DNA of 64,000 nt from Tautonia marina (GTDB lineage: Bacteria; Planctomycetota; Planctomycetia; Isosphaerales; Isosphaeraceae): assembly GCF_009177065.1 (NCBI RefSeq), contig NZ_WEZF01000001.1, positions 558,001 to 622,000 on the forward strand. The letters run 5' to 3'. This document shows positions 1 to 64,000 of this stretch, in pieces. Numbering within the stretch: position 1 is the stretch's first letter; the number at the start of each line of letters is the position of its first letter. Position numbers and translations under genes: made by a program. Under the pieces are notes generated by a model that saw only the letters and a program-made list of their open reading frames with translations, was not told the origin of the DNA and made no database searches.

Positions 1-376
1 CGATCACGGCTGATTCGGCCTCGAAGTGCCGCACGACGGCCGCCACGTCCTCGACCAGGCGATCCAATGCGTACGCCTCGACCCCCTCGGGCTGGTCGCT
101 CTCGTTGTAGCCGCGAAGGTCGATGGCGACGACACGGAAGTGCTCGGCGAGCGGGGGCATCTGGGCGCGCCAGGTGTACCAGAAGTCGGGGAAGCCATGC
201 AGCATGACCACGAGCGGCCCGTTCCCCATCGTCGCGTAATGAATCTTCACGCCGTTCGAGTCGGCCATGCCATGCGTGACGAGGTCGCGGATGTCGGGGG
301 CCTTCGCCTCGGGAGGGTCGTCGATCGGCGCGACCAGGCCCAGCGAGACGACGATCGGCAGGAGCAAGCCAGCCAT
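1..376 (-). CDS. alpha/beta-hydrolase (epoxide hydrolase-like), 3' end outside window
   Basis: Only the first 125 codons are present; the rest lies left of position 1. The start at 376 is preceded by an AAGGTGAT-type ribosome site, and an in-frame stop lies just upstream. The first 20 or so residues are hydrophobic and look like a signal peptide or anchor. Then comes the classic alpha/beta-hydrolase opening: [11 protein letters not shown] (oxyanion-hole HG, FPDFW as in epoxide hydrolases and haloalkane dehalogenases) followed by [15 protein letters not shown]. The nucleophile and the catalytic His are not in the window, so the reaction cannot be named. It lies 45 bases downstream of an MDR oxidoreductase on the same strand and is probably co-transcribed with it. 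Confidence 0.8.
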
Positions 377-421
377 CGGATCACCTTTTCATCGAAGGGG
401 AGGGGGGAGGAATCATCCGGG

Positions 422-1384
422 TCAAGCGATGTGCAACACGATCTTCCCGCGCGTGCGGCCGGTCTGGCTCTGCTCGTGGGCCTGGCGAGCGTCTTCCAGC
501 GGGTAAACGTGCTCGATGACGGGCCGGAGTTCCCCTTGCTCGGCCAACTGGGCAAGCGTGGCGAGGTCGTCTCCGCGAGGCTTGACCAGAATGATCGCCG
601 CCCGTCGTCGCACGCCGAACGGCCGGAGGATGGGCAAGAGGCCCATCCAGCCGATCAACCGCGGCGAGGGTAGCGTCGAGACGTACGTTCCGTCGGGCTT
701 GAGGAGGTGGCGGGCCCGGCGGAAGTTGCTGCGGGCGACGGCGTCGAAGAACACGTCGAAGGTTTCGTCCCGCTGGGTTACGTCGTGCACGGTGTAGTCG
801 ATCACGGTGTCGGCGCCGAGCGATCGGACCAGTTCGGCATTCGAGGCCGAGCAGGTCGCCACGACCCGGGCTCCCAGCGCCTTGCCGATCTGCACCGCGA
901 AGGTGCCAACCCCTCCCGAGGCGCCATTGATCAGGACCGACCCGCCCGAGGGGACCCGGCCAAGGTCGCGGAGCGATTGCAAGGCGGTCAGGCCGGCAAT
1001 CGGGACCGAGGCGGCCTGCTCGAAGCTCCAGACGTCCGGTTTTCGAGCGGCGGCCGATTCGGCAATGACGGCATATTCGGCATAGGCGCCGGTCTGGCCT
1101 TTTCTCAGGTCGGCCATTCCAAAGACCGGATCACCCACTTGAAATCGGGTGACACCCTCGCCCACCGCATCGACCTCGCCGGCCAGGTCGCCGCCGAGAA
1201 TCAAGGGGAAGGTCGGTCGCAAGATTCCCTTGAGCATCCCGCTACGGATCTTCCAGTCGACCGGGTTGACCCCCGCCGCTCGAACCCTGACCCGGATCAT
1301 TCCCGGTTCCAGCTCAGGACACTTGACCTCTCGGATCTGAAGCCGATCGGGGCCTCCGTATCCGTCGATCACGACGGCTTTCAT
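422..1384 (-). CDS. zinc-independent MDR-family NAD(P)H quinone oxidoreductase-like protein
   Basis: 320 residues. A medium-chain dehydrogenase/reductase of the quinone-oxidoreductase branch: a GroES-like N-terminal domain (AAGVNPVDWKIRSG, then GGDLAGEVDAVGEGVTRF and a GDPVFGM loop), then a Rossmann domain with the AxGGVG-type nucleotide motif (INGASGGVGTFAVQ). No structural or catalytic zinc cysteine cluster is seen, which fits NADPH:quinone or enone reductases. The open frame continues 15 codons upstream to 1429, but the family begins at MKAVVIDGYGG, so 1384 is chosen; a GGAG stands about 12 bases before it. Substrate unknown. It sits between the YceI lipoprotein and the hydrolase on the same strand and may belong to the MarR-headed group. 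Confidence 0.85.
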   Translation of the reverse strand: MKAVVIDGYGGPDRLQIREVKCPELEPGMIRVRVRAAGVNPVDWKIRSGMLKGILRPTFPLILGGDLAGEVDAVGEGVTRFQVGDPVFGMADLRKGQTGAYAEYAVIAESAAARKPDVWSFEQAASVPIAGLTALQSLRDLGRVPSGGSVLINGASGGVGTFAVQIGKALGARVVATCSASNAELVRSLGADTVIDYTVHDVTQRDETFDVFFDAVARSNFRRARHLLKPDGTYVSTLPSPRLIGWMGLLPILRPFGVRRRAAIILVKPRGDDLATLAQLAEQGELRPVIEHVYPLEDARQAHEQSQTGRTRGKIVLHIA

Positions 1385-1580
1385 GCGTTGGAACTCCACA
1401 GACCCGAGGGCATGACCGCCGAGGGCCAAAGGGGCGGGGGTACAGGTGTCGTCGGCACGTCGGCCGGCGGCGCATGGACGGCAAGAATGCCCCTATTACG
1501 ACCAGGTAAACCGCGGGATGTCCAGGGGCCTGGGCCGCTGAACATCCCGCGACAGTGGGTCGCAGCGGATTCGCGGAAGA

Positions 1581-2312
1581 TTACTCTGCGGCTTCGGTAG
1601 CCTCGGCACCGCGAGCGGCGTCCACGTCGAGTCGAATCACGACATCTTTGTTGATGATGTTGTCGCGGACGTCTGCCTCGGAACCGTAGACGATCCCCCA
1701 GATGGTTCGGTCGATCTTGAACTCGGAGTCGAGCGAAACGGCCTCGTCGGTGATGGCGACGGTCGCGGGGAAGCTGACCGACTTGGTCACGCCATGCAGG
1801 GTCAGGTTGCCGGTGATCTCGTGGGTACCTCCGTTCGAGGTGTCGGCCACGATCGCGGTCGAAACAAATTCGGATTCGGGGTAGGTTTCGACTTCAAAGA
1901 AATCTTCATTTTTCAGGTGGCCCGTCAGCTTGTCGTTGTCGGACCAGATCGAGTTCATGTCGATCGTCACCGAGACGGAGCTGATCGACTCGCCGTCGGG
2001 CGGGAGCAGGAACCGGCCGGTGAACGACTTGAAGCCGCCGTCGTGGCTGCTGCCGACGAGCTTCGATCCGACGAAGTCGATCTTGGAGGACGAACCGTCG
2101 AACGCGACCTCCTCGGCGGCGGCCGGAGCGGCCTCACCCTCAACCTCAACCTCGGTTTCGGTTTCCGTGGTCGTGACTTCAGCCTCGGCCGGGATGGGCT
2201 CGGCGTCGCCGACCTTGGCGGCGGTCACGTCGGCGGCCGGGTTCGAGCAGCCGGTCAGGGCCACGAACGCGAGCAGGGAGATCAGAGCAGACCATCGTGC
2301 GATGATGTTCAT
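1581..2312 (-). CDS. YceI-family lipoprotein
   Basis: 243 residues. The N-terminus is a lipoprotein signal ending in the lipobox LTGC (Cys at about residue 22), so the mature protein should be membrane-anchored outside the cytoplasm. Residues 25-70 are an acidic Glu/Thr/Ala-rich linker. The rest is a YceI domain, a lipocalin-like beta-barrel that binds isoprenoid or other hydrophobic ligands in studied members: SKIDFVGSK, the GGFKSFTGRF strand, MNSIWSDNDKLTGHLKNEDFF, and LTLHGVTKSVSFP. GAGGA lies about 10 bases upstream of the start. The MarR regulator gene ends 110 bases upstream on the same strand; marR-yceI pairing is common in bacteria. Role probably lipid or quinone binding, inferred. 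Confidence 0.9.
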   Translation of the reverse strand: MNIIARWSALISLLAFVALTGCSNPAADVTAAKVGDAEPIPAEAEVTTTETETEVEVEGEAAPAAAEEVAFDGSSSKIDFVGSKLVGSSHDGGFKSFTGRFLLPPDGESISSVSVTIDMNSIWSDNDKLTGHLKNEDFFEVETYPESEFVSTAIVADTSNGGTHEITGNLTLHGVTKSVSFPATVAITDEAVSLDSEFKIDRTIWGIVYGSEADVRDNIINKDVVIRLDVDAARGAEATEAAE

Positions 2313-2422
2313 GGGAGTCGATCCTCAATCAAAAACTGGGTTCGCGAGACGAAACGTGGCGGACGAAGAGCTTGCTGTGCCCCGGTGGGGGCGAAAGGCC
2401 CGTGTCGAGCGTGGGAGGGGGC

Positions 2423-2908
2423 TCAGGGGCCTGGCACGTCGGGTGAGCAACGGGCCTTGGTCAGCAAGGTGTTGAGGGTTTGCAGTTCCTCGGGGTCGAG
2501 GTGGCCCAGCAGGCGGCGGTGCAGTTCCAGGACGGGTTCGTCAAGCTGGCCGAGCCGGGCGAGCCCTTCAGGAGTGACGCGGACCCGAACGACGCGGCGG
2601 TCGCGTTCGGATCGGTCGCGAACGACCAGGCCGGCCGCCTCCAGACGATCGACGAGCCGGGTGATGTCGGGGACCGAGGTGATCATTCGACCGGCAATTT
2701 CGAGGCTGGGCAGTCCCTCGCCCCCTTCTCCGCGAAGAATCCGGAGGATGTTGTACTGGGCCGGGCTGAGCCCGTGCTGACGGAACAGGCGGATGAACTT
2801 CAGTTGCAGACGATCGGCCGTGCGCAGCAGGTTCAGCATTGCCTCCTGCTCGGGCACGGCGAACGGTTCGCGTTTCTTCAACTCCTGCTGGAGTCGGGAA
2901 CCAACCAT
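2423..2908 (-). CDS. MarR-family transcriptional regulator
   Basis: 161 residues, normal for MarR. The winged-helix region includes LFRQHGLSPAQYNILRILRG, SLEIAGRMITSVPDITRLVDRLEAAGLVVRD, and the wing residues RSERDRRVVRVRVTPEG. MarR proteins bind short inverted repeats as dimers and are usually released by phenolic ligands or oxidation. This gene heads a minus-strand series (YceI, MDR oxidoreductase, hydrolase) and has a good sigma70-type promoter with an inverted repeat over the -35 box, which suggests autoregulation. The N-terminal extension before the first core helix (about 25 residues, charged) has no motif I recognise. Confidence 0.9.
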   Translation of the reverse strand: MVGSRLQQELKKREPFAVPEQEAMLNLLRTADRLQLKFIRLFRQHGLSPAQYNILRILRGEGGEGLPSLEIAGRMITSVPDITRLVDRLEAAGLVVRDRSERDRRVVRVRVTPEGLARLGQLDEPVLELHRRLLGHLDPEELQTLNTLLTKARCSPDVPGP

Positions 2909-2955
2909 GCAACAACCCTGGGAGTGATCTGAGGCCGTTCATCCACGTCAGCGGG

Positions 2956-2989
2956 ATTTTACGGCCGGGAGGATAGTTGTGTCAACAAC
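2956..2989 (-). promoter_or_regulatory. predicted marR promoter with overlapping inverted-repeat operator
   Basis: On the minus strand a perfect -35 TTGACA (2980-2985) is separated by 18 bases from a -10 TAAAAT (2956-2961), placing the transcript start about 40 bases before the marR start codon. The inverted repeat GTTGT-GTCA-ACAAC (2976-2989) covers the -35 box. Placement over the promoter of a MarR gene is what autorepression would need. Sequence seen directly; function inferred. Confidence 0.6.
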
Positions 2990-3014
2990 CAACGGGGGTT
3001 TCGTCCAAGGTCTC

Positions 3015-3044
3015 TTGGCGATGGAATCATGATTTTGGTTTAAT
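3015..3044 (+). promoter_or_regulatory. possible nhaA promoter
   Basis: TTGGCG (3015-3020), an 18-base gap and TTTAAT (3039-3044) make a weak sigma70-like promoter pointing at nhaA, implying a leader of about 180 bases. The 2909-3228 gap holds this and the marR promoter; nothing else is evident. Confidence 0.3.
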
Positions 3045-3228
3045 CAACGGCGATTGGGCCGGGGCGGAGTTGTCCCGGAACCGTCCCCCGGCACGCGGTG
3101 TGGGGGGACCTCCGAAGCGCCATCGGATTCCGCTGCGAGCGTGTCTCGACCGCCCACCGTTCGGGGTGCGTCGAGCGAGACAAACGCCCTTTCCTCGCGC
3201 GTCAGATCAAGGGATTTGAGACAGTCGC

Positions 3229-4803
3229 ATGCATCTACCTCCTCGTAGCATGGGCAAGATCGAGGTTCACTCGCGGCAATCTGCGCTGGCCCGCCGCGTA
3301 GGTCTTCGAGCCTTGACGTTCATCCACACGGCCGAGGCCGGCGGGGCTGCCCTGTTCCTGGCCGCCACGATCGCTATCATCTGGGCCAATTCTCCGTGGC
3401 AAGAATCTTATGAAAAGATCTTTCATACGCCGGTTGAATTAACTGTTGGCGCCTTTTCGTTCGCTCCTCCCTCCGATCAGGCCGAGGGGCACGCAGAGGA
3501 GCACGGCCACGAGGAGGAAGGCGGCCACGAGGACGAGCCGGTCAATGAGCTTGTGTCCGCAAGTATCGGTGGGGCCGCGGCCTTGCCCCCCTCCGCCGCG
3601 ACCGAGTCGGCGGCCACCGTTGCAGACGATCATGCCGATGATCATCGTATGAACCTGCATCACTGGATCAACGACGGCTTGATGGTCCTTTTCTTCTTCG
3701 TGGTGGGCCTGGAGATCAAGCGAGAACTGGTGCTGGGCGAGCTGGCCAGCTTCCGGAAAGCGGCCCTCCCGGCCGCGCTGGCCCTGGGAGGAATGATCGT
3801 TCCGGCGGCCATCTATGCCGTGATCAACACGGCCCCCGGCGGCGTCTCGCGCGGCTGGGGGGTGCCGATGGCAACGGATATCGCCTTTGCCATCGGCGTG
3901 CTCGCCTTGCTGGGCAATCGGGTGCCGAACTCGATACGGGTCTTGCTGCTCGCCTTTGCGATCGTCGACGACATCGGCGCGATCATGGTCATCGCCTTGT
4001 TCTACACCGAACAGATCTCGATGACGGCGCTGCTGCTGGCGGTGGCGATGGTCGGGGTGGTGGTCATCATGCAGCGCATTGGCGTGCTGGACATCTTCCC
4101 GTACATCCTGGTGGGCGGGGTTTTCTGGGCCCTGTTGCTCAGCTCGGGCGTGCACGCCACGATTGCGGGCGTGGTTCTGGGTCTGATGACCCCCTCGGTT
4201 CCCTGGCTGAATATGCAGCGGTATTCCGAGGAACTGGACCGGCTTCAGGCCGAGTACAACGAGGCGATGCGGGTGAAGAACGAGGACGAGGCCAGCTTCA
4301 TCCTCGGGAAGATCGAGCATCTGACCCAGATGACCGAGTCGATCCTCGATCGTCTGATCCGGTTCATCCACCCCTGGACGGCGTTTGTCGTCTTGCCGGT
4401 CTTCGCGCTGGCCAATGCCGGGGTGGTGATTAACGCCGAGAGCCTGAACGTGGCCCTCTCCAGCCCGGTTCTCTGGGGAGTGGCCCTTGGCCTGTTCCTC
4501 GGCAAGCCGATCGGCACGACGCTGATGGCCTGGCTCTGTGTCAAGTCGGGGTTGGTCTCCCTTCCCGAGGGAACGAACTTCCGGCAACTCTTTGGCATCG
4601 GGATGCTCGGTGCGATTGGCTTCACGGTGGCCCTGTTCATTACGGACCTGGCCTTCATCACGCCTGAGGATACCGACGCGGCGAAGCTCGGCATTCTCAT
4701 GGCCACGATCGCCGCGAGCGTCGTGGGATTGCTCTATCTCCGGTCCGTGCTTCCGAGTCGGATTGCAGATCAGATGACCCCGGCCGAGGCGGCCCATCAT
4801 TGA
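3229..4803 (+). CDS. nhaA: Na+/H+ antiporter NhaA with His/Glu-rich insert
   Basis: 524 residues, clearly longer than E. coli NhaA (388). Exchanges Na+ for H+ across the inner membrane for pH and sodium homeostasis. The ion-binding residues are present: D217 in MATDIAFAIG and the pair D247-D248 in AIVDDIGAI, at the same 30-31 residue spacing as D133 and D163/D164 of E. coli. Extra length comes from (1) residues 78-146, between the first and second membrane helix, with two His/acid-rich stretches (82-104 and 131-146) and an Ala/Pro-rich middle, and (2) a charged loop near residues 330-365. The start at 3229 has AAGGGAT upstream; an ATG at 3250 is an alternative without a ribosome site. A strong stem-loop follows the gene. 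Confidence 0.95.
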   Translation: MHLPPRSMGKIEVHSRQSALARRVGLRALTFIHTAEAGGAALFLAATIAIIWANSPWQESYEKIFHTPVELTVGAFSFAPPSDQAEGHAEEHGHEEEGGHEDEPVNELVSASIGGAAALPPSAATESAATVADDHADDHRMNLHHWINDGLMVLFFFVVGLEIKRELVLGELASFRKAALPAALALGGMIVPAAIYAVINTAPGGVSRGWGVPMATDIAFAIGVLALLGNRVPNSIRVLLLAFAIVDDIGAIMVIALFYTEQISMTALLLAVAMVGVVVIMQRIGVLDIFPYILVGGVFWALLLSSGVHATIAGVVLGLMTPSVPWLNMQRYSEELDRLQAEYNEAMRVKNEDEASFILGKIEHLTQMTESILDRLIRFIHPWTAFVVLPVFALANAGVVINAESLNVALSSPVLWGVALGLFLGKPIGTTLMAWLCVKSGLVSLPEGTNFRQLFGIGMLGAIGFTVALFITDLAFITPEDTDAAKLGILMATIAASVVGLLYLRSVLPSRIADQMTPAEAAHH

Positions 4804-4863
4804 TTGGCCGGTCCTCATGTGTTGCAAGAATGCAACCAGAACCGAGGGTCGTCGCTTGTCGAA

Positions 4864-4900
4864 CAGGATCGCCCCGGCTTAGCATGTCGGGGCGATCCTG
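4864..4900 (+). terminator. strong stem-loop after nhaA
   Basis: A perfect 13-base-pair stem (arms 4864-4876 and 4888-4900, CAGGATCGCCCCG and its complement) with an 11-base loop, 60 bases after the nhaA stop. There is no T-run after it, so it may terminate with Rho, stabilise the 3' end, or act in both directions. Confidence 0.5.
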
Positions 4901-4963
4901 CGTTCGCGTGTTGATCCCGTTCGTTTTGATTTTGACTGGCTCAACCTGTTGGGGAGACCGTTC

Positions 4964-5626
4964 ATGACCAGGCAGCATCTTCACCGGGCAACCGTCGCGC
5001 TGCTTGGCGTGATTCTCTCGGGAGTCGCGTCTCAATCGGCCGAGGCCGGTTTCATTCTTCGAGACGTGAAAGCCGAGGAGGTCCTCGACCCAATCGGGTT
5101 CTACCAGGCCGAGCTGGTCCTCACCGGCCTGCCGGGGACGTTCATCAACGGCTCAAACAACCCGGCTGAGCGCGACTACTTCACCATCTTCGACATTCCC
5201 GATCTCGAAGGTGATGTCGGCAAGCCGGCCGGCTGGTCCAGCCGGAACGAACTGATCCCGGCGGGTTTGCCGGTCGGCTTCGATGATCCGACGCTGCCGA
5301 ACCTGACCTTCTCTTACCTCGCCGGCGAGCCCATTCGCTTGCCCGCTGGGGCAACGGAGCTGGTGATCGGGATCTTCTCCTGGCAAACCTTCGACGTGAA
5401 CCCGTTGATCCTGCTCTCCGAGATCCGCTACGCCTGGCAGACCTCAAGGCGCCTGGATGACGGGACGGTGATCAAGGAAACCGGCTTTAACGTCGCGCCG
5501 GTGTTCGTCATCCCCGAGCCCGCCTCGCTGGCGATGACGGCTGCCGGGCTCGGACTGGTCGGGCTGCTTGCTCGGGTCCGGCGCCGATCCCGAACCCCTG
5601 GCCATTCGACGGCCTCGACCGGATGA
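4964..5626 (+). CDS. PEP-CTERM sorting-domain protein
   Basis: 220 residues. An N-terminal signal peptide (basic start, then ATVALLGVILSGVASQSAEA) leads to a beta-rich body without a family I recognise. The C-terminus is a textbook PEP-CTERM tail: PEP at residues 184-186, a hydrophobic helix, and the basic end RVRRR. Such proteins are exported and then handled by an exosortase (EpsH/XrtA type), often in bacteria making extracellular polysaccharide. The start is the ATG at 4964 with GGGGAG upstream; the frame could open at a TTG at 4949. It converges with the kinase gene, with only 28 bases between stops. The exosortase itself is not in the window. Confidence 0.85.
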   Translation: MTRQHLHRATVALLGVILSGVASQSAEAGFILRDVKAEEVLDPIGFYQAELVLTGLPGTFINGSNNPAERDYFTIFDIPDLEGDVGKPAGWSSRNELIPAGLPVGFDDPTLPNLTFSYLAGEPIRLPAGATELVIGIFSWQTFDVNPLILLSEIRYAWQTSRRLDDGTVIKETGFNVAPVFVIPEPASLAMTAAGLGLVGLLARVRRRSRTPGHSTASTG

Positions 5627-5654
5627 TCGGCCTCGTTGGTCGGCAAGTCGGTCA

Positions 5655-8600
5655 TCAGGGGGTTTGCGGCTCGGTTGCCTCGGAATTGGTCTCCGATTCG
5701 GGTTGAAGCTCGATCGGAGGGGAGAGCAACCGGTCGAACTCGTCCCGATCGCGGAGGGGGCCGAACCGTTCCGCGCGGTCTCGAAGAAGGTCCCGGCTGA
5801 CTCCGGCGTCGATCGCAACGCGAAGCTGGGCCATCGCCCGCTGACCCAGTTCGGCCATCAGACCTTCGGATCGTGTCGGGTCGAGGGCCGGGTCCGAGGC
5901 GATCGCCTCCAGGCACTCGCCGAGCAGTTCCGCGGCCCTCACGCGCAGCTCGGGACGGTTGGGCAGCGCCTCGGCCAGCTCCGAGGCGGTTCGGGCGGCC
6001 TCGGCGTAGCGCCCTTGAGACAGCAGGGCGGCGACGAGCCGGCCGCTGGCCTGGTCGAGCGTTTCGCGGAGCATCGGGGCGTTCATCGCCCTGGCCCCTT
6101 GTCGGGCATGGGAAATGGCGGCTTCCAGGGGCTCCCGTGCCTCCTCGGTGGCTCCCCGATCCAGCCGTAATCCGGCCAGGTCGAGCGAAACGATGCCGGC
6201 CATCGAATGTTCGGAAGGGCCGGCCTCGGGACGATCGGCCAGGGCCAGCAAGAGCTCGGCCGATTGGCTGATTTCCTGTTCGGCTTCCTCTGGTCGGCCC
6301 AGCTCGGCCAGGCGCTCGCCCAGGTTGTAGTGGACCATGCCCAGATGACGGGTCAGGGTGGGGGTCGTGGTGTCTTGCTCGTCGGCCAGCTCTTGAAGCA
6401 GGCTCAGCGAGCGGCGGATGGTTTGTTCCGCGTCGTCCCTCTTCAGGTTGCCCAGGTTCGCCAGGGCCATTGCCAGGTCGGATCGGAGCGAAGCGTTCTC
6501 GGGCCGATCGGCAAGCAAGGTCTCGAAGATGGCGATGGCCTCGCGGTAGACCTGCTCGGCCTGGTCTTCCTGGCCCGAGGCGGCCAGGATCGGCCCGAGC
6601 GTGCTGAGGCTGGCGGCCTCGTCCTGACGGTACGAGGGGCGATCGGGGTAGCGTTTGGCCAGGGAGCCGAACAGATCGGCGGCTCGGGTCAGGTCGGTCT
6701 CGGCGGCGTCAAACTCGCCGACGATGTCAAAGAGCCGGCCGCGATTGAGCAGGGCCACGCCCAGCGTGTCGGCCGCGTCGGGAATCTCGGGAAAGCGCTG
6801 GTTGAGGTCTTCGGCGGCGGCGACAGCGCGGTCGTAGGTGTGCCCGGCCTCCCCCTCGTTGCCTCGCTGTTCCAGAACGGTGCCGAGGTTGACGAGGGCC
6901 ACCACCCGATCTCGGGAGATTTTCAGGGGTTCGGGGGCCATTTCGGCAAGCTCGTTATACAGATCGACGGCCCGGCGTTGGGCCTGCTCGGCGTCTCGCA
7001 ATCGTCCGGCCGAGGAGAGCAGGACGCCCAGATTCAGGTGCCCTCGGGCCAGGGCCCGGCGATATTCGAGCCGGCCCGGGAAGTCCTCGGCAAGCCGTTC
7101 GAAGTGGGCGATCGACGGCCGCAGGACCGCCTCGGCCTCGGTCAGATCACCGCGACGACGCAGCAAGATGCCCAGGCTGTTGCTCGTCTTCGCCAGGCCT
7201 TCGCGGAGCCGGGGGACGGTGGGAAGTTCGGCGAGTAACGGCCCCTGAATCGCCAGGGCACGCCGGAGCAGCGGCTCGGCCTCGTCGGGACGATCGAGCA
7301 TCAAGAGCAAGACGGCCAGACCGTCGGTGACCGTGGCCAGCTCGCGGCGCAAGGGCACGGAGGGCTCGGCCTGGTCAACCACCAGGGGGTCGAGCCGGTC
7401 GATGGCGGATCGGTACACCGATTCAGCCTCGTCGAACCGGCCGGAGAGCTTCAGCAACTCGGCCAGCTCGGCCTCGGCACCGGCAATGGCCAGGGCGTTG
7501 TCGTGACTCGGCGACTCGTGCGACGCAATGGCCTCGCAGGTGGCGATCGACTGGCGGAGCAAGGGCTCGGCCTCGTCGGCTCGTCCGAGTGCCCCAAGCA
7601 GGTCGCCGAGGTTGCTGCGAGCCTCGGCCAGCACGCGGTGAGCGTCTCCGGGCTGAGGGCCGGTGTGAGGCATTGTGACCAGGGCGTCGATTGCCTGGCG
7701 ATAGGCACGCTCGGCCTCGTCGAACCGGCCAAGCCGCGCGGTGATGTCGCCGATCCGAACGCGGGCGCGTTCCCGATCGAGCGCGGCCGACGGCCCGAGG
7801 CCACCTTCCTGGACAAATCCGGTGTAGAAGGCCAGGGCCTCGTTGATCGACCGTTGCAGGGCGTCGTCGATCGGGGGGACGATCAGGCCGTCGTCCGCCT
7901 CGGGGCCGGGGGAGTCCGACCGGGATCGGCCCTCCAATCCGGCCAGGGCTCGACGGAGGAAATCCTCCTGACGGGGGTCGGACAGGTCACCGAGAATCGT
8001 GTCGGCGACCTCCAGATACATATCATCGACCGCCGATCGGGCCAGGCCTTCCATCTGGGCGGCTCGATTGCGTTCACGACCGATCAAGGCGGTGCTGAGG
8101 GTCAGGGCTGGCACGGCGGCAACGACCAGGGCGGCGGCCACGGCCACTGCGGTGCGGTGGCGTCGGGCCCATCGACCGGCCCGGACCGTGATCGGTTCCC
8201 GGTAGACGCTGACCGGCTCGTCGGCAAGCCATCGGCGCAGGTCTTCGGCCAGTTCGGGTACGGTCTGGTAGCGGTCGCCCGGCTCACGTTTCAGGGCGTG
8301 GAGACAGATGGCCTCCAGCGGTTTCGGGACCGAGGCATTGAGGGATCGAGGGGTAGGCGGGGGCTCGTCGCGGGCCATCCGGAGCAACTCAGTCGAGTCC
8401 TTACCGACGTGAGGGGGCCGTCCGGTGAGCAGCTCGAACAGGATCGCGCCGAGGCTGTAGATATCGCTCGTCGGGCCGAGTTGCTCGATGGCTCCTCGGG
8501 CCTGTTCCGGCGGCATGTAGGCCGGGGTGCCGAGGACCTGACCAGCGATCGTCTCGGATCGTTCGGGGTCGAAGGCGACGACCGGGGCGGTTTGCTCGGC

Positions 8601-9617
8601 GTCGCCGGAGGTGGACGCCATCGGGTCGGGTCCGCCGGCGGGCCGCGCGAGGCCCCAGTCGAGGACGAGGGCCTCGCCGAAGTCGCCCAGCACGACGTTC
8701 TGCCCTTTCAGGTCGCGATGAATCACTCCCTGAGCGTGGGCGAAGGCCACGGCGTTGCAGACGTCGAGGAAGGTGTCGAGCAGCCGACGCAGCTCCATCG
8801 TCGAGTCGGCCTGGCCCGCTTTCCGGTTGCGGTGATAATCGGCAATGGCTCGGGCCAGGGTCCGGCCTCGAACGAACCGCATCGTGTAGTAAGGGCGGCC
8901 ATTGTCGGGGTGGTGGCCCAGTTCGTGAACGGGAACGATGTTCGGGTGTTCGAGCTGGCCGGTGATGCGGGCCTCGGTGATGAACCGATCCCAGAGCGTC
9001 GGGTGGTCCAGGCTCTCCGGTTTCAACTCCTTCAGGGCGACCTCCCGGCCGAGGACCAGGTCGCGGGCTCTCCAAATTTCGCCAAGCCCTCCCTGAGCGT
9101 GAAGCTGGGTGCGGGTGTAGCGGCTCGCGCTGTATTCTCCGGAAGACCTCCCCAGCGGTTCGAGCCCCACGAAGCGTCGGGGCTCTGGGTTTACGGCGTC
9201 GATGGTGCTTCCAAGGACCTCGGCGCCGTCTCGGGTGTCGATGGTCGCCTGGAATCGAAAGTCGGCCGAGGCTGAGGCCGAGAGCGGGTGGTTCGCGGAC
9301 GCCTGAGGTCCGGAGGTGTCGATCGTCTCCTCGAAGGCGGGCAGACTGAGGGCGGTCATCGCGGTGAGGACCTGATCGTCGGCCACGGCCGCCCAGAGTT
9401 TCTGCGGATTGCCGTCGAACTGCTCGATCAGGGCGTCGAGCTGGTCCTGGAGCTGATCGCGAGCCTCTGCATTGAGGTCGCCACGCTGGACGAGCAGGTC
9501 GGCCAGCGGTTGGGGCGATTGCGACCGGGCCTCAAACGCCGAGGCCAGGCGATCGGAGTCGATCTGCCGAGCACGCAAGGCCAGGGCGGCGAACAGCGCG
9601 TCGTGGTCGATGCTCAT
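5655..9617 (-). CDS. serine/threonine protein kinase with C-terminal TPR repeats
   Basis: 1320 residues. Residues 1-150 are helical and Ser/Thr-rich with no known family. The kinase domain runs from about 165 to 465: glycine loop GGLGEIW (176-182), Lys196 in VALKEL, Glu215, catalytic HRDLKGQN (300-307), D320 in DWG replacing DFG, and GTPAYMPPEQARG as activation/APE segment. A single membrane helix spans about 488-512. Residues 590-1300 are many 42-residue TPR units with the tell-tale LGxLLxxxGRxxEAE pattern, outside the membrane or facing partners. This kinase-TM-TPR layout is typical of planctomycetes. The partner or signal is not evident; it is transcribed away from the FGS gene at 9940. 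All catalytic residues are present, so it should be active. Confidence 0.93.
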   Translation of the reverse strand: MSIDHDALFAALALRARQIDSDRLASAFEARSQSPQPLADLLVQRGDLNAEARDQLQDQLDALIEQFDGNPQKLWAAVADDQVLTAMTALSLPAFEETIDTSGPQASANHPLSASASADFRFQATIDTRDGAEVLGSTIDAVNPEPRRFVGLEPLGRSSGEYSASRYTRTQLHAQGGLGEIWRARDLVLGREVALKELKPESLDHPTLWDRFITEARITGQLEHPNIVPVHELGHHPDNGRPYYTMRFVRGRTLARAIADYHRNRKAGQADSTMELRRLLDTFLDVCNAVAFAHAQGVIHRDLKGQNVVLGDFGEALVLDWGLARPAGGPDPMASTSGDAEQTAPVVAFDPERSETIAGQVLGTPAYMPPEQARGAIEQLGPTSDIYSLGAILFELLTGRPPHVGKDSTELLRMARDEPPPTPRSLNASVPKPLEAICLHALKREPGDRYQTVPELAEDLRRWLADEPVSVYREPITVRAGRWARRHRTAVAVAAALVVAAVPALTLSTALIGRERNRAAQMEGLARSAVDDMYLEVADTILGDLSDPRQEDFLRRALAGLEGRSRSDSPGPEADDGLIVPPIDDALQRSINEALAFYTGFVQEGGLGPSAALDRERARVRIGDITARLGRFDEAERAYRQAIDALVTMPHTGPQPGDAHRVLAEARSNLGDLLGALGRADEAEPLLRQSIATCEAIASHESPSHDNALAIAGAEAELAELLKLSGRFDEAESVYRSAIDRLDPLVVDQAEPSVPLRRELATVTDGLAVLLLMLDRPDEAEPLLRRALAIQGPLLAELPTVPRLREGLAKTSNSLGILLRRRGDLTEAEAVLRPSIAHFERLAEDFPGRLEYRRALARGHLNLGVLLSSAGRLRDAEQAQRRAVDLYNELAEMAPEPLKISRDRVVALVNLGTVLEQRGNEGEAGHTYDRAVAAAEDLNQRFPEIPDAADTLGVALLNRGRLFDIVGEFDAAETDLTRAADLFGSLAKRYPDRPSYRQDEAASLSTLGPILAASGQEDQAEQVYREAIAIFETLLADRPENASLRSDLAMALANLGNLKRDDAEQTIRRSLSLLQELADEQDTTTPTLTRHLGMVHYNLGERLAELGRPEEAEQEISQSAELLLALADRPEAGPSEHSMAGIVSLDLAGLRLDRGATEEAREPLEAAISHARQGARAMNAPMLRETLDQASGRLVAALLSQGRYAEAARTASELAEALPNRPELRVRAAELLGECLEAIASDPALDPTRSEGLMAELGQRAMAQLRVAIDAGVSRDLLRDRAERFGPLRDRDEFDRLLSPPIELQPESETNSEATEPQTP

Positions 9618-9939
9618 ACAAACGTGCCCCGCTTCAGAACGAGGAGGAAACCGACACGACGAGTCGAACGCCGCGAGGTCGTCAGCCTCCTGATGGCTCT
9701 GCTCAATCGTAGCGAAGAATGGACCGCCGTCGAATGGGGCTGATTGATATTGAGCGGATTGCCCTCGTTGTCGAGGTCAGGACACAACGGGAACCATCGG
9801 GGCGGACTTGTTCCCCGAGGGCCGTTGCGGATACCCTGGGAACAGGTGCGCGATTCTCGCAGGGTTCCCTTGCTATTGTGCGGCCGGTTCCGAGGCGAGA
9901 CCATTCGTTTTGCCTGGCAACCGCGGGAGCGATCCCCTC
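9618..9939. other. intergenic region between divergent kinase and FGS genes
   Basis: 322 bases carrying the upstream regions of two divergent genes. I see no convincing -35/-10 pair. A short inverted repeat CCTCG-TTGT-CGAGG occurs at 9763-9776. An open frame reaches upstream of 9940, but the protein-like part begins at the ATG at 9940. Confidence 0.4.
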
Positions 9940-11727
9940 ATGGCCGATTCCAGCTCGTCCGAATACGATCTCGCCCCTCCGCCGAGCGGTACGCCTTCGC
10001 CGAAACGGCCGCCGTCCTCGAAGCCCGTCGATGGGGGGGCGAATCCGCCTCCTCAATCGTCCGGGCCTCGACAGCCGCCGAAGCCGTTGCCCAGGCTTTC
10101 TCGCGTGGCTCCACCCGCTTCGGGGGAGGATGAGACCGACGCCGAGTCGCCGAAGCCCACCGGGGCCGGCGCGCCTCGAACTTCGCGACGCGATCGCAAC
10201 GCCGAGCGACTCGCCCGACGCAAGGCGTCGGCCGCCGAAGAGGAGGACGAGCCTGGGAATCGGACCCTCGCCACCCCGACGCCGACGCTCGACACCGTCG
10301 AGACCCGGGGGCGCGTTCGAGTGATCCTCGGCATCATGGCGTTTGTCGCCGTGGGCCTGGCCATCGCCATGATCGTCCGGGCGGTCGGAGGCGGCAACTC
10401 GGACATGTCCGACGTCTACGTGATCGACTCGACCCAGATGTTCGGCCCGCCGACCGTCAACGCTCGGAACACCGTCCCGACGACCGATCCCAACGCTGCA
10501 GAGGAGGCGGCCCAAAGCCTGCTGGGTCGCGCCCGAACGGCCCTGACGATTCAGCTCGCGCACTCGTATCTCCAGCGGATCGTTGACACCTACCCCGACA
10601 CCCAGACCGCCGCAACCGCCCGAGAAGCCCTCGACCGCATCGCCAATCGGCAGCCGCCGTTCCCGGATATCCCCTCGCTGGCGCCGGAGGTCATCGTTCT
10701 CGCTCCCGCGCCCGAACCAGCGCCGGACACCGCGGCCGATCGCGTGGTCGCACCCCCGCCGGTTCCGCAACCGGAGCCCGAACCGGAGCCTGAGCTGGTC
10801 GTCCGAGTCTTGCCGAACGGGTTCTCGCCGGCTCCCGGTGCCCTGGAAGATTCGTCGGGCTGGCCGTCTCGGATCGTCTGCGATCGGGACGGTATGACGA
10901 TGGTCCTGGTTCCCGCGGGGGTTTACATCATGGGGAGAGACGGCGGGCCTCCCTCGGAAGGACCGGCCCACCGGGTCGAATTGCCGCCGTTCTACCTCGA
11001 CGAGCACGAGGTGACCGTCGAGCAGTTCGCGCGCTACCGCGACGCCCTGACCCAGCGGGGCGAGACGGTCGTGCCGAAGCCCGAGGAACTGACCCGACTC
11101 GGCCTGACCCCTCGGCATCCGGTCGTCTTGACCTCGGCCCAGGAAGCGCTTCGGTATGCCGAATGGGCCGGAAAGTCGTTGCCCACCGAGGCCCAGTGGG
11201 AAGCCGCCGCCCGGGGCCCTGACGCCCTGATCCGCCCGTGGGGAGCTGCTCCTCCCCCGTGGCCCCGGCAACGGACCAACCGCTCGATCGACCCCGTGAC
11301 AGCCTACCCGGCCGACCGCTCGGCCTTCGGGGTGTTCGACATGGCCGCCAACGCCTGGGAATGGACGGCCGACTGGTTCGACGGCGGGGTGTATGGGGAT
11401 CGGGCCCGGTTCATCGCGTACAATCCGGGGGGACCGGATCGCCCGTCGTCTCAGCCTCCTCGGCAGACCGTTCGAGGGTCCTCCCCCTCGCACGACCTGA
11501 CCTACCGCGAAGGGATGCCGATCACCACCCGCTTGCCTTACCTCGGCTTCCGCTGCGCCCTGAACGTGGAAGGTTTGCCGGTGGCCGGGGCGGGGCCTCG
11601 GCCCAGTGCGGTTGCTCCCGCGACCAGTCCCGGCGTGTCCCCGGCGGTTGCTCCTCCGACTCCTGCCCAGCCGCAGCCTCCTCGGCAGCAGCCCCCGACG
11701 AACACGGGAACCCTGGTCCCGTTCTGA
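9940..11727 (+). CDS. membrane protein with SUMF1/FGE-sulfatase (FGS) domain
   Basis: 595 residues. The ATG at 9940 has GGGAG ten bases upstream; the longer open frame before it is not protein-like. Residues 1-125 are Ser/Pro/Arg-rich and probably cytoplasmic; a membrane helix lies at about 128-150 (ILGIMAFVAVGLAIAMIV); a helical segment and a Pro/Glu spacer follow. The FGS domain is about 318-545: MVLVPAGVYIMG, YLDEHEVTVEQFARYR, SLPTEAQWEAAARG, FGVFDMAANAWEWTADWF, and ending LGFRCAL. The catalytic cysteine pair of true formylglycine-generating enzymes is not visible before GFRCAL, so it is probably not a sulfatase activator but a sensor, scaffold or lectin-like module. The tail is Pro/Ala-rich. 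Divergent from the TPR kinase, possibly its partner (inferred). Confidence 0.88.
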   Translation: MADSSSSEYDLAPPPSGTPSPKRPPSSKPVDGGANPPPQSSGPRQPPKPLPRLSRVAPPASGEDETDAESPKPTGAGAPRTSRRDRNAERLARRKASAAEEEDEPGNRTLATPTPTLDTVETRGRVRVILGIMAFVAVGLAIAMIVRAVGGGNSDMSDVYVIDSTQMFGPPTVNARNTVPTTDPNAAEEAAQSLLGRARTALTIQLAHSYLQRIVDTYPDTQTAATAREALDRIANRQPPFPDIPSLAPEVIVLAPAPEPAPDTAADRVVAPPPVPQPEPEPEPELVVRVLPNGFSPAPGALEDSSGWPSRIVCDRDGMTMVLVPAGVYIMGRDGGPPSEGPAHRVELPPFYLDEHEVTVEQFARYRDALTQRGETVVPKPEELTRLGLTPRHPVVLTSAQEALRYAEWAGKSLPTEAQWEAAARGPDALIRPWGAAPPPWPRQRTNRSIDPVTAYPADRSAFGVFDMAANAWEWTADWFDGGVYGDRARFIAYNPGGPDRPSSQPPRQTVRGSSPSHDLTYREGMPITTRLPYLGFRCALNVEGLPVAGAGPRPSAVAPATSPGVSPAVAPPTPAQPQPPRQQPPTNTGTLVPF

Positions 11728-12024
11728 TCGGCAGGGGACGCGGAAATCGCGCCGAGGCGGTGGTATTGGGAAGGGCGCCCCGGTGGGGAGATCCGGAACA
11801 TCGGGCCGGGTGGTCGAACCGCGTTGACAGCCGAGGCGATCCCGGCTAAAGTCCCCCTGCACGTCGCGGCCATGATCGGCTGGATGGGCGCAACACACGA
11901 TTCGGCAACAGGTTCGGCCCCTTTTGCGTCCTCTGATCGGTCGATGGTCCCGGTTCGAGTGCGGGCGGCCCCACGGACGAGGCTGCACACCGGCTCGCAC
12001 CGAGGTGACGGGCGAGGGCAAGTC

Positions 12025-13209
12025 ATGGAAGATCACCCCGCCGGTCCGGCATGTCCGGAGCCTCGGGGGCAGTGGCCGCTTTCGGTGGTCGTTCCCGTTC
12101 GAGACGGGGGTGACGCTCTGACCCACTGCCTCCGGGCGCTCCGTGTTTCTGTCGGCGTCGCGTTCGAGCTGATCGTCGTCGATGACGGCTCCCGGGACGA
12201 CTCGGGCCGCAAGGCCGAGGCAGCCGGGGCCGTGGTCGTGCGGCACGATCGGCCGCTCGGACCGGCCGCGGCCCGCAACAATGGGGCCCGGGCGGCCTCG
12301 GCCCCGATCGTCTTCTTCCTCGACGCTGATGTAGCGGTGCATCCCGATGCCCCTCGGAAGGTGCTCGACCGCTTCCGGGCTGACCCGGAACTCGGGGCCC
12401 TGTTCGGCTCGTACGACGACCGGCCGACGGCTCCGGGCCTGGTCAGCCGGTTCCGGAATCTGCTGCACCACGACACGCATCAGCGGGGGACCTTTCAGAA
12501 CGAGGCTCGACCAGCCCATACGTTCTGGACCGGGTGCGGGGCCATTCGCCGCGACCTGTTCCTGGCGATGGGAGGGTTCGACCCCCAGCTCTACCGACGC
12601 CCGGCGATCGAGGACATCGAGCTGGGCTATCGGCTGACCCGGGCCGGTCATCGGATCGACCTGGTCCGAGACATCCAGGTCACCCACCTGAAGCGCTGGA
12701 CGCTTCGGGAGGTGATCCGAACCGACATTGCGCGCCGAGGGGTGCCCTGGACCCTGCTCATGCTGCGCTCCGGGGTGGCCGAGACCGATCTGAACGTCAG
12801 CGTGACCCAGCGGGCGAGCGTGGCGGCGACAGGACTGACCGGACTGGCCTTGCTCGTCAGCCCGATGGAACCCTCGGCCCTGGTTCTGGCCGCGATCGGA
12901 CCCCTGGCGGTGGTCGGTCTGAACGCCCGCTTCTACCGGTTCCTGGCTCGTCGGATCGGTGTGCTTGGATCGGTGATGAGTGTGCCGTTGCATCTGCTCT
13001 ACTTCGTCTGCTGTGGCCTGTCGGTGCTGATTGCTTTGGCGATCTGGCTTGGTCAGCGACGGGTGAGGCAGCCGATTGCCGATCGGCAGCCGTTGCGACC
13101 AAGGACCGACGCTCCCGCCGAGGTGACTGCCGCCGGTCCTCACACCCTGGCCCCTCAGCCCGCTCCCCGGAGGCGATCCCCATGGTCCCGGACCAAGACG
13201 CTCCCCTGA
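12025..13209 (+). CDS. family 2 glycosyltransferase, membrane-associated
   Basis: 394 residues. A GT-A fold enzyme that transfers a sugar from a nucleotide donor: LSVVVPVRDGG at the N-terminus, VVDDGSRDDS, the metal-binding DxD in FFLDADV, TGCGAIRRDLF, and the ED pair in IEDIELGYRL that supplies the catalytic base in this family. The C-terminal 130 residues hold two or three membrane helices (around 265-310 and 320-350), so it acts at the cytoplasmic face of the membrane. The start at 12025 follows GAGGGCA by eight bases; the frame is open further upstream but lacks protein character. First of four overlapping or abutting genes, so translation is probably coupled. Likely product: an exopolysaccharide or glycolipid (inferred). 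Confidence 0.9.
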   Translation: MEDHPAGPACPEPRGQWPLSVVVPVRDGGDALTHCLRALRVSVGVAFELIVVDDGSRDDSGRKAEAAGAVVVRHDRPLGPAAARNNGARAASAPIVFFLDADVAVHPDAPRKVLDRFRADPELGALFGSYDDRPTAPGLVSRFRNLLHHDTHQRGTFQNEARPAHTFWTGCGAIRRDLFLAMGGFDPQLYRRPAIEDIELGYRLTRAGHRIDLVRDIQVTHLKRWTLREVIRTDIARRGVPWTLLMLRSGVAETDLNVSVTQRASVAATGLTGLALLVSPMEPSALVLAAIGPLAVVGLNARFYRFLARRIGVLGSVMSVPLHLLYFVCCGLSVLIALAIWLGQRRVRQPIADRQPLRPRTDAPAEVTAAGPHTLAPQPAPRRRSPWSRTKTLP

Positions 13210-14048
13210 GACCCATCGCCCCGTCGGTGGGCTCGACCATCGAGGGCTCAACCTCGACCGTCGCGGTCGTCCGATCTGACAACCGCCGAGGGGCCGTGGC
13301 CGAGGCGCTCGCCTTGCTCGATGCCGAGATTCGGCCGATTCTCGCTGGCCCGGCCGTGATCCTCACCCATCTGGAGCCGCGCCGGGCCGACCCGGCACCG
13401 CTTTCGAGCCTGCTCGACATACTCGGCTCGGCTGACCTGGGAGAGGTGGTTGTGGCCTCCGGATGTGTCAACGCCGGGGCAATCTTCGATCGATCCGGCT
13501 TCCGGCGCGAATGCTGGGGCCGGGCGGTTCGGTTTCTTGATCTGGCCCGCGACGAGGAGCGCTGGCGGACGATCGAGCGGCCGGGGATCGGCACGATCCG
13601 ATTGGCGGAGACGGTCGCCTCGGCCGGGTGCCGGATCGCATTGACGCCGATCGAGGCGCTCAAGGGATGGCGGGGGATGCCCGCCGGGCGTCGGGCGATG
13701 CTCGCGGCGCTGCATCCGGACGACCGATTCCGGTTCGACGGCGTGCCGATCCGCCGCGCCTGGCCGGATCTGAGTGTGGTCGAAGGCCCAGTCGGCCGGT
13801 TCGGCCGGGAGGTGATCGCCATTGCCGGGATCGACCCGACGGCCGTGGACGCGGTGGCGGCGGCGGTCCTTGGCAAGGATCGGCGAAGGAGGTCGGGGAC
13901 CATCGAGGCCGAGCTGGAACCGCCGCGGTTCACGGTCATCGGCGACCCGATCGAGCCGGAGCCCGCCCGAAGCTGGCGACCCTCGCTGCCGCTGGGCCAC
14001 GGGTTGCGTCGGGATGCCGGACACGGGAATCCCGAAGGGGGTTCTTGA
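13182..14048 (+). CDS. DUF362-like protein in glycosylation operon
   Basis: 288 residues, starting inside the last 28 bases of the GT2 gene; GGAGG nine bases before ATG 13182 fixes the start. The opening TVAVVRSDNRRGAVAEALALL and the following segment (VILTHLE, EVVVASG, a Phe/Arg stretch and FLDLARDEE) match the layout of DUF362 proteins. In others of this family the second segment reads VLIKPN; that Lys-Pro-Asn is not conserved here. No cysteine cluster for an iron-sulfur centre is seen. The C-terminus (about 245-288) is Pro/Arg-rich. Function of DUF362 is poorly known; its place among glycosyltransferases suggests polymer modification. Family call moderately sure. Confidence 0.65.
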   Translation: MVPDQDAPLRPIAPSVGSTIEGSTSTVAVVRSDNRRGAVAEALALLDAEIRPILAGPAVILTHLEPRRADPAPLSSLLDILGSADLGEVVVASGCVNAGAIFDRSGFRRECWGRAVRFLDLARDEERWRTIERPGIGTIRLAETVASAGCRIALTPIEALKGWRGMPAGRRAMLAALHPDDRFRFDGVPIRRAWPDLSVVEGPVGRFGREVIAIAGIDPTAVDAVAAAVLGKDRRRRSGTIEAELEPPRFTVIGDPIEPEPARSWRPSLPLGHGLRRDAGHGNPEGGS

Positions 14049-15229
14049 TGCGAGTGGGCATTGATGGGGGCTGCCTGAGCAATCGTCGGGGGTTTGGTCG
14101 CTTCTCCCGGTCGTTGCTGGGGGCGCTGGGTCGGGTGGCTCATGACCGGGAGTTCGTGGTCTTCGTCGATCAGCCGTCGCTGGACCGGGTCGAGGTGCCC
14201 GCGGGGTTTGAGACGGTGGCCGTGCCGGTTCGAGAGGCGCCGAGCCAGGCGGCCTCGGCCGAGGGACGGCGACGGGTGGCCGACTTGCTCGCCTTCAGTC
14301 GGGCCACGAGCGGGGCGAACCTCGATGCGATGGTCTTTCCCTCGTCGTACAGCTTCTTCCCGGTCTGGAACGTCGGCCGGGTTATCGTGACCATCTTTGA
14401 TGCGTTGCCGCTGATCTATCCCGACCTTGTGTTTCCGAACCGGCGGGGCCGCCTGTTCTGGACGGTCAAGGAGCGGGTGGCGGTGCGGTCGGCCGACCGG
14501 ATTCTGACGACATCCGAGGTGTCTCGCCGCGACCTGATGGCTCATTACCGCTTGCCGGGGGATCGGGTGGGCCTGATCGGGGCGGCTCCCGACCCGGTCT
14601 TTCGGCCGTCGGCACCGGGGCCGGCCTCGGACGAGGCCATGAGGCGGTACGGCTTGCGGCCGGAAGAACGGTTCCTCATTTATGTGGGTGGCTTGAGTCC
14701 TCATAAGAATCTGACTCGGCTGATGCAGGCGTTCGCCCGATCGGCCCCGAGCGGGGTTCGCCTGGCGATCGTCGGCGACTTTGGCGACGTCTTCCATACG
14801 CATGCCCCGGAATTGCGGGCCGAGACGGAACGACTTGGCCTTTCGCATCAGATTGTGTTCACAGGATTCGTTCCTGACGAGGATCTGGTACATCTCTACG
14901 GTCGAGCCGAGGCTCTGGTCCAGCCGTCGCTGCTGGAAGGGTTCGGCCTGCCGCCGGTTGAGGCGATGGCGTGTGGCACTCCGGTGCTGGCCAGCACGGC
15001 CGGATCGCTGCCCGAGGTCGTCGGGGAGGCGGGCCTGTTCTTCGATCCGACCGACCTCGACGCGATGGCCGGGGCGATGGCCGAGGTCCTTGGCGACCGT
15101 GGTACCCGAGCCCGCCTGGCCGAGGCCGCCCTGCGGCGCTCGGCCCGATTCACCTGGGACGCGGCCGCCCGGCAACTGCTGGAACACCTCGATGGGCTTG
15201 GCCCGAAGACTCACCTGAAGGTTGCTTGA
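14048..15229 (+). CDS. family 4 glycosyltransferase
   Basis: 393 residues. Its start overlaps the preceding stop in TGATG (14046-14050), indicating coupled translation. A GT-B retaining enzyme: the N-terminal acceptor domain opens MRVGIDGGCLSNRRGFGRFS, the donor domain holds IYVGGLSPHKNLTRLMQAF, the IVFTGFVPDEDLVHLYGRA loop, and the E-x7-E signature in LLEGFGLPPVEAMACGTPV. It resembles mannosyl- or glucosyl-transferases that build exopolysaccharide or O-antigen. No membrane helix. Donor and acceptor cannot be read from sequence. Confidence 0.92.
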   Translation: MRVGIDGGCLSNRRGFGRFSRSLLGALGRVAHDREFVVFVDQPSLDRVEVPAGFETVAVPVREAPSQAASAEGRRRVADLLAFSRATSGANLDAMVFPSSYSFFPVWNVGRVIVTIFDALPLIYPDLVFPNRRGRLFWTVKERVAVRSADRILTTSEVSRRDLMAHYRLPGDRVGLIGAAPDPVFRPSAPGPASDEAMRRYGLRPEERFLIYVGGLSPHKNLTRLMQAFARSAPSGVRLAIVGDFGDVFHTHAPELRAETERLGLSHQIVFTGFVPDEDLVHLYGRAEALVQPSLLEGFGLPPVEAMACGTPVLASTAGSLPEVVGEAGLFFDPTDLDAMAGAMAEVLGDRGTRARLAEAALRRSARFTWDAAARQLLEHLDGLGPKTHLKVA

Positions 15230-15230
15230 C

Positions 15231-15881
15231 ATGACCATTTGCGTTGTCACTCGATCACTGGCTCCCTCGATTCCTGCCGTCGCGATGGCCCAGACGCTGA
15301 CAGCCCTGGGGCACCGAGTCGTGGTGCTGCTAGCCCCGATGCACCCTTGCGTGGCGCCCCTTGAACAGGGGTTCGAGCCGGCCGGGCCGGTGGTGCATCG
15401 CCTGGCGGTTCCGAACTGGCTGGGGAAGATTGGCGGGCATCGGGTGCGACGCCTGGCGATCGCCCGGGTGCTGCGTCGGCTTGATCCGCAGGTCGTCCAT
15501 CTGGCCGACGAGGCGGACCGAGGGGTGACAGTGCCTCCGGGGGCGGTGGTCCTTCAGAGCGCTCCTGGTGGTGAGCTGCTCCGGGAGGCGGACGCGGTGG
15601 TGACTCCTGACGGGCGATTCTTCGACCGATCGGGCCTGCTGATGGAGTGTCCCGGCGTGCCGCCGATGCCGAAGCCCCAGACGATTGCCGACGGGCTCGA
15701 CCCGGCGGTTTCGGGCTCGCAATGGCGGGTCTTGACCTACCTGGCCGGTGTCGATCACCTGCGCCGATCGCGACGGGTTCGGCTCGATCAGCCTCGAAGC
15801 AACGGGGTGTCTCGGCCGATCCGATCGCCGCGGCGCTCGTTGCGGGATGCCGGGGCGCTGGGAACGATCGGCACGGCGTAA
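15231..15881 (+). CDS. truncated GT-B glycosyltransferase-like protein
   Basis: 216 residues, starting one base after the previous stop. The N-terminus (MTICVVTRSLAPSIPAVAMA, LTALGHRVVVLLAP) is the acceptor half of a GT-B glycosyltransferase, and DPQVVHLADEADRG and VVLQSAPGGE fit too. At about residue 165 the protein reaches RVLTYLAG, where the donor-binding half should begin, but continues only as an Arg-rich, low-complexity tail and stops. The expected second Rossmann domain and E-x7-E motif are absent, and the array of short direct repeats begins at the stop. Most likely a 3'-truncated, perhaps dead, glycosyltransferase; a stand-alone acceptor domain working with another protein is possible. 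Confidence 0.6.
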   Translation: MTICVVTRSLAPSIPAVAMAQTLTALGHRVVVLLAPMHPCVAPLEQGFEPAGPVVHRLAVPNWLGKIGGHRVRRLAIARVLRRLDPQVVHLADEADRGVTVPPGAVVLQSAPGGELLREADAVVTPDGRFFDRSGLLMECPGVPPMPKPQTIADGLDPAVSGSQWRVLTYLAGVDHLRRSRRVRLDQPRSNGVSRPIRSPRRSLRDAGALGTIGTA

Positions 15882-15887
15882 TCCGAG

Positions 15888-16179
15888 TTCGTTTTTAGAA
15901 ACGACGGCGCGGCAGGTCGGATTCGTTTCGGGAGCCGATGGCGCGGTCGATCGGGTTCGTTTCGAGCGAAGGGAGAGGTGGGCTCGAACTGCGCCGAGGC
16001 GGTCGCGCTTGCTCTCGGTGCGCGATGCGGTGCGCGATGCGGTGCGCCTCGGGTGCGCGGGGCGGTGCGCTGGTTGGAGGGAAGCTCGTTCGGTTGATTG
16101 GCCTGAACTGGAAACGAGTTGCGCCGATTCCTCGGGGTTCGTTTCGTCAGTCCGCGCGGAGAGAACTGGGTTCGTTTCG
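15888..16179. repeat. five dispersed TTCGTTTCG direct repeats
   Basis: Copies start at 15888 (variant TTCGTTTTT), 15922, 15956, 16138 and 16171, most preceded by GGG or GG. Neighbouring copies are 34, 34 and 33 bases apart; one gap is 182 bases. Read on the minus strand they give repeated Glu-Thr-Asn-Pro (ETNP) codons, but I do not believe this is a protein. Confidence 0.6.
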
Positions 16180-16221
16180 TGCGGTAGAGAAGTGCCGCAA
16201 GGTGAGCGAACGTTGGGGCAT

Positions 16222-16316
16222 GGTGCGCGGCTCGGTGCGCCTTGGGTGCGCGGTTTGGTGCGCCTTGGGTGCGCGGTTTGGTGCGCCTCAGGTGCGCGGC
16301 TCGGTGCGCCTGGGAG
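16222..16316. repeat. 23-bp tandem repeat, about four copies
   Basis: Unit GGTGCGCCTTGGGTGCGCGG plus three bases. Full copies at 16234-16256, 16257-16279 (identical) and 16280-16302 (four changes), with partial copies at 16222-16233 and 16303-16316. Each unit itself contains two GGTGCGC half-repeats. The related string GGTGCGC also recurs at 16013-16075. Confidence 0.75.
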
Positions 16317-16840
16317 AGGTGGAAGGAGGTTCTCGCGATGCGGTTGCCAAAGAGGGGCCTCGGTCCTTCGGGGCCGTCGCGGAACGAGGAGCGGACGGCG
16401 ACGGAGCAAAGGAAGACGAGGGACGACGGGATCGAAACCCGCCTCTCTTAATCTCGTGAAAATGGGGCAGGTCAGTCACACAAAAAGGGTTTGAGCCGGA
16501 ATCGAGGTGCGCGACACCGCGCACTCACAAAACGAACAGCCGGGAGGGAACCGGAAGCCAAGGAGGCGAGGGATGGTTCAGGAACGAGCCAAGCGAGGCT
16601 CGTGACCTTGCCGAGCCTGCCTTGAGGACGAGACGCAGGTCGTGTCGGCAGGTGTGGCATCGAAGACGGTCGGCGGAAGGGGTGGCAGGGCTTCCGAAAG
16701 AAGATCAGCCTGAGGGGGGCCGTGGGGGTATCGTCTGGAAATTGGAGAGCAGGGGGGGGATGATCGGGGGGCATGGTCACCGGAAGGGTCGGCGGGGGTC
16801 GACCGACGTGAGCCGTTTCCAGAGCGAGGAGCCATCGACG

Positions 16841-18163
16841 ATGAACCCACCGCGCAACAACGCCTCCCGACGAACGTTTTTGATGAGTGCAGCGGCGGCC
16901 TCGGCCGGAGCGATCGCGTTCCCGACGGTCGTGCCCGCCAGGGCGCTGGGGCGTGACGGAGCCGCCGCGCCGAGTGACCGAATCGTGCTGGGGACGATTG
17001 GCGTGGGAGGCCGGGGCCGAGGGCTGAACCGGATGTTCCTGCAGCAGCCCGACGTGCAACTGGTGGCCGTTTGCGATGTGGACGCCTCGCACCGGCAACA
17101 GGCCGTTGCGGAAGTGAATGAACAGGTCGGTAATGATGATTGCGCCTCGTATCATGATTTTCGAGAGCTGATCGCCCGGAACGACATTGAGGCGGTGATC
17201 GTCGCCACGCCGGACCACTGGCACGCGATCCCGACGATTGCCGCGGCGCACGCCGGGAAGGATATTTACTGCGAGAAGCCCTTGACGAATACCGTGGCCG
17301 AAGGGCGGGCGATCGTCGATGCGGTGGATCGCCACCAGCGGATTCTTCAGGTCGGCAGCCACGAACGATCAGGCGACAATGCGCGGTTCGCCTGCGAATT
17401 GGTGCAGAATGGTCGAATTGGCCGATTGCATACGGTACGGATCAACCTGCCCGACACCGACAATCACCACCAGGAGGCCAAGGCCCTGGCCGAGGTTCCT
17501 GGCCCGGAGCCGATTCCCGACGGGTTCGACTACGATTTCTGGCTCGGCCACACCCCTCGGGTACCGTATGCCGAGGCCCGATGCCACTTCTGGTGGCGGT
17601 TCAACCTGGCCTACGGCGGCGGTGAGATGACCGACCGAGGCGCCCATGTGATCGACATCGCCCAGCTTGGCCTGGGCACGGATCACACCGGGCCGGTCCA
17701 CTTCGAGGCCAAGGGCCGACGGGGCGAAGGCTTGTATGATGTCTTCTGGGATTATGAATTCACCAATACTTACGCCGACGGAACGAGACTCATCGGCTCG
17801 ACCGAAGGCCCCCGCGGCCTGAAGTTCGAAGGGGAAGACGGCTGGATCTTCATCGAGATCCACGGCGGTCGGCTGGAAGCCTCCAGCCCGTCGCTGCTGG
17901 AGGAAACGATCGGGCCGGATGAGGTCCACCTCGGCCGCAGCCCTGGCCACCAGCGAAACTTCCTCGACTCGGTCCGCAGCCGACAACGCCCGGTCGCCCC
18001 TGCCGAGGTCGGCCACCGCACCGCCACCATCTGCCACCTGAACACCCTCGCCATGCTCACCGGCCGCCCCCTCACCTGGGACCCCGAGGCCGAACAGGTC
18101 ACCAACTGCGAGGAGGCCAATCGCCTGCTCTCTCCCATGATGCGCAAGCCCTGGTCCCTTTGA
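16841..18163 (+). CDS. Gfo/Idh/MocA family oxidoreductase with Tat signal
   Basis: 440 residues. The start at 16841 follows GAGGAG by 11 bases; the longer open frame upstream is in noncoding sequence. The N-terminus is a twin-arginine signal (SRRTFLMSAAAASAGAIAFP), so the folded protein with its NAD(P) cofactor is exported. The Rossmann domain starts at GTIGVGGRGRG; the dinucleotide-binding strand and ATPDHWHA and EKPLT motifs follow, the last containing the lysine usually used in catalysis. The C-terminal half is the alpha/beta dimer domain, with GGGEMTDRGAHVIDIAQ supplying the conserved Asp-x3-His. These proteins oxidise or reduce sugars or inositols; planctomycetes carry dozens. Substrate unknown. 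A stem-loop follows the stop. Confidence 0.93.
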   Translation: MNPPRNNASRRTFLMSAAAASAGAIAFPTVVPARALGRDGAAAPSDRIVLGTIGVGGRGRGLNRMFLQQPDVQLVAVCDVDASHRQQAVAEVNEQVGNDDCASYHDFRELIARNDIEAVIVATPDHWHAIPTIAAAHAGKDIYCEKPLTNTVAEGRAIVDAVDRHQRILQVGSHERSGDNARFACELVQNGRIGRLHTVRINLPDTDNHHQEAKALAEVPGPEPIPDGFDYDFWLGHTPRVPYAEARCHFWWRFNLAYGGGEMTDRGAHVIDIAQLGLGTDHTGPVHFEAKGRRGEGLYDVFWDYEFTNTYADGTRLIGSTEGPRGLKFEGEDGWIFIEIHGGRLEASSPSLLEETIGPDEVHLGRSPGHQRNFLDSVRSRQRPVAPAEVGHRTATICHLNTLAMLTGRPLTWDPEAEQVTNCEEANRLLSPMMRKPWSL

Positions 18164-18177
18164 TCTCTGCTCATGCT

Positions 18178-18207
18178 CGGCGTCGCCCGTTCCTTTCTGC
18201 GACGCCG
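18178..18207 (+). terminator. stem-loop after Gfo/Idh gene
   Basis: A perfect 9-base-pair GC-rich stem (18178-18186 with 18199-18207, CGGCGTCGC) with a 12-base loop, 15 bases after the stop, followed by a C/T-rich stretch. Terminator-like though without a clean T-run. Confidence 0.5.
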
Positions 18208-18355
18208 GGCTTCCTTCCCTGCGTGCGAGTGCCCCGGGCACGTCTCCACCTTCTTGACCCGGCCACCCTCGCGGATTACCATGCCTGAAGATGATTGGTC
18301 GGAGCCGATTGCCAGGTTCATTCATTTCCCGCTCCTCAGCATCAATCATTCCACA

Positions 18356-18427
<72 letters not shown>

Positions 18428-18494
18428 CTGACTTTGGACTCCAGTGTGAATTAGGTTCTGCTGACAATCACGCCAAGAGGACCATGAGGAACGC

Positions 18495-18519
18495 AAACTG
18501 GCAGAAGGCCAGTTTTTTT
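18495..18519 (+). terminator. Rho-independent terminator after tRNA-Gly
   Basis: Stem AAACTGGC/GCCAGTTT (18495-18502 with 18508-18515) around the loop AGAAG, running into a T-tract (seven T, 18513-18519). Classical intrinsic terminator. Confidence 0.85.
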
Positions 18520-18562
18520 CGCGATGTCTTCGCGTAGCGGGTCGCCTCGTGTCGGCACTCTT

Positions 18563-18840
18563 TCAGTCGGCCAAAGGGCGGGTCGACCTGGTCCGTTCCC
18601 GGTAGAGGTGGGTGTCCAATTCTCGGGGTTCACGCCGGTTGGACCGCGAGGGAATGACCACCTTCGCCCCGGCCGCCACGATCCTCGGGACGAAGGGGCT
18701 GGCCGCTGTTTTGCCCCTGATCCGCGATGACATGTTCGGATTCGAGCCCATCGATCAAGACTCGGGCCCGGAATCTGTCGTGCGCCTGGCCGCCGGTAAG
18801 GATCAACCGCTCGGGATTGCGTTCGGTCTGCGCCGTGACC
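18563..18840 (-). pseudogene. IS5-type transposase remnant, frameshifted
   Basis: On the minus strand, frame one (about 18833 down to 18711) reads LILTGGQAHDRFRARVLIDG and then SEHVIADQG, the well-known central part of IS5-family DDE transposases (LTGGQAHD...ADKGYD). About 18715 the reading frame changes, and frame two (to about 18566) gives GAKVVIPSRSNRREPRELD followed by HLYRER, the next segment of the same family. N-terminal part, catalytic C-terminal Glu region and inverted repeats are not found, so this is a dead fragment lying 135-410 bases from tRNA-Gly. The rest of 18520-19056 shows nothing else. Confidence 0.8.
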
Positions 18841-19056
18841 TCGGAACTCCGAGCTTGATCGCCCGGGACCAATGAGGGCAAGGTGAGAGGAGTCAAGATC
18901 GTCTTGGACTGCGGGATGCCCGGTTTCTCTGAAAGCCGAACCTGCACGTGGCTGGCTCTCCGGATCGACCAGGCGTATGCTTGCGTCGAGGAAACAGATT
19001 GATGCGTTCACCCGCTCCTCGTCCTCTGTCCGCTCCCAGCTTCAGGAGAGCGCACG

Positions 19057-21561
<2,505 letters not shown>

Positions 21562-22003
21562 CGAACCGGAGGTCTGCAACTCGGTCTCTCACCTGCTGCG
21601 TCACAAGTACCACGTCCTGCGTGCCCACAGCGCCGCCGAGGCGATCGAGCTGATGGCCCAGCATGAGGTCGAGATCATCATGACCGACCAGCGGATGCCC
21701 GAGGTCTCCGGGGTCGAAATGCTCCAGAAGGTCAAGAGCCGCTACCCCGAGGCCATCCGCATGCTGTTCACCGGCTATGCCGACATCAACTCGGTCATCG
21801 CGGCGATCAATCAAGGGCACGTCTACCGATATCTGAGTAAGCCCTGGCAGCCCGAGGAGCTCGAGGCGGCAGTGGATGATGCTGCCGCCGAGTATCGTAG
21901 ACTCGTCGAGTGGACCGAGGAATTGGTGCACTGTCAGGAACGGATCGCTGACCTGGAGCAGGAGAACCAGCAGCTCCGTGCGTTGCTGAAGGATCGTCCT
22001 TGA

Positions 22004-23006
22004 TCGCGTGTGTGGGATGCACCGTTACGAAGGGTAAAGACGTCGAAAACTTCTTGGAAATTGTTGCGACGTCAGTCGGACCATCGTCTTGCTCCTCTCG
22101 GTCGTCCGCTCATCATCCCGGTCCAGGTGTCGGTGCGGGACAACCGACCGACGGCCGCCTTTTATGCTACGTTGGTCCAGTTCCATCGTAACCGCGGGAA
22201 GCTGCCCCGGGCCTGCTCCGGCAGCGAGTCGATCTCGTCGCGGTCCTGCGACTGGAATGGCGTTGCTTCAGGATCGGGAGCAGTTGCGAAGAGGCGAGGT
22301 CGCGAATCATCCCCAACACGATTCGAAAGTCTTTGTGTAATCCTCTGGACGTGATCCCAAACCACCAAGCACGGAACCCCTTATTTTTTTTGCTGATTCG
22401 GAAAAATGATTTGCGTCTACCAGTAGACTTTTATAAATTCGTGAGAAATCAGTATAAGAGTATAGTACGAATAAAAATTTGTCCATAATGTTTGCGGTGT
22501 CCTTCTGGGCTTCGCTCCAGATAATCTGCGCCTTGGCATTGGAACAATCGATCCCGGTGGCGTGCCAAGACACGCACGATTCGAAGTTGTTTGATTCTCT
22601 GCTCTGTGTCACTCGTAGTGCATTTTATTCACAAACTCTTGTCTCGGAGGAAAATCGACCGCTGATCAATTGGCTTGTGTTGATAGGAAAGTGAATTGTG
22701 TTGGACGCGACTCCCACGATCTCAGGGAGTTGCAGGAGACAGGATGAACCATCCACGCACGTGCATAAGGAACTCGGAACGGAGTCGGATTCGGGGGGAT
22801 GAAGGATGGTGGGCAGGCTGCCCGCAGGACTATCCATTCGCCCCGGTTGAACCACCTCGTCGCACGATCATTATATTTTGATGATCTCAAGACAGTTTCG
22901 TGCCTTGATAGGTCTGTCTCGTTGGTTCTTTTCCCAGGATCGCGCTTCGCTCACAACGTGAATTCACCCCCTCGGTTGCACATCTCTTGCGAGGAAGGAA
23001 CGGACG
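22004..23006. other. 1-kb noncoding region upstream of the giant RTX gene, AT-rich in the middle
   Basis: No convincing gene. Positions 22370-22500 are strikingly AT-rich for this genome, with TATA-like hexamers (TATAAA, TATAAG, TATAGT) and a short palindrome. GAGGAAGGA sits just upstream of the RTX start at 23007. Small open frames at 22488 and 22744 are not supported. Confidence 0.5.
22415..22428. promoter_or_regulatory. short palindrome in AT-rich upstream region
   Basis: GTCTAC-CA-GTAGAC, two perfect 6-base arms, followed by TTTTATAAATTC. It may be an operator or a short hairpin. The distance to the RTX start (about 580 bases) leaves its target open. Confidence 0.3.
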
Positions 23007-26000
23007 ATGAAGCGTTTCTGGAACCGTCGTGTCACTCGTGGTCAGGATGTTCGGGGAGCCAGGGGAACCAAGGCCGTGAAGCCGGCCCAACATCTCCGGA
23101 ATCCTGAGGAATTCCACGTGGAAGCCCTGGAGCAGCGCGTTCTGCTCAACGGTGATCTTCCGTTCCCGGCCAGCCAGGTGCAGGCGTTGCGCTCGGGGCT
23201 GGACACGATCGCGTCCTGGGCCGATTCCATCGACCAGTTCGAGAACCTCGCGCAACAGCTCCCATTCGTCGGAACGACTCTGGGAGAAAGCCTCGACATC
23301 GGCGGGTTGCTCCGCAGCCAGATCGTCACCCCTGCACAGACCTATCTCGACTCGATCGACCCGACGCCGAACGGGCTGCGAGACCTGCTCAACTCGCTCG
23401 GGCTTGGTGAGGTCAATCAGCTTCTCGACGACGAGGTTTTGACCTACTCGCTGGCCTTCTCACCAAGCCGCTCCGAGGTTCTGCCGATCAATCTGGGCGA
23501 GAATGACTTTGGGTTCGATCCGGGAGCCCTACCGTCGGCGGCGTTCGAGACCTCGCTCACGTTGGACTTCACGTTCGGGCTGGATCTCACAGAGGGCCTC
23601 GCAAATTCTGAGGCGTTCTTTGTGGTCGTCGACGCCTTCTCGGCGGGCGGCTCCGTGTCGGCGGCCGACCTGGCGTTCGACGCGAACCTCGGTTTCCTGG
23701 CGACGACGATCAGCGACGGTGAGGCCGAACTGGCGGCCAGCGTCGAACTGACGCTCAACGACCCCGACGCCAACGGCCGCATCACGCTCAGCGAGCTGGT
23801 CGGTACGTCGCTCGACGAGCTGGTGGACCTCTCGCCAGCGGGGACGCTGGCCGTGAGTCTTCCTGTGGCCGCGACCATCGGTACCTTCAACCTCGACGGC
23901 ACGTTGCTGCTCAACGACAGTGACCTGTTCGATGCCACGCCCCCGCAGTTCTCACAGACGGGCCTCGACGACGGGTTGAACTTCAACCAGCTGACCCCGG
24001 AGAGCATCCTGGGGGCGGTTCAGTCGATCCGCGAGAAGCTCGAATCCCTGCGCAATTCGAGCCTCTTCAACTCGCCGATCCCACTGACCTCGGGTACGAC
24101 GCTCGGCAGCCTCCTCCCGCTCGAGAGCATCCTGGAAAGCGAGCTGATCGACCGGATCACGAATTCGCCGACACCGAACTTCGCCACGCTTCAGCAACTC
24201 GTCGAGAATCTCGTCGATGTCCTCGCGCCCGGAACGGGCCTCGACTACAACCCGATCACCAACGAGCTGTCGATCGCCTTCGACTTTAACCACGTGCTCG
24301 ACACCCAGACCGTACCGATCAACCTGGACCTCAGCCTCGGCTCGCTTGGGGAGTTCAGCACGTCAAGTACGATCGAGGTTGACGCGGATCTTGATCTGGC
24401 CTTTACGGTGATCATCGACCTCACGCCGTTTACCGATGAGTATCCGGTGCCGGATGAGGATGACCCACTGAGCCTTGGCCTGTACCTGCTTGAGCGGCTC
24501 TCGCTCGACAACGTGTCGTTTGCCGCCAACCTCGCCATTGCCGCGGTAGATCTTGCGGCCACCGCCCAGTTCGGGTTCCTCGGTCTGGAGCTGACCGAGG
24601 GAGCAGCAGCGGCGAGCCTGGCCGCCAGCCTGGCGCTGCACAAGCCGAATCAGCCCGGGGTTTCGCGGCTCACACTCAACGAGCTGACAAGCGGCATCGT
24701 GGTCAACCCCGCCAGTCTGGGGGCGTTCGACATCAACGGCAGCGGAAGCCTTAGCTTGCCGCAAATCACCATCGCGGACAACGTCATCCCACTCAACAGC
24801 TCGCCCTCGGCCAGCTTCGAGTTCCCGGATCTCACGAACCTGGCAAACTTTACCCCGACGTTTACCAATTTTGACGAACTGCTCAACTTCGAGAACGTCG
24901 GCTTTAGCACCTTTGTTAACGCCTTCAAGGCGCTGACGAGCTATCTCGACAGCGTGCAGAGCTTCTCGTTCCTGTCCTACAAACTTCCCCTAGTCGATCA
25001 GAGCATCAGTGAACTGGTCAGCTTCGTCGACCAGTTCGACAGCTTCGTGACGGCGCTCGAATCGGGGCCGTCGGCCGGCACGCTGCAGGTTCTCGCCGAT
25101 CGGCTCGAAACGGCGCTTGGGGTCGCACCCGGTACGATCGTCCTGGTGCTCGATGGCCCCGACGTCCTGCGGTTCGACCTGAACCTCGAAGCGGTCTCCG
25201 ACAGCGGTCCGATCCCGTTCAATCTGGATCTGGACGCCATCGCCGGTGGCAATCCGTTGCTGGCGGGGATCACCTCGCTGATCGACGTCAGCGGCTCGGG
25301 TCTGATCCAGGTGGAAGCGGGGGCGACTTTGGCCCTGCATTTCGGACTGGATCTATCGAATCCCCTCACGCCCGCGCCGTTCATCGAAGACACGACCGGG
25401 CTGGAGCTGACGGCCCGGCTGGTCGCGGAGGATCTGGATTTTTCCGTCGCGATCGGACCGCTTGGCGCGTTTGTCGTGGACGGTGTCGCGGTGCTCGATG
25501 CCGACGGTGATCTCGCGACCACCGATCCGGCGGCCTTCACGGTCGATCTGAATTCCGTCACCGGTGGCCGGTACTTCCTGCCGGATCTCGACACCAGCAT
25601 CGTCAATGTGACGCTCCAGGGAGGTGCGGAGGTCTCCCTGCCGCTGTTCTTCCCGGACCAGGGCACCCCGCTCGGTGGAACGACCAACGATGAGGACAGC
25701 AACGGCGTGCCGGACAACGTGCTCGCCATCACGGTCAGCGACATCACGGACCTGGGCAGCGCCTCCGTCATCACGCCCGACATCGCCAGTGCAGTGACGG
25801 ATTTCCTGGGCAACCTGGATCTACTCAACCAGCTTGGCCTGCTCATCGACGGGCTGGACCTGTTGCTGGGAACGATCGAGGACGGACTCAAGAGCCGCGT
25901 GTTCAACGTCTCGATCCCGCTGATCGGCACCAACTTCAAGGATGCAGCCACGTTCATCAGCGAGATCCGGAGCAATGTGATCCAGAAGCTGAAGGATGCT

Positions 26001-29000
26001 CCCGACCAGGCCTTGCTCACCGTGCAGACGGCGATCTTCGAGGCGCTCGGCCCTCCGGGCCTCGACATTCTCCAGCTCGATCCCGAGACGGGTGGGGACC
26101 CGAACGCGATCGATCCCGAGGACGTGCCCTACGAACTGGACAGCGACCAGATTCTTTTCCCGTTCCTGTTCCAGAAGACCTCGACGGTGCTCAGCGAGTC
26201 GTTCGCGTTCGACATCGGCCTGCCTGGGCTGGGCTTGCAGGCCGCGCCGGGGTCCACGGTTCAGGTTGAGCTGGGGTACACGTTCCAGTTTGGCGTCGGT
26301 GTGAGCAAGACGCACGGTTTCTTCTTCGACACGTCGGCGATGAACGAGCTGGAGGTTGAGCTGGCGTTGAGTGTTCCCGGCATGGACCTGAGCGGCTCGC
26401 TCGGATTCCTGACGCTCCAGCTCAAGGATGCCGACGGCAGCGATCCGGCACGGCCGCCGAGCGAGGTGTCCGGTTCGTTCACCATCGACCTGCTCGACCC
26501 GAGCAACGACGGCCGCTTGACCTTCACCGAAATCGCCTCGGCGGCGTCGAACCTGGGGAGTCTTGTCGACGCCGGGTTCGAAGCCAGCGTCGACATTAAC
26601 CTCGATGCCCGGGTGAGCTTCGCCGGTTCGGCCGTGTTCCCCTCGCTGCTCTCCGACATTGACCTGACCTGGTCGATGAGCGGCAACACCGCCGAGAGTT
26701 CCGAAACCTTCGGTGGCGGCGCGCCGGATCTCGCGTTCAACAACGTGCGACTCGACCTCGGCTCGTTCTTCTCCGATTTCGTTGGGCCCATCCTGGGAAC
26801 GATTGACCAGATCATCGAGCCGATCCGGCCGGTCCTCGAAGTGATTAACGCCCGATTGCCCGTCTTCTCCGACGTCGGGCCGCTCCGAGACCTGATCATT
26901 GCCGCAGGAGGGGACTCGACGCCCGTCGACGAGATCAGCCTGCTCGATCTGGCCCTGGCCTTCCCCTCGGAGGTCGCGCCTCAGGTCGGAGCCATCGCCA
27001 GCGCGATCGAGATCATCAATCTGATCGACCGGGTCGCTTCGCAGGTTTCGACCATGTCGGGCTCCGACAACATCTTCATCCCATTGGGGAACTTTGAACT
27101 CGGCGTCGGCACCGATATCCGAGCGGCGGGCTTCAGCCTCTCGACGATCGACCCGAACGTGGTCGGTGGTCTCGCCGACAGCGCGCTCGACTATCTGGCA
27201 GGACTGGCGGGAGATTCGGTGGCCGACGAGGCTCGGAGCCTGATCGAACAGTTCGCGGGCGACGCAATCGGCGGCGCCGGCAATGCGCTCTCGTTCCCGA
27301 TCCTCGACGACCCAACGATCGCCTTCAAGCTCCTCCTGGGCCAGGATGTCGAGCTGATGGCCTTCGACATGCCTCGCCTGAGTCTCGACTTCACGACCGA
27401 AATCTTCTTCCCGATCCTCGGCCCGCTCGGTGTGCAGTTGAACGGAGCGGTGAGTGCCGCCGTCGATTTCGTCTTCGGTTATGACACCCGAGGCCTTCGC
27501 CTCTTCGCCGATAGCGGGTTCGACGACCCGGAGAAGATTTTCTACGGATTCTACGTGAGTGACACCGCCAACGCCTTCGGCACCGGTCCCGATATTCCCG
27601 AGGTCGAGCTCAGGGCCAGTATCGAGGCGTTCGGCGCGATCAACGTCGTCATCGCCTCGGCGGGCGTGGGTGGCGGTCTATACGCCGAGATCGACGGGAA
27701 CCTCAACGATCCCAACAGTGACGGCAAGGTGCATCTCGATGAGCTGATCGAGAACTTCCCGCTTTGCATCTTCGACATTGATGGTCGGCTCACGGTCGGG
27801 CTCTCCGCGTTTGTGAAGGTCGGGTTCGGGCCGTTCAGCGTCAAGAAGACGTTTGAGATCGCAACCGCCACGCTCCTCGATTTCAGCTACAGTTGTGAAG
27901 AGCCCAGCTTGTACACGATCGAAGGCGATACGCTGATCCTGAACATGGGGCCTCGCGCTGGAGACCGTGAAGAAGGCGCAGTGGACGACGACGAGTTCTT
28001 CACGATCACGCATGTCAGCGGATCGGCGGGCAGTGAGGTCATCACGATCTCGGCCTTCGGGATCACGGAAACCGTCAATGGCGGCTTCTCGAAGATCGAG
28101 GGCGAAGGCGGCGCGGGGAACGATAACGTCGTGCTCAACGGCGTGCTCACCGCGACGGAGATCTGGGGCGATTTCCGCAGCGGCGAGACCGCTCAGGACG
28201 GCAACGACATTCTGCTCGTTGAGGGGGCCAATGTCGGGCCGGTCACGCTGCGCGGCGGTGGCGGCAACGACGAACTTCAGGGCGGCGACAACGACGACGA
28301 GATTCACGGAGGCTCCGGCGACGACACGATTCAGGGCGCCTTCGGGAACGACTCCCTTTACGGTGGCGCGGGGATCGACCGCATTCAAGGCGGCGAGGGG
28401 AACGATTCTCTCGACGGAGGCGATCAGGAGGATGTGCTGATCGGTGGCGAAGGCAACGATACCATCCACGGCGGCGCAGGCCACGACGAGATCGATGGCG
28501 GCGAGGGAGACGACGAGATCCACGGCGGTTCCGGCAACGACACCATCTTCGGGGGCGCAGGTCACGATGAGATCCACGGCGACGACGGCCACGATGAGAT
28601 CTACGGCGAGGCCGGCAACGATACGATCTTCGGCGAGGACGGGGATGACGAAATCCACGGCCAGGAGGGGGACGACGAGATCGATGGCGGCCTCGGCAAC
28701 GACACCATCTTCGGTGAGGATGGTCATGACCTGCTGTTCGGTGACGTCGGCAACGACTCGATCCTCGGCGGCCTCGGCAACGACACGATCCAGGGCGGCG
28801 CGGATACCGACACCCTTCGTGGCGAGGACGGCGATGATCTGATTGAGGGTGGCACCGGCAATGATCTGATCTTTGGCGGTCTCGGCAACGACCGTCTGAT
28901 CGGCGGCAGCTCCGACCCAGCCGATCTCCCGGACGGGAACGACACCATTCACGGTGACGCCGGCAACGACACGATCCTCGGTGGGAACGGCATCATCGGC

Positions 29001-32000
29001 TCGATCACCCTGATCGGCGGCGCGGGTGACGATCAGATCTTCGGCGGAGCCGGGAATGACCTGATCTACGGCCAGGCCGGGTACGACACCATCGAGGGCG
29101 GCACAGGCGACGACACCCTCTTCGGCAACGCCGGCAACGACGTCATTTACGGCCAGCAAGACAACGACCTGGTCGAGGGTGGCGCGGGGAACGACACGAT
29201 TCTCGGCGGGACGGGTGGTGATGTTCTGATCGGGGGTTCCTCCGTGGTGGTCGGTGATCTGATTGATGGCGGACTCGATGGGGCCGACTCGATCGTCGGC
29301 GACGCCGGTGACGACTGGATTCTCGGCGACAATGGCACCATCAATCGAGCCGCCGGCCTCCTGGTCACGAACCCGAGCGGCGGCTCGGGCAACGACACCG
29401 CCTTCGGCGGGCTGGGGGACGATGTCATCTTCGGCGGCGGTGGCGCGGACCATCTCGTGGGCGACGCCGCCGGTGGTACGGGGCGTGATCTGATTGTCGG
29501 CGACCAGGGCAGCCGATCCAACACGCAGTATGTCTCCTTGTCTACCACTGGAGTCGGCTCCTTCGGGAACGACACCCTCTTCGGCAGTGGTGGCGACGAT
29601 ACCTTGATGGGTGGACCCGGCGACGATTCCATTTTCGGCGATCTCGGCAACGACATCATCTTCGGCGATCAGGCCACGATCACGTTCGTTGCCGGGGTAA
29701 TCCAACGCCTGTTCACGTCTCAACCCGAGTTTGGCGGCAACGACACGATTCAAGGGGGCGCGGGCCACGACACCATCTTCGGAGGCCGGGGCGACGACTC
29801 GATCCTCGGCGGCACCGGCAACGATATCCTCCTTGGCGATCACGGCGTCGTGGTGCTGGCCGACGGCTCGCTCGAGGAGCACGACATCTTCACTACCGAT
29901 CCCCAGTACGGCGGCAAGGACACGATCGAGGGTGGTGACGGCGACGATACGATCCTCGGCGGCACCGGCGACGACGACTGGCATGGAATCGGTGGCGACA
30001 GCCTGAGCGGCGGCTTGGGCAACGACATCATCATCGCCGACCACGGCATCATCGTGCGGAATGAGTCCCTCAACGTCCTCCGAATCGAGACGACCGAGAC
30101 AACCATCGGTGGCGATGACGTTGCGTTTGGTGACGGAGGAGGGCGAGATACCCTGTTCGGCGGCTTCGGCGACGATTCACTGGTCGGCGGATCGCTGAAT
30201 GACATCATCTTCGGCGACAACGGCGCGGTTGTGTTCGATGACGGCAGCCCCGAGGCGTTCCGGGTCTTCACCACCGCCCCGGCGGACGGCGGCCAGGATA
30301 CGATTGAGGGTGGCTCGGGCGACGATATCCTCATCGGTGGCACCGATGCCGATTTGATCTCCGGCGACAACGACGCGGATGTCATTCTCGGCGACCACGC
30401 GCTCATCATCCGAAACGCGACCGACGAAATCCTCCGGATTCAGACGATTGAGCCGACCGACGGCGGCAACGACACGATCCAGGGTGGCGACCAACCCGAC
30501 ACGGTCTTCGGCGGCTTCGGCGATGATGTGATCTTCGGGGGCGAGGATGAGAGCACCGATGTCCTCTTCGGGGATCATGGTGTGGCCGTCCGGTCCGATG
30601 GGTCCGCCGACGCCAACGACCTGTTCTCGACCGACCCCGATTACGGTGGCAAGGACACCATTGACGGGAGCGGGGGGCACGACATCCTCATCGGCGGTTC
30701 GGGTGGAAACGACACAACCGGCGTCGGCGGCGACCTGCTGCTCGGTGGGCTCGGTCATGACGTCATCCTCGGAGACAATGGCTGGATCACCCGCAATGCC
30801 TCCAACGTCATCGAGCGCATCGAGACGATCGCGCCGCAGTACGGCGGCGATGACTCGGCGCAGGGCGGCGACGGAAACGACTCGATCCTCGGCGGATACG
30901 GAGAAGATTCCCTGGAAGGCAACGACGGGAACGACATCCTGCTGGGCGACAACGGGGCGCTGGAGTTCAACGACGATGCCGACCTCACCACCCTGGACTT
31001 CATCACCACGACCGACCCGCTGTTCGGCCACAACGACACGATCGAGGGCGGCAATGGCGACGACATCGCCCTCGGCGGCACGGCGGATGACTTGATCGCG
31101 GGGAACGATGGCAACGACATCCTGCTCGGTGATCATGGCCGCATTGACCTGCAGAACAACATCATCTTCCTGGTCCAGACGATCGATCCCGGCCTCGGTG
31201 GGCGGGATCTGATCTTCGGGAACGACGGCGACGACATCGTGCTGGGCGGCTTCGAGGGCGACACCCTCGACGGCGGTCTCGGCGACGACGTTCTACTCGG
31301 CGACAACGGACGGCTCGAATGGCTCTCCTCCGGTCGACTGGAGGACATCACCGGCATCGACGTCGCGGTCGAGAACCCGGCGCTCGCCGCGGCCTTCGCC
31401 GTCCCGGACACCGACATCAGCACGCTGGACCTGATCACCACGACCGACCCCACCCTGGGCGGACGCGATCTGATCGTCGGTGGCAACGACCGGGATGTCG
31501 TCTTTGGCGGGACGGATGCCGACCTCATCCACGGCGACGATGGCGACGGCATCGGCGATCCGGGCAATCACGACGTCCTGTTCGGCGACCACGGCCGGAT
31601 CTATCCCCAGTTCAGCTCCCTGGCTGGCTTCAACGCCCGGAACTTCTTCTCGATCGACACCGGGGCCGGCGATGGCGGTGAAGGGGACCGGATCGTCGGC
31701 GAGGAAGGTGACGACATCCTCATCGGTGGTCAGGGCGACGATCGCCTCTTCGGCAGCGATGGCGACGACGACATGACCGGCGGCCACAATGTCATCGGCG
31801 GCGTCGATGAGCTCATCGCTCCGGCGATCCACGCAATGCTCACACCGATCGGCCCCGTCAACGATCTTATGGACGGCGGCGCAGGCAACGATGTCCTGGC
31901 GGGCGACAACGCGATCATCTGGCGGCGCGGCGACGACCTCAGCCCGCGGTTCCGGTTGCTCGCCACCGCAACGATCTACACCACGACCCATGAGACGATC

Positions 32001-35000
32001 ACCACGAACGTCGGGGCGGACCCGCAGCGCGATCCGGCGGGATCGGTCGGCCGCGATGTCCGGCTCCTCGATCACGACGAGGCGATCGAGACCAATCCGC
32101 AAGGCCGCTTCGGCAGCGACGTCATGGCCGGCGGTCCCGACAACGACCTCATGTTCGGCCAGCTGGGCGATGACCTGATGCAGGGCGACGGCGCCATCGC
32201 CCCCGACGACGGTGATCCGGACACCCTGAGCCACGCGCTCCAGGTTTCCGATAGCGGCTCCAACCCGAACACCGCCGAGTTACTCGCCTTCAACATCGCC
32301 GAGGCCTCGACCGACGGCGACGACGCGATGGAAGGCAACGGCGGCAACGACCTCATGTACGGCGGGCTCGGCCAGGACGACATGATCGGCGGCAGCTCGT
32401 CCCTGTACGGGCTGACCACCACGACGCAGCGGCCCGACGGCTCCGACACCATCTTCGGCGGCGCGGGGAACCGGATCAGCCGCAATGACGTGGGCGATCC
32501 TGAGTCGCTTGGCCCGGCGCGCGATGCCGATGTGATCATGGGCGACAACGCGAATCTCTTCCGGCTTGTTGCCGGGGGATCGAATCCGCAATTTCTGACG
32601 TTTGTATACGACAGTGCGTTCGACGCACGGATCATCCCTCGCGCCGTGCAGCAGCTCGACTACACGCTCGGCGGCGCGGATTATCAGGGCGATACTTGGG
32701 AATACGTCAACGGCGTTGCCCGCAGCAAGGACGGCTCGGTCTACGACCAGGGCGCGCCCGACATGATCCACGGCGAAGACGGCAACGACTCGATCTTCGG
32801 CATGACCGGCAGCGACGTGCTGTTTGGCAATGCCCAGGACGACGACCTCATCGGCGGCTACGGGCACGACTGGATCTCCGGTGGGACCGGCAATGACGGC
32901 GTCATCGGCGACGACGGCCTGATCTCCACCAGCCGCAACGGCAGTGCCGAGCCGCTTTATGGCATCGCCGCGACGACCGAGCAAACCATCAGCACCCCGG
33001 GGCAGATTCAGTACGCCGTGATCAACCCCACCGGTGCGATCAAGAAGACGGTCGACCTCACTCCGTTCAGTGTCGACCCGAACTGGATCGGCCTCGACGA
33101 CGAGTTCCCCGACGCCCTCGGCAACGGCCCCATTCCGTTCGCTGATGACATCATCTTCGGCGGCCTGGGCAACGACTCGCTCCACGGGGGCTCCGGCGAC
33201 GACGCGATCTCCGGGGCCGAGGTGCTCAGCAACGCTTCTGTGCCGACTTATGATGATCAGGGGAACCCGACCGGGCTGCTCAACCTGGGGTATGACGCGG
33301 TGACTCTCGTGAATCTCAACCCCGGTAATGTGCTGGCGTTCAATCCGGTCGATGTTGACGCCCGTCAGACCAACAACCGCCTCCGCGCCGGCGAGTTTGC
33401 TCTGTATGACGAGTATGATCCGCTCCGCAAGATCGTCCTCAACGCCGACGGCTCGCTGAACAAAGGGGAGCCGGGTCCGGTGCATCCGTTCCTCTTGAAC
33501 TTCGAGAAGACCGAGGGCCCGGAACAGCCGGGCGGCACCACGGGCGGCCCCAAGGGCACGTCGTATGGCCCGGTCAAGAGTGACGGCGACGATGCGATCT
33601 TCGGCGGCACCGGTAACGACTGGCTCGGCGGCGGCACCGGCCGCGACAACGTCTACGGTGGCTGGGGTAATGACCTGATCAATCTCGATGACGATCAGGA
33701 CACCAACGGCGGCCTGAACGACCAGCCCGACACGCACCCGACCTACGAGGACCGCGGGTACGGTGGCGCGGGCCGCGACATCCTGATCGGCAACACCGGC
33801 GGCGATCGCCTGATCGACTGGGTGGGCGAGTACAACAGCTACCTCGTTCCGTTCGCCCCCTTCGGCATGGCGACCGTCAGCCGCACGCTCCAGCCGCAGT
33901 TGGCCGAGTTCCTCTACGCCCTGTCGGCGGCGGACGGAGCCGACCCCACCCGCGCAAGCGATACCGGGGCCGACCCCGCCCGCAACGGCGAGCCGTTCGG
34001 CGAGCTGGGCCTGGTGCTCCAAAAGGACGCCGCTTGGCGAGACCAGACCGGACCCCCCGCCGATCCGCAGGCCGGCAACATCCCGGGCGGCAAGCGCGAC
34101 GTGCTCCGCTCCGCCGACTTCAACAACGGCCAGGCCCAGGGCTTCGCGGTCGATGTCGGCACCTGGTCCTTCAAGGGCGGACGCTACGAGGTCGCCCCCT
34201 CGGAAGCGGGCGGGGACGCGGTGAGCGTTTTCTATGTAGACGACTACATTCCTAGCTATTTCGAGACGATGGCGGTTATCAATACCGTCAAGCCCACCCG
34301 CGGCTACAACGCCAATGCCTATCTGGTCTTCGACTACCAATCGCCGACCGACTTCAAGTTCGCGGGTGTGAACATCTCTACAAACAAGCTGGAGATCGGC
34401 CATCGAACCGCGCAGGGCTGGACAACACTCGTGCAGGAAAGTGTGCAAGGTGGTCTGAAGGACGGCGCGGATTACACGGTCTTCCTCGCCGTGAACGGCT
34501 CGGCGGTCACGCTGGTCGTGAATAACCTCTTCACCCTCAGCCATGCGTTCACACCCCGCGTCGACGAGACGGGCCTTACCTATGCCATCAACACGGGCCT
34601 GGTCGGACTGGGTGCCCGCAATGCCCGCGCCCAGATCGACAACGTCGTCGTCCAGCGCGTCCCTCCCGTCGTAACCCTGAACGAGACGCTCGACTTCGAT
34701 GCGCCTTCCGCGCTGCTCGATGCCCCGCTGACAGGCCATTGGGACTTCGTCGAAGGGGATTACATCGGCACGGCCGACGGAGCAGAGGCCGCGCTCAACA
34801 CGCTGACCCTGCGGGTTGGCCCCAACGCCATGCTCGACCTGTCGAGTAACCTCCGCCCGACCGGTGCGGGTGGGCTCGCGTTCGATGTCTACAGTGCCGA
34901 TGACTACAAGGTTGTAAGTTTCGATCGTTCAACCCGGCAGCTTTCCCTGAGCCACCGCTCGGCACGCGGCTGGTTCGTGGACGCCTCGACCACGGTCGCG

Positions 35001-35888
35001 GCTTCCGACACCCTCACGCTCGGCCTGGTGCTCAAAGGCACCACCGCCAGCGTGACGCTCAATGGCTCGCCGATCCTAAGCAAGGTCTACAACGCAGTGA
35101 TCACCGATGGCGGCTTCGGCCTCTGGAGCCGATCGGGATCGACTGCGTTCGAGACCTTCACGGTCAAGACCGATGACTCCAGGGTTCTCGGTGGCGGCCA
35201 GAACCAGCTCGCCGTGTCGGGCTCCAGCGACCCAGCGACGGCGGTCGTACCCCTCGGCGTGGCCGACCTCACGCCGATGCTCACGGAAGCGATCCGACGT
35301 TGGTCCGAGTTCGCCCCGGATGCCGACCGGCTCTCCCGCGTGCCGGTCTGGATTCAGGACCTCCCCGGCGATCACCTCGCGTATGTCGTCGACGGCGCGA
35401 TGCTCATCGATCCAACGGCGGCCGGACAGGGCTGGTTCCTCGACGCGACTCCTCATCTCGACGAGGAATTCGGACCAACCCACGCCGATCGGCCGACCCC
35501 TCAGGGTGTCGACCTTCTGTCCGTGCTGATGCACGAGTTTGGGCACGTTCTGGGGCTGCCTGATCTTGACGTCGATCAGCACGGGGATGATCTGATGGCA
35601 GAGCTTCGTTCGGCGGGTGTCCGTCACACGCCTCGTGATGCCTCGGGCCTCCCAACGCCGGACGCGGTCGCAATCGACCTGGCTGACACGGTGTCCGGCG
35701 CGTCAACAAGCACTCGGGTGGCCCTCCGAGGCACCTCGGCAGGCCGTCCGCCGCTCTGGATTCCCCTCGCGGAGAGTGGGCGTCCCGGCGCCCCAGGGGC
35801 CGGATCGATGGTGTCTCCATTCGCCTCGCGAACCTATCAGGAACTGGTTGAGGACATCCTACCGTTGCGGCTCCGCCGCCGCCGTTGA
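23007..35888 (+). CDS. giant RTX-repeat calcium-binding protein with C-terminal metzincin motif
   Basis: 4293 residues, the largest gene here. Residues 39-50 (EALEQRVLLNGD) are a LEPR-xLL-type motif found near the N-terminus of very large planctomycete proteins and thought to guide export. Residues 60-1700 are repeated beta-rich segments with three EF-hand/dockerin-like calcium loops (about 252-263, 1164-1175, 1568-1579). Residues 1750 to about 3560 are RTX repeats (GGxGNDxIxGG nonapeptides, with a longer unit containing LGDHG or LGDNG), which fold into calcium-loaded beta-rolls outside the cell. Two lectin/LamG-like beta-sandwiches occupy about 3705-3885 and 3895-4060. The end carries HEFGHVLGLPD (His4176, Glu4177, His4180, Asp4186) and a DDLM Met-turn, a snapalysin-like zinc protease signature. 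Likely surface adhesin or protease. Start supported by GAGGAAGGA. Confidence 0.9.
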   Translation: MKRFWNRRVTRGQDVRGARGTKAVKPAQHLRNPEEFHVEALEQRVLLNGDLPFPASQVQALRSGLDTIASWADSIDQFENLAQQLPFVGTTLGESLDIGGLLRSQIVTPAQTYLDSIDPTPNGLRDLLNSLGLGEVNQLLDDEVLTYSLAFSPSRSEVLPINLGENDFGFDPGALPSAAFETSLTLDFTFGLDLTEGLANSEAFFVVVDAFSAGGSVSAADLAFDANLGFLATTISDGEAELAASVELTLNDPDANGRITLSELVGTSLDELVDLSPAGTLAVSLPVAATIGTFNLDGTLLLNDSDLFDATPPQFSQTGLDDGLNFNQLTPESILGAVQSIREKLESLRNSSLFNSPIPLTSGTTLGSLLPLESILESELIDRITNSPTPNFATLQQLVENLVDVLAPGTGLDYNPITNELSIAFDFNHVLDTQTVPINLDLSLGSLGEFSTSSTIEVDADLDLAFTVIIDLTPFTDEYPVPDEDDPLSLGLYLLERLSLDNVSFAANLAIAAVDLAATAQFGFLGLELTEGAAAASLAASLALHKPNQPGVSRLTLNELTSGIVVNPASLGAFDINGSGSLSLPQITIADNVIPLNSSPSASFEFPDLTNLANFTPTFTNFDELLNFENVGFSTFVNAFKALTSYLDSVQSFSFLSYKLPLVDQSISELVSFVDQFDSFVTALESGPSAGTLQVLADRLETALGVAPGTIVLVLDGPDVLRFDLNLEAVSDSGPIPFNLDLDAIAGGNPLLAGITSLIDVSGSGLIQVEAGATLALHFGLDLSNPLTPAPFIEDTTGLELTARLVAEDLDFSVAIGPLGAFVVDGVAVLDADGDLATTDPAAFTVDLNSVTGGRYFLPDLDTSIVNVTLQGGAEVSLPLFFPDQGTPLGGTTNDEDSNGVPDNVLAITVSDITDLGSASVITPDIASAVTDFLGNLDLLNQLGLLIDGLDLLLGTIEDGLKSRVFNVSIPLIGTNFKDAATFISEIRSNVIQKLKDAPDQALLTVQTAIFEALGPPGLDILQLDPETGGDPNAIDPEDVPYELDSDQILFPFLFQKTSTVLSESFAFDIGLPGLGLQAAPGSTVQVELGYTFQFGVGVSKTHGFFFDTSAMNELEVELALSVPGMDLSGSLGFLTLQLKDADGSDPARPPSEVSGSFTIDLLDPSNDGRLTFTEIASAASNLGSLVDAGFEASVDINLDARVSFAGSAVFPSLLSDIDLTWSMSGNTAESSETFGGGAPDLAFNNVRLDLGSFFSDFVGPILGTIDQIIEPIRPVLEVINARLPVFSDVGPLRDLIIAAGGDSTPVDEISLLDLALAFPSEVAPQVGAIASAIEIINLIDRVASQVSTMSGSDNIFIPLGNFELGVGTDIRAAGFSLSTIDPNVVGGLADSALDYLAGLAGDSVADEARSLIEQFAGDAIGGAGNALSFPILDDPTIAFKLLLGQDVELMAFDMPRLSLDFTTEIFFPILGPLGVQLNGAVSAAVDFVFGYDTRGLRLFADSGFDDPEKIFYGFYVSDTANAFGTGPDIPEVELRASIEAFGAINVVIASAGVGGGLYAEIDGNLNDPNSDGKVHLDELIENFPLCIFDIDGRLTVGLSAFVKVGFGPFSVKKTFEIATATLLDFSYSCEEPSLYTIEGDTLILNMGPRAGDREEGAVDDDEFFTITHVSGSAGSEVITISAFGITETVNGGFSKIEGEGGAGNDNVVLNGVLTATEIWGDFRSGETAQDGNDILLVEGANVGPVTLRGGGGNDELQGGDNDDEIHGGSGDDTIQGAFGNDSLYGGAGIDRIQGGEGNDSLDGGDQEDVLIGGEGNDTIHGGAGHDEIDGGEGDDEIHGGSGNDTIFGGAGHDEIHGDDGHDEIYGEAGNDTIFGEDGDDEIHGQEGDDEIDGGLGNDTIFGEDGHDLLFGDVGNDSILGGLGNDTIQGGADTDTLRGEDGDDLIEGGTGNDLIFGGLGNDRLIGGSSDPADLPDGNDTIHGDAGNDTILGGNGIIGSITLIGGAGDDQIFGGAGNDLIYGQAGYDTIEGGTGDDTLFGNAGNDVIYGQQDNDLVEGGAGNDTILGGTGGDVLIGGSSVVVGDLIDGGLDGADSIVGDAGDDWILGDNGTINRAAGLLVTNPSGGSGNDTAFGGLGDDVIFGGGGADHLVGDAAGGTGRDLIVGDQGSRSNTQYVSLSTTGVGSFGNDTLFGSGGDDTLMGGPGDDSIFGDLGNDIIFGDQATITFVAGVIQRLFTSQPEFGGNDTIQGGAGHDTIFGGRGDDSILGGTGNDILLGDHGVVVLADGSLEEHDIFTTDPQYGGKDTIEGGDGDDTILGGTGDDDWHGIGGDSLSGGLGNDIIIADHGIIVRNESLNVLRIETTETTIGGDDVAFGDGGGRDTLFGGFGDDSLVGGSLNDIIFGDNGAVVFDDGSPEAFRVFTTAPADGGQDTIEGGSGDDILIGGTDADLISGDNDADVILGDHALIIRNATDEILRIQTIEPTDGGNDTIQGGDQPDTVFGGFGDDVIFGGEDESTDVLFGDHGVAVRSDGSADANDLFSTDPDYGGKDTIDGSGGHDILIGGSGGNDTTGVGGDLLLGGLGHDVILGDNGWITRNASNVIERIETIAPQYGGDDSAQGGDGNDSILGGYGEDSLEGNDGNDILLGDNGALEFNDDADLTTLDFITTTDPLFGHNDTIEGGNGDDIALGGTADDLIAGNDGNDILLGDHGRIDLQNNIIFLVQTIDPGLGGRDLIFGNDGDDIVLGGFEGDTLDGGLGDDVLLGDNGRLEWLSSGRLEDITGIDVAVENPALAAAFAVPDTDISTLDLITTTDPTLGGRDLIVGGNDRDVVFGGTDADLIHGDDGDGIGDPGNHDVLFGDHGRIYPQFSSLAGFNARNFFSIDTGAGDGGEGDRIVGEEGDDILIGGQGDDRLFGSDGDDDMTGGHNVIGGVDELIAPAIHAMLTPIGPVNDLMDGGAGNDVLAGDNAIIWRRGDDLSPRFRLLATATIYTTTHETITTNVGADPQRDPAGSVGRDVRLLDHDEAIETNPQGRFGSDVMAGGPDNDLMFGQLGDDLMQGDGAIAPDDGDPDTLSHALQVSDSGSNPNTAELLAFNIAEASTDGDDAMEGNGGNDLMYGGLGQDDMIGGSSSLYGLTTTTQRPDGSDTIFGGAGNRISRNDVGDPESLGPARDADVIMGDNANLFRLVAGGSNPQFLTFVYDSAFDARIIPRAVQQLDYTLGGADYQGDTWEYVNGVARSKDGSVYDQGAPDMIHGEDGNDSIFGMTGSDVLFGNAQDDDLIGGYGHDWISGGTGNDGVIGDDGLISTSRNGSAEPLYGIAATTEQTISTPGQIQYAVINPTGAIKKTVDLTPFSVDPNWIGLDDEFPDALGNGPIPFADDIIFGGLGNDSLHGGSGDDAISGAEVLSNASVPTYDDQGNPTGLLNLGYDAVTLVNLNPGNVLAFNPVDVDARQTNNRLRAGEFALYDEYDPLRKIVLNADGSLNKGEPGPVHPFLLNFEKTEGPEQPGGTTGGPKGTSYGPVKSDGDDAIFGGTGNDWLGGGTGRDNVYGGWGNDLINLDDDQDTNGGLNDQPDTHPTYEDRGYGGAGRDILIGNTGGDRLIDWVGEYNSYLVPFAPFGMATVSRTLQPQLAEFLYALSAADGADPTRASDTGADPARNGEPFGELGLVLQKDAAWRDQTGPPADPQAGNIPGGKRDVLRSADFNNGQAQGFAVDVGTWSFKGGRYEVAPSEAGGDAVSVFYVDDYIPSYFETMAVINTVKPTRGYNANAYLVFDYQSPTDFKFAGVNISTNKLEIGHRTAQGWTTLVQESVQGGLKDGADYTVFLAVNGSAVTLVVNNLFTLSHAFTPRVDETGLTYAINTGLVGLGARNARAQIDNVVVQRVPPVVTLNETLDFDAPSALLDAPLTGHWDFVEGDYIGTADGAEAALNTLTLRVGPNAMLDLSSNLRPTGAGGLAFDVYSADDYKVVSFDRSTRQLSLSHRSARGWFVDASTTVAASDTLTLGLVLKGTTASVTLNGSPILSKVYNAVITDGGFGLWSRSGSTAFETFTVKTDDSRVLGGGQNQLAVSGSSDPATAVVPLGVADLTPMLTEAIRRWSEFAPDADRLSRVPVWIQDLPGDHLAYVVDGAMLIDPTAAGQGWFLDATPHLDEEFGPTHADRPTPQGVDLLSVLMHEFGHVLGLPDLDVDQHGDDLMAELRSAGVRHTPRDASGLPTPDAVAIDLADTVSGASTSTRVALRGTSAGRPPLWIPLAESGRPGAPGAGSMVSPFASRTYQELVEDILPLRLRRRR
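28254..33690 (+). repeat. RTX (GGxGxDxxx) repeat-coding region
   Basis: DNA encoding dozens of glycine/aspartate nonapeptides, in long runs at 28254-29240 and then in a larger period in which two or three nonapeptides alternate with a LGDxG strand, a variable 20-30 residue strand and a TxxPxxGGxDTI return. Frequent GGCAACGACAC-like DNA repeats make it prone to slippage and assembly error. Confidence 0.85.
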
Positions 35889-35916
35889 CCAGTTCCACCT
35901 TGCCATCTCCCCAAAA

Positions 35917-35940
35917 CCGGCGAGCATGGACGCTCGCCGG
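35917..35940 (+). terminator. stem-loop after RTX gene
   Basis: A perfect 9-base-pair stem CCGGCGAGC/GCTCGCCGG with a six-base loop, 29 bases after the stop codon. AAAA precedes it and no T-run follows on the plus strand, so an intrinsic terminator in this direction is uncertain. Confidence 0.4.
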
Positions 35941-36068
35941 CTGCCACGCGGGGGAGGGCACTCGACCCATGCGACCCTTGAACGGGGCGCTGGGAGCGTG
36001 GGTACTGTCCTCGAGCGATTCTCGGCGTCGTTGGGCGAGATTCGCCGGTGTCATGCGGTGAGCAACTG

Positions 36069-37295
36069 ATGCACATTCTCTTCGTTCATCAGAACTTTCC
36101 AGCCCAGTTTGGCCATGTCGCGACCCACCTGGCCCGGCAACGGGGCGTCCGTTGCACCTTCGTCTCGGAGAGGGCTCCGGGGCAGTCCGGCGGCATCGAG
36201 CGCATCCAGTATCGGGTCCGCGGCGGCGCGATCCCCAGAAATCACTACTGCAGCCGAACCTTCGAAAACGCCGTCTGGCATACGCACGCCGTCTACGAGG
36301 CGTTGAAGGGCCGGCCCGATCTCCGCCCGGATCTGATCGTGGGCCATTCCGGCTTCGGTTCCACGCTCTTCCTGCGAGAGCTCTACGGTGACGTGCCGAT
36401 CGTCAACTATTTCGAATATTTTTACCAGCCGCACGACTCGGACATGGACTTCCGGCCCGATTTCCCTTCGACGGAGCTTAACCGCCTGCGGGCAAGGGCC
36501 CGTAACGCGATGATTCTGCTGGACCTCGAGAACTGCGACGTCGGCTACAGCCCAACCCACTGGCAGCGCGATCGGCTCCCGACCGCCTACCGCGACAAGG
36601 TCCAAGTCGTTTTCGATGGCGTTGACACCACGATCTGGCGCCCGATGCCCATCCCCGATCGTCGACTCAACGGCATCGATCTCCCCAAGGACGCGAAGCT
36701 CCTGACCTACGCGGCTCGGGGTATGGAATCCATGCGTGGATTCGATGTCTTCATGAAAGTCGCCAAACGGCTTTGCGAGCGCCGCGACGATCTCCACGTC
36801 GTCATTGCGGGCGAGGACCGCGTTTGCTACGGGGGCGATCACATGGTGACCGGCGGCGCATCGTTCAAGCAATGGGTCCTGGCCGCCGACGACTACGACC
36901 TCTCGCGTTTTCATTTCCTTGGACTGATCCCGCCGGCCGATCTGGCCCGGCTGTTCAACCTGTCCGACCTGCACATCTACCTGACCGTCCCCTTCGTCCT
37001 GTCGTGGTCACTGATGAACGCCCTGGCCTGCGGGGCCACCGTCCTGGCGTCGGACACGGCCCCGGTACGTGAGGTGATTCAGCACGGGAAGAACGGCCTG
37101 CTGGCCGGCTTTTTCGACATCGAAGGCATGGCCGACCTGGCCGATCGTGTGCTCAATGATCCTGGCGGGTACGCCCACCTCGGAGATGCCGGTGTCGCGA
37201 TGATCCGCGATCGCTTCAGCATGGAAGTTTGTCTGCCGCGACTCCTGTCTCTCTACGAGCGAGCTATGGCGAACAGGAGAGATGAAATTGCGTAG
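36069..37295 (+). CDS. family 4 glycosyltransferase
   Basis: 408 residues. The ATG at 36069 (MHILFVHQNFPAQFGH) is preferred, with GGTGAG ahead of it; a GTG at 36048 is possible. The N-terminal part matches the Glyco_trans_4-type domain seen in GT4 enzymes whose opening reads HILFVHQNFPAQF, with VGHSGFGSTLFLRELYG after it. The donor half has VFDGVDTTIWRP, GMESMRGFDVFM, FLGLIPPADLARLFNLSD and LMNALACGATVLASD; the first Glu of the E-x7-E signature is a Ser here (SWSLMNALACG), which could alter activity. Cytoplasmic, no membrane helix. It follows the RTX gene on the same strand and converges on an S15 peptidase. It could glycosylate a surface product; a link to the RTX protein is only positional. 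Confidence 0.9.
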   Translation: MHILFVHQNFPAQFGHVATHLARQRGVRCTFVSERAPGQSGGIERIQYRVRGGAIPRNHYCSRTFENAVWHTHAVYEALKGRPDLRPDLIVGHSGFGSTLFLRELYGDVPIVNYFEYFYQPHDSDMDFRPDFPSTELNRLRARARNAMILLDLENCDVGYSPTHWQRDRLPTAYRDKVQVVFDGVDTTIWRPMPIPDRRLNGIDLPKDAKLLTYAARGMESMRGFDVFMKVAKRLCERRDDLHVVIAGEDRVCYGGDHMVTGGASFKQWVLAADDYDLSRFHFLGLIPPADLARLFNLSDLHIYLTVPFVLSWSLMNALACGATVLASDTAPVREVIQHGKNGLLAGFFDIEGMADLADRVLNDPGGYAHLGDAGVAMIRDRFSMEVCLPRLLSLYERAMANRRDEIA

Positions 37296-37452
37296 ATGTT
37301 TGTTATCAGTGAATGGTCCTGCCACTGTCCGGGGCCACGGGCCGCTTCCGCCTGCGACCTCGGTCGGGTCATGGGATGAGGCGTACGAGGGGAATCCGCC
37401 CAGCTTGGTCACGGGATGGGACCGACGGTCGTTCGCATGATGCCGGAGTCGT

Positions 37453-39441
37453 TCAATCGGAGGTTTCTACCGTCGCGTCAACCTCGCTGGGATCGTGGAG
37501 CGCTTCAGCGAGGCGATCGGCGCCGCCGACGACCGGAAGTTCCAGTGAGGTGGCGTTGAGATCGATGGTCAGCTCGGTCCCGGGCTCGGGCCAGAGTGTG
37601 AAGTCGCGGTCGCTGGAGAAAATCATCAGGGCGATTTGCTGCCCGGGGGGGATGATCTGGTCGTCCGGCTGGAGGTCGAAGCTGAGCTCGACGAACTCGC
37701 CCGGCGTCAGAGGCTCGCTCTCGGTGAGTGATCGGGAGTTCTGAGGGTCGGCCCAGCCGCGGGTGATGATGTTCTCGGTGATTCTCGACCGCGGACCGGA
37801 CTCCCAGGGCAGGGCGACGAGCCAGACGGAGAGGTTCGCCGCCGGCTTGTTCGCGGTCAGTCGGATGGTGAGCCGAGGCGTGCCCGAGAGGTGAACCTCG
37901 CGGCTCAAGGGGGGGGTGGCGTAGAGCAGGCGATGATTGGTCCATTCGGCCTTCGCGAGCGTGGCGCCGTCGAACGAGACGTTGTCGACGAGCGTCTCGG
38001 TTCCCCGAGCGGCCTTGGGAGCGTCGAGGACGAGCCCCCCGGACTTCGGCGCGCCGGCGGTCGGGTGCAGGGCAACCGGTTCGGCGTCCGGGTGCGGATA
38101 GTCGGGATACGCGGTCGGCTGGGTGCGATCGTCCTGCTCCCGCACGATCCAGGCCAGGGGTTCCTGTTCCACGCCGTTTTCGATGCCGAGCAGGTATCGG
38201 GTGAACCATCGGTTCACCTGATCCGGGGGCGGCCCGCCGCCGTGCCCGCCTTGATGGAAGTAGATCTGCGCCGGGACGCCCTTGGCCTTGATCGCCTGGT
38301 AGATCCGAACGCTGTGCTCGGGCATGACGTTCCAGTCGTTGAAGGCGTGGGACATGAGGGTCGCGGCCTTCAGCGGGCCGAGGTCGTTGAGGTAGTCGCG
38401 GCCGGCCCAGAAGGCGTTGAAGTCACCGGTCAGGCGGTCCATCTGCCCGGTCATCTCGGTGTCGCGGACGGTGCAATCGCAGTGGGGCCGTCGTTCGGGG
38501 TTGCCGCTGCGGACGAAGTCGTAGAGAACGTCGATGTCCTCGCCGAGATACCCGCCCGGCGAGCGGATCAGGCCGTGGGATCGATAATAGTGGTAGTAGG
38601 ACGTGTTCGGCGCGATCGGAATGATTGCCTCCAGACCGTCGACGCCGGTCGTCGCCGCGGCCAGGGCGAGCGTGCCGTTGTAAGACGTGCCGGTCATCCC
38701 GACCTTCCCCGTGCACCAGTCGGCCGAGACGGTCTCGTCGCCGTCGGGGGAGGTGAAGCCCCGAGCCCGGCCGTTGAGCCAGTCGATGACCGCCTTCGGC
38801 GCGAGTGACTCGTTGTCGCCGCCGATCGTCACGCAGCCCTGCGAGAGGCCGGTGCCCGGCGATGACGAATGCACAACCGCGAACCCGCGAGGTAGCCAGG
38901 TCTCGACCTCCGTGTTCGAGATGATGGGGCGGTTCTCGCGGAGGTGGATTTCAGGTGGCTCGGGACGTGCGGGCGGCTCGTCGCCTAGTTCGTGCCGGAC
39001 ATCCCACATGAGCGACTGCGCCGAGCCCGCCGTCCCGGCGAAGTAGGGGCTGGAGACATAGATGGCCGGCACCTTGAGGCCCTCCGTCTCGGTCTGCTTC
39101 GGCCGTGTGACGCCGACGTGCATCCGATCCGGCTTCCCGTCGTCGTCGGAGTCGAACTCCGTCTCGACCCATAGGTCGTGCCGAACCCAGAGCTCCGGGT
39201 CGCTGAAGGCCGGCACGTCCTGCGCCATGCCGTCCTCGATCTGATGGGTCGCTTCGGGCGTTGCTTCGCCGGTGGCCAGGCTTCCGAACCCGAGCAGCAT
39301 CGCCAGAGCGAGGCCGAATGCCCGACGCCTGAAGTCCGGCCCATTGCTTGAGAACCATCGGAAGCGGATCGGCTTGTCGCCGGATTCGTCCTGAAACGCG
39401 AACATGAGTCCTCCGGGCATCTCGTCGGGAGTTGGGTTCAT
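37453..39441 (-). CDS. S15-family Xaa-Pro dipeptidyl-peptidase/CocE-like hydrolase
   Basis: 662 residues from the first ATG; a start at 39405 with GGAGGA four bases ahead is equally likely (650 residues). A basic stretch and hydrophobic helix (about 38-58) form a signal peptide or anchor. The alpha/beta-hydrolase part has the nucleophile S253 in GMTGTSYNGT, the acid D369 in HAFNDWNV and a His at 396-400 in HQGGHGGG, a full triad. A C-terminal jelly-roll domain (about 480-650) ends the PepX/CocE family. S15 enzymes cut dipeptides after Pro or hydrolyse esters. Exported or periplasmic use of peptides is likely. It stands alone between two convergent neighbours. Confidence 0.9.
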   Translation of the reverse strand: MNPTPDEMPGGLMFAFQDESGDKPIRFRWFSSNGPDFRRRAFGLALAMLLGFGSLATGEATPEATHQIEDGMAQDVPAFSDPELWVRHDLWVETEFDSDDDGKPDRMHVGVTRPKQTETEGLKVPAIYVSSPYFAGTAGSAQSLMWDVRHELGDEPPARPEPPEIHLRENRPIISNTEVETWLPRGFAVVHSSSPGTGLSQGCVTIGGDNESLAPKAVIDWLNGRARGFTSPDGDETVSADWCTGKVGMTGTSYNGTLALAAATTGVDGLEAIIPIAPNTSYYHYYRSHGLIRSPGGYLGEDIDVLYDFVRSGNPERRPHCDCTVRDTEMTGQMDRLTGDFNAFWAGRDYLNDLGPLKAATLMSHAFNDWNVMPEHSVRIYQAIKAKGVPAQIYFHQGGHGGGPPPDQVNRWFTRYLLGIENGVEQEPLAWIVREQDDRTQPTAYPDYPHPDAEPVALHPTAGAPKSGGLVLDAPKAARGTETLVDNVSFDGATLAKAEWTNHRLLYATPPLSREVHLSGTPRLTIRLTANKPAANLSVWLVALPWESGPRSRITENIITRGWADPQNSRSLTESEPLTPGEFVELSFDLQPDDQIIPPGQQIALMIFSSDRDFTLWPEPGTELTIDLNATSLELPVVGGADRLAEALHDPSEVDATVETSD

Positions 39442-39803
39442 GGGGGGCCGTCGGAGTCAACAGATTGAGAGAACGGACCGATGGGGCAGACCTCGCCGCT
39501 TCCGGTCAGGTTTCGATTGTAACGCTCGTGGGGTCGAATATGGGGACCGATGCTTCGTCTGACCACCTGGAGTTTGCGTCGAGGAGCGGGAGTTCGACAG
39601 GGCTGGCGGAGTCTTTGGTCGGATCGCAACGGGATGGGCCGCTGGTTGTTCCGCGATTCGTTCGGTGAGGGCGGTTGAGCCTCGAATCTGGAGAGAGCCG
39701 GATCGTAAACCCGGCCCTCGCCGGTTGCAAGGAGCTTCGGGGCCATGCCCTGCTTGCGGCCTCGCCAGTGCCCGACGACTCTGGCGAAGCCCCTGCGGGT
39801 CGG
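39442..39803. other. intergenic region, no gene seen
   Basis: 362 bases between two minus-strand genes. The open frames in it are antisense shadows of coding-like composition. I see no domain, RNA gene or convincing terminator. It presumably holds the promoter of the S15 gene. Confidence 0.4.
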
Positions 39804-40820
39804 TCAAGGGGAGCGATAGGGAGAGTCGGTCAAGGTGATCGTCTGATGGGTGTCGGCGGCGAGTTGGGCTTTGAGGGCGATTTCGGTAATGCGGCAGGCT
39901 TCGTGAAGGGTCAGGGGAGGGGGGCTCTCGCCGCGCAACGATCGGGCAAAGCGGGTGAACAGATCAACTTGAGGGTCGGGCGAGAGGGCGCGAGGCGGTT
40001 CCTGGCCGGTGGTGAGCGTGACCTTGCGATCCGCCAGCGCCAAATCGACGACGCCGAGCGTTCCGGCAATGCGCAATCGTTCGTCGCCGTGGGTGGGAGC
40101 GGACTCGGGGCGGAGGTAGTCGAGGGTGACGGTGGCCACGCCGCCATTGCGCATGGAGAGCAGGAAGGCCGCCTGGCTGGCACAGGCGGGAACGTCGGGG
40201 TGCGCTGCGGTTCCCTCGTGTCCCGAAACCTCGGTGAAGACGTCTCCCAGGATCCAGTGGAGCCAGTCGAAGGCATGGATGCCGGCCCAGGGGGCGATGC
40301 CAGGGAAGGTGTCTCGGCTGCGCCAGAAGGCGGGGCGCGATCGGCCCCACTTGTAGCTTTTCTGGCTGAAGCTCAGGAGCGGATCGCCGATGGCACCGGC
40401 ATGGACGACGCGGTGCACGGAGGCCAGTTCGGGCACGCCTCGCATGGTGTGCATGGGGACAAGTGAGGCTCCAGTGGCGCGAGCGGTGTTGAACAGGTCT
40501 TCAAGCGTCGTCAGATTCATGGCCAGGGGTTTTTCGGCCATGACGGACAGGCCACGCTCAAGGCAGAGTCGGGTCCAGACGGGGATGCGGTCGCTTCGGC
40601 CACAGACCTGGACCAGGTCGAGCCGTTCGGCGTCGAGCATCCGGCGGGCGTCGTCGTAGCGGCGGGTCTCCACGGTCAGGCCGGGGGCGTGGTCGAAGGC
40701 ACCGGTCGATTCCTCCGGCCCGGCCGCAGCGACCGCAACGAGTTCCAGGCCAGGAATGCGATCGAGGGCCGGGGCATAGCTGTGCCAGTGCCCGGTCGAT
40801 CCGATCAACCCGAGACGCAT
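39804..40820 (-). CDS. Gfo/Idh/MocA family oxidoreductase, cytoplasmic
   Basis: 338 residues. The start at 40820 has GAGGAG six bases upstream; the frame is open 43 codons further but that part is not protein-like. The N-terminal Rossmann fold begins RLGLIGSTGHWHSYAPAL, a GxxGxxH variant of the dinucleotide loop seen in several planctomycete members. The EKPLAMN motif supplies the catalytic lysine. The C-terminal domain includes KWGRSRPAFWRSRDTFPG and the conserved GIHAFDWLHWILG, where Asp and His help bind the sugar. No signal peptide, unlike the other Gfo/Idh protein in the window. Shorter than usual (338 against about 360). Substrate unknown; diverges from the beta-helix operon. Confidence 0.9.
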   Translation of the reverse strand: MRLGLIGSTGHWHSYAPALDRIPGLELVAVAAAGPEESTGAFDHAPGLTVETRRYDDARRMLDAERLDLVQVCGRSDRIPVWTRLCLERGLSVMAEKPLAMNLTTLEDLFNTARATGASLVPMHTMRGVPELASVHRVVHAGAIGDPLLSFSQKSYKWGRSRPAFWRSRDTFPGIAPWAGIHAFDWLHWILGDVFTEVSGHEGTAAHPDVPACASQAAFLLSMRNGGVATVTLDYLRPESAPTHGDERLRIAGTLGVVDLALADRKVTLTTGQEPPRALSPDPQVDLFTRFARSLRGESPPPLTLHEACRITEIALKAQLAADTHQTITLTDSPYRSP

Positions 40821-41201
40821 GGGGGGCTCCTCTGCCGATGCCAGCGGACGACTCAAGCCTGGCTCGGGTCGGTGGCGGCCGAAGGGGATCGGCGCGACCC
40901 GGCCGAGAGACCGATCGGGAAACGTGCCCGCTCCCAGGGGGATTCTCAACTCACTCTATCGGTCCTGCGCCAATGATGCCACCGGAAGGGAGCAGGCCAG
41001 GCGGAGCGGTCGAGGGAGCGATCCGGATGGCATCGGGTGGGAACTGCCTGGCGGCGGTGGCTTTCTTCACGAGGGACTCCGGGGCATACTGGGACCGATC
41101 GTGCCGTGCCGAATCGCTGCGCGGATCGCGATCTGATCGAATCGGAGCCGCCCCCCTGCAAGTAATGGGCCGCAACGGATGCCCATGATGAGGAGATGAC
41201 A
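40821..41201. other. intergenic region between divergent genes
   Basis: 381 bases between the Gfo/Idh protein (minus) and the beta-helix operon (plus). It should hold both promoters, but no clear -35/-10 pair stands out. No RNA or small gene recognised. GAGGAG at 41190-41195 is the ribosome site of the next gene. Confidence 0.4.
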
Positions 41202-42572
41202 ATGGCTGGTGTCTTCCTTGGAACGAAGCCGATTCGGATGGGTGGAGTGGTGGTAGGGATTGCCCTGGCCGCAGTGACGATTGCCTCGGGAGACGATGGG
41301 GGGCCTCGGCCGGATGAGCAGCAATTGCCTTTCGCGATGCATTCGGAAATGACCGATCGCCCGACAATCTCGGTGGGACGAGCGAACGCGGACCTGATCG
41401 GTGCCGACAACCGAGCCTTGCAGGCGGCGGTGGACTATGTGGCGGGCCTCGGGGGTGGGGTTGTTTCGATCGGGGAAGGGGAGTACCTGATGCACGACTC
41501 ACTGCATCTTCGGAGCGGAGTGACCGTGCGAGGGGTGCCCGGGAAGACGATTCTCCGCAAGGCGAGAGCCGCGGTCTCTCCCTTGGTGCTGGACGGTGAT
41601 TTCGGAGAGCAACAGATCACGGTCGAGCAACCTTCGGGGTTCGAAGTTGGCCACGGTGTCGCGGTCTGGGATCAGCGATCGGGAGGATTTCACACCACGG
41701 TCGCACGAATTACTGGAGGACGTGACAACACGTTTTCGATCGATAAGCCCTTGATGGCGGACTGCATGGTCTCCAACGGCGCGATGGCCGCCACGGTGTT
41801 TCCGGTCGTCAGCGGGGTGGACATCCAGGGGGCTCGGGTCGAGGACCTGGTGATCGAGGGGAACAAGGACGAAAATCCTTACCTCAACGGATGCCGGGGT
41901 GCGGGGATCTACCTATATCGAGGGTTCGGGACGGTTATTCAGGGGTGCATCGTCCGGAATTATCATGGAGACGGAATCAGCTTTCAGCAATCGAATGATG
42001 TGTCGGTGATTAACTGTATCAGCGAGGAGAATACGCACCTGGGACTTCATCCGGGAAGCGGGTCGCAACGGCCCGAGGTGAGGGGATGCCTGGCCCGGAG
42101 GAACGGGACGGACGGGCTGTTCCTTTGCTGGCGGGTCCGGCACGGGACATTCGAGGAGAATGTGCTGGAGGAAAACGGGCAGTTCGGCATCTCGATCGGC
42201 CATAAAGATTCGGATAACCTGTTGCGAGCGAATCGCGTGGTGCGCAACGCCGAGAACGGCGTGTTCTTTCGAAATGAGTCGGCGGCGATGTCGCCGCATC
42301 GCAATCGCCTGGAAGGGAATGTGATCGAGGATAACGGTCGAGAGCCGGGGACGGCGGGGATTCGGGTTCGGGGTGAGCCGTCGGGCTTGATCTTCGAGCA
42401 GAATCTGATTCGAGACACGAGGCCCGACGCGGAGCGGACCCAGACGGTGGGAATCCTGGTTGAACCGCAAGTGGGGCCGATTCAGGTGGGAGCCAACCGG
42501 ATCGAAGCGGCCACGACGATTGATGACCGTCGGGATTCACTTGAAGGGACGCCGGACCCCTCGGTGCCGTGA
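41202..42572 (+). CDS. exported right-handed beta-helix repeat protein
   Basis: 456 residues. ATG 41202 lies six bases after GAGGAG; an ATG two codons earlier overlaps that ribosome site and is rejected. A signal peptide (MGGVVVGIALAAVTIASG) is followed by the start of a pectate-lyase-like fold: NRALQAAVDYVAGLGGGVVSIGEGEY, then HLRSGVTVRG. From about residue 190 repeated rungs occur (GVDIQGARVEDLVIEGN, VIQGCIVRNYHGDGISF, VINCISEENTHLG, TFEENVLEENGQFGISIG), the parallel beta-helix used by polysaccharide lyases and hydrolases. Catalytic residues cannot be assigned. It heads an operon with an M20 peptidase 63 bases downstream and an aminotransferase. Exported sugar-polymer binding or cleavage is likely. 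Confidence 0.88.
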   Translation: MAGVFLGTKPIRMGGVVVGIALAAVTIASGDDGGPRPDEQQLPFAMHSEMTDRPTISVGRANADLIGADNRALQAAVDYVAGLGGGVVSIGEGEYLMHDSLHLRSGVTVRGVPGKTILRKARAAVSPLVLDGDFGEQQITVEQPSGFEVGHGVAVWDQRSGGFHTTVARITGGRDNTFSIDKPLMADCMVSNGAMAATVFPVVSGVDIQGARVEDLVIEGNKDENPYLNGCRGAGIYLYRGFGTVIQGCIVRNYHGDGISFQQSNDVSVINCISEENTHLGLHPGSGSQRPEVRGCLARRNGTDGLFLCWRVRHGTFEENVLEENGQFGISIGHKDSDNLLRANRVVRNAENGVFFRNESAAMSPHRNRLEGNVIEDNGREPGTAGIRVRGEPSGLIFEQNLIRDTRPDAERTQTVGILVEPQVGPIQVGANRIEAATTIDDRRDSLEGTPDPSVP

Positions 42573-42635
42573 TCGTCACAGATCAAAGCGAGGGCGAGAG
42601 GGTTGGATGATCGGGAAAAGCCAATAGGTCAACAT

Positions 42636-43841
42636 ATGAAAAATTCTCAAGATATTCCGTTTGAAGACGTTGCGCAATGGCGTGATCGTGTCCGAACGGG
42701 TGTGAACCGGGATCGGCTGCTGGCGATTGCGGAACGCTTGATCTCGGTTCCAAGCCCCACGGGAGCGGCCGGGGCTGCGGCTGACGTGCTGGCCGATTTT
42801 CTGGTGGAGGAAGGGTTTGCAGTCGATCGGCCCGAGGCCGGACATCCGGCGTCTCCTGCGGTGGTCGCCCGGCTGCAAGGGGAACGGCCAGGGAAAACGC
42901 TCCAGTTCGACGGGCACCTGGATACGGTGCATCTTCCCTTTGTGCCGTTTGCTGTGGATGGGGATCAGATCCGCGGCAGCGGAGCGTCGGACATGAAGGG
43001 AGGGCTGGCGGCGGCGGTGGAGGGGATGCTGGCCGCTCGGGATGCAGGAGTGCTGGAGGCGGGATCGATCCTGCTGACCGCGCACGATTTGCACGAGGCA
43101 CCCTGGGGATTCGGTCAGCAGTTTGACCGGATGCTCGTGGAGGGGATCGTGGGCGATGCGGTCTTGATTCCGGAGCCGCTGTGTGGGCATTTGCCGGTGG
43201 CGGGTCGGGGTCAGGCGTGCTGGAAAATCACGATCCGACGCGCAGGATCGCCTGTTCATGAGGTGATGCGCGACCCCGAGGCCCCAAGGGTGATACCGGT
43301 CGGTGCGGAGCTGGTACAGCGGCTTCATGAACTGGACCACCGCCTGGCTGGCCAGGTAGATGCCGTTGCCGGACGGTCGAGCGTGTTCGTGGGGCAAGTT
43401 CACGCGGGAGAAATTTATAATCAAGATCCAACGATCTGCTGGTTGGAAGGAACCCGGCGCTGGGTTCCTGGATACGATCGACACGAAGTCGAGGCCGAGT
43501 TCCGCGGGATGCTGGCAGCACTGGCCGCGGAAACCGGAACCGAGATTGAAGCGGAGTTTCAGCTCGTTCGTGATGCGTTCGCCCTCGATGTCAATTCCAC
43601 GCTTGTGAGTGCGTTTCAGGCGGCTCGGACCGCGATGGACGGGGAGCCCTTGCTGACGGGGCCGAAAGCGTTTGTGGACGACGGGAATAGCGTGTCTGCG
43701 CTGACCGGCGTGCCGAGCATTACGCATGGCCCTCTGGCAGGGGGGCAACATACGGTCGAGGAGTGGGCATCGATCGACGACCTGATCCGCGTGGCCAACC
43801 TTTACGCCCTGACCGCGGCTTTGTTCTGTCCCCGAGGATGA
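42636..43841 (+). CDS. M20-family metallopeptidase/deacylase
   Basis: 401 residues from the ATG at 42636; a TTG 33 bases upstream is less likely. Two-zinc amidohydrolase of the ArgE/DapE/carboxypeptidase G2 type: H94 and D96 in FDGHLDTV, bridging D119 in SGASDMKGG, an acid at 180 in IPEPL, and the last His in GGQHTVEEW. The usual catalytic Glu pair (DEE) is here HDLHEAPWG, so the residues are His153-Glu154; this keeps one Glu but changes the general base region. The dimerisation domain (around 195-310) is present. The start of the aminotransferase gene is six bases beyond the stop, so both are co-translated. Probably removes an acyl group or cleaves a small amide; substrate unknown. Confidence 0.88.
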   Translation: MKNSQDIPFEDVAQWRDRVRTGVNRDRLLAIAERLISVPSPTGAAGAAADVLADFLVEEGFAVDRPEAGHPASPAVVARLQGERPGKTLQFDGHLDTVHLPFVPFAVDGDQIRGSGASDMKGGLAAAVEGMLAARDAGVLEAGSILLTAHDLHEAPWGFGQQFDRMLVEGIVGDAVLIPEPLCGHLPVAGRGQACWKITIRRAGSPVHEVMRDPEAPRVIPVGAELVQRLHELDHRLAGQVDAVAGRSSVFVGQVHAGEIYNQDPTICWLEGTRRWVPGYDRHEVEAEFRGMLAALAAETGTEIEAEFQLVRDAFALDVNSTLVSAFQAARTAMDGEPLLTGPKAFVDDGNSVSALTGVPSITHGPLAGGQHTVEEWASIDDLIRVANLYALTAALFCPRG

Positions 43842-43847
43842 CGACCG

Positions 43848-45233
43848 ATGGCGACCGTGTCTCACACCATGCCCGACCTGATCAGCGAGGCGCAGGCGTT
43901 CGAGGAACGCTTTCTGCGCCAGATCTTCGTGCGAGACCAGATGGCGGAGTGGTCGAAGCATCCGTTGATCATGGCTCGGGCCGAGGATGTTTCGTACTGG
44001 GACGTGAACGGGAAGCATTATCTGGATGCCCTGTCGGGAATCTACGTGGCCTCGATCGGTCACAATAACCGGAGGGTGATCGACGCGATCAAGGAGCAGT
44101 TCGATCGCTTGACCTTCTCTCCAGCGATGCACGGAACGAACCCGGTGGCCGTGCAATTGGCGAACCTGCTGGCTGAGTTGGCCCCCGGCGACCTGGGAGC
44201 GGTGAAGTTTCAGTGCGGTGGTTCGGAGGTAACGGAGGCGGCCATCAAGCTGGCACGGCAGTACCATCGTCTGACCGGATCGCCAGGAAAGTACAAGATC
44301 ATCAGTCGGTATCAGTCGTGGCACGGATCGACGCTTGGATCACTGTCGGCCTCGGGCCTGAAGGCGCGGAAGACGGTCAACGAACCGATGGCGCCGGGCT
44401 TCCTGCACGTATTCCCGCCGACCTGCTACCGATGCCCGTTCGGCAAGACGTATCCGAGCTGCGAACTGACCTGTGCGACGATCATCGAACAGGTGATCGC
44501 GATGGAAGATCCGGACACGGTTGCGGCGATCATGGTCGAGCCGATCGGCCACACGGGAGGGGTGATCGACCCTCCCGAGGAATACTTGCCGATGCTGCGG
44601 GAGATTTGCGATCGAAACAACATTCTCCTAATCTTTGACGAAATTATTACCGGATTCGGCCGGACGGGGCACCTGTTCGCGGCGGAGACGTTCGGCGTGG
44701 TGCCCGACGTGCTGTGTGTGGCCAAGGGGATGAGCGGTGGTTATGCGCCGTTGTCGGCGATGATCTGTCGGAGACCGATTGCCGATGCCTTCTGGGGGCC
44801 GATTGAGTCGAACCCCGGATTTGTCGAAGGGCACACGTTTGAGGGGAACCCGATCTCGTGCGCGGCGGGAATTGCTGTGATTCGAGAGATGATCGAGCGC
44901 GACCTTTGCGGCAATGCGAGGGAGCAGGGGGCTCGGCTCCGCGCTGGGTTTGAGCGGTTGGCGGAGCGTCACGGAATCATTGGTGACATCCGGGGGAAAG
45001 GCCTGTTTCAGGCGATCGAGTTCGTCAGAGATCCGGCAACGAAGGAGCCAATGCCCGACGCCTTCGGAGTGCGGGTCGGTCGGAGGGCGCTGGAGAACGG
45101 GTTGTTGTGTCGGTTCGACCCGAACTGGATCGCGTTCGGTCCACCGTTGATCGTCACTGCGGAACAGATTGATGCGATGGTGGCGATCCTGGATCGGAGC
45201 CTCGGCGAGGTGCTGGCCGAGGCCGGAGCGTGA
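43848..45233 (+). CDS. class-III PLP-dependent aminotransferase
   Basis: 461 residues, a normal length. The fold-type-I signs are clear: LDALSGIYVASIGHNN, the phosphate-binding GGSEVTEAAIK, SWHGSTLGSLSASG, D264 in IFDEIITGFGRTG that contacts the pyridine ring, and the PLP-binding Lys293 in VAKGMSGGYAPLSA. A cysteine-rich insert (CYRCPFGKTYPSCELTCATI, about 190-210) is a feature of a subgroup of aspartate/omega-aminotransferases. Transfers an amino group from an amine or beta-amino acid to an oxo-acid; the donor cannot be read. Six bases after the M20 gene, so the pair might process an acylated amine: deacylate, then transaminate (inferred). Confidence 0.92.
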   Translation: MATVSHTMPDLISEAQAFEERFLRQIFVRDQMAEWSKHPLIMARAEDVSYWDVNGKHYLDALSGIYVASIGHNNRRVIDAIKEQFDRLTFSPAMHGTNPVAVQLANLLAELAPGDLGAVKFQCGGSEVTEAAIKLARQYHRLTGSPGKYKIISRYQSWHGSTLGSLSASGLKARKTVNEPMAPGFLHVFPPTCYRCPFGKTYPSCELTCATIIEQVIAMEDPDTVAAIMVEPIGHTGGVIDPPEEYLPMLREICDRNNILLIFDEIITGFGRTGHLFAAETFGVVPDVLCVAKGMSGGYAPLSAMICRRPIADAFWGPIESNPGFVEGHTFEGNPISCAAGIAVIREMIERDLCGNAREQGARLRAGFERLAERHGIIGDIRGKGLFQAIEFVRDPATKEPMPDAFGVRVGRRALENGLLCRFDPNWIAFGPPLIVTAEQIDAMVAILDRSLGEVLAEAGA

Positions 45234-45251
45234 CGGATTTCAAAAGGCCGA

Positions 45252-45273
45252 GGCCTTGTCGAGCGACAAGGCC
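45252..45273. terminator. bidirectional stem-loop between convergent genes
   Basis: GGCCTTGTC-GAGC-GACAAGGCC, a perfect 9-base-pair stem with a four-base loop. It lies 18 bases after the aminotransferase stop and 23 bases after the DUF1501 stop on the other strand. On the minus strand a CTTTTG run follows at about ten bases. Confidence 0.6.
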
Positions 45274-45296
45274 CCGGTCGGCGGGTGTCGGGATCA

Positions 45297-46772
45297 TCAG
45301 GCAAGGATCTCGTGGATTGGCTTGCCGTGGTCGATATCGAGCCGCTTGAAGCCGGGGACCTCGAGCTTTCGGGAGTCGAGGCCGAGCTGGTGCAGGACGG
45401 TGGCGTGAATGTCGGTGACGTAGTGGCGGTTCTCGACGGCGTGGAATCCGAGTTCGTCGGTCGCGCCATGAACGACGCCGCCCTTGACACCGCCGCCGGC
45501 CATCCAGGCAGAGAAGCCGAAGGGGTGGTGGTCGCGGCCGTCGCCGTTCTGGGAGCCGGGGGTACGGCCGAACTCGGTCGCCCAGACGACGAGGGTGTCG
45601 TCGAGCAGGCCACGACGCTTGAGATCCTTTAACAAGCCACCGATCGGTTGATCGACCTGTTTGCAGAGTTTGGAGTGACCGGGTTTGAGGCTGGAGTGGG
45701 CGTCCCAGGCCCCCGCGCCGCCGTTGGAGCCGTGGAAGATCTGGACGAATCGGACGCCGCGCTCGACGAGCCGGCGGGCGGTGAGGCACTGCTGGCCGAA
45801 TTCGCGGGTTTCAGCGCGGTCGAGACCGTAAAGTGCCTGCGTTTCGGCGGTCTCGGAAGCGAAGTCGACCACCTCGGGAACCGACATTTGCATGCGGAAG
45901 GCCAGTTCATACGATTTGATGCGAGCGCGAAGCTGGGCGTCGTCGGGGTACTGAACGGCAGAGATCCGGTTGAGGCGGTCGATGAGACTGAAGGAGTCGG
46001 CCTGTTCCTCACGGTAGACGTCGGGGCCGGGGGCGGCGAAGGGGAGAGGGTTCTTCGGGTTGATTTCAAGCTGAACGCCGTCGTGCTCGGGGCCAAGGTA
46101 GCTGGCACCGTGGCCGTTCATGCCGCCGCAGCAGTCGGCGATGGGAGTGCCGAGGACGACGAACTGAGGGAGTTCCTCATTGAGCGAGCCAAGGCCGTAG
46201 TGGACCCACGAACCGATGGTCGGGAAGGGGCCTTCGAGCGAGTGGCGGCCGGTGTGGAACTGGAGCTGGGCGCCGTGGTTGTCGTTGGTGGTCCAGAGGG
46301 AACGGATGACGGCGAGTTCGTCAACACATTCGCCGACCTCGGGCCACCAGTCGCTGACCTCGATGCCACTCTCGCCGCGCTTGGAATAACCGACCTGGAG
46401 CGGGTAAAGCTCGTGGCGGATGTGGCCGTTGGCGTCGTTCTGGATGGCGATTCGGACGTTCTCGGTATACGGAGATTCGAGTACGTCCTGATGCGGGGTT
46501 TCGTTGATGGTTTTGCCGGCGTAGCGGTTCAGGGCCGGCTTGGGGTCGAAGCTTTCCAGGTGGCTGGTGCCGCCAATCATGAACAACCAGATGACGCGCT
46601 TGGCCTTCGGGGCAAAGTGGGGGAGGCCATCGGGCGGGGCCCAGGAGCCGAACTCGTCGGCGCGGGCGATACCGTCGCGATAGAGCATGGCACCGAGTGC
46701 CAGGCCAGTAAAGCCCATGCCGAGGTCGGCCAGAAAGGCGCGTCGAGACGATTGGGGAGCGAAGGGATTCAT
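45297..46772 (-). CDS. DUF1501 protein with Tat signal
   Basis: 491 residues. Tat-type start ([20 protein letters not shown]) means export in folded form. DUF1501 belongs to the alkaline-phosphatase/sulfatase superfamily and in planctomycetes almost always follows a PSD1 cytochrome gene. Motifs: [77 protein letters not shown], and [13 protein letters not shown] near the end. The Asp, His and Thr residues that would hold metals are present but no single catalytic residue can be assigned. It starts 36 bases after the PSD1 stop, so the two form an operon; both are thought to act on polysaccharides in the periplasm, not proven. Confidence 0.93.
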
Positions 46773-46808
46773 GATGGATCGGGGCCTCCCGGGCCGCGTG
46801 GGGAGCGA

Positions 46809-49499
46809 TCAGCGGATCGTGAGGAAGTCGGAGTGGTTCATCAGCACATGAACGAGGTTTTCGCGGGCGCGCTGATGAGGGTTGGTCGAAGGGGGGATGG
46901 CACTCTCGGGGCCGCTTTCAAACGGGGTGAGTGATTCGGCCTCGGCGAGCTGAGCGGGCTGCGTTTGCAGATAGGTCAGGCAGGCATCGCGTTCCTCGGG
47001 GCTGGGAGCGCGGCCGAGGACCTGCTCGAAGGCGAGGGCGATAAAGGAGGGATCGGCGTTTTCACTCACCGACTCGGAGAGTTTGCCGGCGAGGAGCCGG
47101 GCCTGTCCGAGCGTTAACGGGCTGTTCGAGAGCGCAAGCGCTTGCTGAGGGGCAACGCTCACGTCGCGGCGGTAGCAGGAGGTGACGTTGGCCGAGTCGA
47201 ACAACTTGAGGAAGGTGGCCCGTTTTTCCTTGGCGTGGCGGAAGTAGAGACTCCGGCGCGGGGTGTCGAGGGCCGATTCCGGCGCGAGGTCGGGGCCGCC
47301 GAGCGTCGGATCGAGCGATCCGGCCACGCGGAGCACGTTGTCCCGAACCAGCTCCGATTCCATGCGACGCGGATTCATACGCCAGAGGAAGCGGTTTTGG
47401 GGGTCGATACTTGTGTTTGGGTGGTCGGGGTCGGACCAGGACTGCATCCGGTAGGCACGCGAGGTGACGATCAGGCGGTGCAGGTGCTTGAGGCTCCAGC
47501 CGGAATCGATCAGCTCGACGGCGAGCCAGTCAAGCAGTTCCGGATGGGACGGGAGTGAGCCCCCGATGCCGAAGTCGAAGACGGATTCGACGAGCGGCTC
47601 GCCGAAGTGACGCATCCAGACGTGATTGACGGCGACGCGGGCCGTCAAGGGGTTCTCCCGGTCGGTGATCCAATGGGCCAGGGCGAGCCGTCTGCCGGTG
47701 CTGGTCGCCGGTCGTACGGGACCGAATGGGGAATAGGAGGAGGGCAAGGGGCCGTCGAGCGCCTGGGCGGCCTCCTCGGCGGCCTTGGTCGCGTTGGTGA
47801 GGGCCTTTTCGGCCGCGGTGACGGCCTGGGCGGTCTTGGGATCGTCGTCGGAGAGGGCGGCGCGGGCGTCGGCGAGAGCCTTTTCGGCGAGAATTCGATC
47901 GTGTTCGGTCCGAGCCAGGGCGGCACGACGTTCGGCCAAACCGGCACGGATGGTCAGGAGTTCGATCTGGCGATCGTCGGGGGCTTCGGCGTATCGGGCG
48001 TCGTCGGCGGCGAGCCGAGCCTCGACGGCGTCGAGGTCGGCCAAGGCGGCCTTCAGCCCCCGTTCGGCAAGCCGGAGGGGGGAGAGGGGATCCTCCGAGG
48101 TTTCGGAAGTCCCTTCTTCGGATTCCGTCTGAGCCTTCTCCAGTGCCGTCCGAGCGGTATCGACGGTCGCTCTGGCGGTGTCGAGGGCTTCGCGGCGGAC
48201 ATGCTCGCGGAGGCCGGGATAATAGGCGGTCGGAGGCAGGGAGACGGGAGCGATTTCGGGAGCGTCGTCGAACATCTGGGGGATGGCGGGTTCGAGAGGG
48301 CGACTCTCGACCGGCATCGATTCCTCGCCCCGTTCGAACAAATAGGTGGGGCGGTCGGCGTGAGCGTCGAAGACGCGGACGAGGCCGTCCTTGGAGGTGT
48401 CGGACTGGTCGGGGATGCGGTCGGTGGCGATCTCGTGAGGTTCGAACAGGGCCCGGAAGCGGTAGTAGTCGGTCTGGGGAATGGGGTCGTACTTGTGGTC
48501 GTGACACTTGGCGCAGTTAATCGTCAGGCCGAGGAAGGCCTTGCCGGTGTGTTCAACGGTGGCGTCGAGCCAGATGTTGCGGTTGAATTTGTACCAGTTC
48601 CGGACGAGGAAGCCGGTGGCGCGGAGGGTGTCGGGGTCGTCGGGGGCAATCTCGTCGGCGGCGAGCATGGCCTGGATCATCTGGTCGTAGCCGAGGTCGT
48701 CGTTGAGCGATTCGACGATCCAGTCGCGCCATCGCCAGATGTGCGGCTGGCTCTCGCGGACTTCCTGACCGTAACCGTCCCAGTCGCTGTAGCGCCAGAC
48801 GTCCATCCAGTGACGGCCCCAGCGCTCGCCGTAGTGGGGGCTGTCGAGGAGGCGATCGACGGCGCGGTCGTAGGCGTCGGGGCTGGGGTCGTCGAGGAAG
48901 GCGTGGAGCTCATCGCGGGTCGGGGCAAGGCCGGTGAGGTCGAGCGCAACGCGACGGAACAAGAGGGCGCGGTCGGCCTCGGCCAAGGGGGAGAGACCCA
49001 GACGCTGGTGCTCGGCGGAGAGGAAGGCATCGATCGGGTTCGATCCCCACTCCGGGGAGGAGGCTTCGGGCACTTCGGGGCGGACGGGGGCCTGAAAGGC
49101 CCAATGATCCATCGGATCTTGCTGGGGAGTCTCGTCGTCGGGGGCGGGGGCACCGGCGGCGATCCAGGAGCGAATGGCGTTGATCTGTTCGTCGGTGAGG
49201 GGTTCCCCCTCGGGGGGCATTCGAAGGCCGTCCTCACCAGTAAGGACGTACAGGAGGTAGCTTTCCTCGACGTTGCCGGGTTCGATGACCGGACCGGCGT
49301 TGCTACCGACCTGCATCAGCTCGACCGTATCGAGGCGCAGCTTGGCCTCTTGCTTCAAAGCGCCGTGGCAAGAGTAGCAGCGTGCGGTCAGCACGGGCTT
49401 GATGTCGCGGAGATAATCGACCTCGATCTCGTCCGCTCCTGCCAGGGTCGGCACCGCCATCCCGGTCAGGATCACCGCAGCCGTGAGACGCAACACCAT
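46809..49499 (-). CDS. PSCyt1/DUF1549/DUF1553 (PSD1) cytochrome c-type protein
   Basis: 896 residues. ATG 49499 is nine bases after GGAGG; a longer frame to 49907 lacks protein character. Signal peptide (about 1-22), then a cytochrome c domain with heme motif C41-YSC44-H45 and the axial Met94 in LRMPP. The DUF1549 domain (about 155-360) holds LFRRVALDLTGLAPT, HYGERWGRHWMDVWRYSD and a second CxxCH (C329, C332, H333 in CAKCHDHKYDP), possibly another heme. A coiled-coil insert of about 150 residues (440-590, Ala/Glu/Arg-rich) precedes DUF1553 (NPLTARVAVNHVWMRHFGEPLV, NPRRMESELVRDNVLR). The long coiled coil is larger than I usually see here. Periplasmic electron transfer coupled to polymer degradation is suspected. 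Confidence 0.93.
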   Translation of the reverse strand: MVLRLTAAVILTGMAVPTLAGADEIEVDYLRDIKPVLTARCYSCHGALKQEAKLRLDTVELMQVGSNAGPVIEPGNVEESYLLYVLTGEDGLRMPPEGEPLTDEQINAIRSWIAAGAPAPDDETPQQDPMDHWAFQAPVRPEVPEASSPEWGSNPIDAFLSAEHQRLGLSPLAEADRALLFRRVALDLTGLAPTRDELHAFLDDPSPDAYDRAVDRLLDSPHYGERWGRHWMDVWRYSDWDGYGQEVRESQPHIWRWRDWIVESLNDDLGYDQMIQAMLAADEIAPDDPDTLRATGFLVRNWYKFNRNIWLDATVEHTGKAFLGLTINCAKCHDHKYDPIPQTDYYRFRALFEPHEIATDRIPDQSDTSKDGLVRVFDAHADRPTYLFERGEESMPVESRPLEPAIPQMFDDAPEIAPVSLPPTAYYPGLREHVRREALDTARATVDTARTALEKAQTESEEGTSETSEDPLSPLRLAERGLKAALADLDAVEARLAADDARYAEAPDDRQIELLTIRAGLAERRAALARTEHDRILAEKALADARAALSDDDPKTAQAVTAAEKALTNATKAAEEAAQALDGPLPSSYSPFGPVRPATSTGRRLALAHWITDRENPLTARVAVNHVWMRHFGEPLVESVFDFGIGGSLPSHPELLDWLAVELIDSGWSLKHLHRLIVTSRAYRMQSWSDPDHPNTSIDPQNRFLWRMNPRRMESELVRDNVLRVAGSLDPTLGGPDLAPESALDTPRRSLYFRHAKEKRATFLKLFDSANVTSCYRRDVSVAPQQALALSNSPLTLGQARLLAGKLSESVSENADPSFIALAFEQVLGRAPSPEERDACLTYLQTQPAQLAEAESLTPFESGPESAIPPSTNPHQRARENLVHVLMNHSDFLTIR

Positions 49500-49716
49500 A
49501 TCGCTCTGCCTCCGAGGCGGAATCCGTGAGGCCGGGCGGCCAGCCGTTCCAACCTGCCCGCATGGGTGGACAACAATTGTTAAGAATACCGCACTCTCGC
49601 CGGCAGGCACAAGGCGCGACCGAGAGGCGCAAGGTGGTGTCGGCACGGCCCTCTCAGTCTGACGCAAAGGAAAGGAGGGGGGGTGGGATGCGGGGCCGCC
49701 GGGGATCGACGGAGGA

Positions 49717-51660
49717 TCACTCGGGAGGATGATTCTCAAAGGCGTTTGCGTGGTCGCGATCGAGAATGCGGAGGAACGTGGAGACGATCTCGGGATCAAG
49801 CTCGGTTCCGGAGATTGCGAGCAGTTCCGATCGGACCTGAGCCGGGCAGAGCGCAGCCCGATACGGGCGATCGGAAGACAGGGCGTCCCAGATGTCGACA
49901 ACAGCAAAGATGCGCGCGGCGAGGGGAATTTGTGATCCTTTCAGGCCGCGAGGATAGCCACTGCCGTTCCAGCGCTCGTGGTGGCAATAGGGGATGTCGA
50001 GGGCCGGTCGGAGGAACTCGATCGGGGAGAGAATCGCGAAGGCGTCGTCGGGGTGCCGGCGGACGATGGCCATTTCGTCCTCGTCAAGCTTGCCGGGCTT
50101 CAGCAGAATGTGGTCGGGAATTCCGACCTTGCCGATGTCGTGCAGCAGGGCTCCACGGCGGATCTGGACAAGCTCGTCGCGGCTGAGCCCAAGCTCTCGG
50201 CCGAGTCGAACGGACATCTCGGTGACTCGGAGGCTGTGCTGCTCGGTTTCATGGTCGCGGAGGTCCATGGCCCGGCTCCAGCCCTCGATGGTGGCCTCGT
50301 AGCCGACCAAGAGGCGATGATTGGCGCGCCGAAGATTGTCGATGAGCGTGGCGTGCTCGATGGCGATGGCGGCCTGACCAGCCAGCGTTTCCAGGTAAAG
50401 GAGCCATCGGGAGTCGGGAGCGATGGTTGATCGATGGCCGACTTCGAGGATTCCCCAGGGTTCGCCCCGAACCACGATGGGGACGGCCCAGTACGACCGA
50501 AACGCTTCGTGTTCGAGCTGCAAGGGGATCGGGGTGTCGTGTCCGGGACCGAATCGGACGGCGCAGGTGTGACGTTCGAGAAAGGCGGTGGCACGCGGCC
50601 CGTCGGTCAGGGGATCGACCTGGTCGGGATCGGGAGGGTCGAAAAATCCCCTCGTGGTTGCATATTCGAGCCCTGGCCGGTGGGGGGCACGGAGGAGAAT
50701 GGCCGCCGCATCGACGTCGAGTTGCGCAAGGCCCTGATCGAGCACGATGTTCAGAAGGGACGGCAAGTCGAGCCCGCTGTTGATCGCACGGTCGATGGTT
50801 CGGAGCGACTGAATCCGATCGAGCTGCATTTCGACCTCGGCGTTCAGCGCGAGGTTCTCCTGCTCGACCCGACAGTGATCGGTGATGTCTTCGGCGACGA
50901 ATGAGAGGCGGGCGGTCGATAGCTGGGTGCCGATAATTGGGCAGATGATGGTCGAGAAGGTGCGGGGGCCACGAGGGGTTTCTTCGAGATACTCGAATCT
51001 TCGGGGAGTTCCTTGTTCCAGGCTCCTGGTTCCGTGTTCGACCCAGATTTTAATCCGGTCGGCGGGCAGGGCCATCTCGGTGGCCCATCGTCCGGAAAGC
51101 TCCCAGGAGGATCGTCCGAGGGCTTGCGCGGCGGCCTGGTTGACCGAGACGAAGCGCAGGTCGTGCGCGTCGAGTTCAATGACACCGATGGCGAGCGAGG
51201 GCATTTCGAACACGCTGCGGAGAATGGCTTCATGCTCGTCACGCGACTGTTCGATCAGACGGCGTGCGGTGACGTCGGCATGAGACACGACCACGTAACG
51301 AGGCTGGGAATCATCGGAACTGCGAAGCGGCGTGACCCGACCCCGGCCCCAGCAGGCGCGGTGCGGCTCATGGCAGGGGTAGTCGAGACAGAAGGCATTG
51401 CGACGACCACTGAGTACGTCTCGAATTCCGGTCGCGAAGGCGAGGGCCGAATCTCGATCGTCGCCCTGAGCCGAATCGCAGACGGCCAGATAGTTTGCCC
51501 CTTCGGCGATGACGGAGCGATCGGCGCCGTGGGCGTGGGCATAGTCGAGCCAGGCTCGGTTGACCGATCGGATGGTTCCTGTGTCATCAACCAGAGCGAT
51601 CCGAAGCGAGAGCGCGTCGAGAATGTCCTGGGCGTTGGGCTCAGCGTGCAGAATAGACAC
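49717..51660 (-). CDS. PAS-PAS-GAF-HD-GYP signalling protein
   Basis: 647 residues. Order: PAS 1 (about 12-130, ALVDDTGTIRSVNRAWLDY) with cysteines 91, 96 and 103; PAS 2 (about 145-260); a short coiled coil; GAF (about 285-437, AAILLRAP, WAVPIVVRGEPWGILEVGH); and an HD-GYP domain (about 455-640) with the HD pair H507-D508 in LLHDIGKVGIPD, HHERWNGSGYPRGL (GYP at 568-570) and AARIFAVVDIWDAL. HD-GYP proteins hydrolyse cyclic-di-GMP, lowering it and so affecting motility or biofilm; all key residues are present, so activity is likely. No membrane helix: a cytoplasmic sensor. Its start overlaps the small Hsp20-like gene by 20 bases. Confidence 0.94.
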   Translation of the reverse strand: MSILHAEPNAQDILDALSLRIALVDDTGTIRSVNRAWLDYAHAHGADRSVIAEGANYLAVCDSAQGDDRDSALAFATGIRDVLSGRRNAFCLDYPCHEPHRACWGRGRVTPLRSSDDSQPRYVVVSHADVTARRLIEQSRDEHEAILRSVFEMPSLAIGVIELDAHDLRFVSVNQAAAQALGRSSWELSGRWATEMALPADRIKIWVEHGTRSLEQGTPRRFEYLEETPRGPRTFSTIICPIIGTQLSTARLSFVAEDITDHCRVEQENLALNAEVEMQLDRIQSLRTIDRAINSGLDLPSLLNIVLDQGLAQLDVDAAAILLRAPHRPGLEYATTRGFFDPPDPDQVDPLTDGPRATAFLERHTCAVRFGPGHDTPIPLQLEHEAFRSYWAVPIVVRGEPWGILEVGHRSTIAPDSRWLLYLETLAGQAAIAIEHATLIDNLRRANHRLLVGYEATIEGWSRAMDLRDHETEQHSLRVTEMSVRLGRELGLSRDELVQIRRGALLHDIGKVGIPDHILLKPGKLDEDEMAIVRRHPDDAFAILSPIEFLRPALDIPYCHHERWNGSGYPRGLKGSQIPLAARIFAVVDIWDALSSDRPYRAALCPAQVRSELLAISGTELDPEIVSTFLRILDRDHANAFENHPPE

Positions 51661-51994
51661 CCGATTCTCCTCGGTCCGAACCGGTACCGTTGGTCAGGGA
51701 GTCGTCGTCGTCATCGGACTGCCAAAGAATGCGAATGAGGACCTTACCCTCACGAGTGCTCAGGTCGATCTCGGGTAGGTCGTCGGTTTCGATCGTTGCT
51801 TCCAGATAGGTCGTCTCGTCTCCTTCCCATCGCTCGAACGCATTGGAGTTGAGCAGGGAGGAGTCAACGTCGTGGCCAGACGCGATCGCGGTCAGTTCGA
51901 TCAGCATCTGCTCCAGGACACTCCGACGGGTTGTCTTCGATCTGGAGTGCGTGCTGGTCTGGGAGTTCGGGATGACCAATAGTTCGGGTTTCAT
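51641..51994 (-). CDS. small Hsp20/CS-fold-like protein overlapping the HD-GYP gene
   Basis: 117 residues. The central part (about 58-95: ETTYLEATIETDDLPEIDLS, then EGKVLIRIL) has the alternation and spacing of an Hsp20/alpha-crystallin or CS domain core (acidic strand, LP/DL turn, ValLeuIleArg strand). The N-terminus is Ser/Thr/Arg-rich and the C-terminus holds five successive Asp. Hsp20 domains of this type are small chaperones, but the family call is by eye. The gene overlaps the HD-GYP start by 20 bases and is the first gene of the transcript, so the two are co-translated and may interact. No recognised strong ribosome site; AAAGGA lies 11 bases upstream. Confidence 0.55.
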   Translation of the reverse strand: MKPELLVIPNSQTSTHSRSKTTRRSVLEQMLIELTAIASGHDVDSSLLNSNAFERWEGDETTYLEATIETDDLPEIDLSTREGKVLIRILWQSDDDDDSLTNGTGSDRGESGVYSAR

Positions 51995-52351
51995 CGGCCA
52001 GGGTCCTTTGCGATGGCTTCTGGCATGGTCCCGAGCGTTCTGACGTCACTCTCGCGAGAGGAACGATCGGGGGGGCTCGAACACGATTCGAGCGTATTCC
52101 CTGCGGATGCCTCGGCAAGAGAGCCCGCTGGCAAGGATCGGCCAGGAGCCTTGCCGAAGCAACCCGCAGAAAAAATGCAACGGCCGGAACGGCTTCGTTT
52201 GCGTTGATCAGAGATCCGCGTCGATCTCGATCAGGGCACCTTTGCATCTTCACCATTGAGTATTCACGCGCAGGGGCAGAAAGTCTCTCAGGTCTTCTCC
52301 TGAGAACCGGTCGGGAATTTCCCTGTCTCCCCTGATTGAAGGGTGCCGGGA
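51995..52351. other. intergenic region with palindrome cluster
   Basis: 357 bases upstream of the small Hsp20-like/HD-GYP operon and downstream of the response regulator gene. Three palindromes crowd into 52041-52093. No gene or RNA recognised. Confidence 0.4.
52041..52093. promoter_or_regulatory. three adjacent palindromes, possible operators
   Basis: TGACGTCA (52041-52048), CTCTCGCGAGAG (52049-52060) and GCTCGAA-CACGA-TTCGAGC (52075-52093) lie within 53 bases, about 50-100 bases before the start at 51994. Each is perfectly symmetric, which suggests protein binding. No regulator can be named. Confidence 0.4.
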
Positions 52352-53005
52352 TTACTCGTCGGGAGTGACCAGACCGACCCGGATGGCATAGCGGACCAGG
52401 CTGGCGATGTCGTGCAGGTCGAGTCGTTCCATCAGCTGGGTGCGATGGGTGTCGGCGGTCTTGACGCTGATGTTCAAGCGGCGGGCGATGGCCTTGGTGG
52501 TCAGACCTTCGGCGATGAGCCTCAAGACTTCTCGCTGGCGGGCGGTCAGAGGGTCGGTCGTGGGCTCTTTGAGGTCGGCACTCTGCGAGTAATCGGAGAT
52601 CAGATGAGAGGAGATGATCGGGCTGAGATAGGTTTCTCCCCGGGCAACCGTTCGGATCGCCAACTCCACCTCATGCACCGCCGCATCCTTGACGAGAAAT
52701 CCGGCAACGCCGGAGCGAAACGCACGCTCGGCGTATTCCTTCGAGGCGTGCATGGAAAGGATGATTGTCCGGGTGCTGGGGAAGTCGCGTCGGACGCGAT
52801 CGGCCAGTTCAAGGCCGGTCATGCCCTTCATGGAGATGTCGGTCAAGAGGATGTCGGGGTGGTGGGTTTCGAGCTGTTCCAACGCCTCCTCGGCCGAGGA
52901 AACATCGCAGCAGACCCAGAGATCCTCGACGGCATCGAGGATGGCGCGGACTCCTGCTCGGAAGAGGTGATGGTCGTCAACGACAAGAATTCGGAGTTTT
53001 GTCAT
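52352..53005 (-). CDS. NarL/FixJ-type response regulator
   Basis: 217 residues. The ATG at 53005 (MTKLRILVVDDHHLF) has AGGGAGAG upstream; the frame stays open before it only because it overlaps the kinase gene. Receiver domain residues 4-120 with the acid pair D10-D11, phospho-acceptor D56 in LLTDISMKG, Ser in ILSMHASKE and Lys in FLVKDAAVHEV. A LuxR-type helix-turn-helix (about 145-210, LTARQREVLRLIAEGLTTKA and the ISVKTADTHR recognition helix) binds DNA. When phosphorylated it should dimerise and switch target promoters. Its start lies inside the last 29 bases of the NarX-type kinase gene, which marks it as that kinase's partner. Targets not evident; palindromes lie downstream of this gene. 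Confidence 0.94.
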   Translation of the reverse strand: MTKLRILVVDDHHLFRAGVRAILDAVEDLWVCCDVSSAEEALEQLETHHPDILLTDISMKGMTGLELADRVRRDFPSTRTIILSMHASKEYAERAFRSGVAGFLVKDAAVHEVELAIRTVARGETYLSPIISSHLISDYSQSADLKEPTTDPLTARQREVLRLIAEGLTTKAIARRLNISVKTADTHRTQLMERLDLHDIASLVRYAIRVGLVTPDE

Positions 53006-54785
53006 GACGGTCTCTCCCTTCGAGCGATGCGTTGGCCGGGGGGAAACTGAGCCTAATCTCGGTTCCGGCGTGAGGTTTCGACTGGATTTGGAGGACGCCG
53101 CCGGCATCTTCGACACGCTCTCGCATTCCGATCAATCCCAGGCCGGTTGCCTGGTCAGGATCAAACCCTACACCGTCATCGCGGATGAACAGGTCGAACT
53201 GGTCGGTTTGGCAATTCAGTCGCACCGTGACGCGCGAGGCCCGGGCATGCCTTGCCACGTTCGTCAACGCTTCCTGAGCGGTTCGGAAGCATGTGGTGGC
53301 GACGAGGGGAGAGACGGCGAGCCCCTGGGACTCGGAGTGCAACTGTGCCTGAATCCCCGTTCGCTCGGAAAACCGTTCCAGGTACCAGTTCAGGGCAGGG
53401 ACCAATCCGAGATCATCAAGCAGCGACGGTCGAAGGTCGAGCGAAAGGCTTCGGACCTGATCGAGGGTCTGGTCGAGGAGTGCCTTTGCGTCGTTGAGTC
53501 GGGGGGTCAGGACCTCGGGCCGCATCTGGGCAGTCTGAAGGTTCATCTTGATGGCCGTGAGGCCCTGACCGATTTGGTCGTGCAACTCTCGGGCAAGGTT
53601 GCGCCGCTCGGCTTCCTGAAGGCTCAGAAGGCGGCGAGTCAGTTCTCGGAGACGGTTTGAAGACTCGGTGAGCTGATATTCGGCTTGCTTCCGATCGCTG
53701 ATGTCGCGGATGAAAACCAGGGCCCCCGTCTCACGGGAATATTCAATTGGAATGGCGCTGATCTCGGTCTCGATTTGTCGGCCATCGGGCCGCAAAATGA
53801 TCCGTTCGATCCGACCTCCGGTCTGGCGATTCTGGTTGATCAACGCAATGCGTTCCCTGATGGACTCGTGTTCCGAAGGGTGAAACCAACGAATCACGTC
53901 CTGGCCCAGCATTTCGTTTGCCTCACCGGCGCCGAACAGTTTGACTGCGGCGGAATTGACATAGGCGAATTTGGATTGTGTTTGGATGAAAATTCCTTCG
54001 GGAGCCGACTCGACGACCATGCGGAAGCGTTCCTCGGAGGTTCGAAGCGCATCTTCCGCCTGCCGACGGTCGGTCACGTCTCGGGCCATGCTGATCATGA
54101 GGCGACGACCATCGTTCAGGTGGCCGAGGGGAGCGGAGCTGAACGACCAGATCCGGACGGAACCATCTCGAATGCGGATCTCAAAATCCGCCTCATCGAT
54201 GCGTTGATCCATCGTGAACAGGTTCTGGATGATCTCCTCGGCCATTGCCTTCCGCGCGCCGTACGCCCGTTCGGTCCAGTCGGAGATGGATTTCAGTTCC
54301 TCGGGCGAATAACCCGTCGATTCGAGCCAGGTCTGGTTCAACAAAACAATCTCGCCATCCTCGGCAAAAATAATCACCGGGATGGGGGCATCGACAATCG
54401 CTCTCCGGAATCGCTCTTGCACTTCGGCGAGGTCACGGCGGGTTGTCTCCAGACCGACAAGCGTTTCGGTCATCTTCCAGTAGAGGATCACGGCCGTGAA
54501 TAACACAAACGCGATCCCCTTCAGCATCGCAAGAGTCGCCATCGAAAGCGATTCCCACTCAAGCCCTGCGAGGAACAGGTCAGAGGTGAAAATCCAAAGG
54601 GTCGCCGCACAAATATAGGCAAAGACGATGCGTCGGACCGACCGAACCGTCTCGCCTCGCGGAGCGTTTATCGAAGCGACCAGAAGTTTTTCGGAAGAAT
54701 CACCACTTGATTGAGATCCTTGCACCGTACTCCAATTCCTGTCAGATTCACCTGCGCTTGACGAAGCGGAATTCGGGCCAGGCAT
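52977..54785 (-). CDS. NarX-type membrane sensor histidine kinase with two PAS domains
   Basis: 602 residues from ATG 54785; the frame is open to 54920 (647 residues). Neither start has a clear ribosome site. The N-terminal 45 residues are Ser-rich. Two membrane helices lie at about 52-75 and 83-105, then PAS domains at about 125-245 and 250-365. The transmitter is of the HisKA_3 class: H402 in EAERRNLARELHDQIGQGLT. The ATPase part has AQEALTNVARHARA, DDGVGFD and GLGLIGMRERV. This class autophosphorylates on the His next to an Asp and passes the phosphate to NarL-type regulators; the NarL-type gene follows and overlaps by 29 bases. Input ligand unknown. Confidence 0.9.
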   Translation of the reverse strand: MPGPNSASSSAGESDRNWSTVQGSQSSGDSSEKLLVASINAPRGETVRSVRRIVFAYICAATLWIFTSDLFLAGLEWESLSMATLAMLKGIAFVLFTAVILYWKMTETLVGLETTRRDLAEVQERFRRAIVDAPIPVIIFAEDGEIVLLNQTWLESTGYSPEELKSISDWTERAYGARKAMAEEIIQNLFTMDQRIDEADFEIRIRDGSVRIWSFSSAPLGHLNDGRRLMISMARDVTDRRQAEDALRTSEERFRMVVESAPEGIFIQTQSKFAYVNSAAVKLFGAGEANEMLGQDVIRWFHPSEHESIRERIALINQNRQTGGRIERIILRPDGRQIETEISAIPIEYSRETGALVFIRDISDRKQAEYQLTESSNRLRELTRRLLSLQEAERRNLARELHDQIGQGLTAIKMNLQTAQMRPEVLTPRLNDAKALLDQTLDQVRSLSLDLRPSLLDDLGLVPALNWYLERFSERTGIQAQLHSESQGLAVSPLVATTCFRTAQEALTNVARHARASRVTVRLNCQTDQFDLFIRDDGVGFDPDQATGLGLIGMRERVEDAGGVLQIQSKPHAGTEIRLSFPPANASLEGRDRHDKTPNSCR

Positions 54786-55449
54786 GTAGGGTAGAGTGAG
54801 ATGGCAGGCATTGAAACAAAAAAGCCAAATCGTGTGCGAAATTGTGGTTGATTGCGTGATTGTGATCGTGCTTGTGTGATTGGTTAATTGTTTCAGTGGT
54901 TTCCTGGTGGGTCGATTCATTTTTCCATATCGAGATCTTCGTGTTTGACCTCTCGTTTTGAAAAGCGGTGGGGTGTGGTGTGTGTCCGGCCAACGTCAGT
55001 TGTCTCTCATTCGGTAAAGATGACAATATTGTCTATTTTAGCGGGGGGAGCGAGGTGGTGCCAGGGTTGGATCAACGTAGACATCAGATCGATTGAAGGT
55101 TGGATCGGGAGAAGGAAAGGGGGGAGAAGAAGGTTGGAGGAGAAGTGGGCTCGTTCCGCGACCCCGAGCGCGAGCAAGTTCGTGAGAAGCATCCCGAACG
55201 CCGCCCACCGACCTCGAAGGGGGAGAACGGGAAACAGGGGCTGAAACGCATGAGCCCAGATCTGGGACTGGGAGGCCGATTTCCTTCGGAAGTTGCGTGG
55301 GCTGATGCGCGAAGTGGTGAACCACGCTTCCAACTTTGGCATGATGGGAGGGTCAAACCGTCCCGGGCGGCGAAACATCTGATCTTGTGGTTGTCATTGG
55401 CCGTGGGGCGGTCGAGGGTTGACCTCCACATCGTGGTGAGGTTTGCACG
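54786..55449. other. intergenic region between divergent kinase and Fur genes
   Basis: 664 bases, AT-rich at 54790-55045, with several GTGATTG-like repeats (54845-54895). It must hold both promoters. A perfect palindrome occurs at 55022-55033. Positions 55060-55440 are purine-rich with no gene recognised. Confidence 0.4.
55022..55033. promoter_or_regulatory. perfect 12-bp palindrome GACAATATTGTC
   Basis: GACAATATTGTC, fully symmetric, in an AT-rich stretch about 240 bases before the NarX-type kinase start and 420 before the Fur gene. It could be an operator for either gene. It does not closely match the consensus Fur box. Confidence 0.35.
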
Positions 55450-55845
55450 ATGAATGTTCGCAAGACACGACAGGGTCAGGCGATTCGACGCGTGATTGCG
55501 GAGTCGGGTCGACCGCTCAGTCCGGCTGAGATCCAGGAAGCGGCGAAACATGAGATTCCGTCGCTGGGCCTCGCGACGGTTTATCGGGTGATCAAGCGAA
55601 TGGCCGAGGACGGGGAAGTGGCTGCCGTGCAGCTTCCAGGCGAGCCGCCTCGTTATGAAGATCAGCGCGTGGCGGCAAACCACCATCATCATTTCCACTG
55701 CAAGCGCTGTGGCCGGGTCTTCGACGTGCCCGGGTGTCCGGACGGTCTCGACGCGCTGACGCCGCCGGGGTTCCAGGTCGATCATCATGAACTGGTGCTG
55801 TACGGCCAGTGTGTCTCTTGTCAGAGAGCGCCGACGACCTCGTGA
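55450..55845 (+). CDS. Fur-family transcriptional regulator
   Basis: 131 residues, a usual length. N-terminal winged helix (TRQGQAIRRVIAESGRPLSP, IPSLGLATVYRVIKRMAEDG). The metal-sensing half has the run HHHHFH at residues 78-83, a structural zinc site formed by C84/C87 and C121/C124, and HHE at 112-114. Such proteins sense iron, zinc or peroxide and repress targets; the metal is not decided by sequence, though the close spacing of His and Cys is typical of Zur/PerR-like members. A short conserved ending (LYGQCVSC) completes the second zinc pair. It is followed at 142 bases by the SDR. The start has no strong ribosome site. Confidence 0.93.
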   Translation: MNVRKTRQGQAIRRVIAESGRPLSPAEIQEAAKHEIPSLGLATVYRVIKRMAEDGEVAAVQLPGEPPRYEDQRVAANHHHHFHCKRCGRVFDVPGCPDGLDALTPPGFQVDHHELVLYGQCVSCQRAPTTS

Positions 55846-56104
55846 CCGAGCGGACGATGCCTTGACTAGTCCGCGCGGATCTGATCGATCACGCGACTTC
55901 GAAAGAGGATTCGGGAAGGAGCGTCATCAAAACGGATTTCTCCGCCTACAATCGCATCGGTGACCTGAACGATCGTGGGTCAATCGGGTGAGCGCACGCT
56001 CTGAAGATGGTGGCCATCGTTTTGGCCTTCAGAGGGCGTACCTCAACGAGGCGGAAGGGGACCACACGAGGAGTCATCTGGCGATGGTCGAGGAGCAGGG
56101 GCGC

Positions 56105-56956
56105 ATGATTGGGAAACGTTGTCTCGTGACGGGAGCGACCTCAGGAATTGGAGCAGTGACCGCCGAAGAACTCGCCCGACTCGGGGCCGAGGTGATTCTG
56201 GTCGGGCGCGATCCAAAAAAGTGCGAGGAGATGCGGAATCGTCTCGAGCAGCGGACGGGCAATGACGCGGTTCACTCGATGGTCGCGGATCTTTCGTCGC
56301 AGGCCGAAGTCCGTCGATTGGCTGAGACTGTTCGAGAACGGTTTGATCGGCTTGACGTGCTGGTCAACAACGCTGGAGCCTTGTTCCTGGAACGCCGCGA
56401 GAGCGTTGACGGCATCGAAATGACCTTTGCCCTCAATCATCTGGCCTATTTTTTGCTCACGAATCTGTTGCTCGATCGGCTGAAGGCCGCGGCGCCGAGC
56501 CGGATTGTCGTTGTGGCGTCCGATGCCCATCGAGGAGCGTCGATCAACTTCGATGATCTTCAGTCCCAGAGGAAGTTCAAGGGGCTTCGAACCTACAGTC
56601 AGTCGAAGCTGGCCAACGTCCTGTTCGCCAGAGAGCTGGCCAGGAGACTTGAAGGGACGGGAGTGACCATCAATGCGCTCCATCCGGGAGTGGTGAACTC
56701 CTCCTTCTTTTCCTCGGGGGAGGGGCCGGCCTGGTGGGTCATGCGTCGTGTTGCGGGACTCATCGCCATCTCGTCGGAGCAAGGAGCGAAGACCTCGGTC
56801 TACCTGGCCAGTTCTCCCGAGGTTGAGGAGGTGTCGGGTGCCTACTTCGTCAAGCAACGCAACGTGAAACCGGCCTCAGCGGCCCAGAACGACGAGGTGG
56901 CCAGCCGCTTATGGCGCGTGAGCGAGGAAATGACAGGGCTGGTCACATCCTCGTGA
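56105..56956 (+). CDS. short-chain dehydrogenase/reductase (retinol dehydrogenase-like)
   Basis: 283 residues from ATG 56105, which has GAGGAG about ten bases upstream; ATG 56084 and a GTG at 55988 are other in-frame starts. NAD(P)-binding motif TGATSGIG at residues 9-16, then VGRDPKKCEEM (Arg favours NADPH), NNAG at the core and the catalytic YSQSK with Ser from VVVASDAHRG. The layout and the FLERRESVDGIEMTFALNHL insert resemble the retinol dehydrogenase/WW-domain oxidoreductase-like branch, whose bacterial substrates are unknown. Cytoplasmic, no signal. It is followed by a 29-residue membrane peptide and a persulfide dioxygenase; whether it belongs to that pathway is unclear. Confidence 0.88.
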   Translation: MIGKRCLVTGATSGIGAVTAEELARLGAEVILVGRDPKKCEEMRNRLEQRTGNDAVHSMVADLSSQAEVRRLAETVRERFDRLDVLVNNAGALFLERRESVDGIEMTFALNHLAYFLLTNLLLDRLKAAAPSRIVVVASDAHRGASINFDDLQSQRKFKGLRTYSQSKLANVLFARELARRLEGTGVTINALHPGVVNSSFFSSGEGPAWWVMRRVAGLIAISSEQGAKTSVYLASSPEVEEVSGAYFVKQRNVKPASAAQNDEVASRLWRVSEEMTGLVTSS

Positions 56957-57099
56957 GGAAGTGGTGGTCTACTCGAAGTTGGAGAACGCATTCCAATTGT
57001 GGTCGCAATGGCTGAGACCATCGGGAATTCCTGCGAACGAAGGAACGACGAAACCGTTGAATGATTCTGAGGAGGAACCAAGACAGGAGCGATTCATCA

Positions 57100-57189
57100 T
57101 GAATGATGTCTTCTTGATTGTGGGAGTCATGGTTGTCTGGTTTGTCGTTGCGCGATGGGTGCTGCCGGCGTTGGGAGTCCCGACCTGAA
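57100..57189 (+). CDS. 29-residue single-helix membrane peptide
   Basis: MNDVFLIVGVMVVWFVVARW followed by VLPALGVPT. Starts at ATG 57100 with GGAG about eleven bases before. Nearly the whole peptide is one membrane helix ending in a short LPxxGVPT tail. Similar mini-proteins with this W-x3-RWxLPxxGVxT signature are found beside sulfurtransferase and MBL-fold genes in other bacteria, where the tail often continues with cysteines; here it stops at Thr. Placed 310 bases before the CstB-like gene. Family memory, not verified. Confidence 0.6.
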
Positions 57190-57498
57190 TGGGGGGTTCG
57201 TGTGCGGTGTTACCGCACGACGACGCGGAGCGTGGGGCATCTTCGGAGGCTTCCGTCGGGACTGACCAGGAGGCGATGCAACCCGACGACCAGGCAGAGG
57301 TGCGTTAAGTTTCGAACAGACAAGAACATCGTTTGCCTGGACGGTCAAGCAAACACGCCCCGCGATGGTTCGGAATCAGTTGCCGGGCTCCGAACGGTCC
57401 ATGCCCGGCGGTGAACTTCCTCGCACTGGATCGGCAAAGCCGAGGGAAAGAGGGGACGTCGTCGTTTCCTCGGTCTTGTCTGAACAAAGGAGTTCGTC
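57190..57498. other. intergenic region with hairpin
   Basis: 309 bases. It includes a hairpin GTGCGGT-GTT-ACCGCAC (57202-57218), 13 bases after the stop of the small peptide; no T-run follows. No gene recognised. AAAGGAG just before 57499 is the next ribosome site. Confidence 0.5.
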
Positions 57499-58911
57499 AT
57501 GTTTTTTCACCAGCGGTTTATTCCGGGGCTGGCCATCTATTCGTATCTGGTCGGCGATGAAAAATCGAAGCGGTGCGCCGTGATCGATCCGACTCGGGAC
57601 TGCGACGAATATTTAAGGATTGCCAAACGAGAAGGCTTGCGCATTACCCACGTCCTGGAAACCCACGTGCATGCCGATTTTGTCAGCGGCTCGGCGGAGT
57701 TGAAGGACCGCTTGGGAGCTGAGGTTCAGATTGTGTCGTCGGGCCTTGGTGGGAAGGAGTGGGTTCCGCCTTATGCAGATCACGTCGCCGGGGATGGCGA
57801 TGAAATTTCCCTCGGAAATGTTCGCCTGAAGGCGCTCCATACGCCGGGTCATACCTATGAGCATCTTTGCTGGTCGCTGTACGACGACACCCGGAGCCGG
57901 GAAACTCCGTGGCTGATCTTTACCGGAGATTTCCTGTTTGTCGGTGATGTCGGCCGGCCCGATCTCCTGGGAAAAGACGCCCGCCAGAAACTCGCCCATC
58001 AGCTTTACGAAAGCGTTTTTGGAGTCCTCCCGGGATTGCCGGAATTCACCGAGGTCTTTCCGGGGCATGGGGCAGGTTCTCTTTGCGGCAAGGCGCTTGG
58101 ATCGCGCGGATCGACCACCGTCGGCTTCGAGCGACGCTACAACGGATCGCTTCAAAAGCGATCGGAAGCGGAATGGGTTTCCTCGTTACTGGAAGGGATG
58201 CCGATCGCCCCGCCTTATTTTCTTCGGATGAAGAAGGTCAACGCTGAGGGGCCAAAGATCATCGGTCCCGAGTTGCCGGGCCAGCGCCGTTTCTCGGCCG
58301 AGCAGGTTCACGAACGGACCTGTCAGGAATGCCTGATTGTGGATGTGAGAACAAAGGAAGCCTTTGCCGCCTCGCACATTCCCGGATCGATCAACATTCC
58401 CCTTGGGCAGAATCTCCCGACCTGGGCCGGCTGGGTCTTGCCTTACGATCGCCCGACGCTGATCGTGCCCGACGATCCGCTCGATGTTCCCGAGGTGGTG
58501 ACGCACCTGCTCCGGGTCGGCTTTGACGACGTGCAGGGCTACCTCGAAGGGGGGATAAACGACTGGCAAACCCACGGTTACCCGATCAATCGCCTGGAGA
58601 CGATCTCGGTTCATGAGCTGGCCGATCGGCGGAAGGCGGCGTCGGGGCGGCTCTTTGTCCTTGATGTTCGGACTGAGGCTGAGTGGGACGGCGGACATCT
58701 TGAGGGCGCACATCATATCCACGGCGGGACACTCGAAGATCGCTTCGCCGAAATCCCTCGCGATCGTCCCGTGGCTGTGGTGTGTGGTTCGGGTTATCGG
58801 GCCTCGATTGCCTCGTCCTTCCTGAAGCGAGAAGGGTATGAGGACGTGATGAATGTTCTCGGCGGGATGAGTGCCTGGAAGGCGGCCAAGTTGCCCACAA
58901 CGACCGAATGA
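57499..58911 (+). CDS. CstB-like persulfide dioxygenase with two rhodanese domains
   Basis: 470 residues; AAGGAG seven bases before the start. The N-terminal 240 residues are a metallo-beta-lactamase-fold persulfide dioxygenase of the ETHE1/CstB group: HVHADF at 56-61 (H56), H118 in TPGHTY and D144 in FTGDFLFVGDVGRPDL fit the iron ligands His-His-Asp, and FPGHGAGSLCG follows. The first rhodanese-like domain (about 270-360) lacks the catalytic Cys (its loop reads LIVPDDPLD), the second (about 370-465) has it: C429 in VVCGSGYRAS. This three-part order, active, inactive, active, matches S. aureus CstB, which oxidises persulfides to thiosulfate/sulfite. Cytoplasmic sulfide detoxification is the likely job. 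Confidence 0.9.
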   Translation: MFFHQRFIPGLAIYSYLVGDEKSKRCAVIDPTRDCDEYLRIAKREGLRITHVLETHVHADFVSGSAELKDRLGAEVQIVSSGLGGKEWVPPYADHVAGDGDEISLGNVRLKALHTPGHTYEHLCWSLYDDTRSRETPWLIFTGDFLFVGDVGRPDLLGKDARQKLAHQLYESVFGVLPGLPEFTEVFPGHGAGSLCGKALGSRGSTTVGFERRYNGSLQKRSEAEWVSSLLEGMPIAPPYFLRMKKVNAEGPKIIGPELPGQRRFSAEQVHERTCQECLIVDVRTKEAFAASHIPGSINIPLGQNLPTWAGWVLPYDRPTLIVPDDPLDVPEVVTHLLRVGFDDVQGYLEGGINDWQTHGYPINRLETISVHELADRRKAASGRLFVLDVRTEAEWDGGHLEGAHHIHGGTLEDRFAEIPRDRPVAVVCGSGYRASIASSFLKREGYEDVMNVLGGMSAWKAAKLPTTTE

Positions 58912-58932
58912 CCCAATGGGTTGATCCGTACG

Positions 58933-58981
58933 CTGCTCCCTAATAATGGAATTCCTGAAACGGGTTCGAATTGGGGAGCAG
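58933..58981. terminator. long-loop stem between convergent genes
   Basis: CTGCTCCC (58933-58940) pairs with GGGAGCAG (58974-58981), leaving a 33-base AT-rich loop that includes GGAATTCC. It lies between the convergent ends of the CstB-like gene and the GAP1-like gene. Possible bidirectional terminator. Confidence 0.35.
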
Positions 58982-58992
58982 TGACGGACTGC

Positions 58993-59646
58993 TCATGGAA
59001 TCAGGCAGAGGGCAACGGGTCGAGCAGTTGAGGGTTTGAGGCTGGTTGAGAGGCTGACCGTAATGGCGAGTTCGATCGGTAGGCGGCCGAGCAGGTGTTC
59101 CGCGAACCGGACGCGGTCACCGGGGTGGTGGAGTTCAATCGGTTTTCCGGAAGCGAGTTTTGCACTGAGTAAATTCATTTCATTTGAATTGAGATGTGAA
59201 AGTTCGTCCGATTTGCTGTGTAAGTGAAGCGGTCGGTGACAACGGCTCAGTTCAACCTCGTGAAGCACGGTTTCAGGCTCGGCTCGGTATCGAAAGACAC
59301 CGAGAGCGAGCGCATCAAAGTACAGGGAAATTGGGACGATTCCCCGGCGTTCGATCCATTGGATTTCGAAAATAATGATATGCGTGTAAATTTGGCGTCC
59401 GCCTCGACCGCTGTATTCCGGCGGGCCTTCGCACGAGCGAGAAACTACCATCCGTCCTTCAGTCAAAGGGTGAATGTTGACGCTTGCCCGGTTAGTCTCA
59501 TCGACAATGAGCGCACCGTGGGAAGGGCACCACGAGGCCAGAGTTCGGGCATCGGATTCCGAGACGCCTGGCGATCGGCTGACCACGTGATAGCCTTCCC
59601 GGCCACTCCGGGGTAACGAGGTGTAAATCGCCTGGTCCGCCCTCAT
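58993..59646 (-). CDS. GAP1-N-like (GTPase-associated) protein, short form
   Basis: 217 residues from ATG 59646 (GAAGGA nine bases upstream). The opening RADQAIYTSLPRSGREGYHVV, followed by SRSPGVSESDARTLASWCPSH and then NIHPLTEGRMVVSRSCEG and YSGRGGRQIYTHIIIF, matches the N-terminal domain of GTPase-associated protein 1 (GAP1-N) as I recall it from conflict-system surveys. Its gene follows a GTPase gene by 121 bases, as expected. After about residue 205 (SLSTSLKPSTARPVALCLIP) the protein stops, whereas full GAP1 proteins add middle and C-terminal domains; those are missing. Cytoplasmic. Function unknown; in the predicted systems GAP1 links GTPase to effector. Confidence 0.6.
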   Translation of the reverse strand: MRADQAIYTSLPRSGREGYHVVSRSPGVSESDARTLASWCPSHGALIVDETNRASVNIHPLTEGRMVVSRSCEGPPEYSGRGGRQIYTHIIIFEIQWIERRGIVPISLYFDALALGVFRYRAEPETVLHEVELSRCHRPLHLHSKSDELSHLNSNEMNLLSAKLASGKPIELHHPGDRVRFAEHLLGRLPIELAITVSLSTSLKPSTARPVALCLIP

Positions 59647-59767
59647 GACCGCGTGTCCTTCAATCGTCGATCGCCTGGCTCGAAGACGGCGAGGCACCCT
59701 GCGAACGTGTCCTTGTGGGCTGTTCCCAGGGGACCCCGGAGGTGGCACTTGCTGAGAGAATGTCGCG

Positions 59768-60655
59768 TCAGCGCAGAAGGCCGGAAAGCCACGCAAACGG
59801 CTCAACGACGCCGCGGGGCTCCACCCGCAAGGGGATGAGCAACTCGCTTCCATCACGGTCTACCAGTCGTCCGCACGACCCCGCCACGCTGGAGCAGAAG
59901 AACTTGAAGTGGCGAAGTCTCGCGTCGCACATGCGCCAGAGGGCCGAGGCATGGGCTCGGGCAAACGCTAGCGGGTCGTCGATCGGTTCTTCACACAAGT
60001 CGACCTTGGTGAAGACGAGCGCGACGGGAATCTCCATCTTTCGCCGCCGCTGGCCGTGCATGGATTCGAGGTAGGAAATGAGCTGCATGGCGAACATTTC
60101 CTGAGCCTGCCCCTCGGCAATCACGCCGACGGTGTCAATCAGAACGACCAGCCCTCCGCATCGTTCGATCAACGTACGCACGGTTGTATGTGTTCCTGGA
60201 CTTTCCAGTTCGCTGGCCACCGCCTCGCCGGCGACATCGGGCGTCACGACATCGAAGCCTCGACGCTTTCCGGTCGAGACCTCGCAATGAACCCATTGCC
60301 AGCGGTCAGCCTCGACCGGGGTCTTGTCCGGGAAGCGTTGCCGCTCCAGGGCGAGCATCACCTGGCGTTGCAGAGCCAGAGAGAAGGGTCCGCGGGCCAT
60401 TCCGTGAAAGGGGCCAACTCCATGCGAGAGGAGGTCGAGCAACATGCCGAGATAGACGGTCTTACCGACGCCGCTTGGTCCGAGGATCCCGACAATTTGC
60501 GGGAATGTTGGCCGTCCGAGAATCGATTCGATCACTTCGGCTGGGGCGAAGCATTCGATGCAGGATTCTCCCCGCAGGCTTCCTCCACAGAGCGGGCAGG
60601 GGATCTGGCTCCCGAGCCGCGTGCTCCGATCGAGATAACGGACACCGGTACTCAT
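59768..60655 (-). CDS. zinc-ribbon GTPase (TRAFAC-like) of a predicted conflict system
   Basis: 295 residues. The start has GAGGAG seven bases ahead. N-terminal zinc ribbon: C20-C23 and C32-C35 in CPLCGGSLRGESCIEC. The P-loop GPSGVGKT (59-66, Lys65), a DxxG motif DVAGE (140-144) that should bind Mg and water, and TKVD (216-219, the guanine-specifying N/TKxD) give a complete GTPase set. The C-terminus after 240 is a mixed alpha/beta tail (FFCSSVAGSCGRLVDRDG). It resembles the DO-GTPase/TRAFAC enzymes found next to GAP1. Only one GTPase unit is seen, so it is not an obvious double GTPase. It lies 94 bases after the FGS gene and before the GAP1 gene. Probable molecular switch of the operon. Confidence 0.75.
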   Translation of the reverse strand: MSTGVRYLDRSTRLGSQIPCPLCGGSLRGESCIECFAPAEVIESILGRPTFPQIVGILGPSGVGKTVYLGMLLDLLSHGVGPFHGMARGPFSLALQRQVMLALERQRFPDKTPVEADRWQWVHCEVSTGKRRGFDVVTPDVAGEAVASELESPGTHTTVRTLIERCGGLVVLIDTVGVIAEGQAQEMFAMQLISYLESMHGQRRRKMEIPVALVFTKVDLCEEPIDDPLAFARAHASALWRMCDARLRHFKFFCSSVAGSCGRLVDRDGSELLIPLRVEPRGVVEPFAWLSGLLR

Positions 60656-60749
60656 CGCAGGGGCTCCTCAAGGGTTTGCCAGGGGCCAATCGGTCGTGGG
60701 AGACGCACGGCCACTCGACGGTGTTTTGCAGATTGCGGGATTGTTGGGC

Positions 60750-61745
60750 TCAGTGGGCCGGTTGCTCTCGAAGTCGGTCGGTTGAAAGGGCGCAGCGGAA
60801 GCCGATGTTCGGGCGACGGTCGAGCGTGCCCTGACCGGTCACGAAGTGGCAGGTCGCCTCTCCCGGCAAATACGTGTCGAAACTGCCACCGACAATCCGA
60901 CGCATCGGTTTCCACGGATGAAACTCCGCTCCCGAGTCGCAGGGGACGGCGTCGAGCAGATCCTCGATCCATTCCCAGACGTTGCCGCTCATCTGGAGAA
61001 TGCCATTCGGGGTGGCGCCGTTGCGGTAGGCATCGACGGGGACGGTGTCACCGACCCCGCTGGATCGGAGGTTGGCGCGGGCCGGGTCAAACAGGTCGCC
61101 CCACGGGTACCGGGTGCATCGGCCTCCGCCGAGGTGTTCGGGCCAGCCGCCGGCCTTTTGCCACTCGGCGGCGGTGGGGAGTCGCTTACCGACCCAGCGA
61201 GCATAGGCCGACGCTTCATACCAGCAGATACCGACCACCGGATGATTGGCCCGGTCGCTCGGATACATTCCGTTCGACCAGTCGGACGGTCCCGGTTGGC
61301 CGGTACGGTCGGTAAATTGCAGGAGGCTGGGCCAGACCTCTCTCGGCCAGAGTTCCAGGCAGTCGTAGCAACCGGAAGCCACAAAATGCTGGAACATCCG
61401 GTTCGAAACCGCATGGCGGTCGAGATAAAAGGCGGGGACCTCAACCAGTTCTTCGCCCCCGTCGCTGCGAGCCACAACCAGTCTGCCGAAAGGAATCAGG
61501 GCCATCCGGCGTTCCAGGGATTCCCAGGCGCGTCGGGCGTCGTGTTCGGTGACATGATCCGCCGCCGATTTGAGGAGAGCAAAGGCATCTCGCCCATCAG
61601 CGATCAACTCATCAATAAAGTGCCCGACCGTGGCTGCTTCGGGCGAAGGGCCGGCGGCCGGAGTGGGAGTTGAACGACCACCGAGCCACCGAAAGCCCCA
61701 ACCTTTGCGGGTCGACTCAGGCGAGGGTTTGACCTGAACTGACAT
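60750..61745 (-). CDS. FGS (SUMF1-like) domain protein of GTPase operon
   Basis: 331 residues; ATG 61745 follows AAAGGAA by seven bases. A basic N-terminus, then helices (about 40-85), then an FGS domain from 85 to 320: EVPAFYLDRHAVSNRMFQHF, NHPVVGICWYEASAYARWVG, RLPTAAEWQKAGGW, YPWGDLFDPARANL, MSGNVWEWIEDLLD, GGSFDTYLPG and NIGFRCAL. In real formylglycine-generating enzymes two Cys lie in the segment before GFRCA; here only one (ATCHF) is visible there, so catalysis is doubtful. In conflict systems such domains serve as scaffold or variable recognition module. No membrane helix. It lies between the 166-residue coiled-coil gene (44 bases) and the GTPase gene. Confidence 0.85.
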   Translation of the reverse strand: MSVQVKPSPESTRKGWGFRWLGGRSTPTPAAGPSPEAATVGHFIDELIADGRDAFALLKSAADHVTEHDARRAWESLERRMALIPFGRLVVARSDGGEELVEVPAFYLDRHAVSNRMFQHFVASGCYDCLELWPREVWPSLLQFTDRTGQPGPSDWSNGMYPSDRANHPVVGICWYEASAYARWVGKRLPTAAEWQKAGGWPEHLGGGRCTRYPWGDLFDPARANLRSSGVGDTVPVDAYRNGATPNGILQMSGNVWEWIEDLLDAVPCDSGAEFHPWKPMRRIVGGSFDTYLPGEATCHFVTGQGTLDRRPNIGFRCALSTDRLREQPAH

Positions 61746-61789
61746 CGAAGTTCCTTTGAACCCTGGGGGACGCTGGGTACTCGAAAGTG

Positions 61790-62290
61790 TCAAGGGGACG
61801 CGTGCCCTCGGGATTCCGCGGTTCGGCGGACATCCCGACGCAGGGCTTCAAACTGTCGGAGAATGGCCTGATCGACCATGTCGTCTCGCTCGGCGGAAGG
61901 GCCGGCGACCGGGGGAGGCGCGGGAGGTCGGAGCGGACGCGACGGCTCGACCTGTGATCGAGGAAGAGACAGGGCGGCGATCTGTTCGTGTTCGAGGCGT
62001 TCCCAGGCTTCGGCGAGCAATCGGCGATCGTGGTCGAGTGCCTCGACCTGGGCCTCCCACTCGCGCTGGTGACGTTCGATCTCGGCTTGCAGGGCGGCCC
62101 GTTCCTGCTCGGTCGCGTGGTCGATGTCCGACGTGGCGTCGGCCAGTGCTTCAAGACGATCGAGCCAGTGATGAACATGGCTGCGAATGCGATCCATCGC
62201 CGCGGTGAGGGTTGCCGGATCGATCGTGATGCACGGGCCTTGTGGTTCTCGCAGCCGGTTGGATCGGAGGTCGTTGGTCGAGGGTTGCAT
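61790..62290 (-). CDS. small coiled-coil protein
   Basis: 166 residues. Residues about 28-115 are a continuous heptad-rich coiled coil (DHATEQERAALQAEIERH, REWEAQVEALDHDRRLL, EAWERLEHEQIA); the C-terminal third is a Pro/Ala/Arg linker (RPLRPPAPPPVAGP) and a short helix (ILRQFEALRRDVRRTA). No catalytic domain, membrane helix or family recognised. GGAG is about ten bases upstream of the start. It lies 36 bases after the larger coiled-coil gene and 44 bases before the FGS gene, so it is co-transcribed. Likely oligomerises with the other coiled-coil protein or bridges to the GTPase. Confidence 0.75.
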   Translation of the reverse strand: MQPSTNDLRSNRLREPQGPCITIDPATLTAAMDRIRSHVHHWLDRLEALADATSDIDHATEQERAALQAEIERHQREWEAQVEALDHDRRLLAEAWERLEHEQIAALSLPRSQVEPSRPLRPPAPPPVAGPSAERDDMVDQAILRQFEALRRDVRRTAESRGHASP

Positions 62291-62326
62291 CGGGGAGTCT
62301 CCGGAGGGATGCGGAATCGGGCCGGC

Positions 62327-63220
62327 TTAATGGTGAGACCCGATTCGCCCGAGCAACCGGGAGATCCGGTTGGAGAGCTGACGCTCCTTCCGTTCCTCCT
62401 CTTCCCGCGCATGGACCTCGCTCAGATGTTCGCGGAGGGCCCGGACTCGCTCGCTCGGGGTCAGGTCGGCGGCCGACACCGACGGGACAGCCCGACCAGT
62501 GCGCAACTCGGTGAGTTCTGCCTGGTGGCGAAGTCGCTCGCTTTGAAACTCGTTGCGGCACGTGTGGAGTTCTTCGCGGGTTGATTCGAGTTGAGCCTGA
62601 AGCAAGGTCACCCGATCATTGAGTCGAGTGGCTTCGGCTTCGAAGGCGGAGAGGCGCCGGCATTCGTCGCGGAGCCGATGATTCTCCTGCTGGAGATCGT
62701 TGAGGGCCGAGTCTCCCGCCGCGTTTGTTGCGTCTTGAAGGCGAAGACGTACCCGCGCAAGTTCAGCCTCAAGTTCCTGTCGCTCCTGGTCCCATCCTTG
62801 ACGATGGGCTTCTAGTTCGTCTCGGAGAGACCCGGCCATCTGTCCATTCGAACCAGGCTGGGTGTGGAGGTCGTCCGATTCGCTGAGGCGATGCTCCAAC
62901 TCCTCGACCCAGTGATGCAGTTGCTCCCACTCGGCCGATCGGGCCGCCTGAGATTCCTCGATGGCCGAAAGATGTTCCCAAAGGAGGGTGATGGTCTCGT
63001 CACGCTCTTCGAGCAGATGAGTCAATTCTTCAATGCGTTGGTTTGTTTCGGTGTCACGCTGTGAGTCGGAGAGTTCTGGGTTCGAATTTGCGGAGGCATC
63101 GGTCACTGCGTGGAGTTCCGCTTCGAGCCGCTCGATCTCCTCCTGGAGCAGTGCGACCGTGTCGAGATAGGCCTCTCCGTGCGTCTGGTCGTGAGGATCA
63201 AAGGAAGTGGTCGGGTCCAT
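62327..63220 (-). CDS. coiled-coil protein
   Basis: 297 residues, highly charged (Glu/Arg/Gln/Leu). Heptads are strong at residues 20-45 (VALLQEEIERLEAELHAV), 60-110 (RIEELTHLLEERDETITLLW, HHWVEELEHRL) and 125-235 (ELEAELARVRLRLQDATN, NDRVTLLQAQLESTREELHT). The tail is short and basic (NRISRLLGRIGSHH). No enzymatic domain, signal or membrane helix. A long rod or oligomer is expected, probably a scaffold for the neighbouring coiled-coil and GTPase proteins. Second gene of the operon; stops 36 bases before the next start. Confidence 0.8.
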   Translation of the reverse strand: MDPTTSFDPHDQTHGEAYLDTVALLQEEIERLEAELHAVTDASANSNPELSDSQRDTETNQRIEELTHLLEERDETITLLWEHLSAIEESQAARSAEWEQLHHWVEELEHRLSESDDLHTQPGSNGQMAGSLRDELEAHRQGWDQERQELEAELARVRLRLQDATNAAGDSALNDLQQENHRLRDECRRLSAFEAEATRLNDRVTLLQAQLESTREELHTCRNEFQSERLRHQAELTELRTGRAVPSVSAADLTPSERVRALREHLSEVHAREEEERKERQLSNRISRLLGRIGSHH

Positions 63221-63284
63221 GAGGAGTGCCTCTCGGAGCAGCGTTCATGTCGAGAATTCGGAGTCCGGAATGGGGTCCAAAGGT

Positions 63285-64000
63285 TCAGGCGAGCACAACG
63301 CCTCCCGACGGGGAGAGAAGATGGTCAAGCGTGGCCTTCAAATCCGACTCGGCCAGGGGGCGGTGAAGAATCCCGTCAAGGCCCATCGCGTCGAGTCGTG
63401 TCAACTCTTCTTCATCGGAGAGACCGACCAGACCGATGAACCGGGTCGTCTCGGAGGCTTGCACCCGGCAGGCATCGAGGATGGGTTCCTGGTCGGGGCG
63501 ATCGAGGGCGATGAACACCAGGTCAAACCGTTGACGACGCATCAAGAGCTGGGCACCAATGCGATCTCGGACCAGCTTGAGCTGACAGCCGCAGCCCTCG
63601 GGACCAAGGGCCGCCTGAATCATTCGGGCCGATTCGGGCTCGTCGTCAATGACCAGCACGGAGGCGCCGGGCATGGCCGTTCGGCGTTCCAGGAGTCCGG
63701 CAAGCTCCAGTCCCCGGGCGATGTCGGCCACTGCGCCGAGAGGCATCCCGATTTGTTCCGCCAGGGCCGAAGTGGTCTGAGTGCCGTCGAACATAGACGC
63801 AAGTTTCAATTCCAAGGGGGCCAGGCCGGCTCGGTCGAGGTTACCACCCCTCGGGGTTTGTCGAGCGAAGAGGATCGAGGCGAAGGGATCGAGGTCGGTG
63901 GTGGGATCGCAGCGACGGACTCCCTCGACGGCCAGGGCCGGCAGGCTGAGCTGCAACGGAAACGCCTGGAACATCGGTGGGATCGTTGCGTCGGGTTCAA
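63285..64000 (-). CDS. winged-helix/receiver-like signalling protein, 5' end outside window
   Basis: At least 238 residues; the frame is still open at position 64000, so the true start is probably further right (ATG 63974 is possible). Residues counted from that ATG: about 46-98 form a winged-helix-like segment (PLELKLASMFDGTQTTSALA, EQIGMPLGAVADIARGLELA), the kind found behind DUF4388/PATAN domains. From 104 a receiver-like domain: acid pair D110-D111 in VLVIDDEPESA, a candidate phospho-acceptor D158 in LVFIALDRPDQ, and IGLVGLSDEEE. The conserved Lys is missing; the loop reads GILHRPL with Arg in its place, so phosphorylation is uncertain. First gene of the GTPase operon within the window. 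Likely input or regulatory arm. Confidence 0.7.
   Translation of the reverse strand, partial: EPDATIPPMFQAFPLQLSLPALAVEGVRRCDPTTDLDPFASILFARQTPRGGNLDRAGLAPLELKLASMFDGTQTTSALAEQIGMPLGAVADIARGLELAGLLERRTAMPGASVLVIDDEPESARMIQAALGPEGCGCQLKLVRDRIGAQLLMRRQRFDLVFIALDRPDQEPILDACRVQASETTRFIGLVGLSDEEELTRLDAMGLDGILHRPLAESDLKATLDHLLSPSGGVVLA

Follow-up and report, generated by a model that had tools for sequence, protein, structure and literature searches.

An acidic, histidine-containing insert in the TM1-TM2 loop of Tautonia NhaA and its recurrence among planctomycete homologues

We suggest that the NhaA antiporter encoded in a 64,000-nucleotide stretch of the Tautonia marina genome (hereafter the window) carries, between transmembrane helices TM1 and TM2, an insert that works as a polyanionic brush, disordered and responsive to pH, close to the periplasmic mouth and to the dimer hairpin. 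This is the reading we favour, with a probability of roughly 40%. The protein has an intact transport core, the insert is strongly acidic, contains His and is predicted to be disordered, and loops of the same kind recur in separate lineages; an antenna or buffer action, and any effect of the insert on transport, are what it may add to these. More generally, disordered His/acid polyampholytes may have arisen repeatedly in the periplasmic TM1-TM2 loop of planctomycete NhaA and may regulate Na+/H+ exchange in response to pH or metal, a wider proposal which we hold a little more tentatively.

The window gene is a bona fide NhaA with an ordinary transport core. Its product matches Pfam PF06965 with an E-value of 1e-137 (459 bits, cut-off 23.5) and NCBIfam TIGR00773 with 392 bits (cut-off 254), and its sequence also matches E. 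coli NhaA chains of known structure. In Foldseek searches with the model of the window protein the best matches were all NhaA structures (E 2.9e-23), and the top 12 PDB matches consisted of NhaA only, with TM-scores to the target of 0.89-0.93. The AlphaFold2 model (pTM 0.82) predicts well both the 12-helix core, most of which has pLDDT >90, and the TM1-TM2 beta-hairpin. The features that concern us here, in window coordinates, are as follows.

3229..4803, + strand: nhaA, Na+/H+ antiporter of 524 aa (PF06965, TIGR00773, Foldseek)
3439..3462, + strand: TM1-TM2 beta-hairpin LTVGAFSF, strands 71-73 and 76-78, kept before the insert (AlphaFold2 secondary structure; aligned with E. coli PVQLRVGSLEI)
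3463..3648, + strand: insert A79-R140, 62 aa, acidic, His-containing, free of Lys and Cys, predicted disordered (loop census, pLDDT, composition)
3496..3538, + strand: 18-bp imperfect tandem repeat of 2.4 copies, unit GAGGAGCACGGCCACGAG (Tandem Repeats Finder)
3649..3666, + strand: MNLHHW, conserved start of TM2, outside the insert (four-congener alignment and column statistics)
3877..3879, + strand: D217, equivalent of E. coli D133 (alignment, homologue conservation)
3967..3972, + strand: D247-D248, equivalent of the E. coli D163-D164 ion site (alignment, homologue conservation)
4504..4506, + strand: K426, equivalent of E. coli K300 (homologue conservation)

An earlier note on this DNA had read the core ion site (D217, D247-D248) as intact, and so it proved: these three residues and K426 show no variation among 60 homologues. 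Membership of the NhaA family predicts pH-regulated exchange of Na+ (or Li+) for H+ by this protein. Compared with E. coli NhaA (PF06965, TIGR00773; 4au5, 7s24, 8ps0), it shares the fold, the TM1-TM2 beta-hairpin (periplasmic in E. coli) and the equivalents of D133, D163, D164 and K300, and differs in the 62-aa acidic, His-containing disordered insert that follows the hairpin and in a longer cytoplasmic VIII-IX loop (59 vs 18 aa), the latter being common among homologues. The insert is not a pseudo-insert produced by a frameshift or a wrong start, as four genomes carry it in frame and share the start MHLPPRS. An antisense ORF (3439-4827, - strand) lies opposite a high-GC gene and was treated as a shadow ORF, and a viral origin was rejected, as none of the viral contigs held a relative.

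The earlier note had also placed a His- and acid-rich insert, absent from E. coli NhaA, between the first two helices, and this is borne out: the span from N54 to just before W146 comprises 92 aa, whereas E. coli NhaA has 32 and the majority of homologues 31. Its extent had been given as residues 78-146 (nt 3460-3666), however, and the true insert is shorter (A79-R140), because MNLHHW (141-146) aligns with E. coli NMLLW and belongs to the conserved start of TM2. The insert thus begins directly after hairpin strand 2 and ends where TM2 begins (AlphaFold2, alignment), and pLDDT falls below 50 for residues 82-138. Among its 62 residues are 16 D/E, 6 His, 1 R, 0 K and 0 C, in agreement with the richness in His and acidic residues first noticed. 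The 18-bp DNA repeat falls in the most His/Glu-rich section, its unit encoding roughly EEHGHE, and points to local repeat expansion behind the insert.

The insert probably lies on the periplasmic side, as had been claimed before, by homology to E. coli NhaA, in which the TM1-TM2 beta-hairpin lies in the periplasm and contributes to the dimer interface (PMC13408996). The charge pattern agrees with such a placement: the TM1-TM2 loop has 2 K/R in 89 residues, the cytoplasmic VIII-IX loop of the same protein 6 in 59.

His makes up 9.7% of the insert (6/62), compared with 2.23% in 613 proteins sampled from 864 kb of the window genome (G000) with simple gene calls (binomial P about 0.002). As this test was post hoc, the His signal from the window protein alone is moderate. 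Among composition-matched, disordered-like windows of this genome, which average 1.26 His per 62 aa, 0.6% reach 6 His; when the 613 proteins are ranked by the His content of an acid-rich 60-aa window, the insert comes second. A general His-rich habit of the genome was ruled out by such protein-wide ranking both here and in a second genome, G647 (400 kb, 286 proteins, simple gene calls), where the NhaA loop of locus L270 is the most His/acid-rich window of the 286 proteins, with 12 His vs 7 for the next.

All four genomes of the genus Tautonia carry the insert. The earlier note had held that a lack of His enrichment in close relatives would speak against its idea, and on this point the genus is divided: the four inserts contain 6, 7, 3 and 2 His (P 0.002, 0.0005, 0.12 and 0.35), so that two congeners are clearly enriched and two are not, and the His positions shift among them with no conserved His cluster. 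Net charge without His is -15, -13, -11 and -7, respectively, and both Lys and Cys are absent from every one. The steady traits of the insert in Tautonia are therefore its acidity and its freedom from Lys and Cys, and not its His. In the NhaA proteins recovered from other genera of the family the insert was not found and the loop was of ordinary length. G001 and G002, whose inserts are His-poorer, also have a further, divergent NhaA whose loop is short, and no such copy was seen in G000 and G003, whose inserts are His-richer; this pattern consists of two pairs only, which are phylogenetically linked.

The insert evolves quickly. In the closest species pair it is 67% identical, vs 92% for the core, with dN/dS of about 0.33 vs 0.08. 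Such fast evolution, together with loop lengths that range from 17 to 144 aa across the census and the core tree described below, short DNA tandem repeats in the inserts of the window protein and L270, and the predicted disorder, is also what would be expected of a weakly constrained filler with no specific role, grown by repeat slippage at a hairpin-TM2 site that tolerates insertions. The periplasmic side would then select against K/R and Cys, leaving low-complexity sequence made of A/G/P/S/D/E/H. Further to that, E. coli NhaA can do without the hairpin for antiport, monomers in which it is disrupted retaining activity (PMC13408996), and owing to this and to the fast sequence change we place the filler explanation only a little behind the brush, as possible though on balance doubtful. 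Mere tolerance does not predict an approximately 4-fold His enrichment in separate lineages, nor the excess of His over composition-matched windows, and dN/dS of the insert between the closest species is still below 1.

Recurrence in other lineages suggests that the loop does something. The census started from the hypothesis of a His-rich loop at this position and counted all homologues found; the loop was extracted from 188, later 232, NhaA homologues, with 40 aa or more taken as long. Long loops appeared in a handful of genomes at first and, after targeted searches with divergent members, turned out to be common in one clade. A TM1-TM2 loop of at least 40 aa is present in 32/232 homologues and is nearly always His/acid-rich, which makes the case stronger than the earlier note had it; all 32 are from Planctomycetota, a label that may be too narrow, since outside the phylum the sampling covered 80 loci closely similar to the window protein. 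Pooled, these loops contain 11.9% His (background 2.2-2.5%), 17.8% D+E, 3.1% K+R and 0 Cys in 2232 residues. When the conserved flanks are trimmed from the 22 longest, the values become 9.2% His, 23.4% D+E, 2.9% K+R and 0 Cys, with His in single members ranging from 2.9 to 17.3% of insert-only residues.

Most of the long loops belong to a divergent planctomycete NhaA clade (e.g. L270, L200, L186) which resembles the window protein in carrying a His/acid-rich loop at the same place while keeping the ATD and ADD ion-site motifs. Members of this clade pass Pfam and miss the TIGR00773 equivalog cut-off, share about 35% identity with the window protein, have loops of up to 144 aa and probably represent a separate origin. 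The L270 loop carries repeats such as GHGDAGHGDDGH; the loops of L270, L265, L268 and L272 are up to 144 aa long with up to 15 His, encoded in part by 15-bp DNA tandem repeats.

In a tree built on the NhaA core only, Tautonia, a protein from a Phycisphaera MAG (L037) and the divergent clade stand apart, and we infer from their placement that the long loop probably arose at least three times. Under parsimony this tree requires the loop to switch between long and short 10 times, an earlier, smaller tree having given 6. SH-aLRT supports, taken from a quick search, are 100 for the Tautonia group and 100 for the split of the two clades, while deep placements are not firm.

Two comparisons served as internal controls. 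Long inserts at other sites of these proteins show no such richness in His (2.8% His in the cytoplasmic VIII-IX loop, 2.2% in the periplasmic III-IV loop). Across the family, short, ordinary TM1-TM2 loops themselves have a mean His content of about 8%, so the inserts enlarge a region that is His-bearing to begin with. His in the short loops is concentrated at positions equivalent to E. coli 39, 40, 43, 60 and 61 (26-53% per position), with 39% of homologues having His at 60 and 53% at 61; of these five positions, E. coli NhaA itself has His only at 39.

Supporting the brush are the disorder beside an ordered core, the net charge of -15 to -7, the recurrence, and the restriction of His enrichment to TM1-TM2 inserts. 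NhaA moves Na+ out of the cell and takes up protons from the periplasm, and the pKa of His lies near 6-6.5. Asp and Glu would hold a disordered extension at the periplasmic face strongly negative, and its His would alter the charge with periplasmic pH. Placed by the TM2-lined periplasmic funnel and the dimer hairpin, such a brush would locally concentrate and buffer protons and Na+, would help the antiporter to capture periplasmic protons and could change dimer behaviour by way of the hairpin. In E. coli NhaA both funnels are lined by TM2, and the tilt of the hairpin changes with pH (PMC13408996).

Several points stand against the brush. The insert evolves fast, two of the four congeners have few His, and most NhaA have no insert at all; a disordered loop may also lie away from the funnel. 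NhaA is needed most under alkaline conditions, in which His and carboxylates have for the most part lost their protons. The activity of hairpin-disrupted E. coli monomers also counts against it, as it makes the region dispensable for catalysis in that species.

Clusters of His and acidic residues might instead bind Zn, Ni, Co or Cu in the periplasm, buffering the metal or gating the antiporter by occupancy. Patterns such as HxH, HGH, DDHADDH and GHGDD-like motifs occur in the loops of several lineages, and the only protein exceeding the insert for His in an acid-rich window of the 864-kb sample is a DHDHDHDHDHDH lipoprotein which is metal-binding by its looks. ZIP and CDF metal transporters have His-rich loops proposed to bind metal; these are likewise low-complexity His clusters in a transporter loop, but belong to other transporter families, and the window insert has nearly three acidic residues to every His. 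The insert also has no Cys, its His spacing is not conserved, and two congeners have few His. The genes next to nhaA in Tautonia (ADH, YceI, MarR, a PEP-CTERM protein and a Ser/Thr kinase) include none for metal handling. Taken together, we regard metal binding as unlikely. The four Tautonia loci are syntenic; clustering of neighbouring ORFs was confounded by shadow ORFs and yielded nothing further usable.

The position of the insert directly after hairpin strand 2 raises another option, that the extension acts through the adjoining hairpin on dimer stability or lipid binding. Mammalian endosomal NHE9 has a TM2-TM3 extension of ~60 residues which folds as a beta-hairpin and whose Lys residues bind PIP2 (PMC11953442); it resembles the window insert in length and in its topologically equivalent extracytoplasmic loop beside the dimer interface, and the hairpin has been proposed as a carrier of allostery in E. 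coli NhaA (PMC13408996). In contrast to the NHE9 extension, the window insert is anionic and Lys-free, so that it would repel anionic lipid and the PIP2/Lys mechanism is not the one at work here; it is also predicted to be disordered rather than to extend the hairpin. An NHE9-type lipid-binding loop was thus ruled out, and we consider action on the dimer or lipids by such a route improbable. The computed evidence is compatible with the brush, filler, metal and dimer readings alike, and equally so with the proton-antenna, pH-sensor and metal-binding roles put forward in the earlier note.

In NhaA, which serves as the reference among Na+/H+ antiporters, the known pH sensor faces the cytoplasm. 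The window protein is a known transporter with a new loop variant: the open-licence literature yielded no published report of a His-rich NhaA loop, in line with the earlier note, which knew of none. If the proposed role is true, the insert would be a regulatory element of a kind not described for NhaA. A recurrent, probably periplasmic His/acid-rich loop that many planctomycetes have by nature and their relatives do not amounts to a natural experiment on control by external pH, cation or metal, and its separate origins make regulation by the loop testable beyond correlation.

Two side observations concern His elsewhere. A small lipoprotein in the window genome (contig C2, L236:10453-11013, + strand; MKPIARSLALLAALAGC-ADDHDHDHDHDHDHAAHLD...) has a His/Asp repeat directly after the lipobox and is followed by a gene resembling a permease; a Pfam search gave no match, and it looks like a candidate metal-binding lipoprotein. 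Several NhaA proteins end in His, the window protein with AEAAHH (4783-4800) and its relatives L188 and L187 likewise, such endings including TGDTGHH and NDHGH; the C-terminus of these proteins is presumably cytoplasmic.
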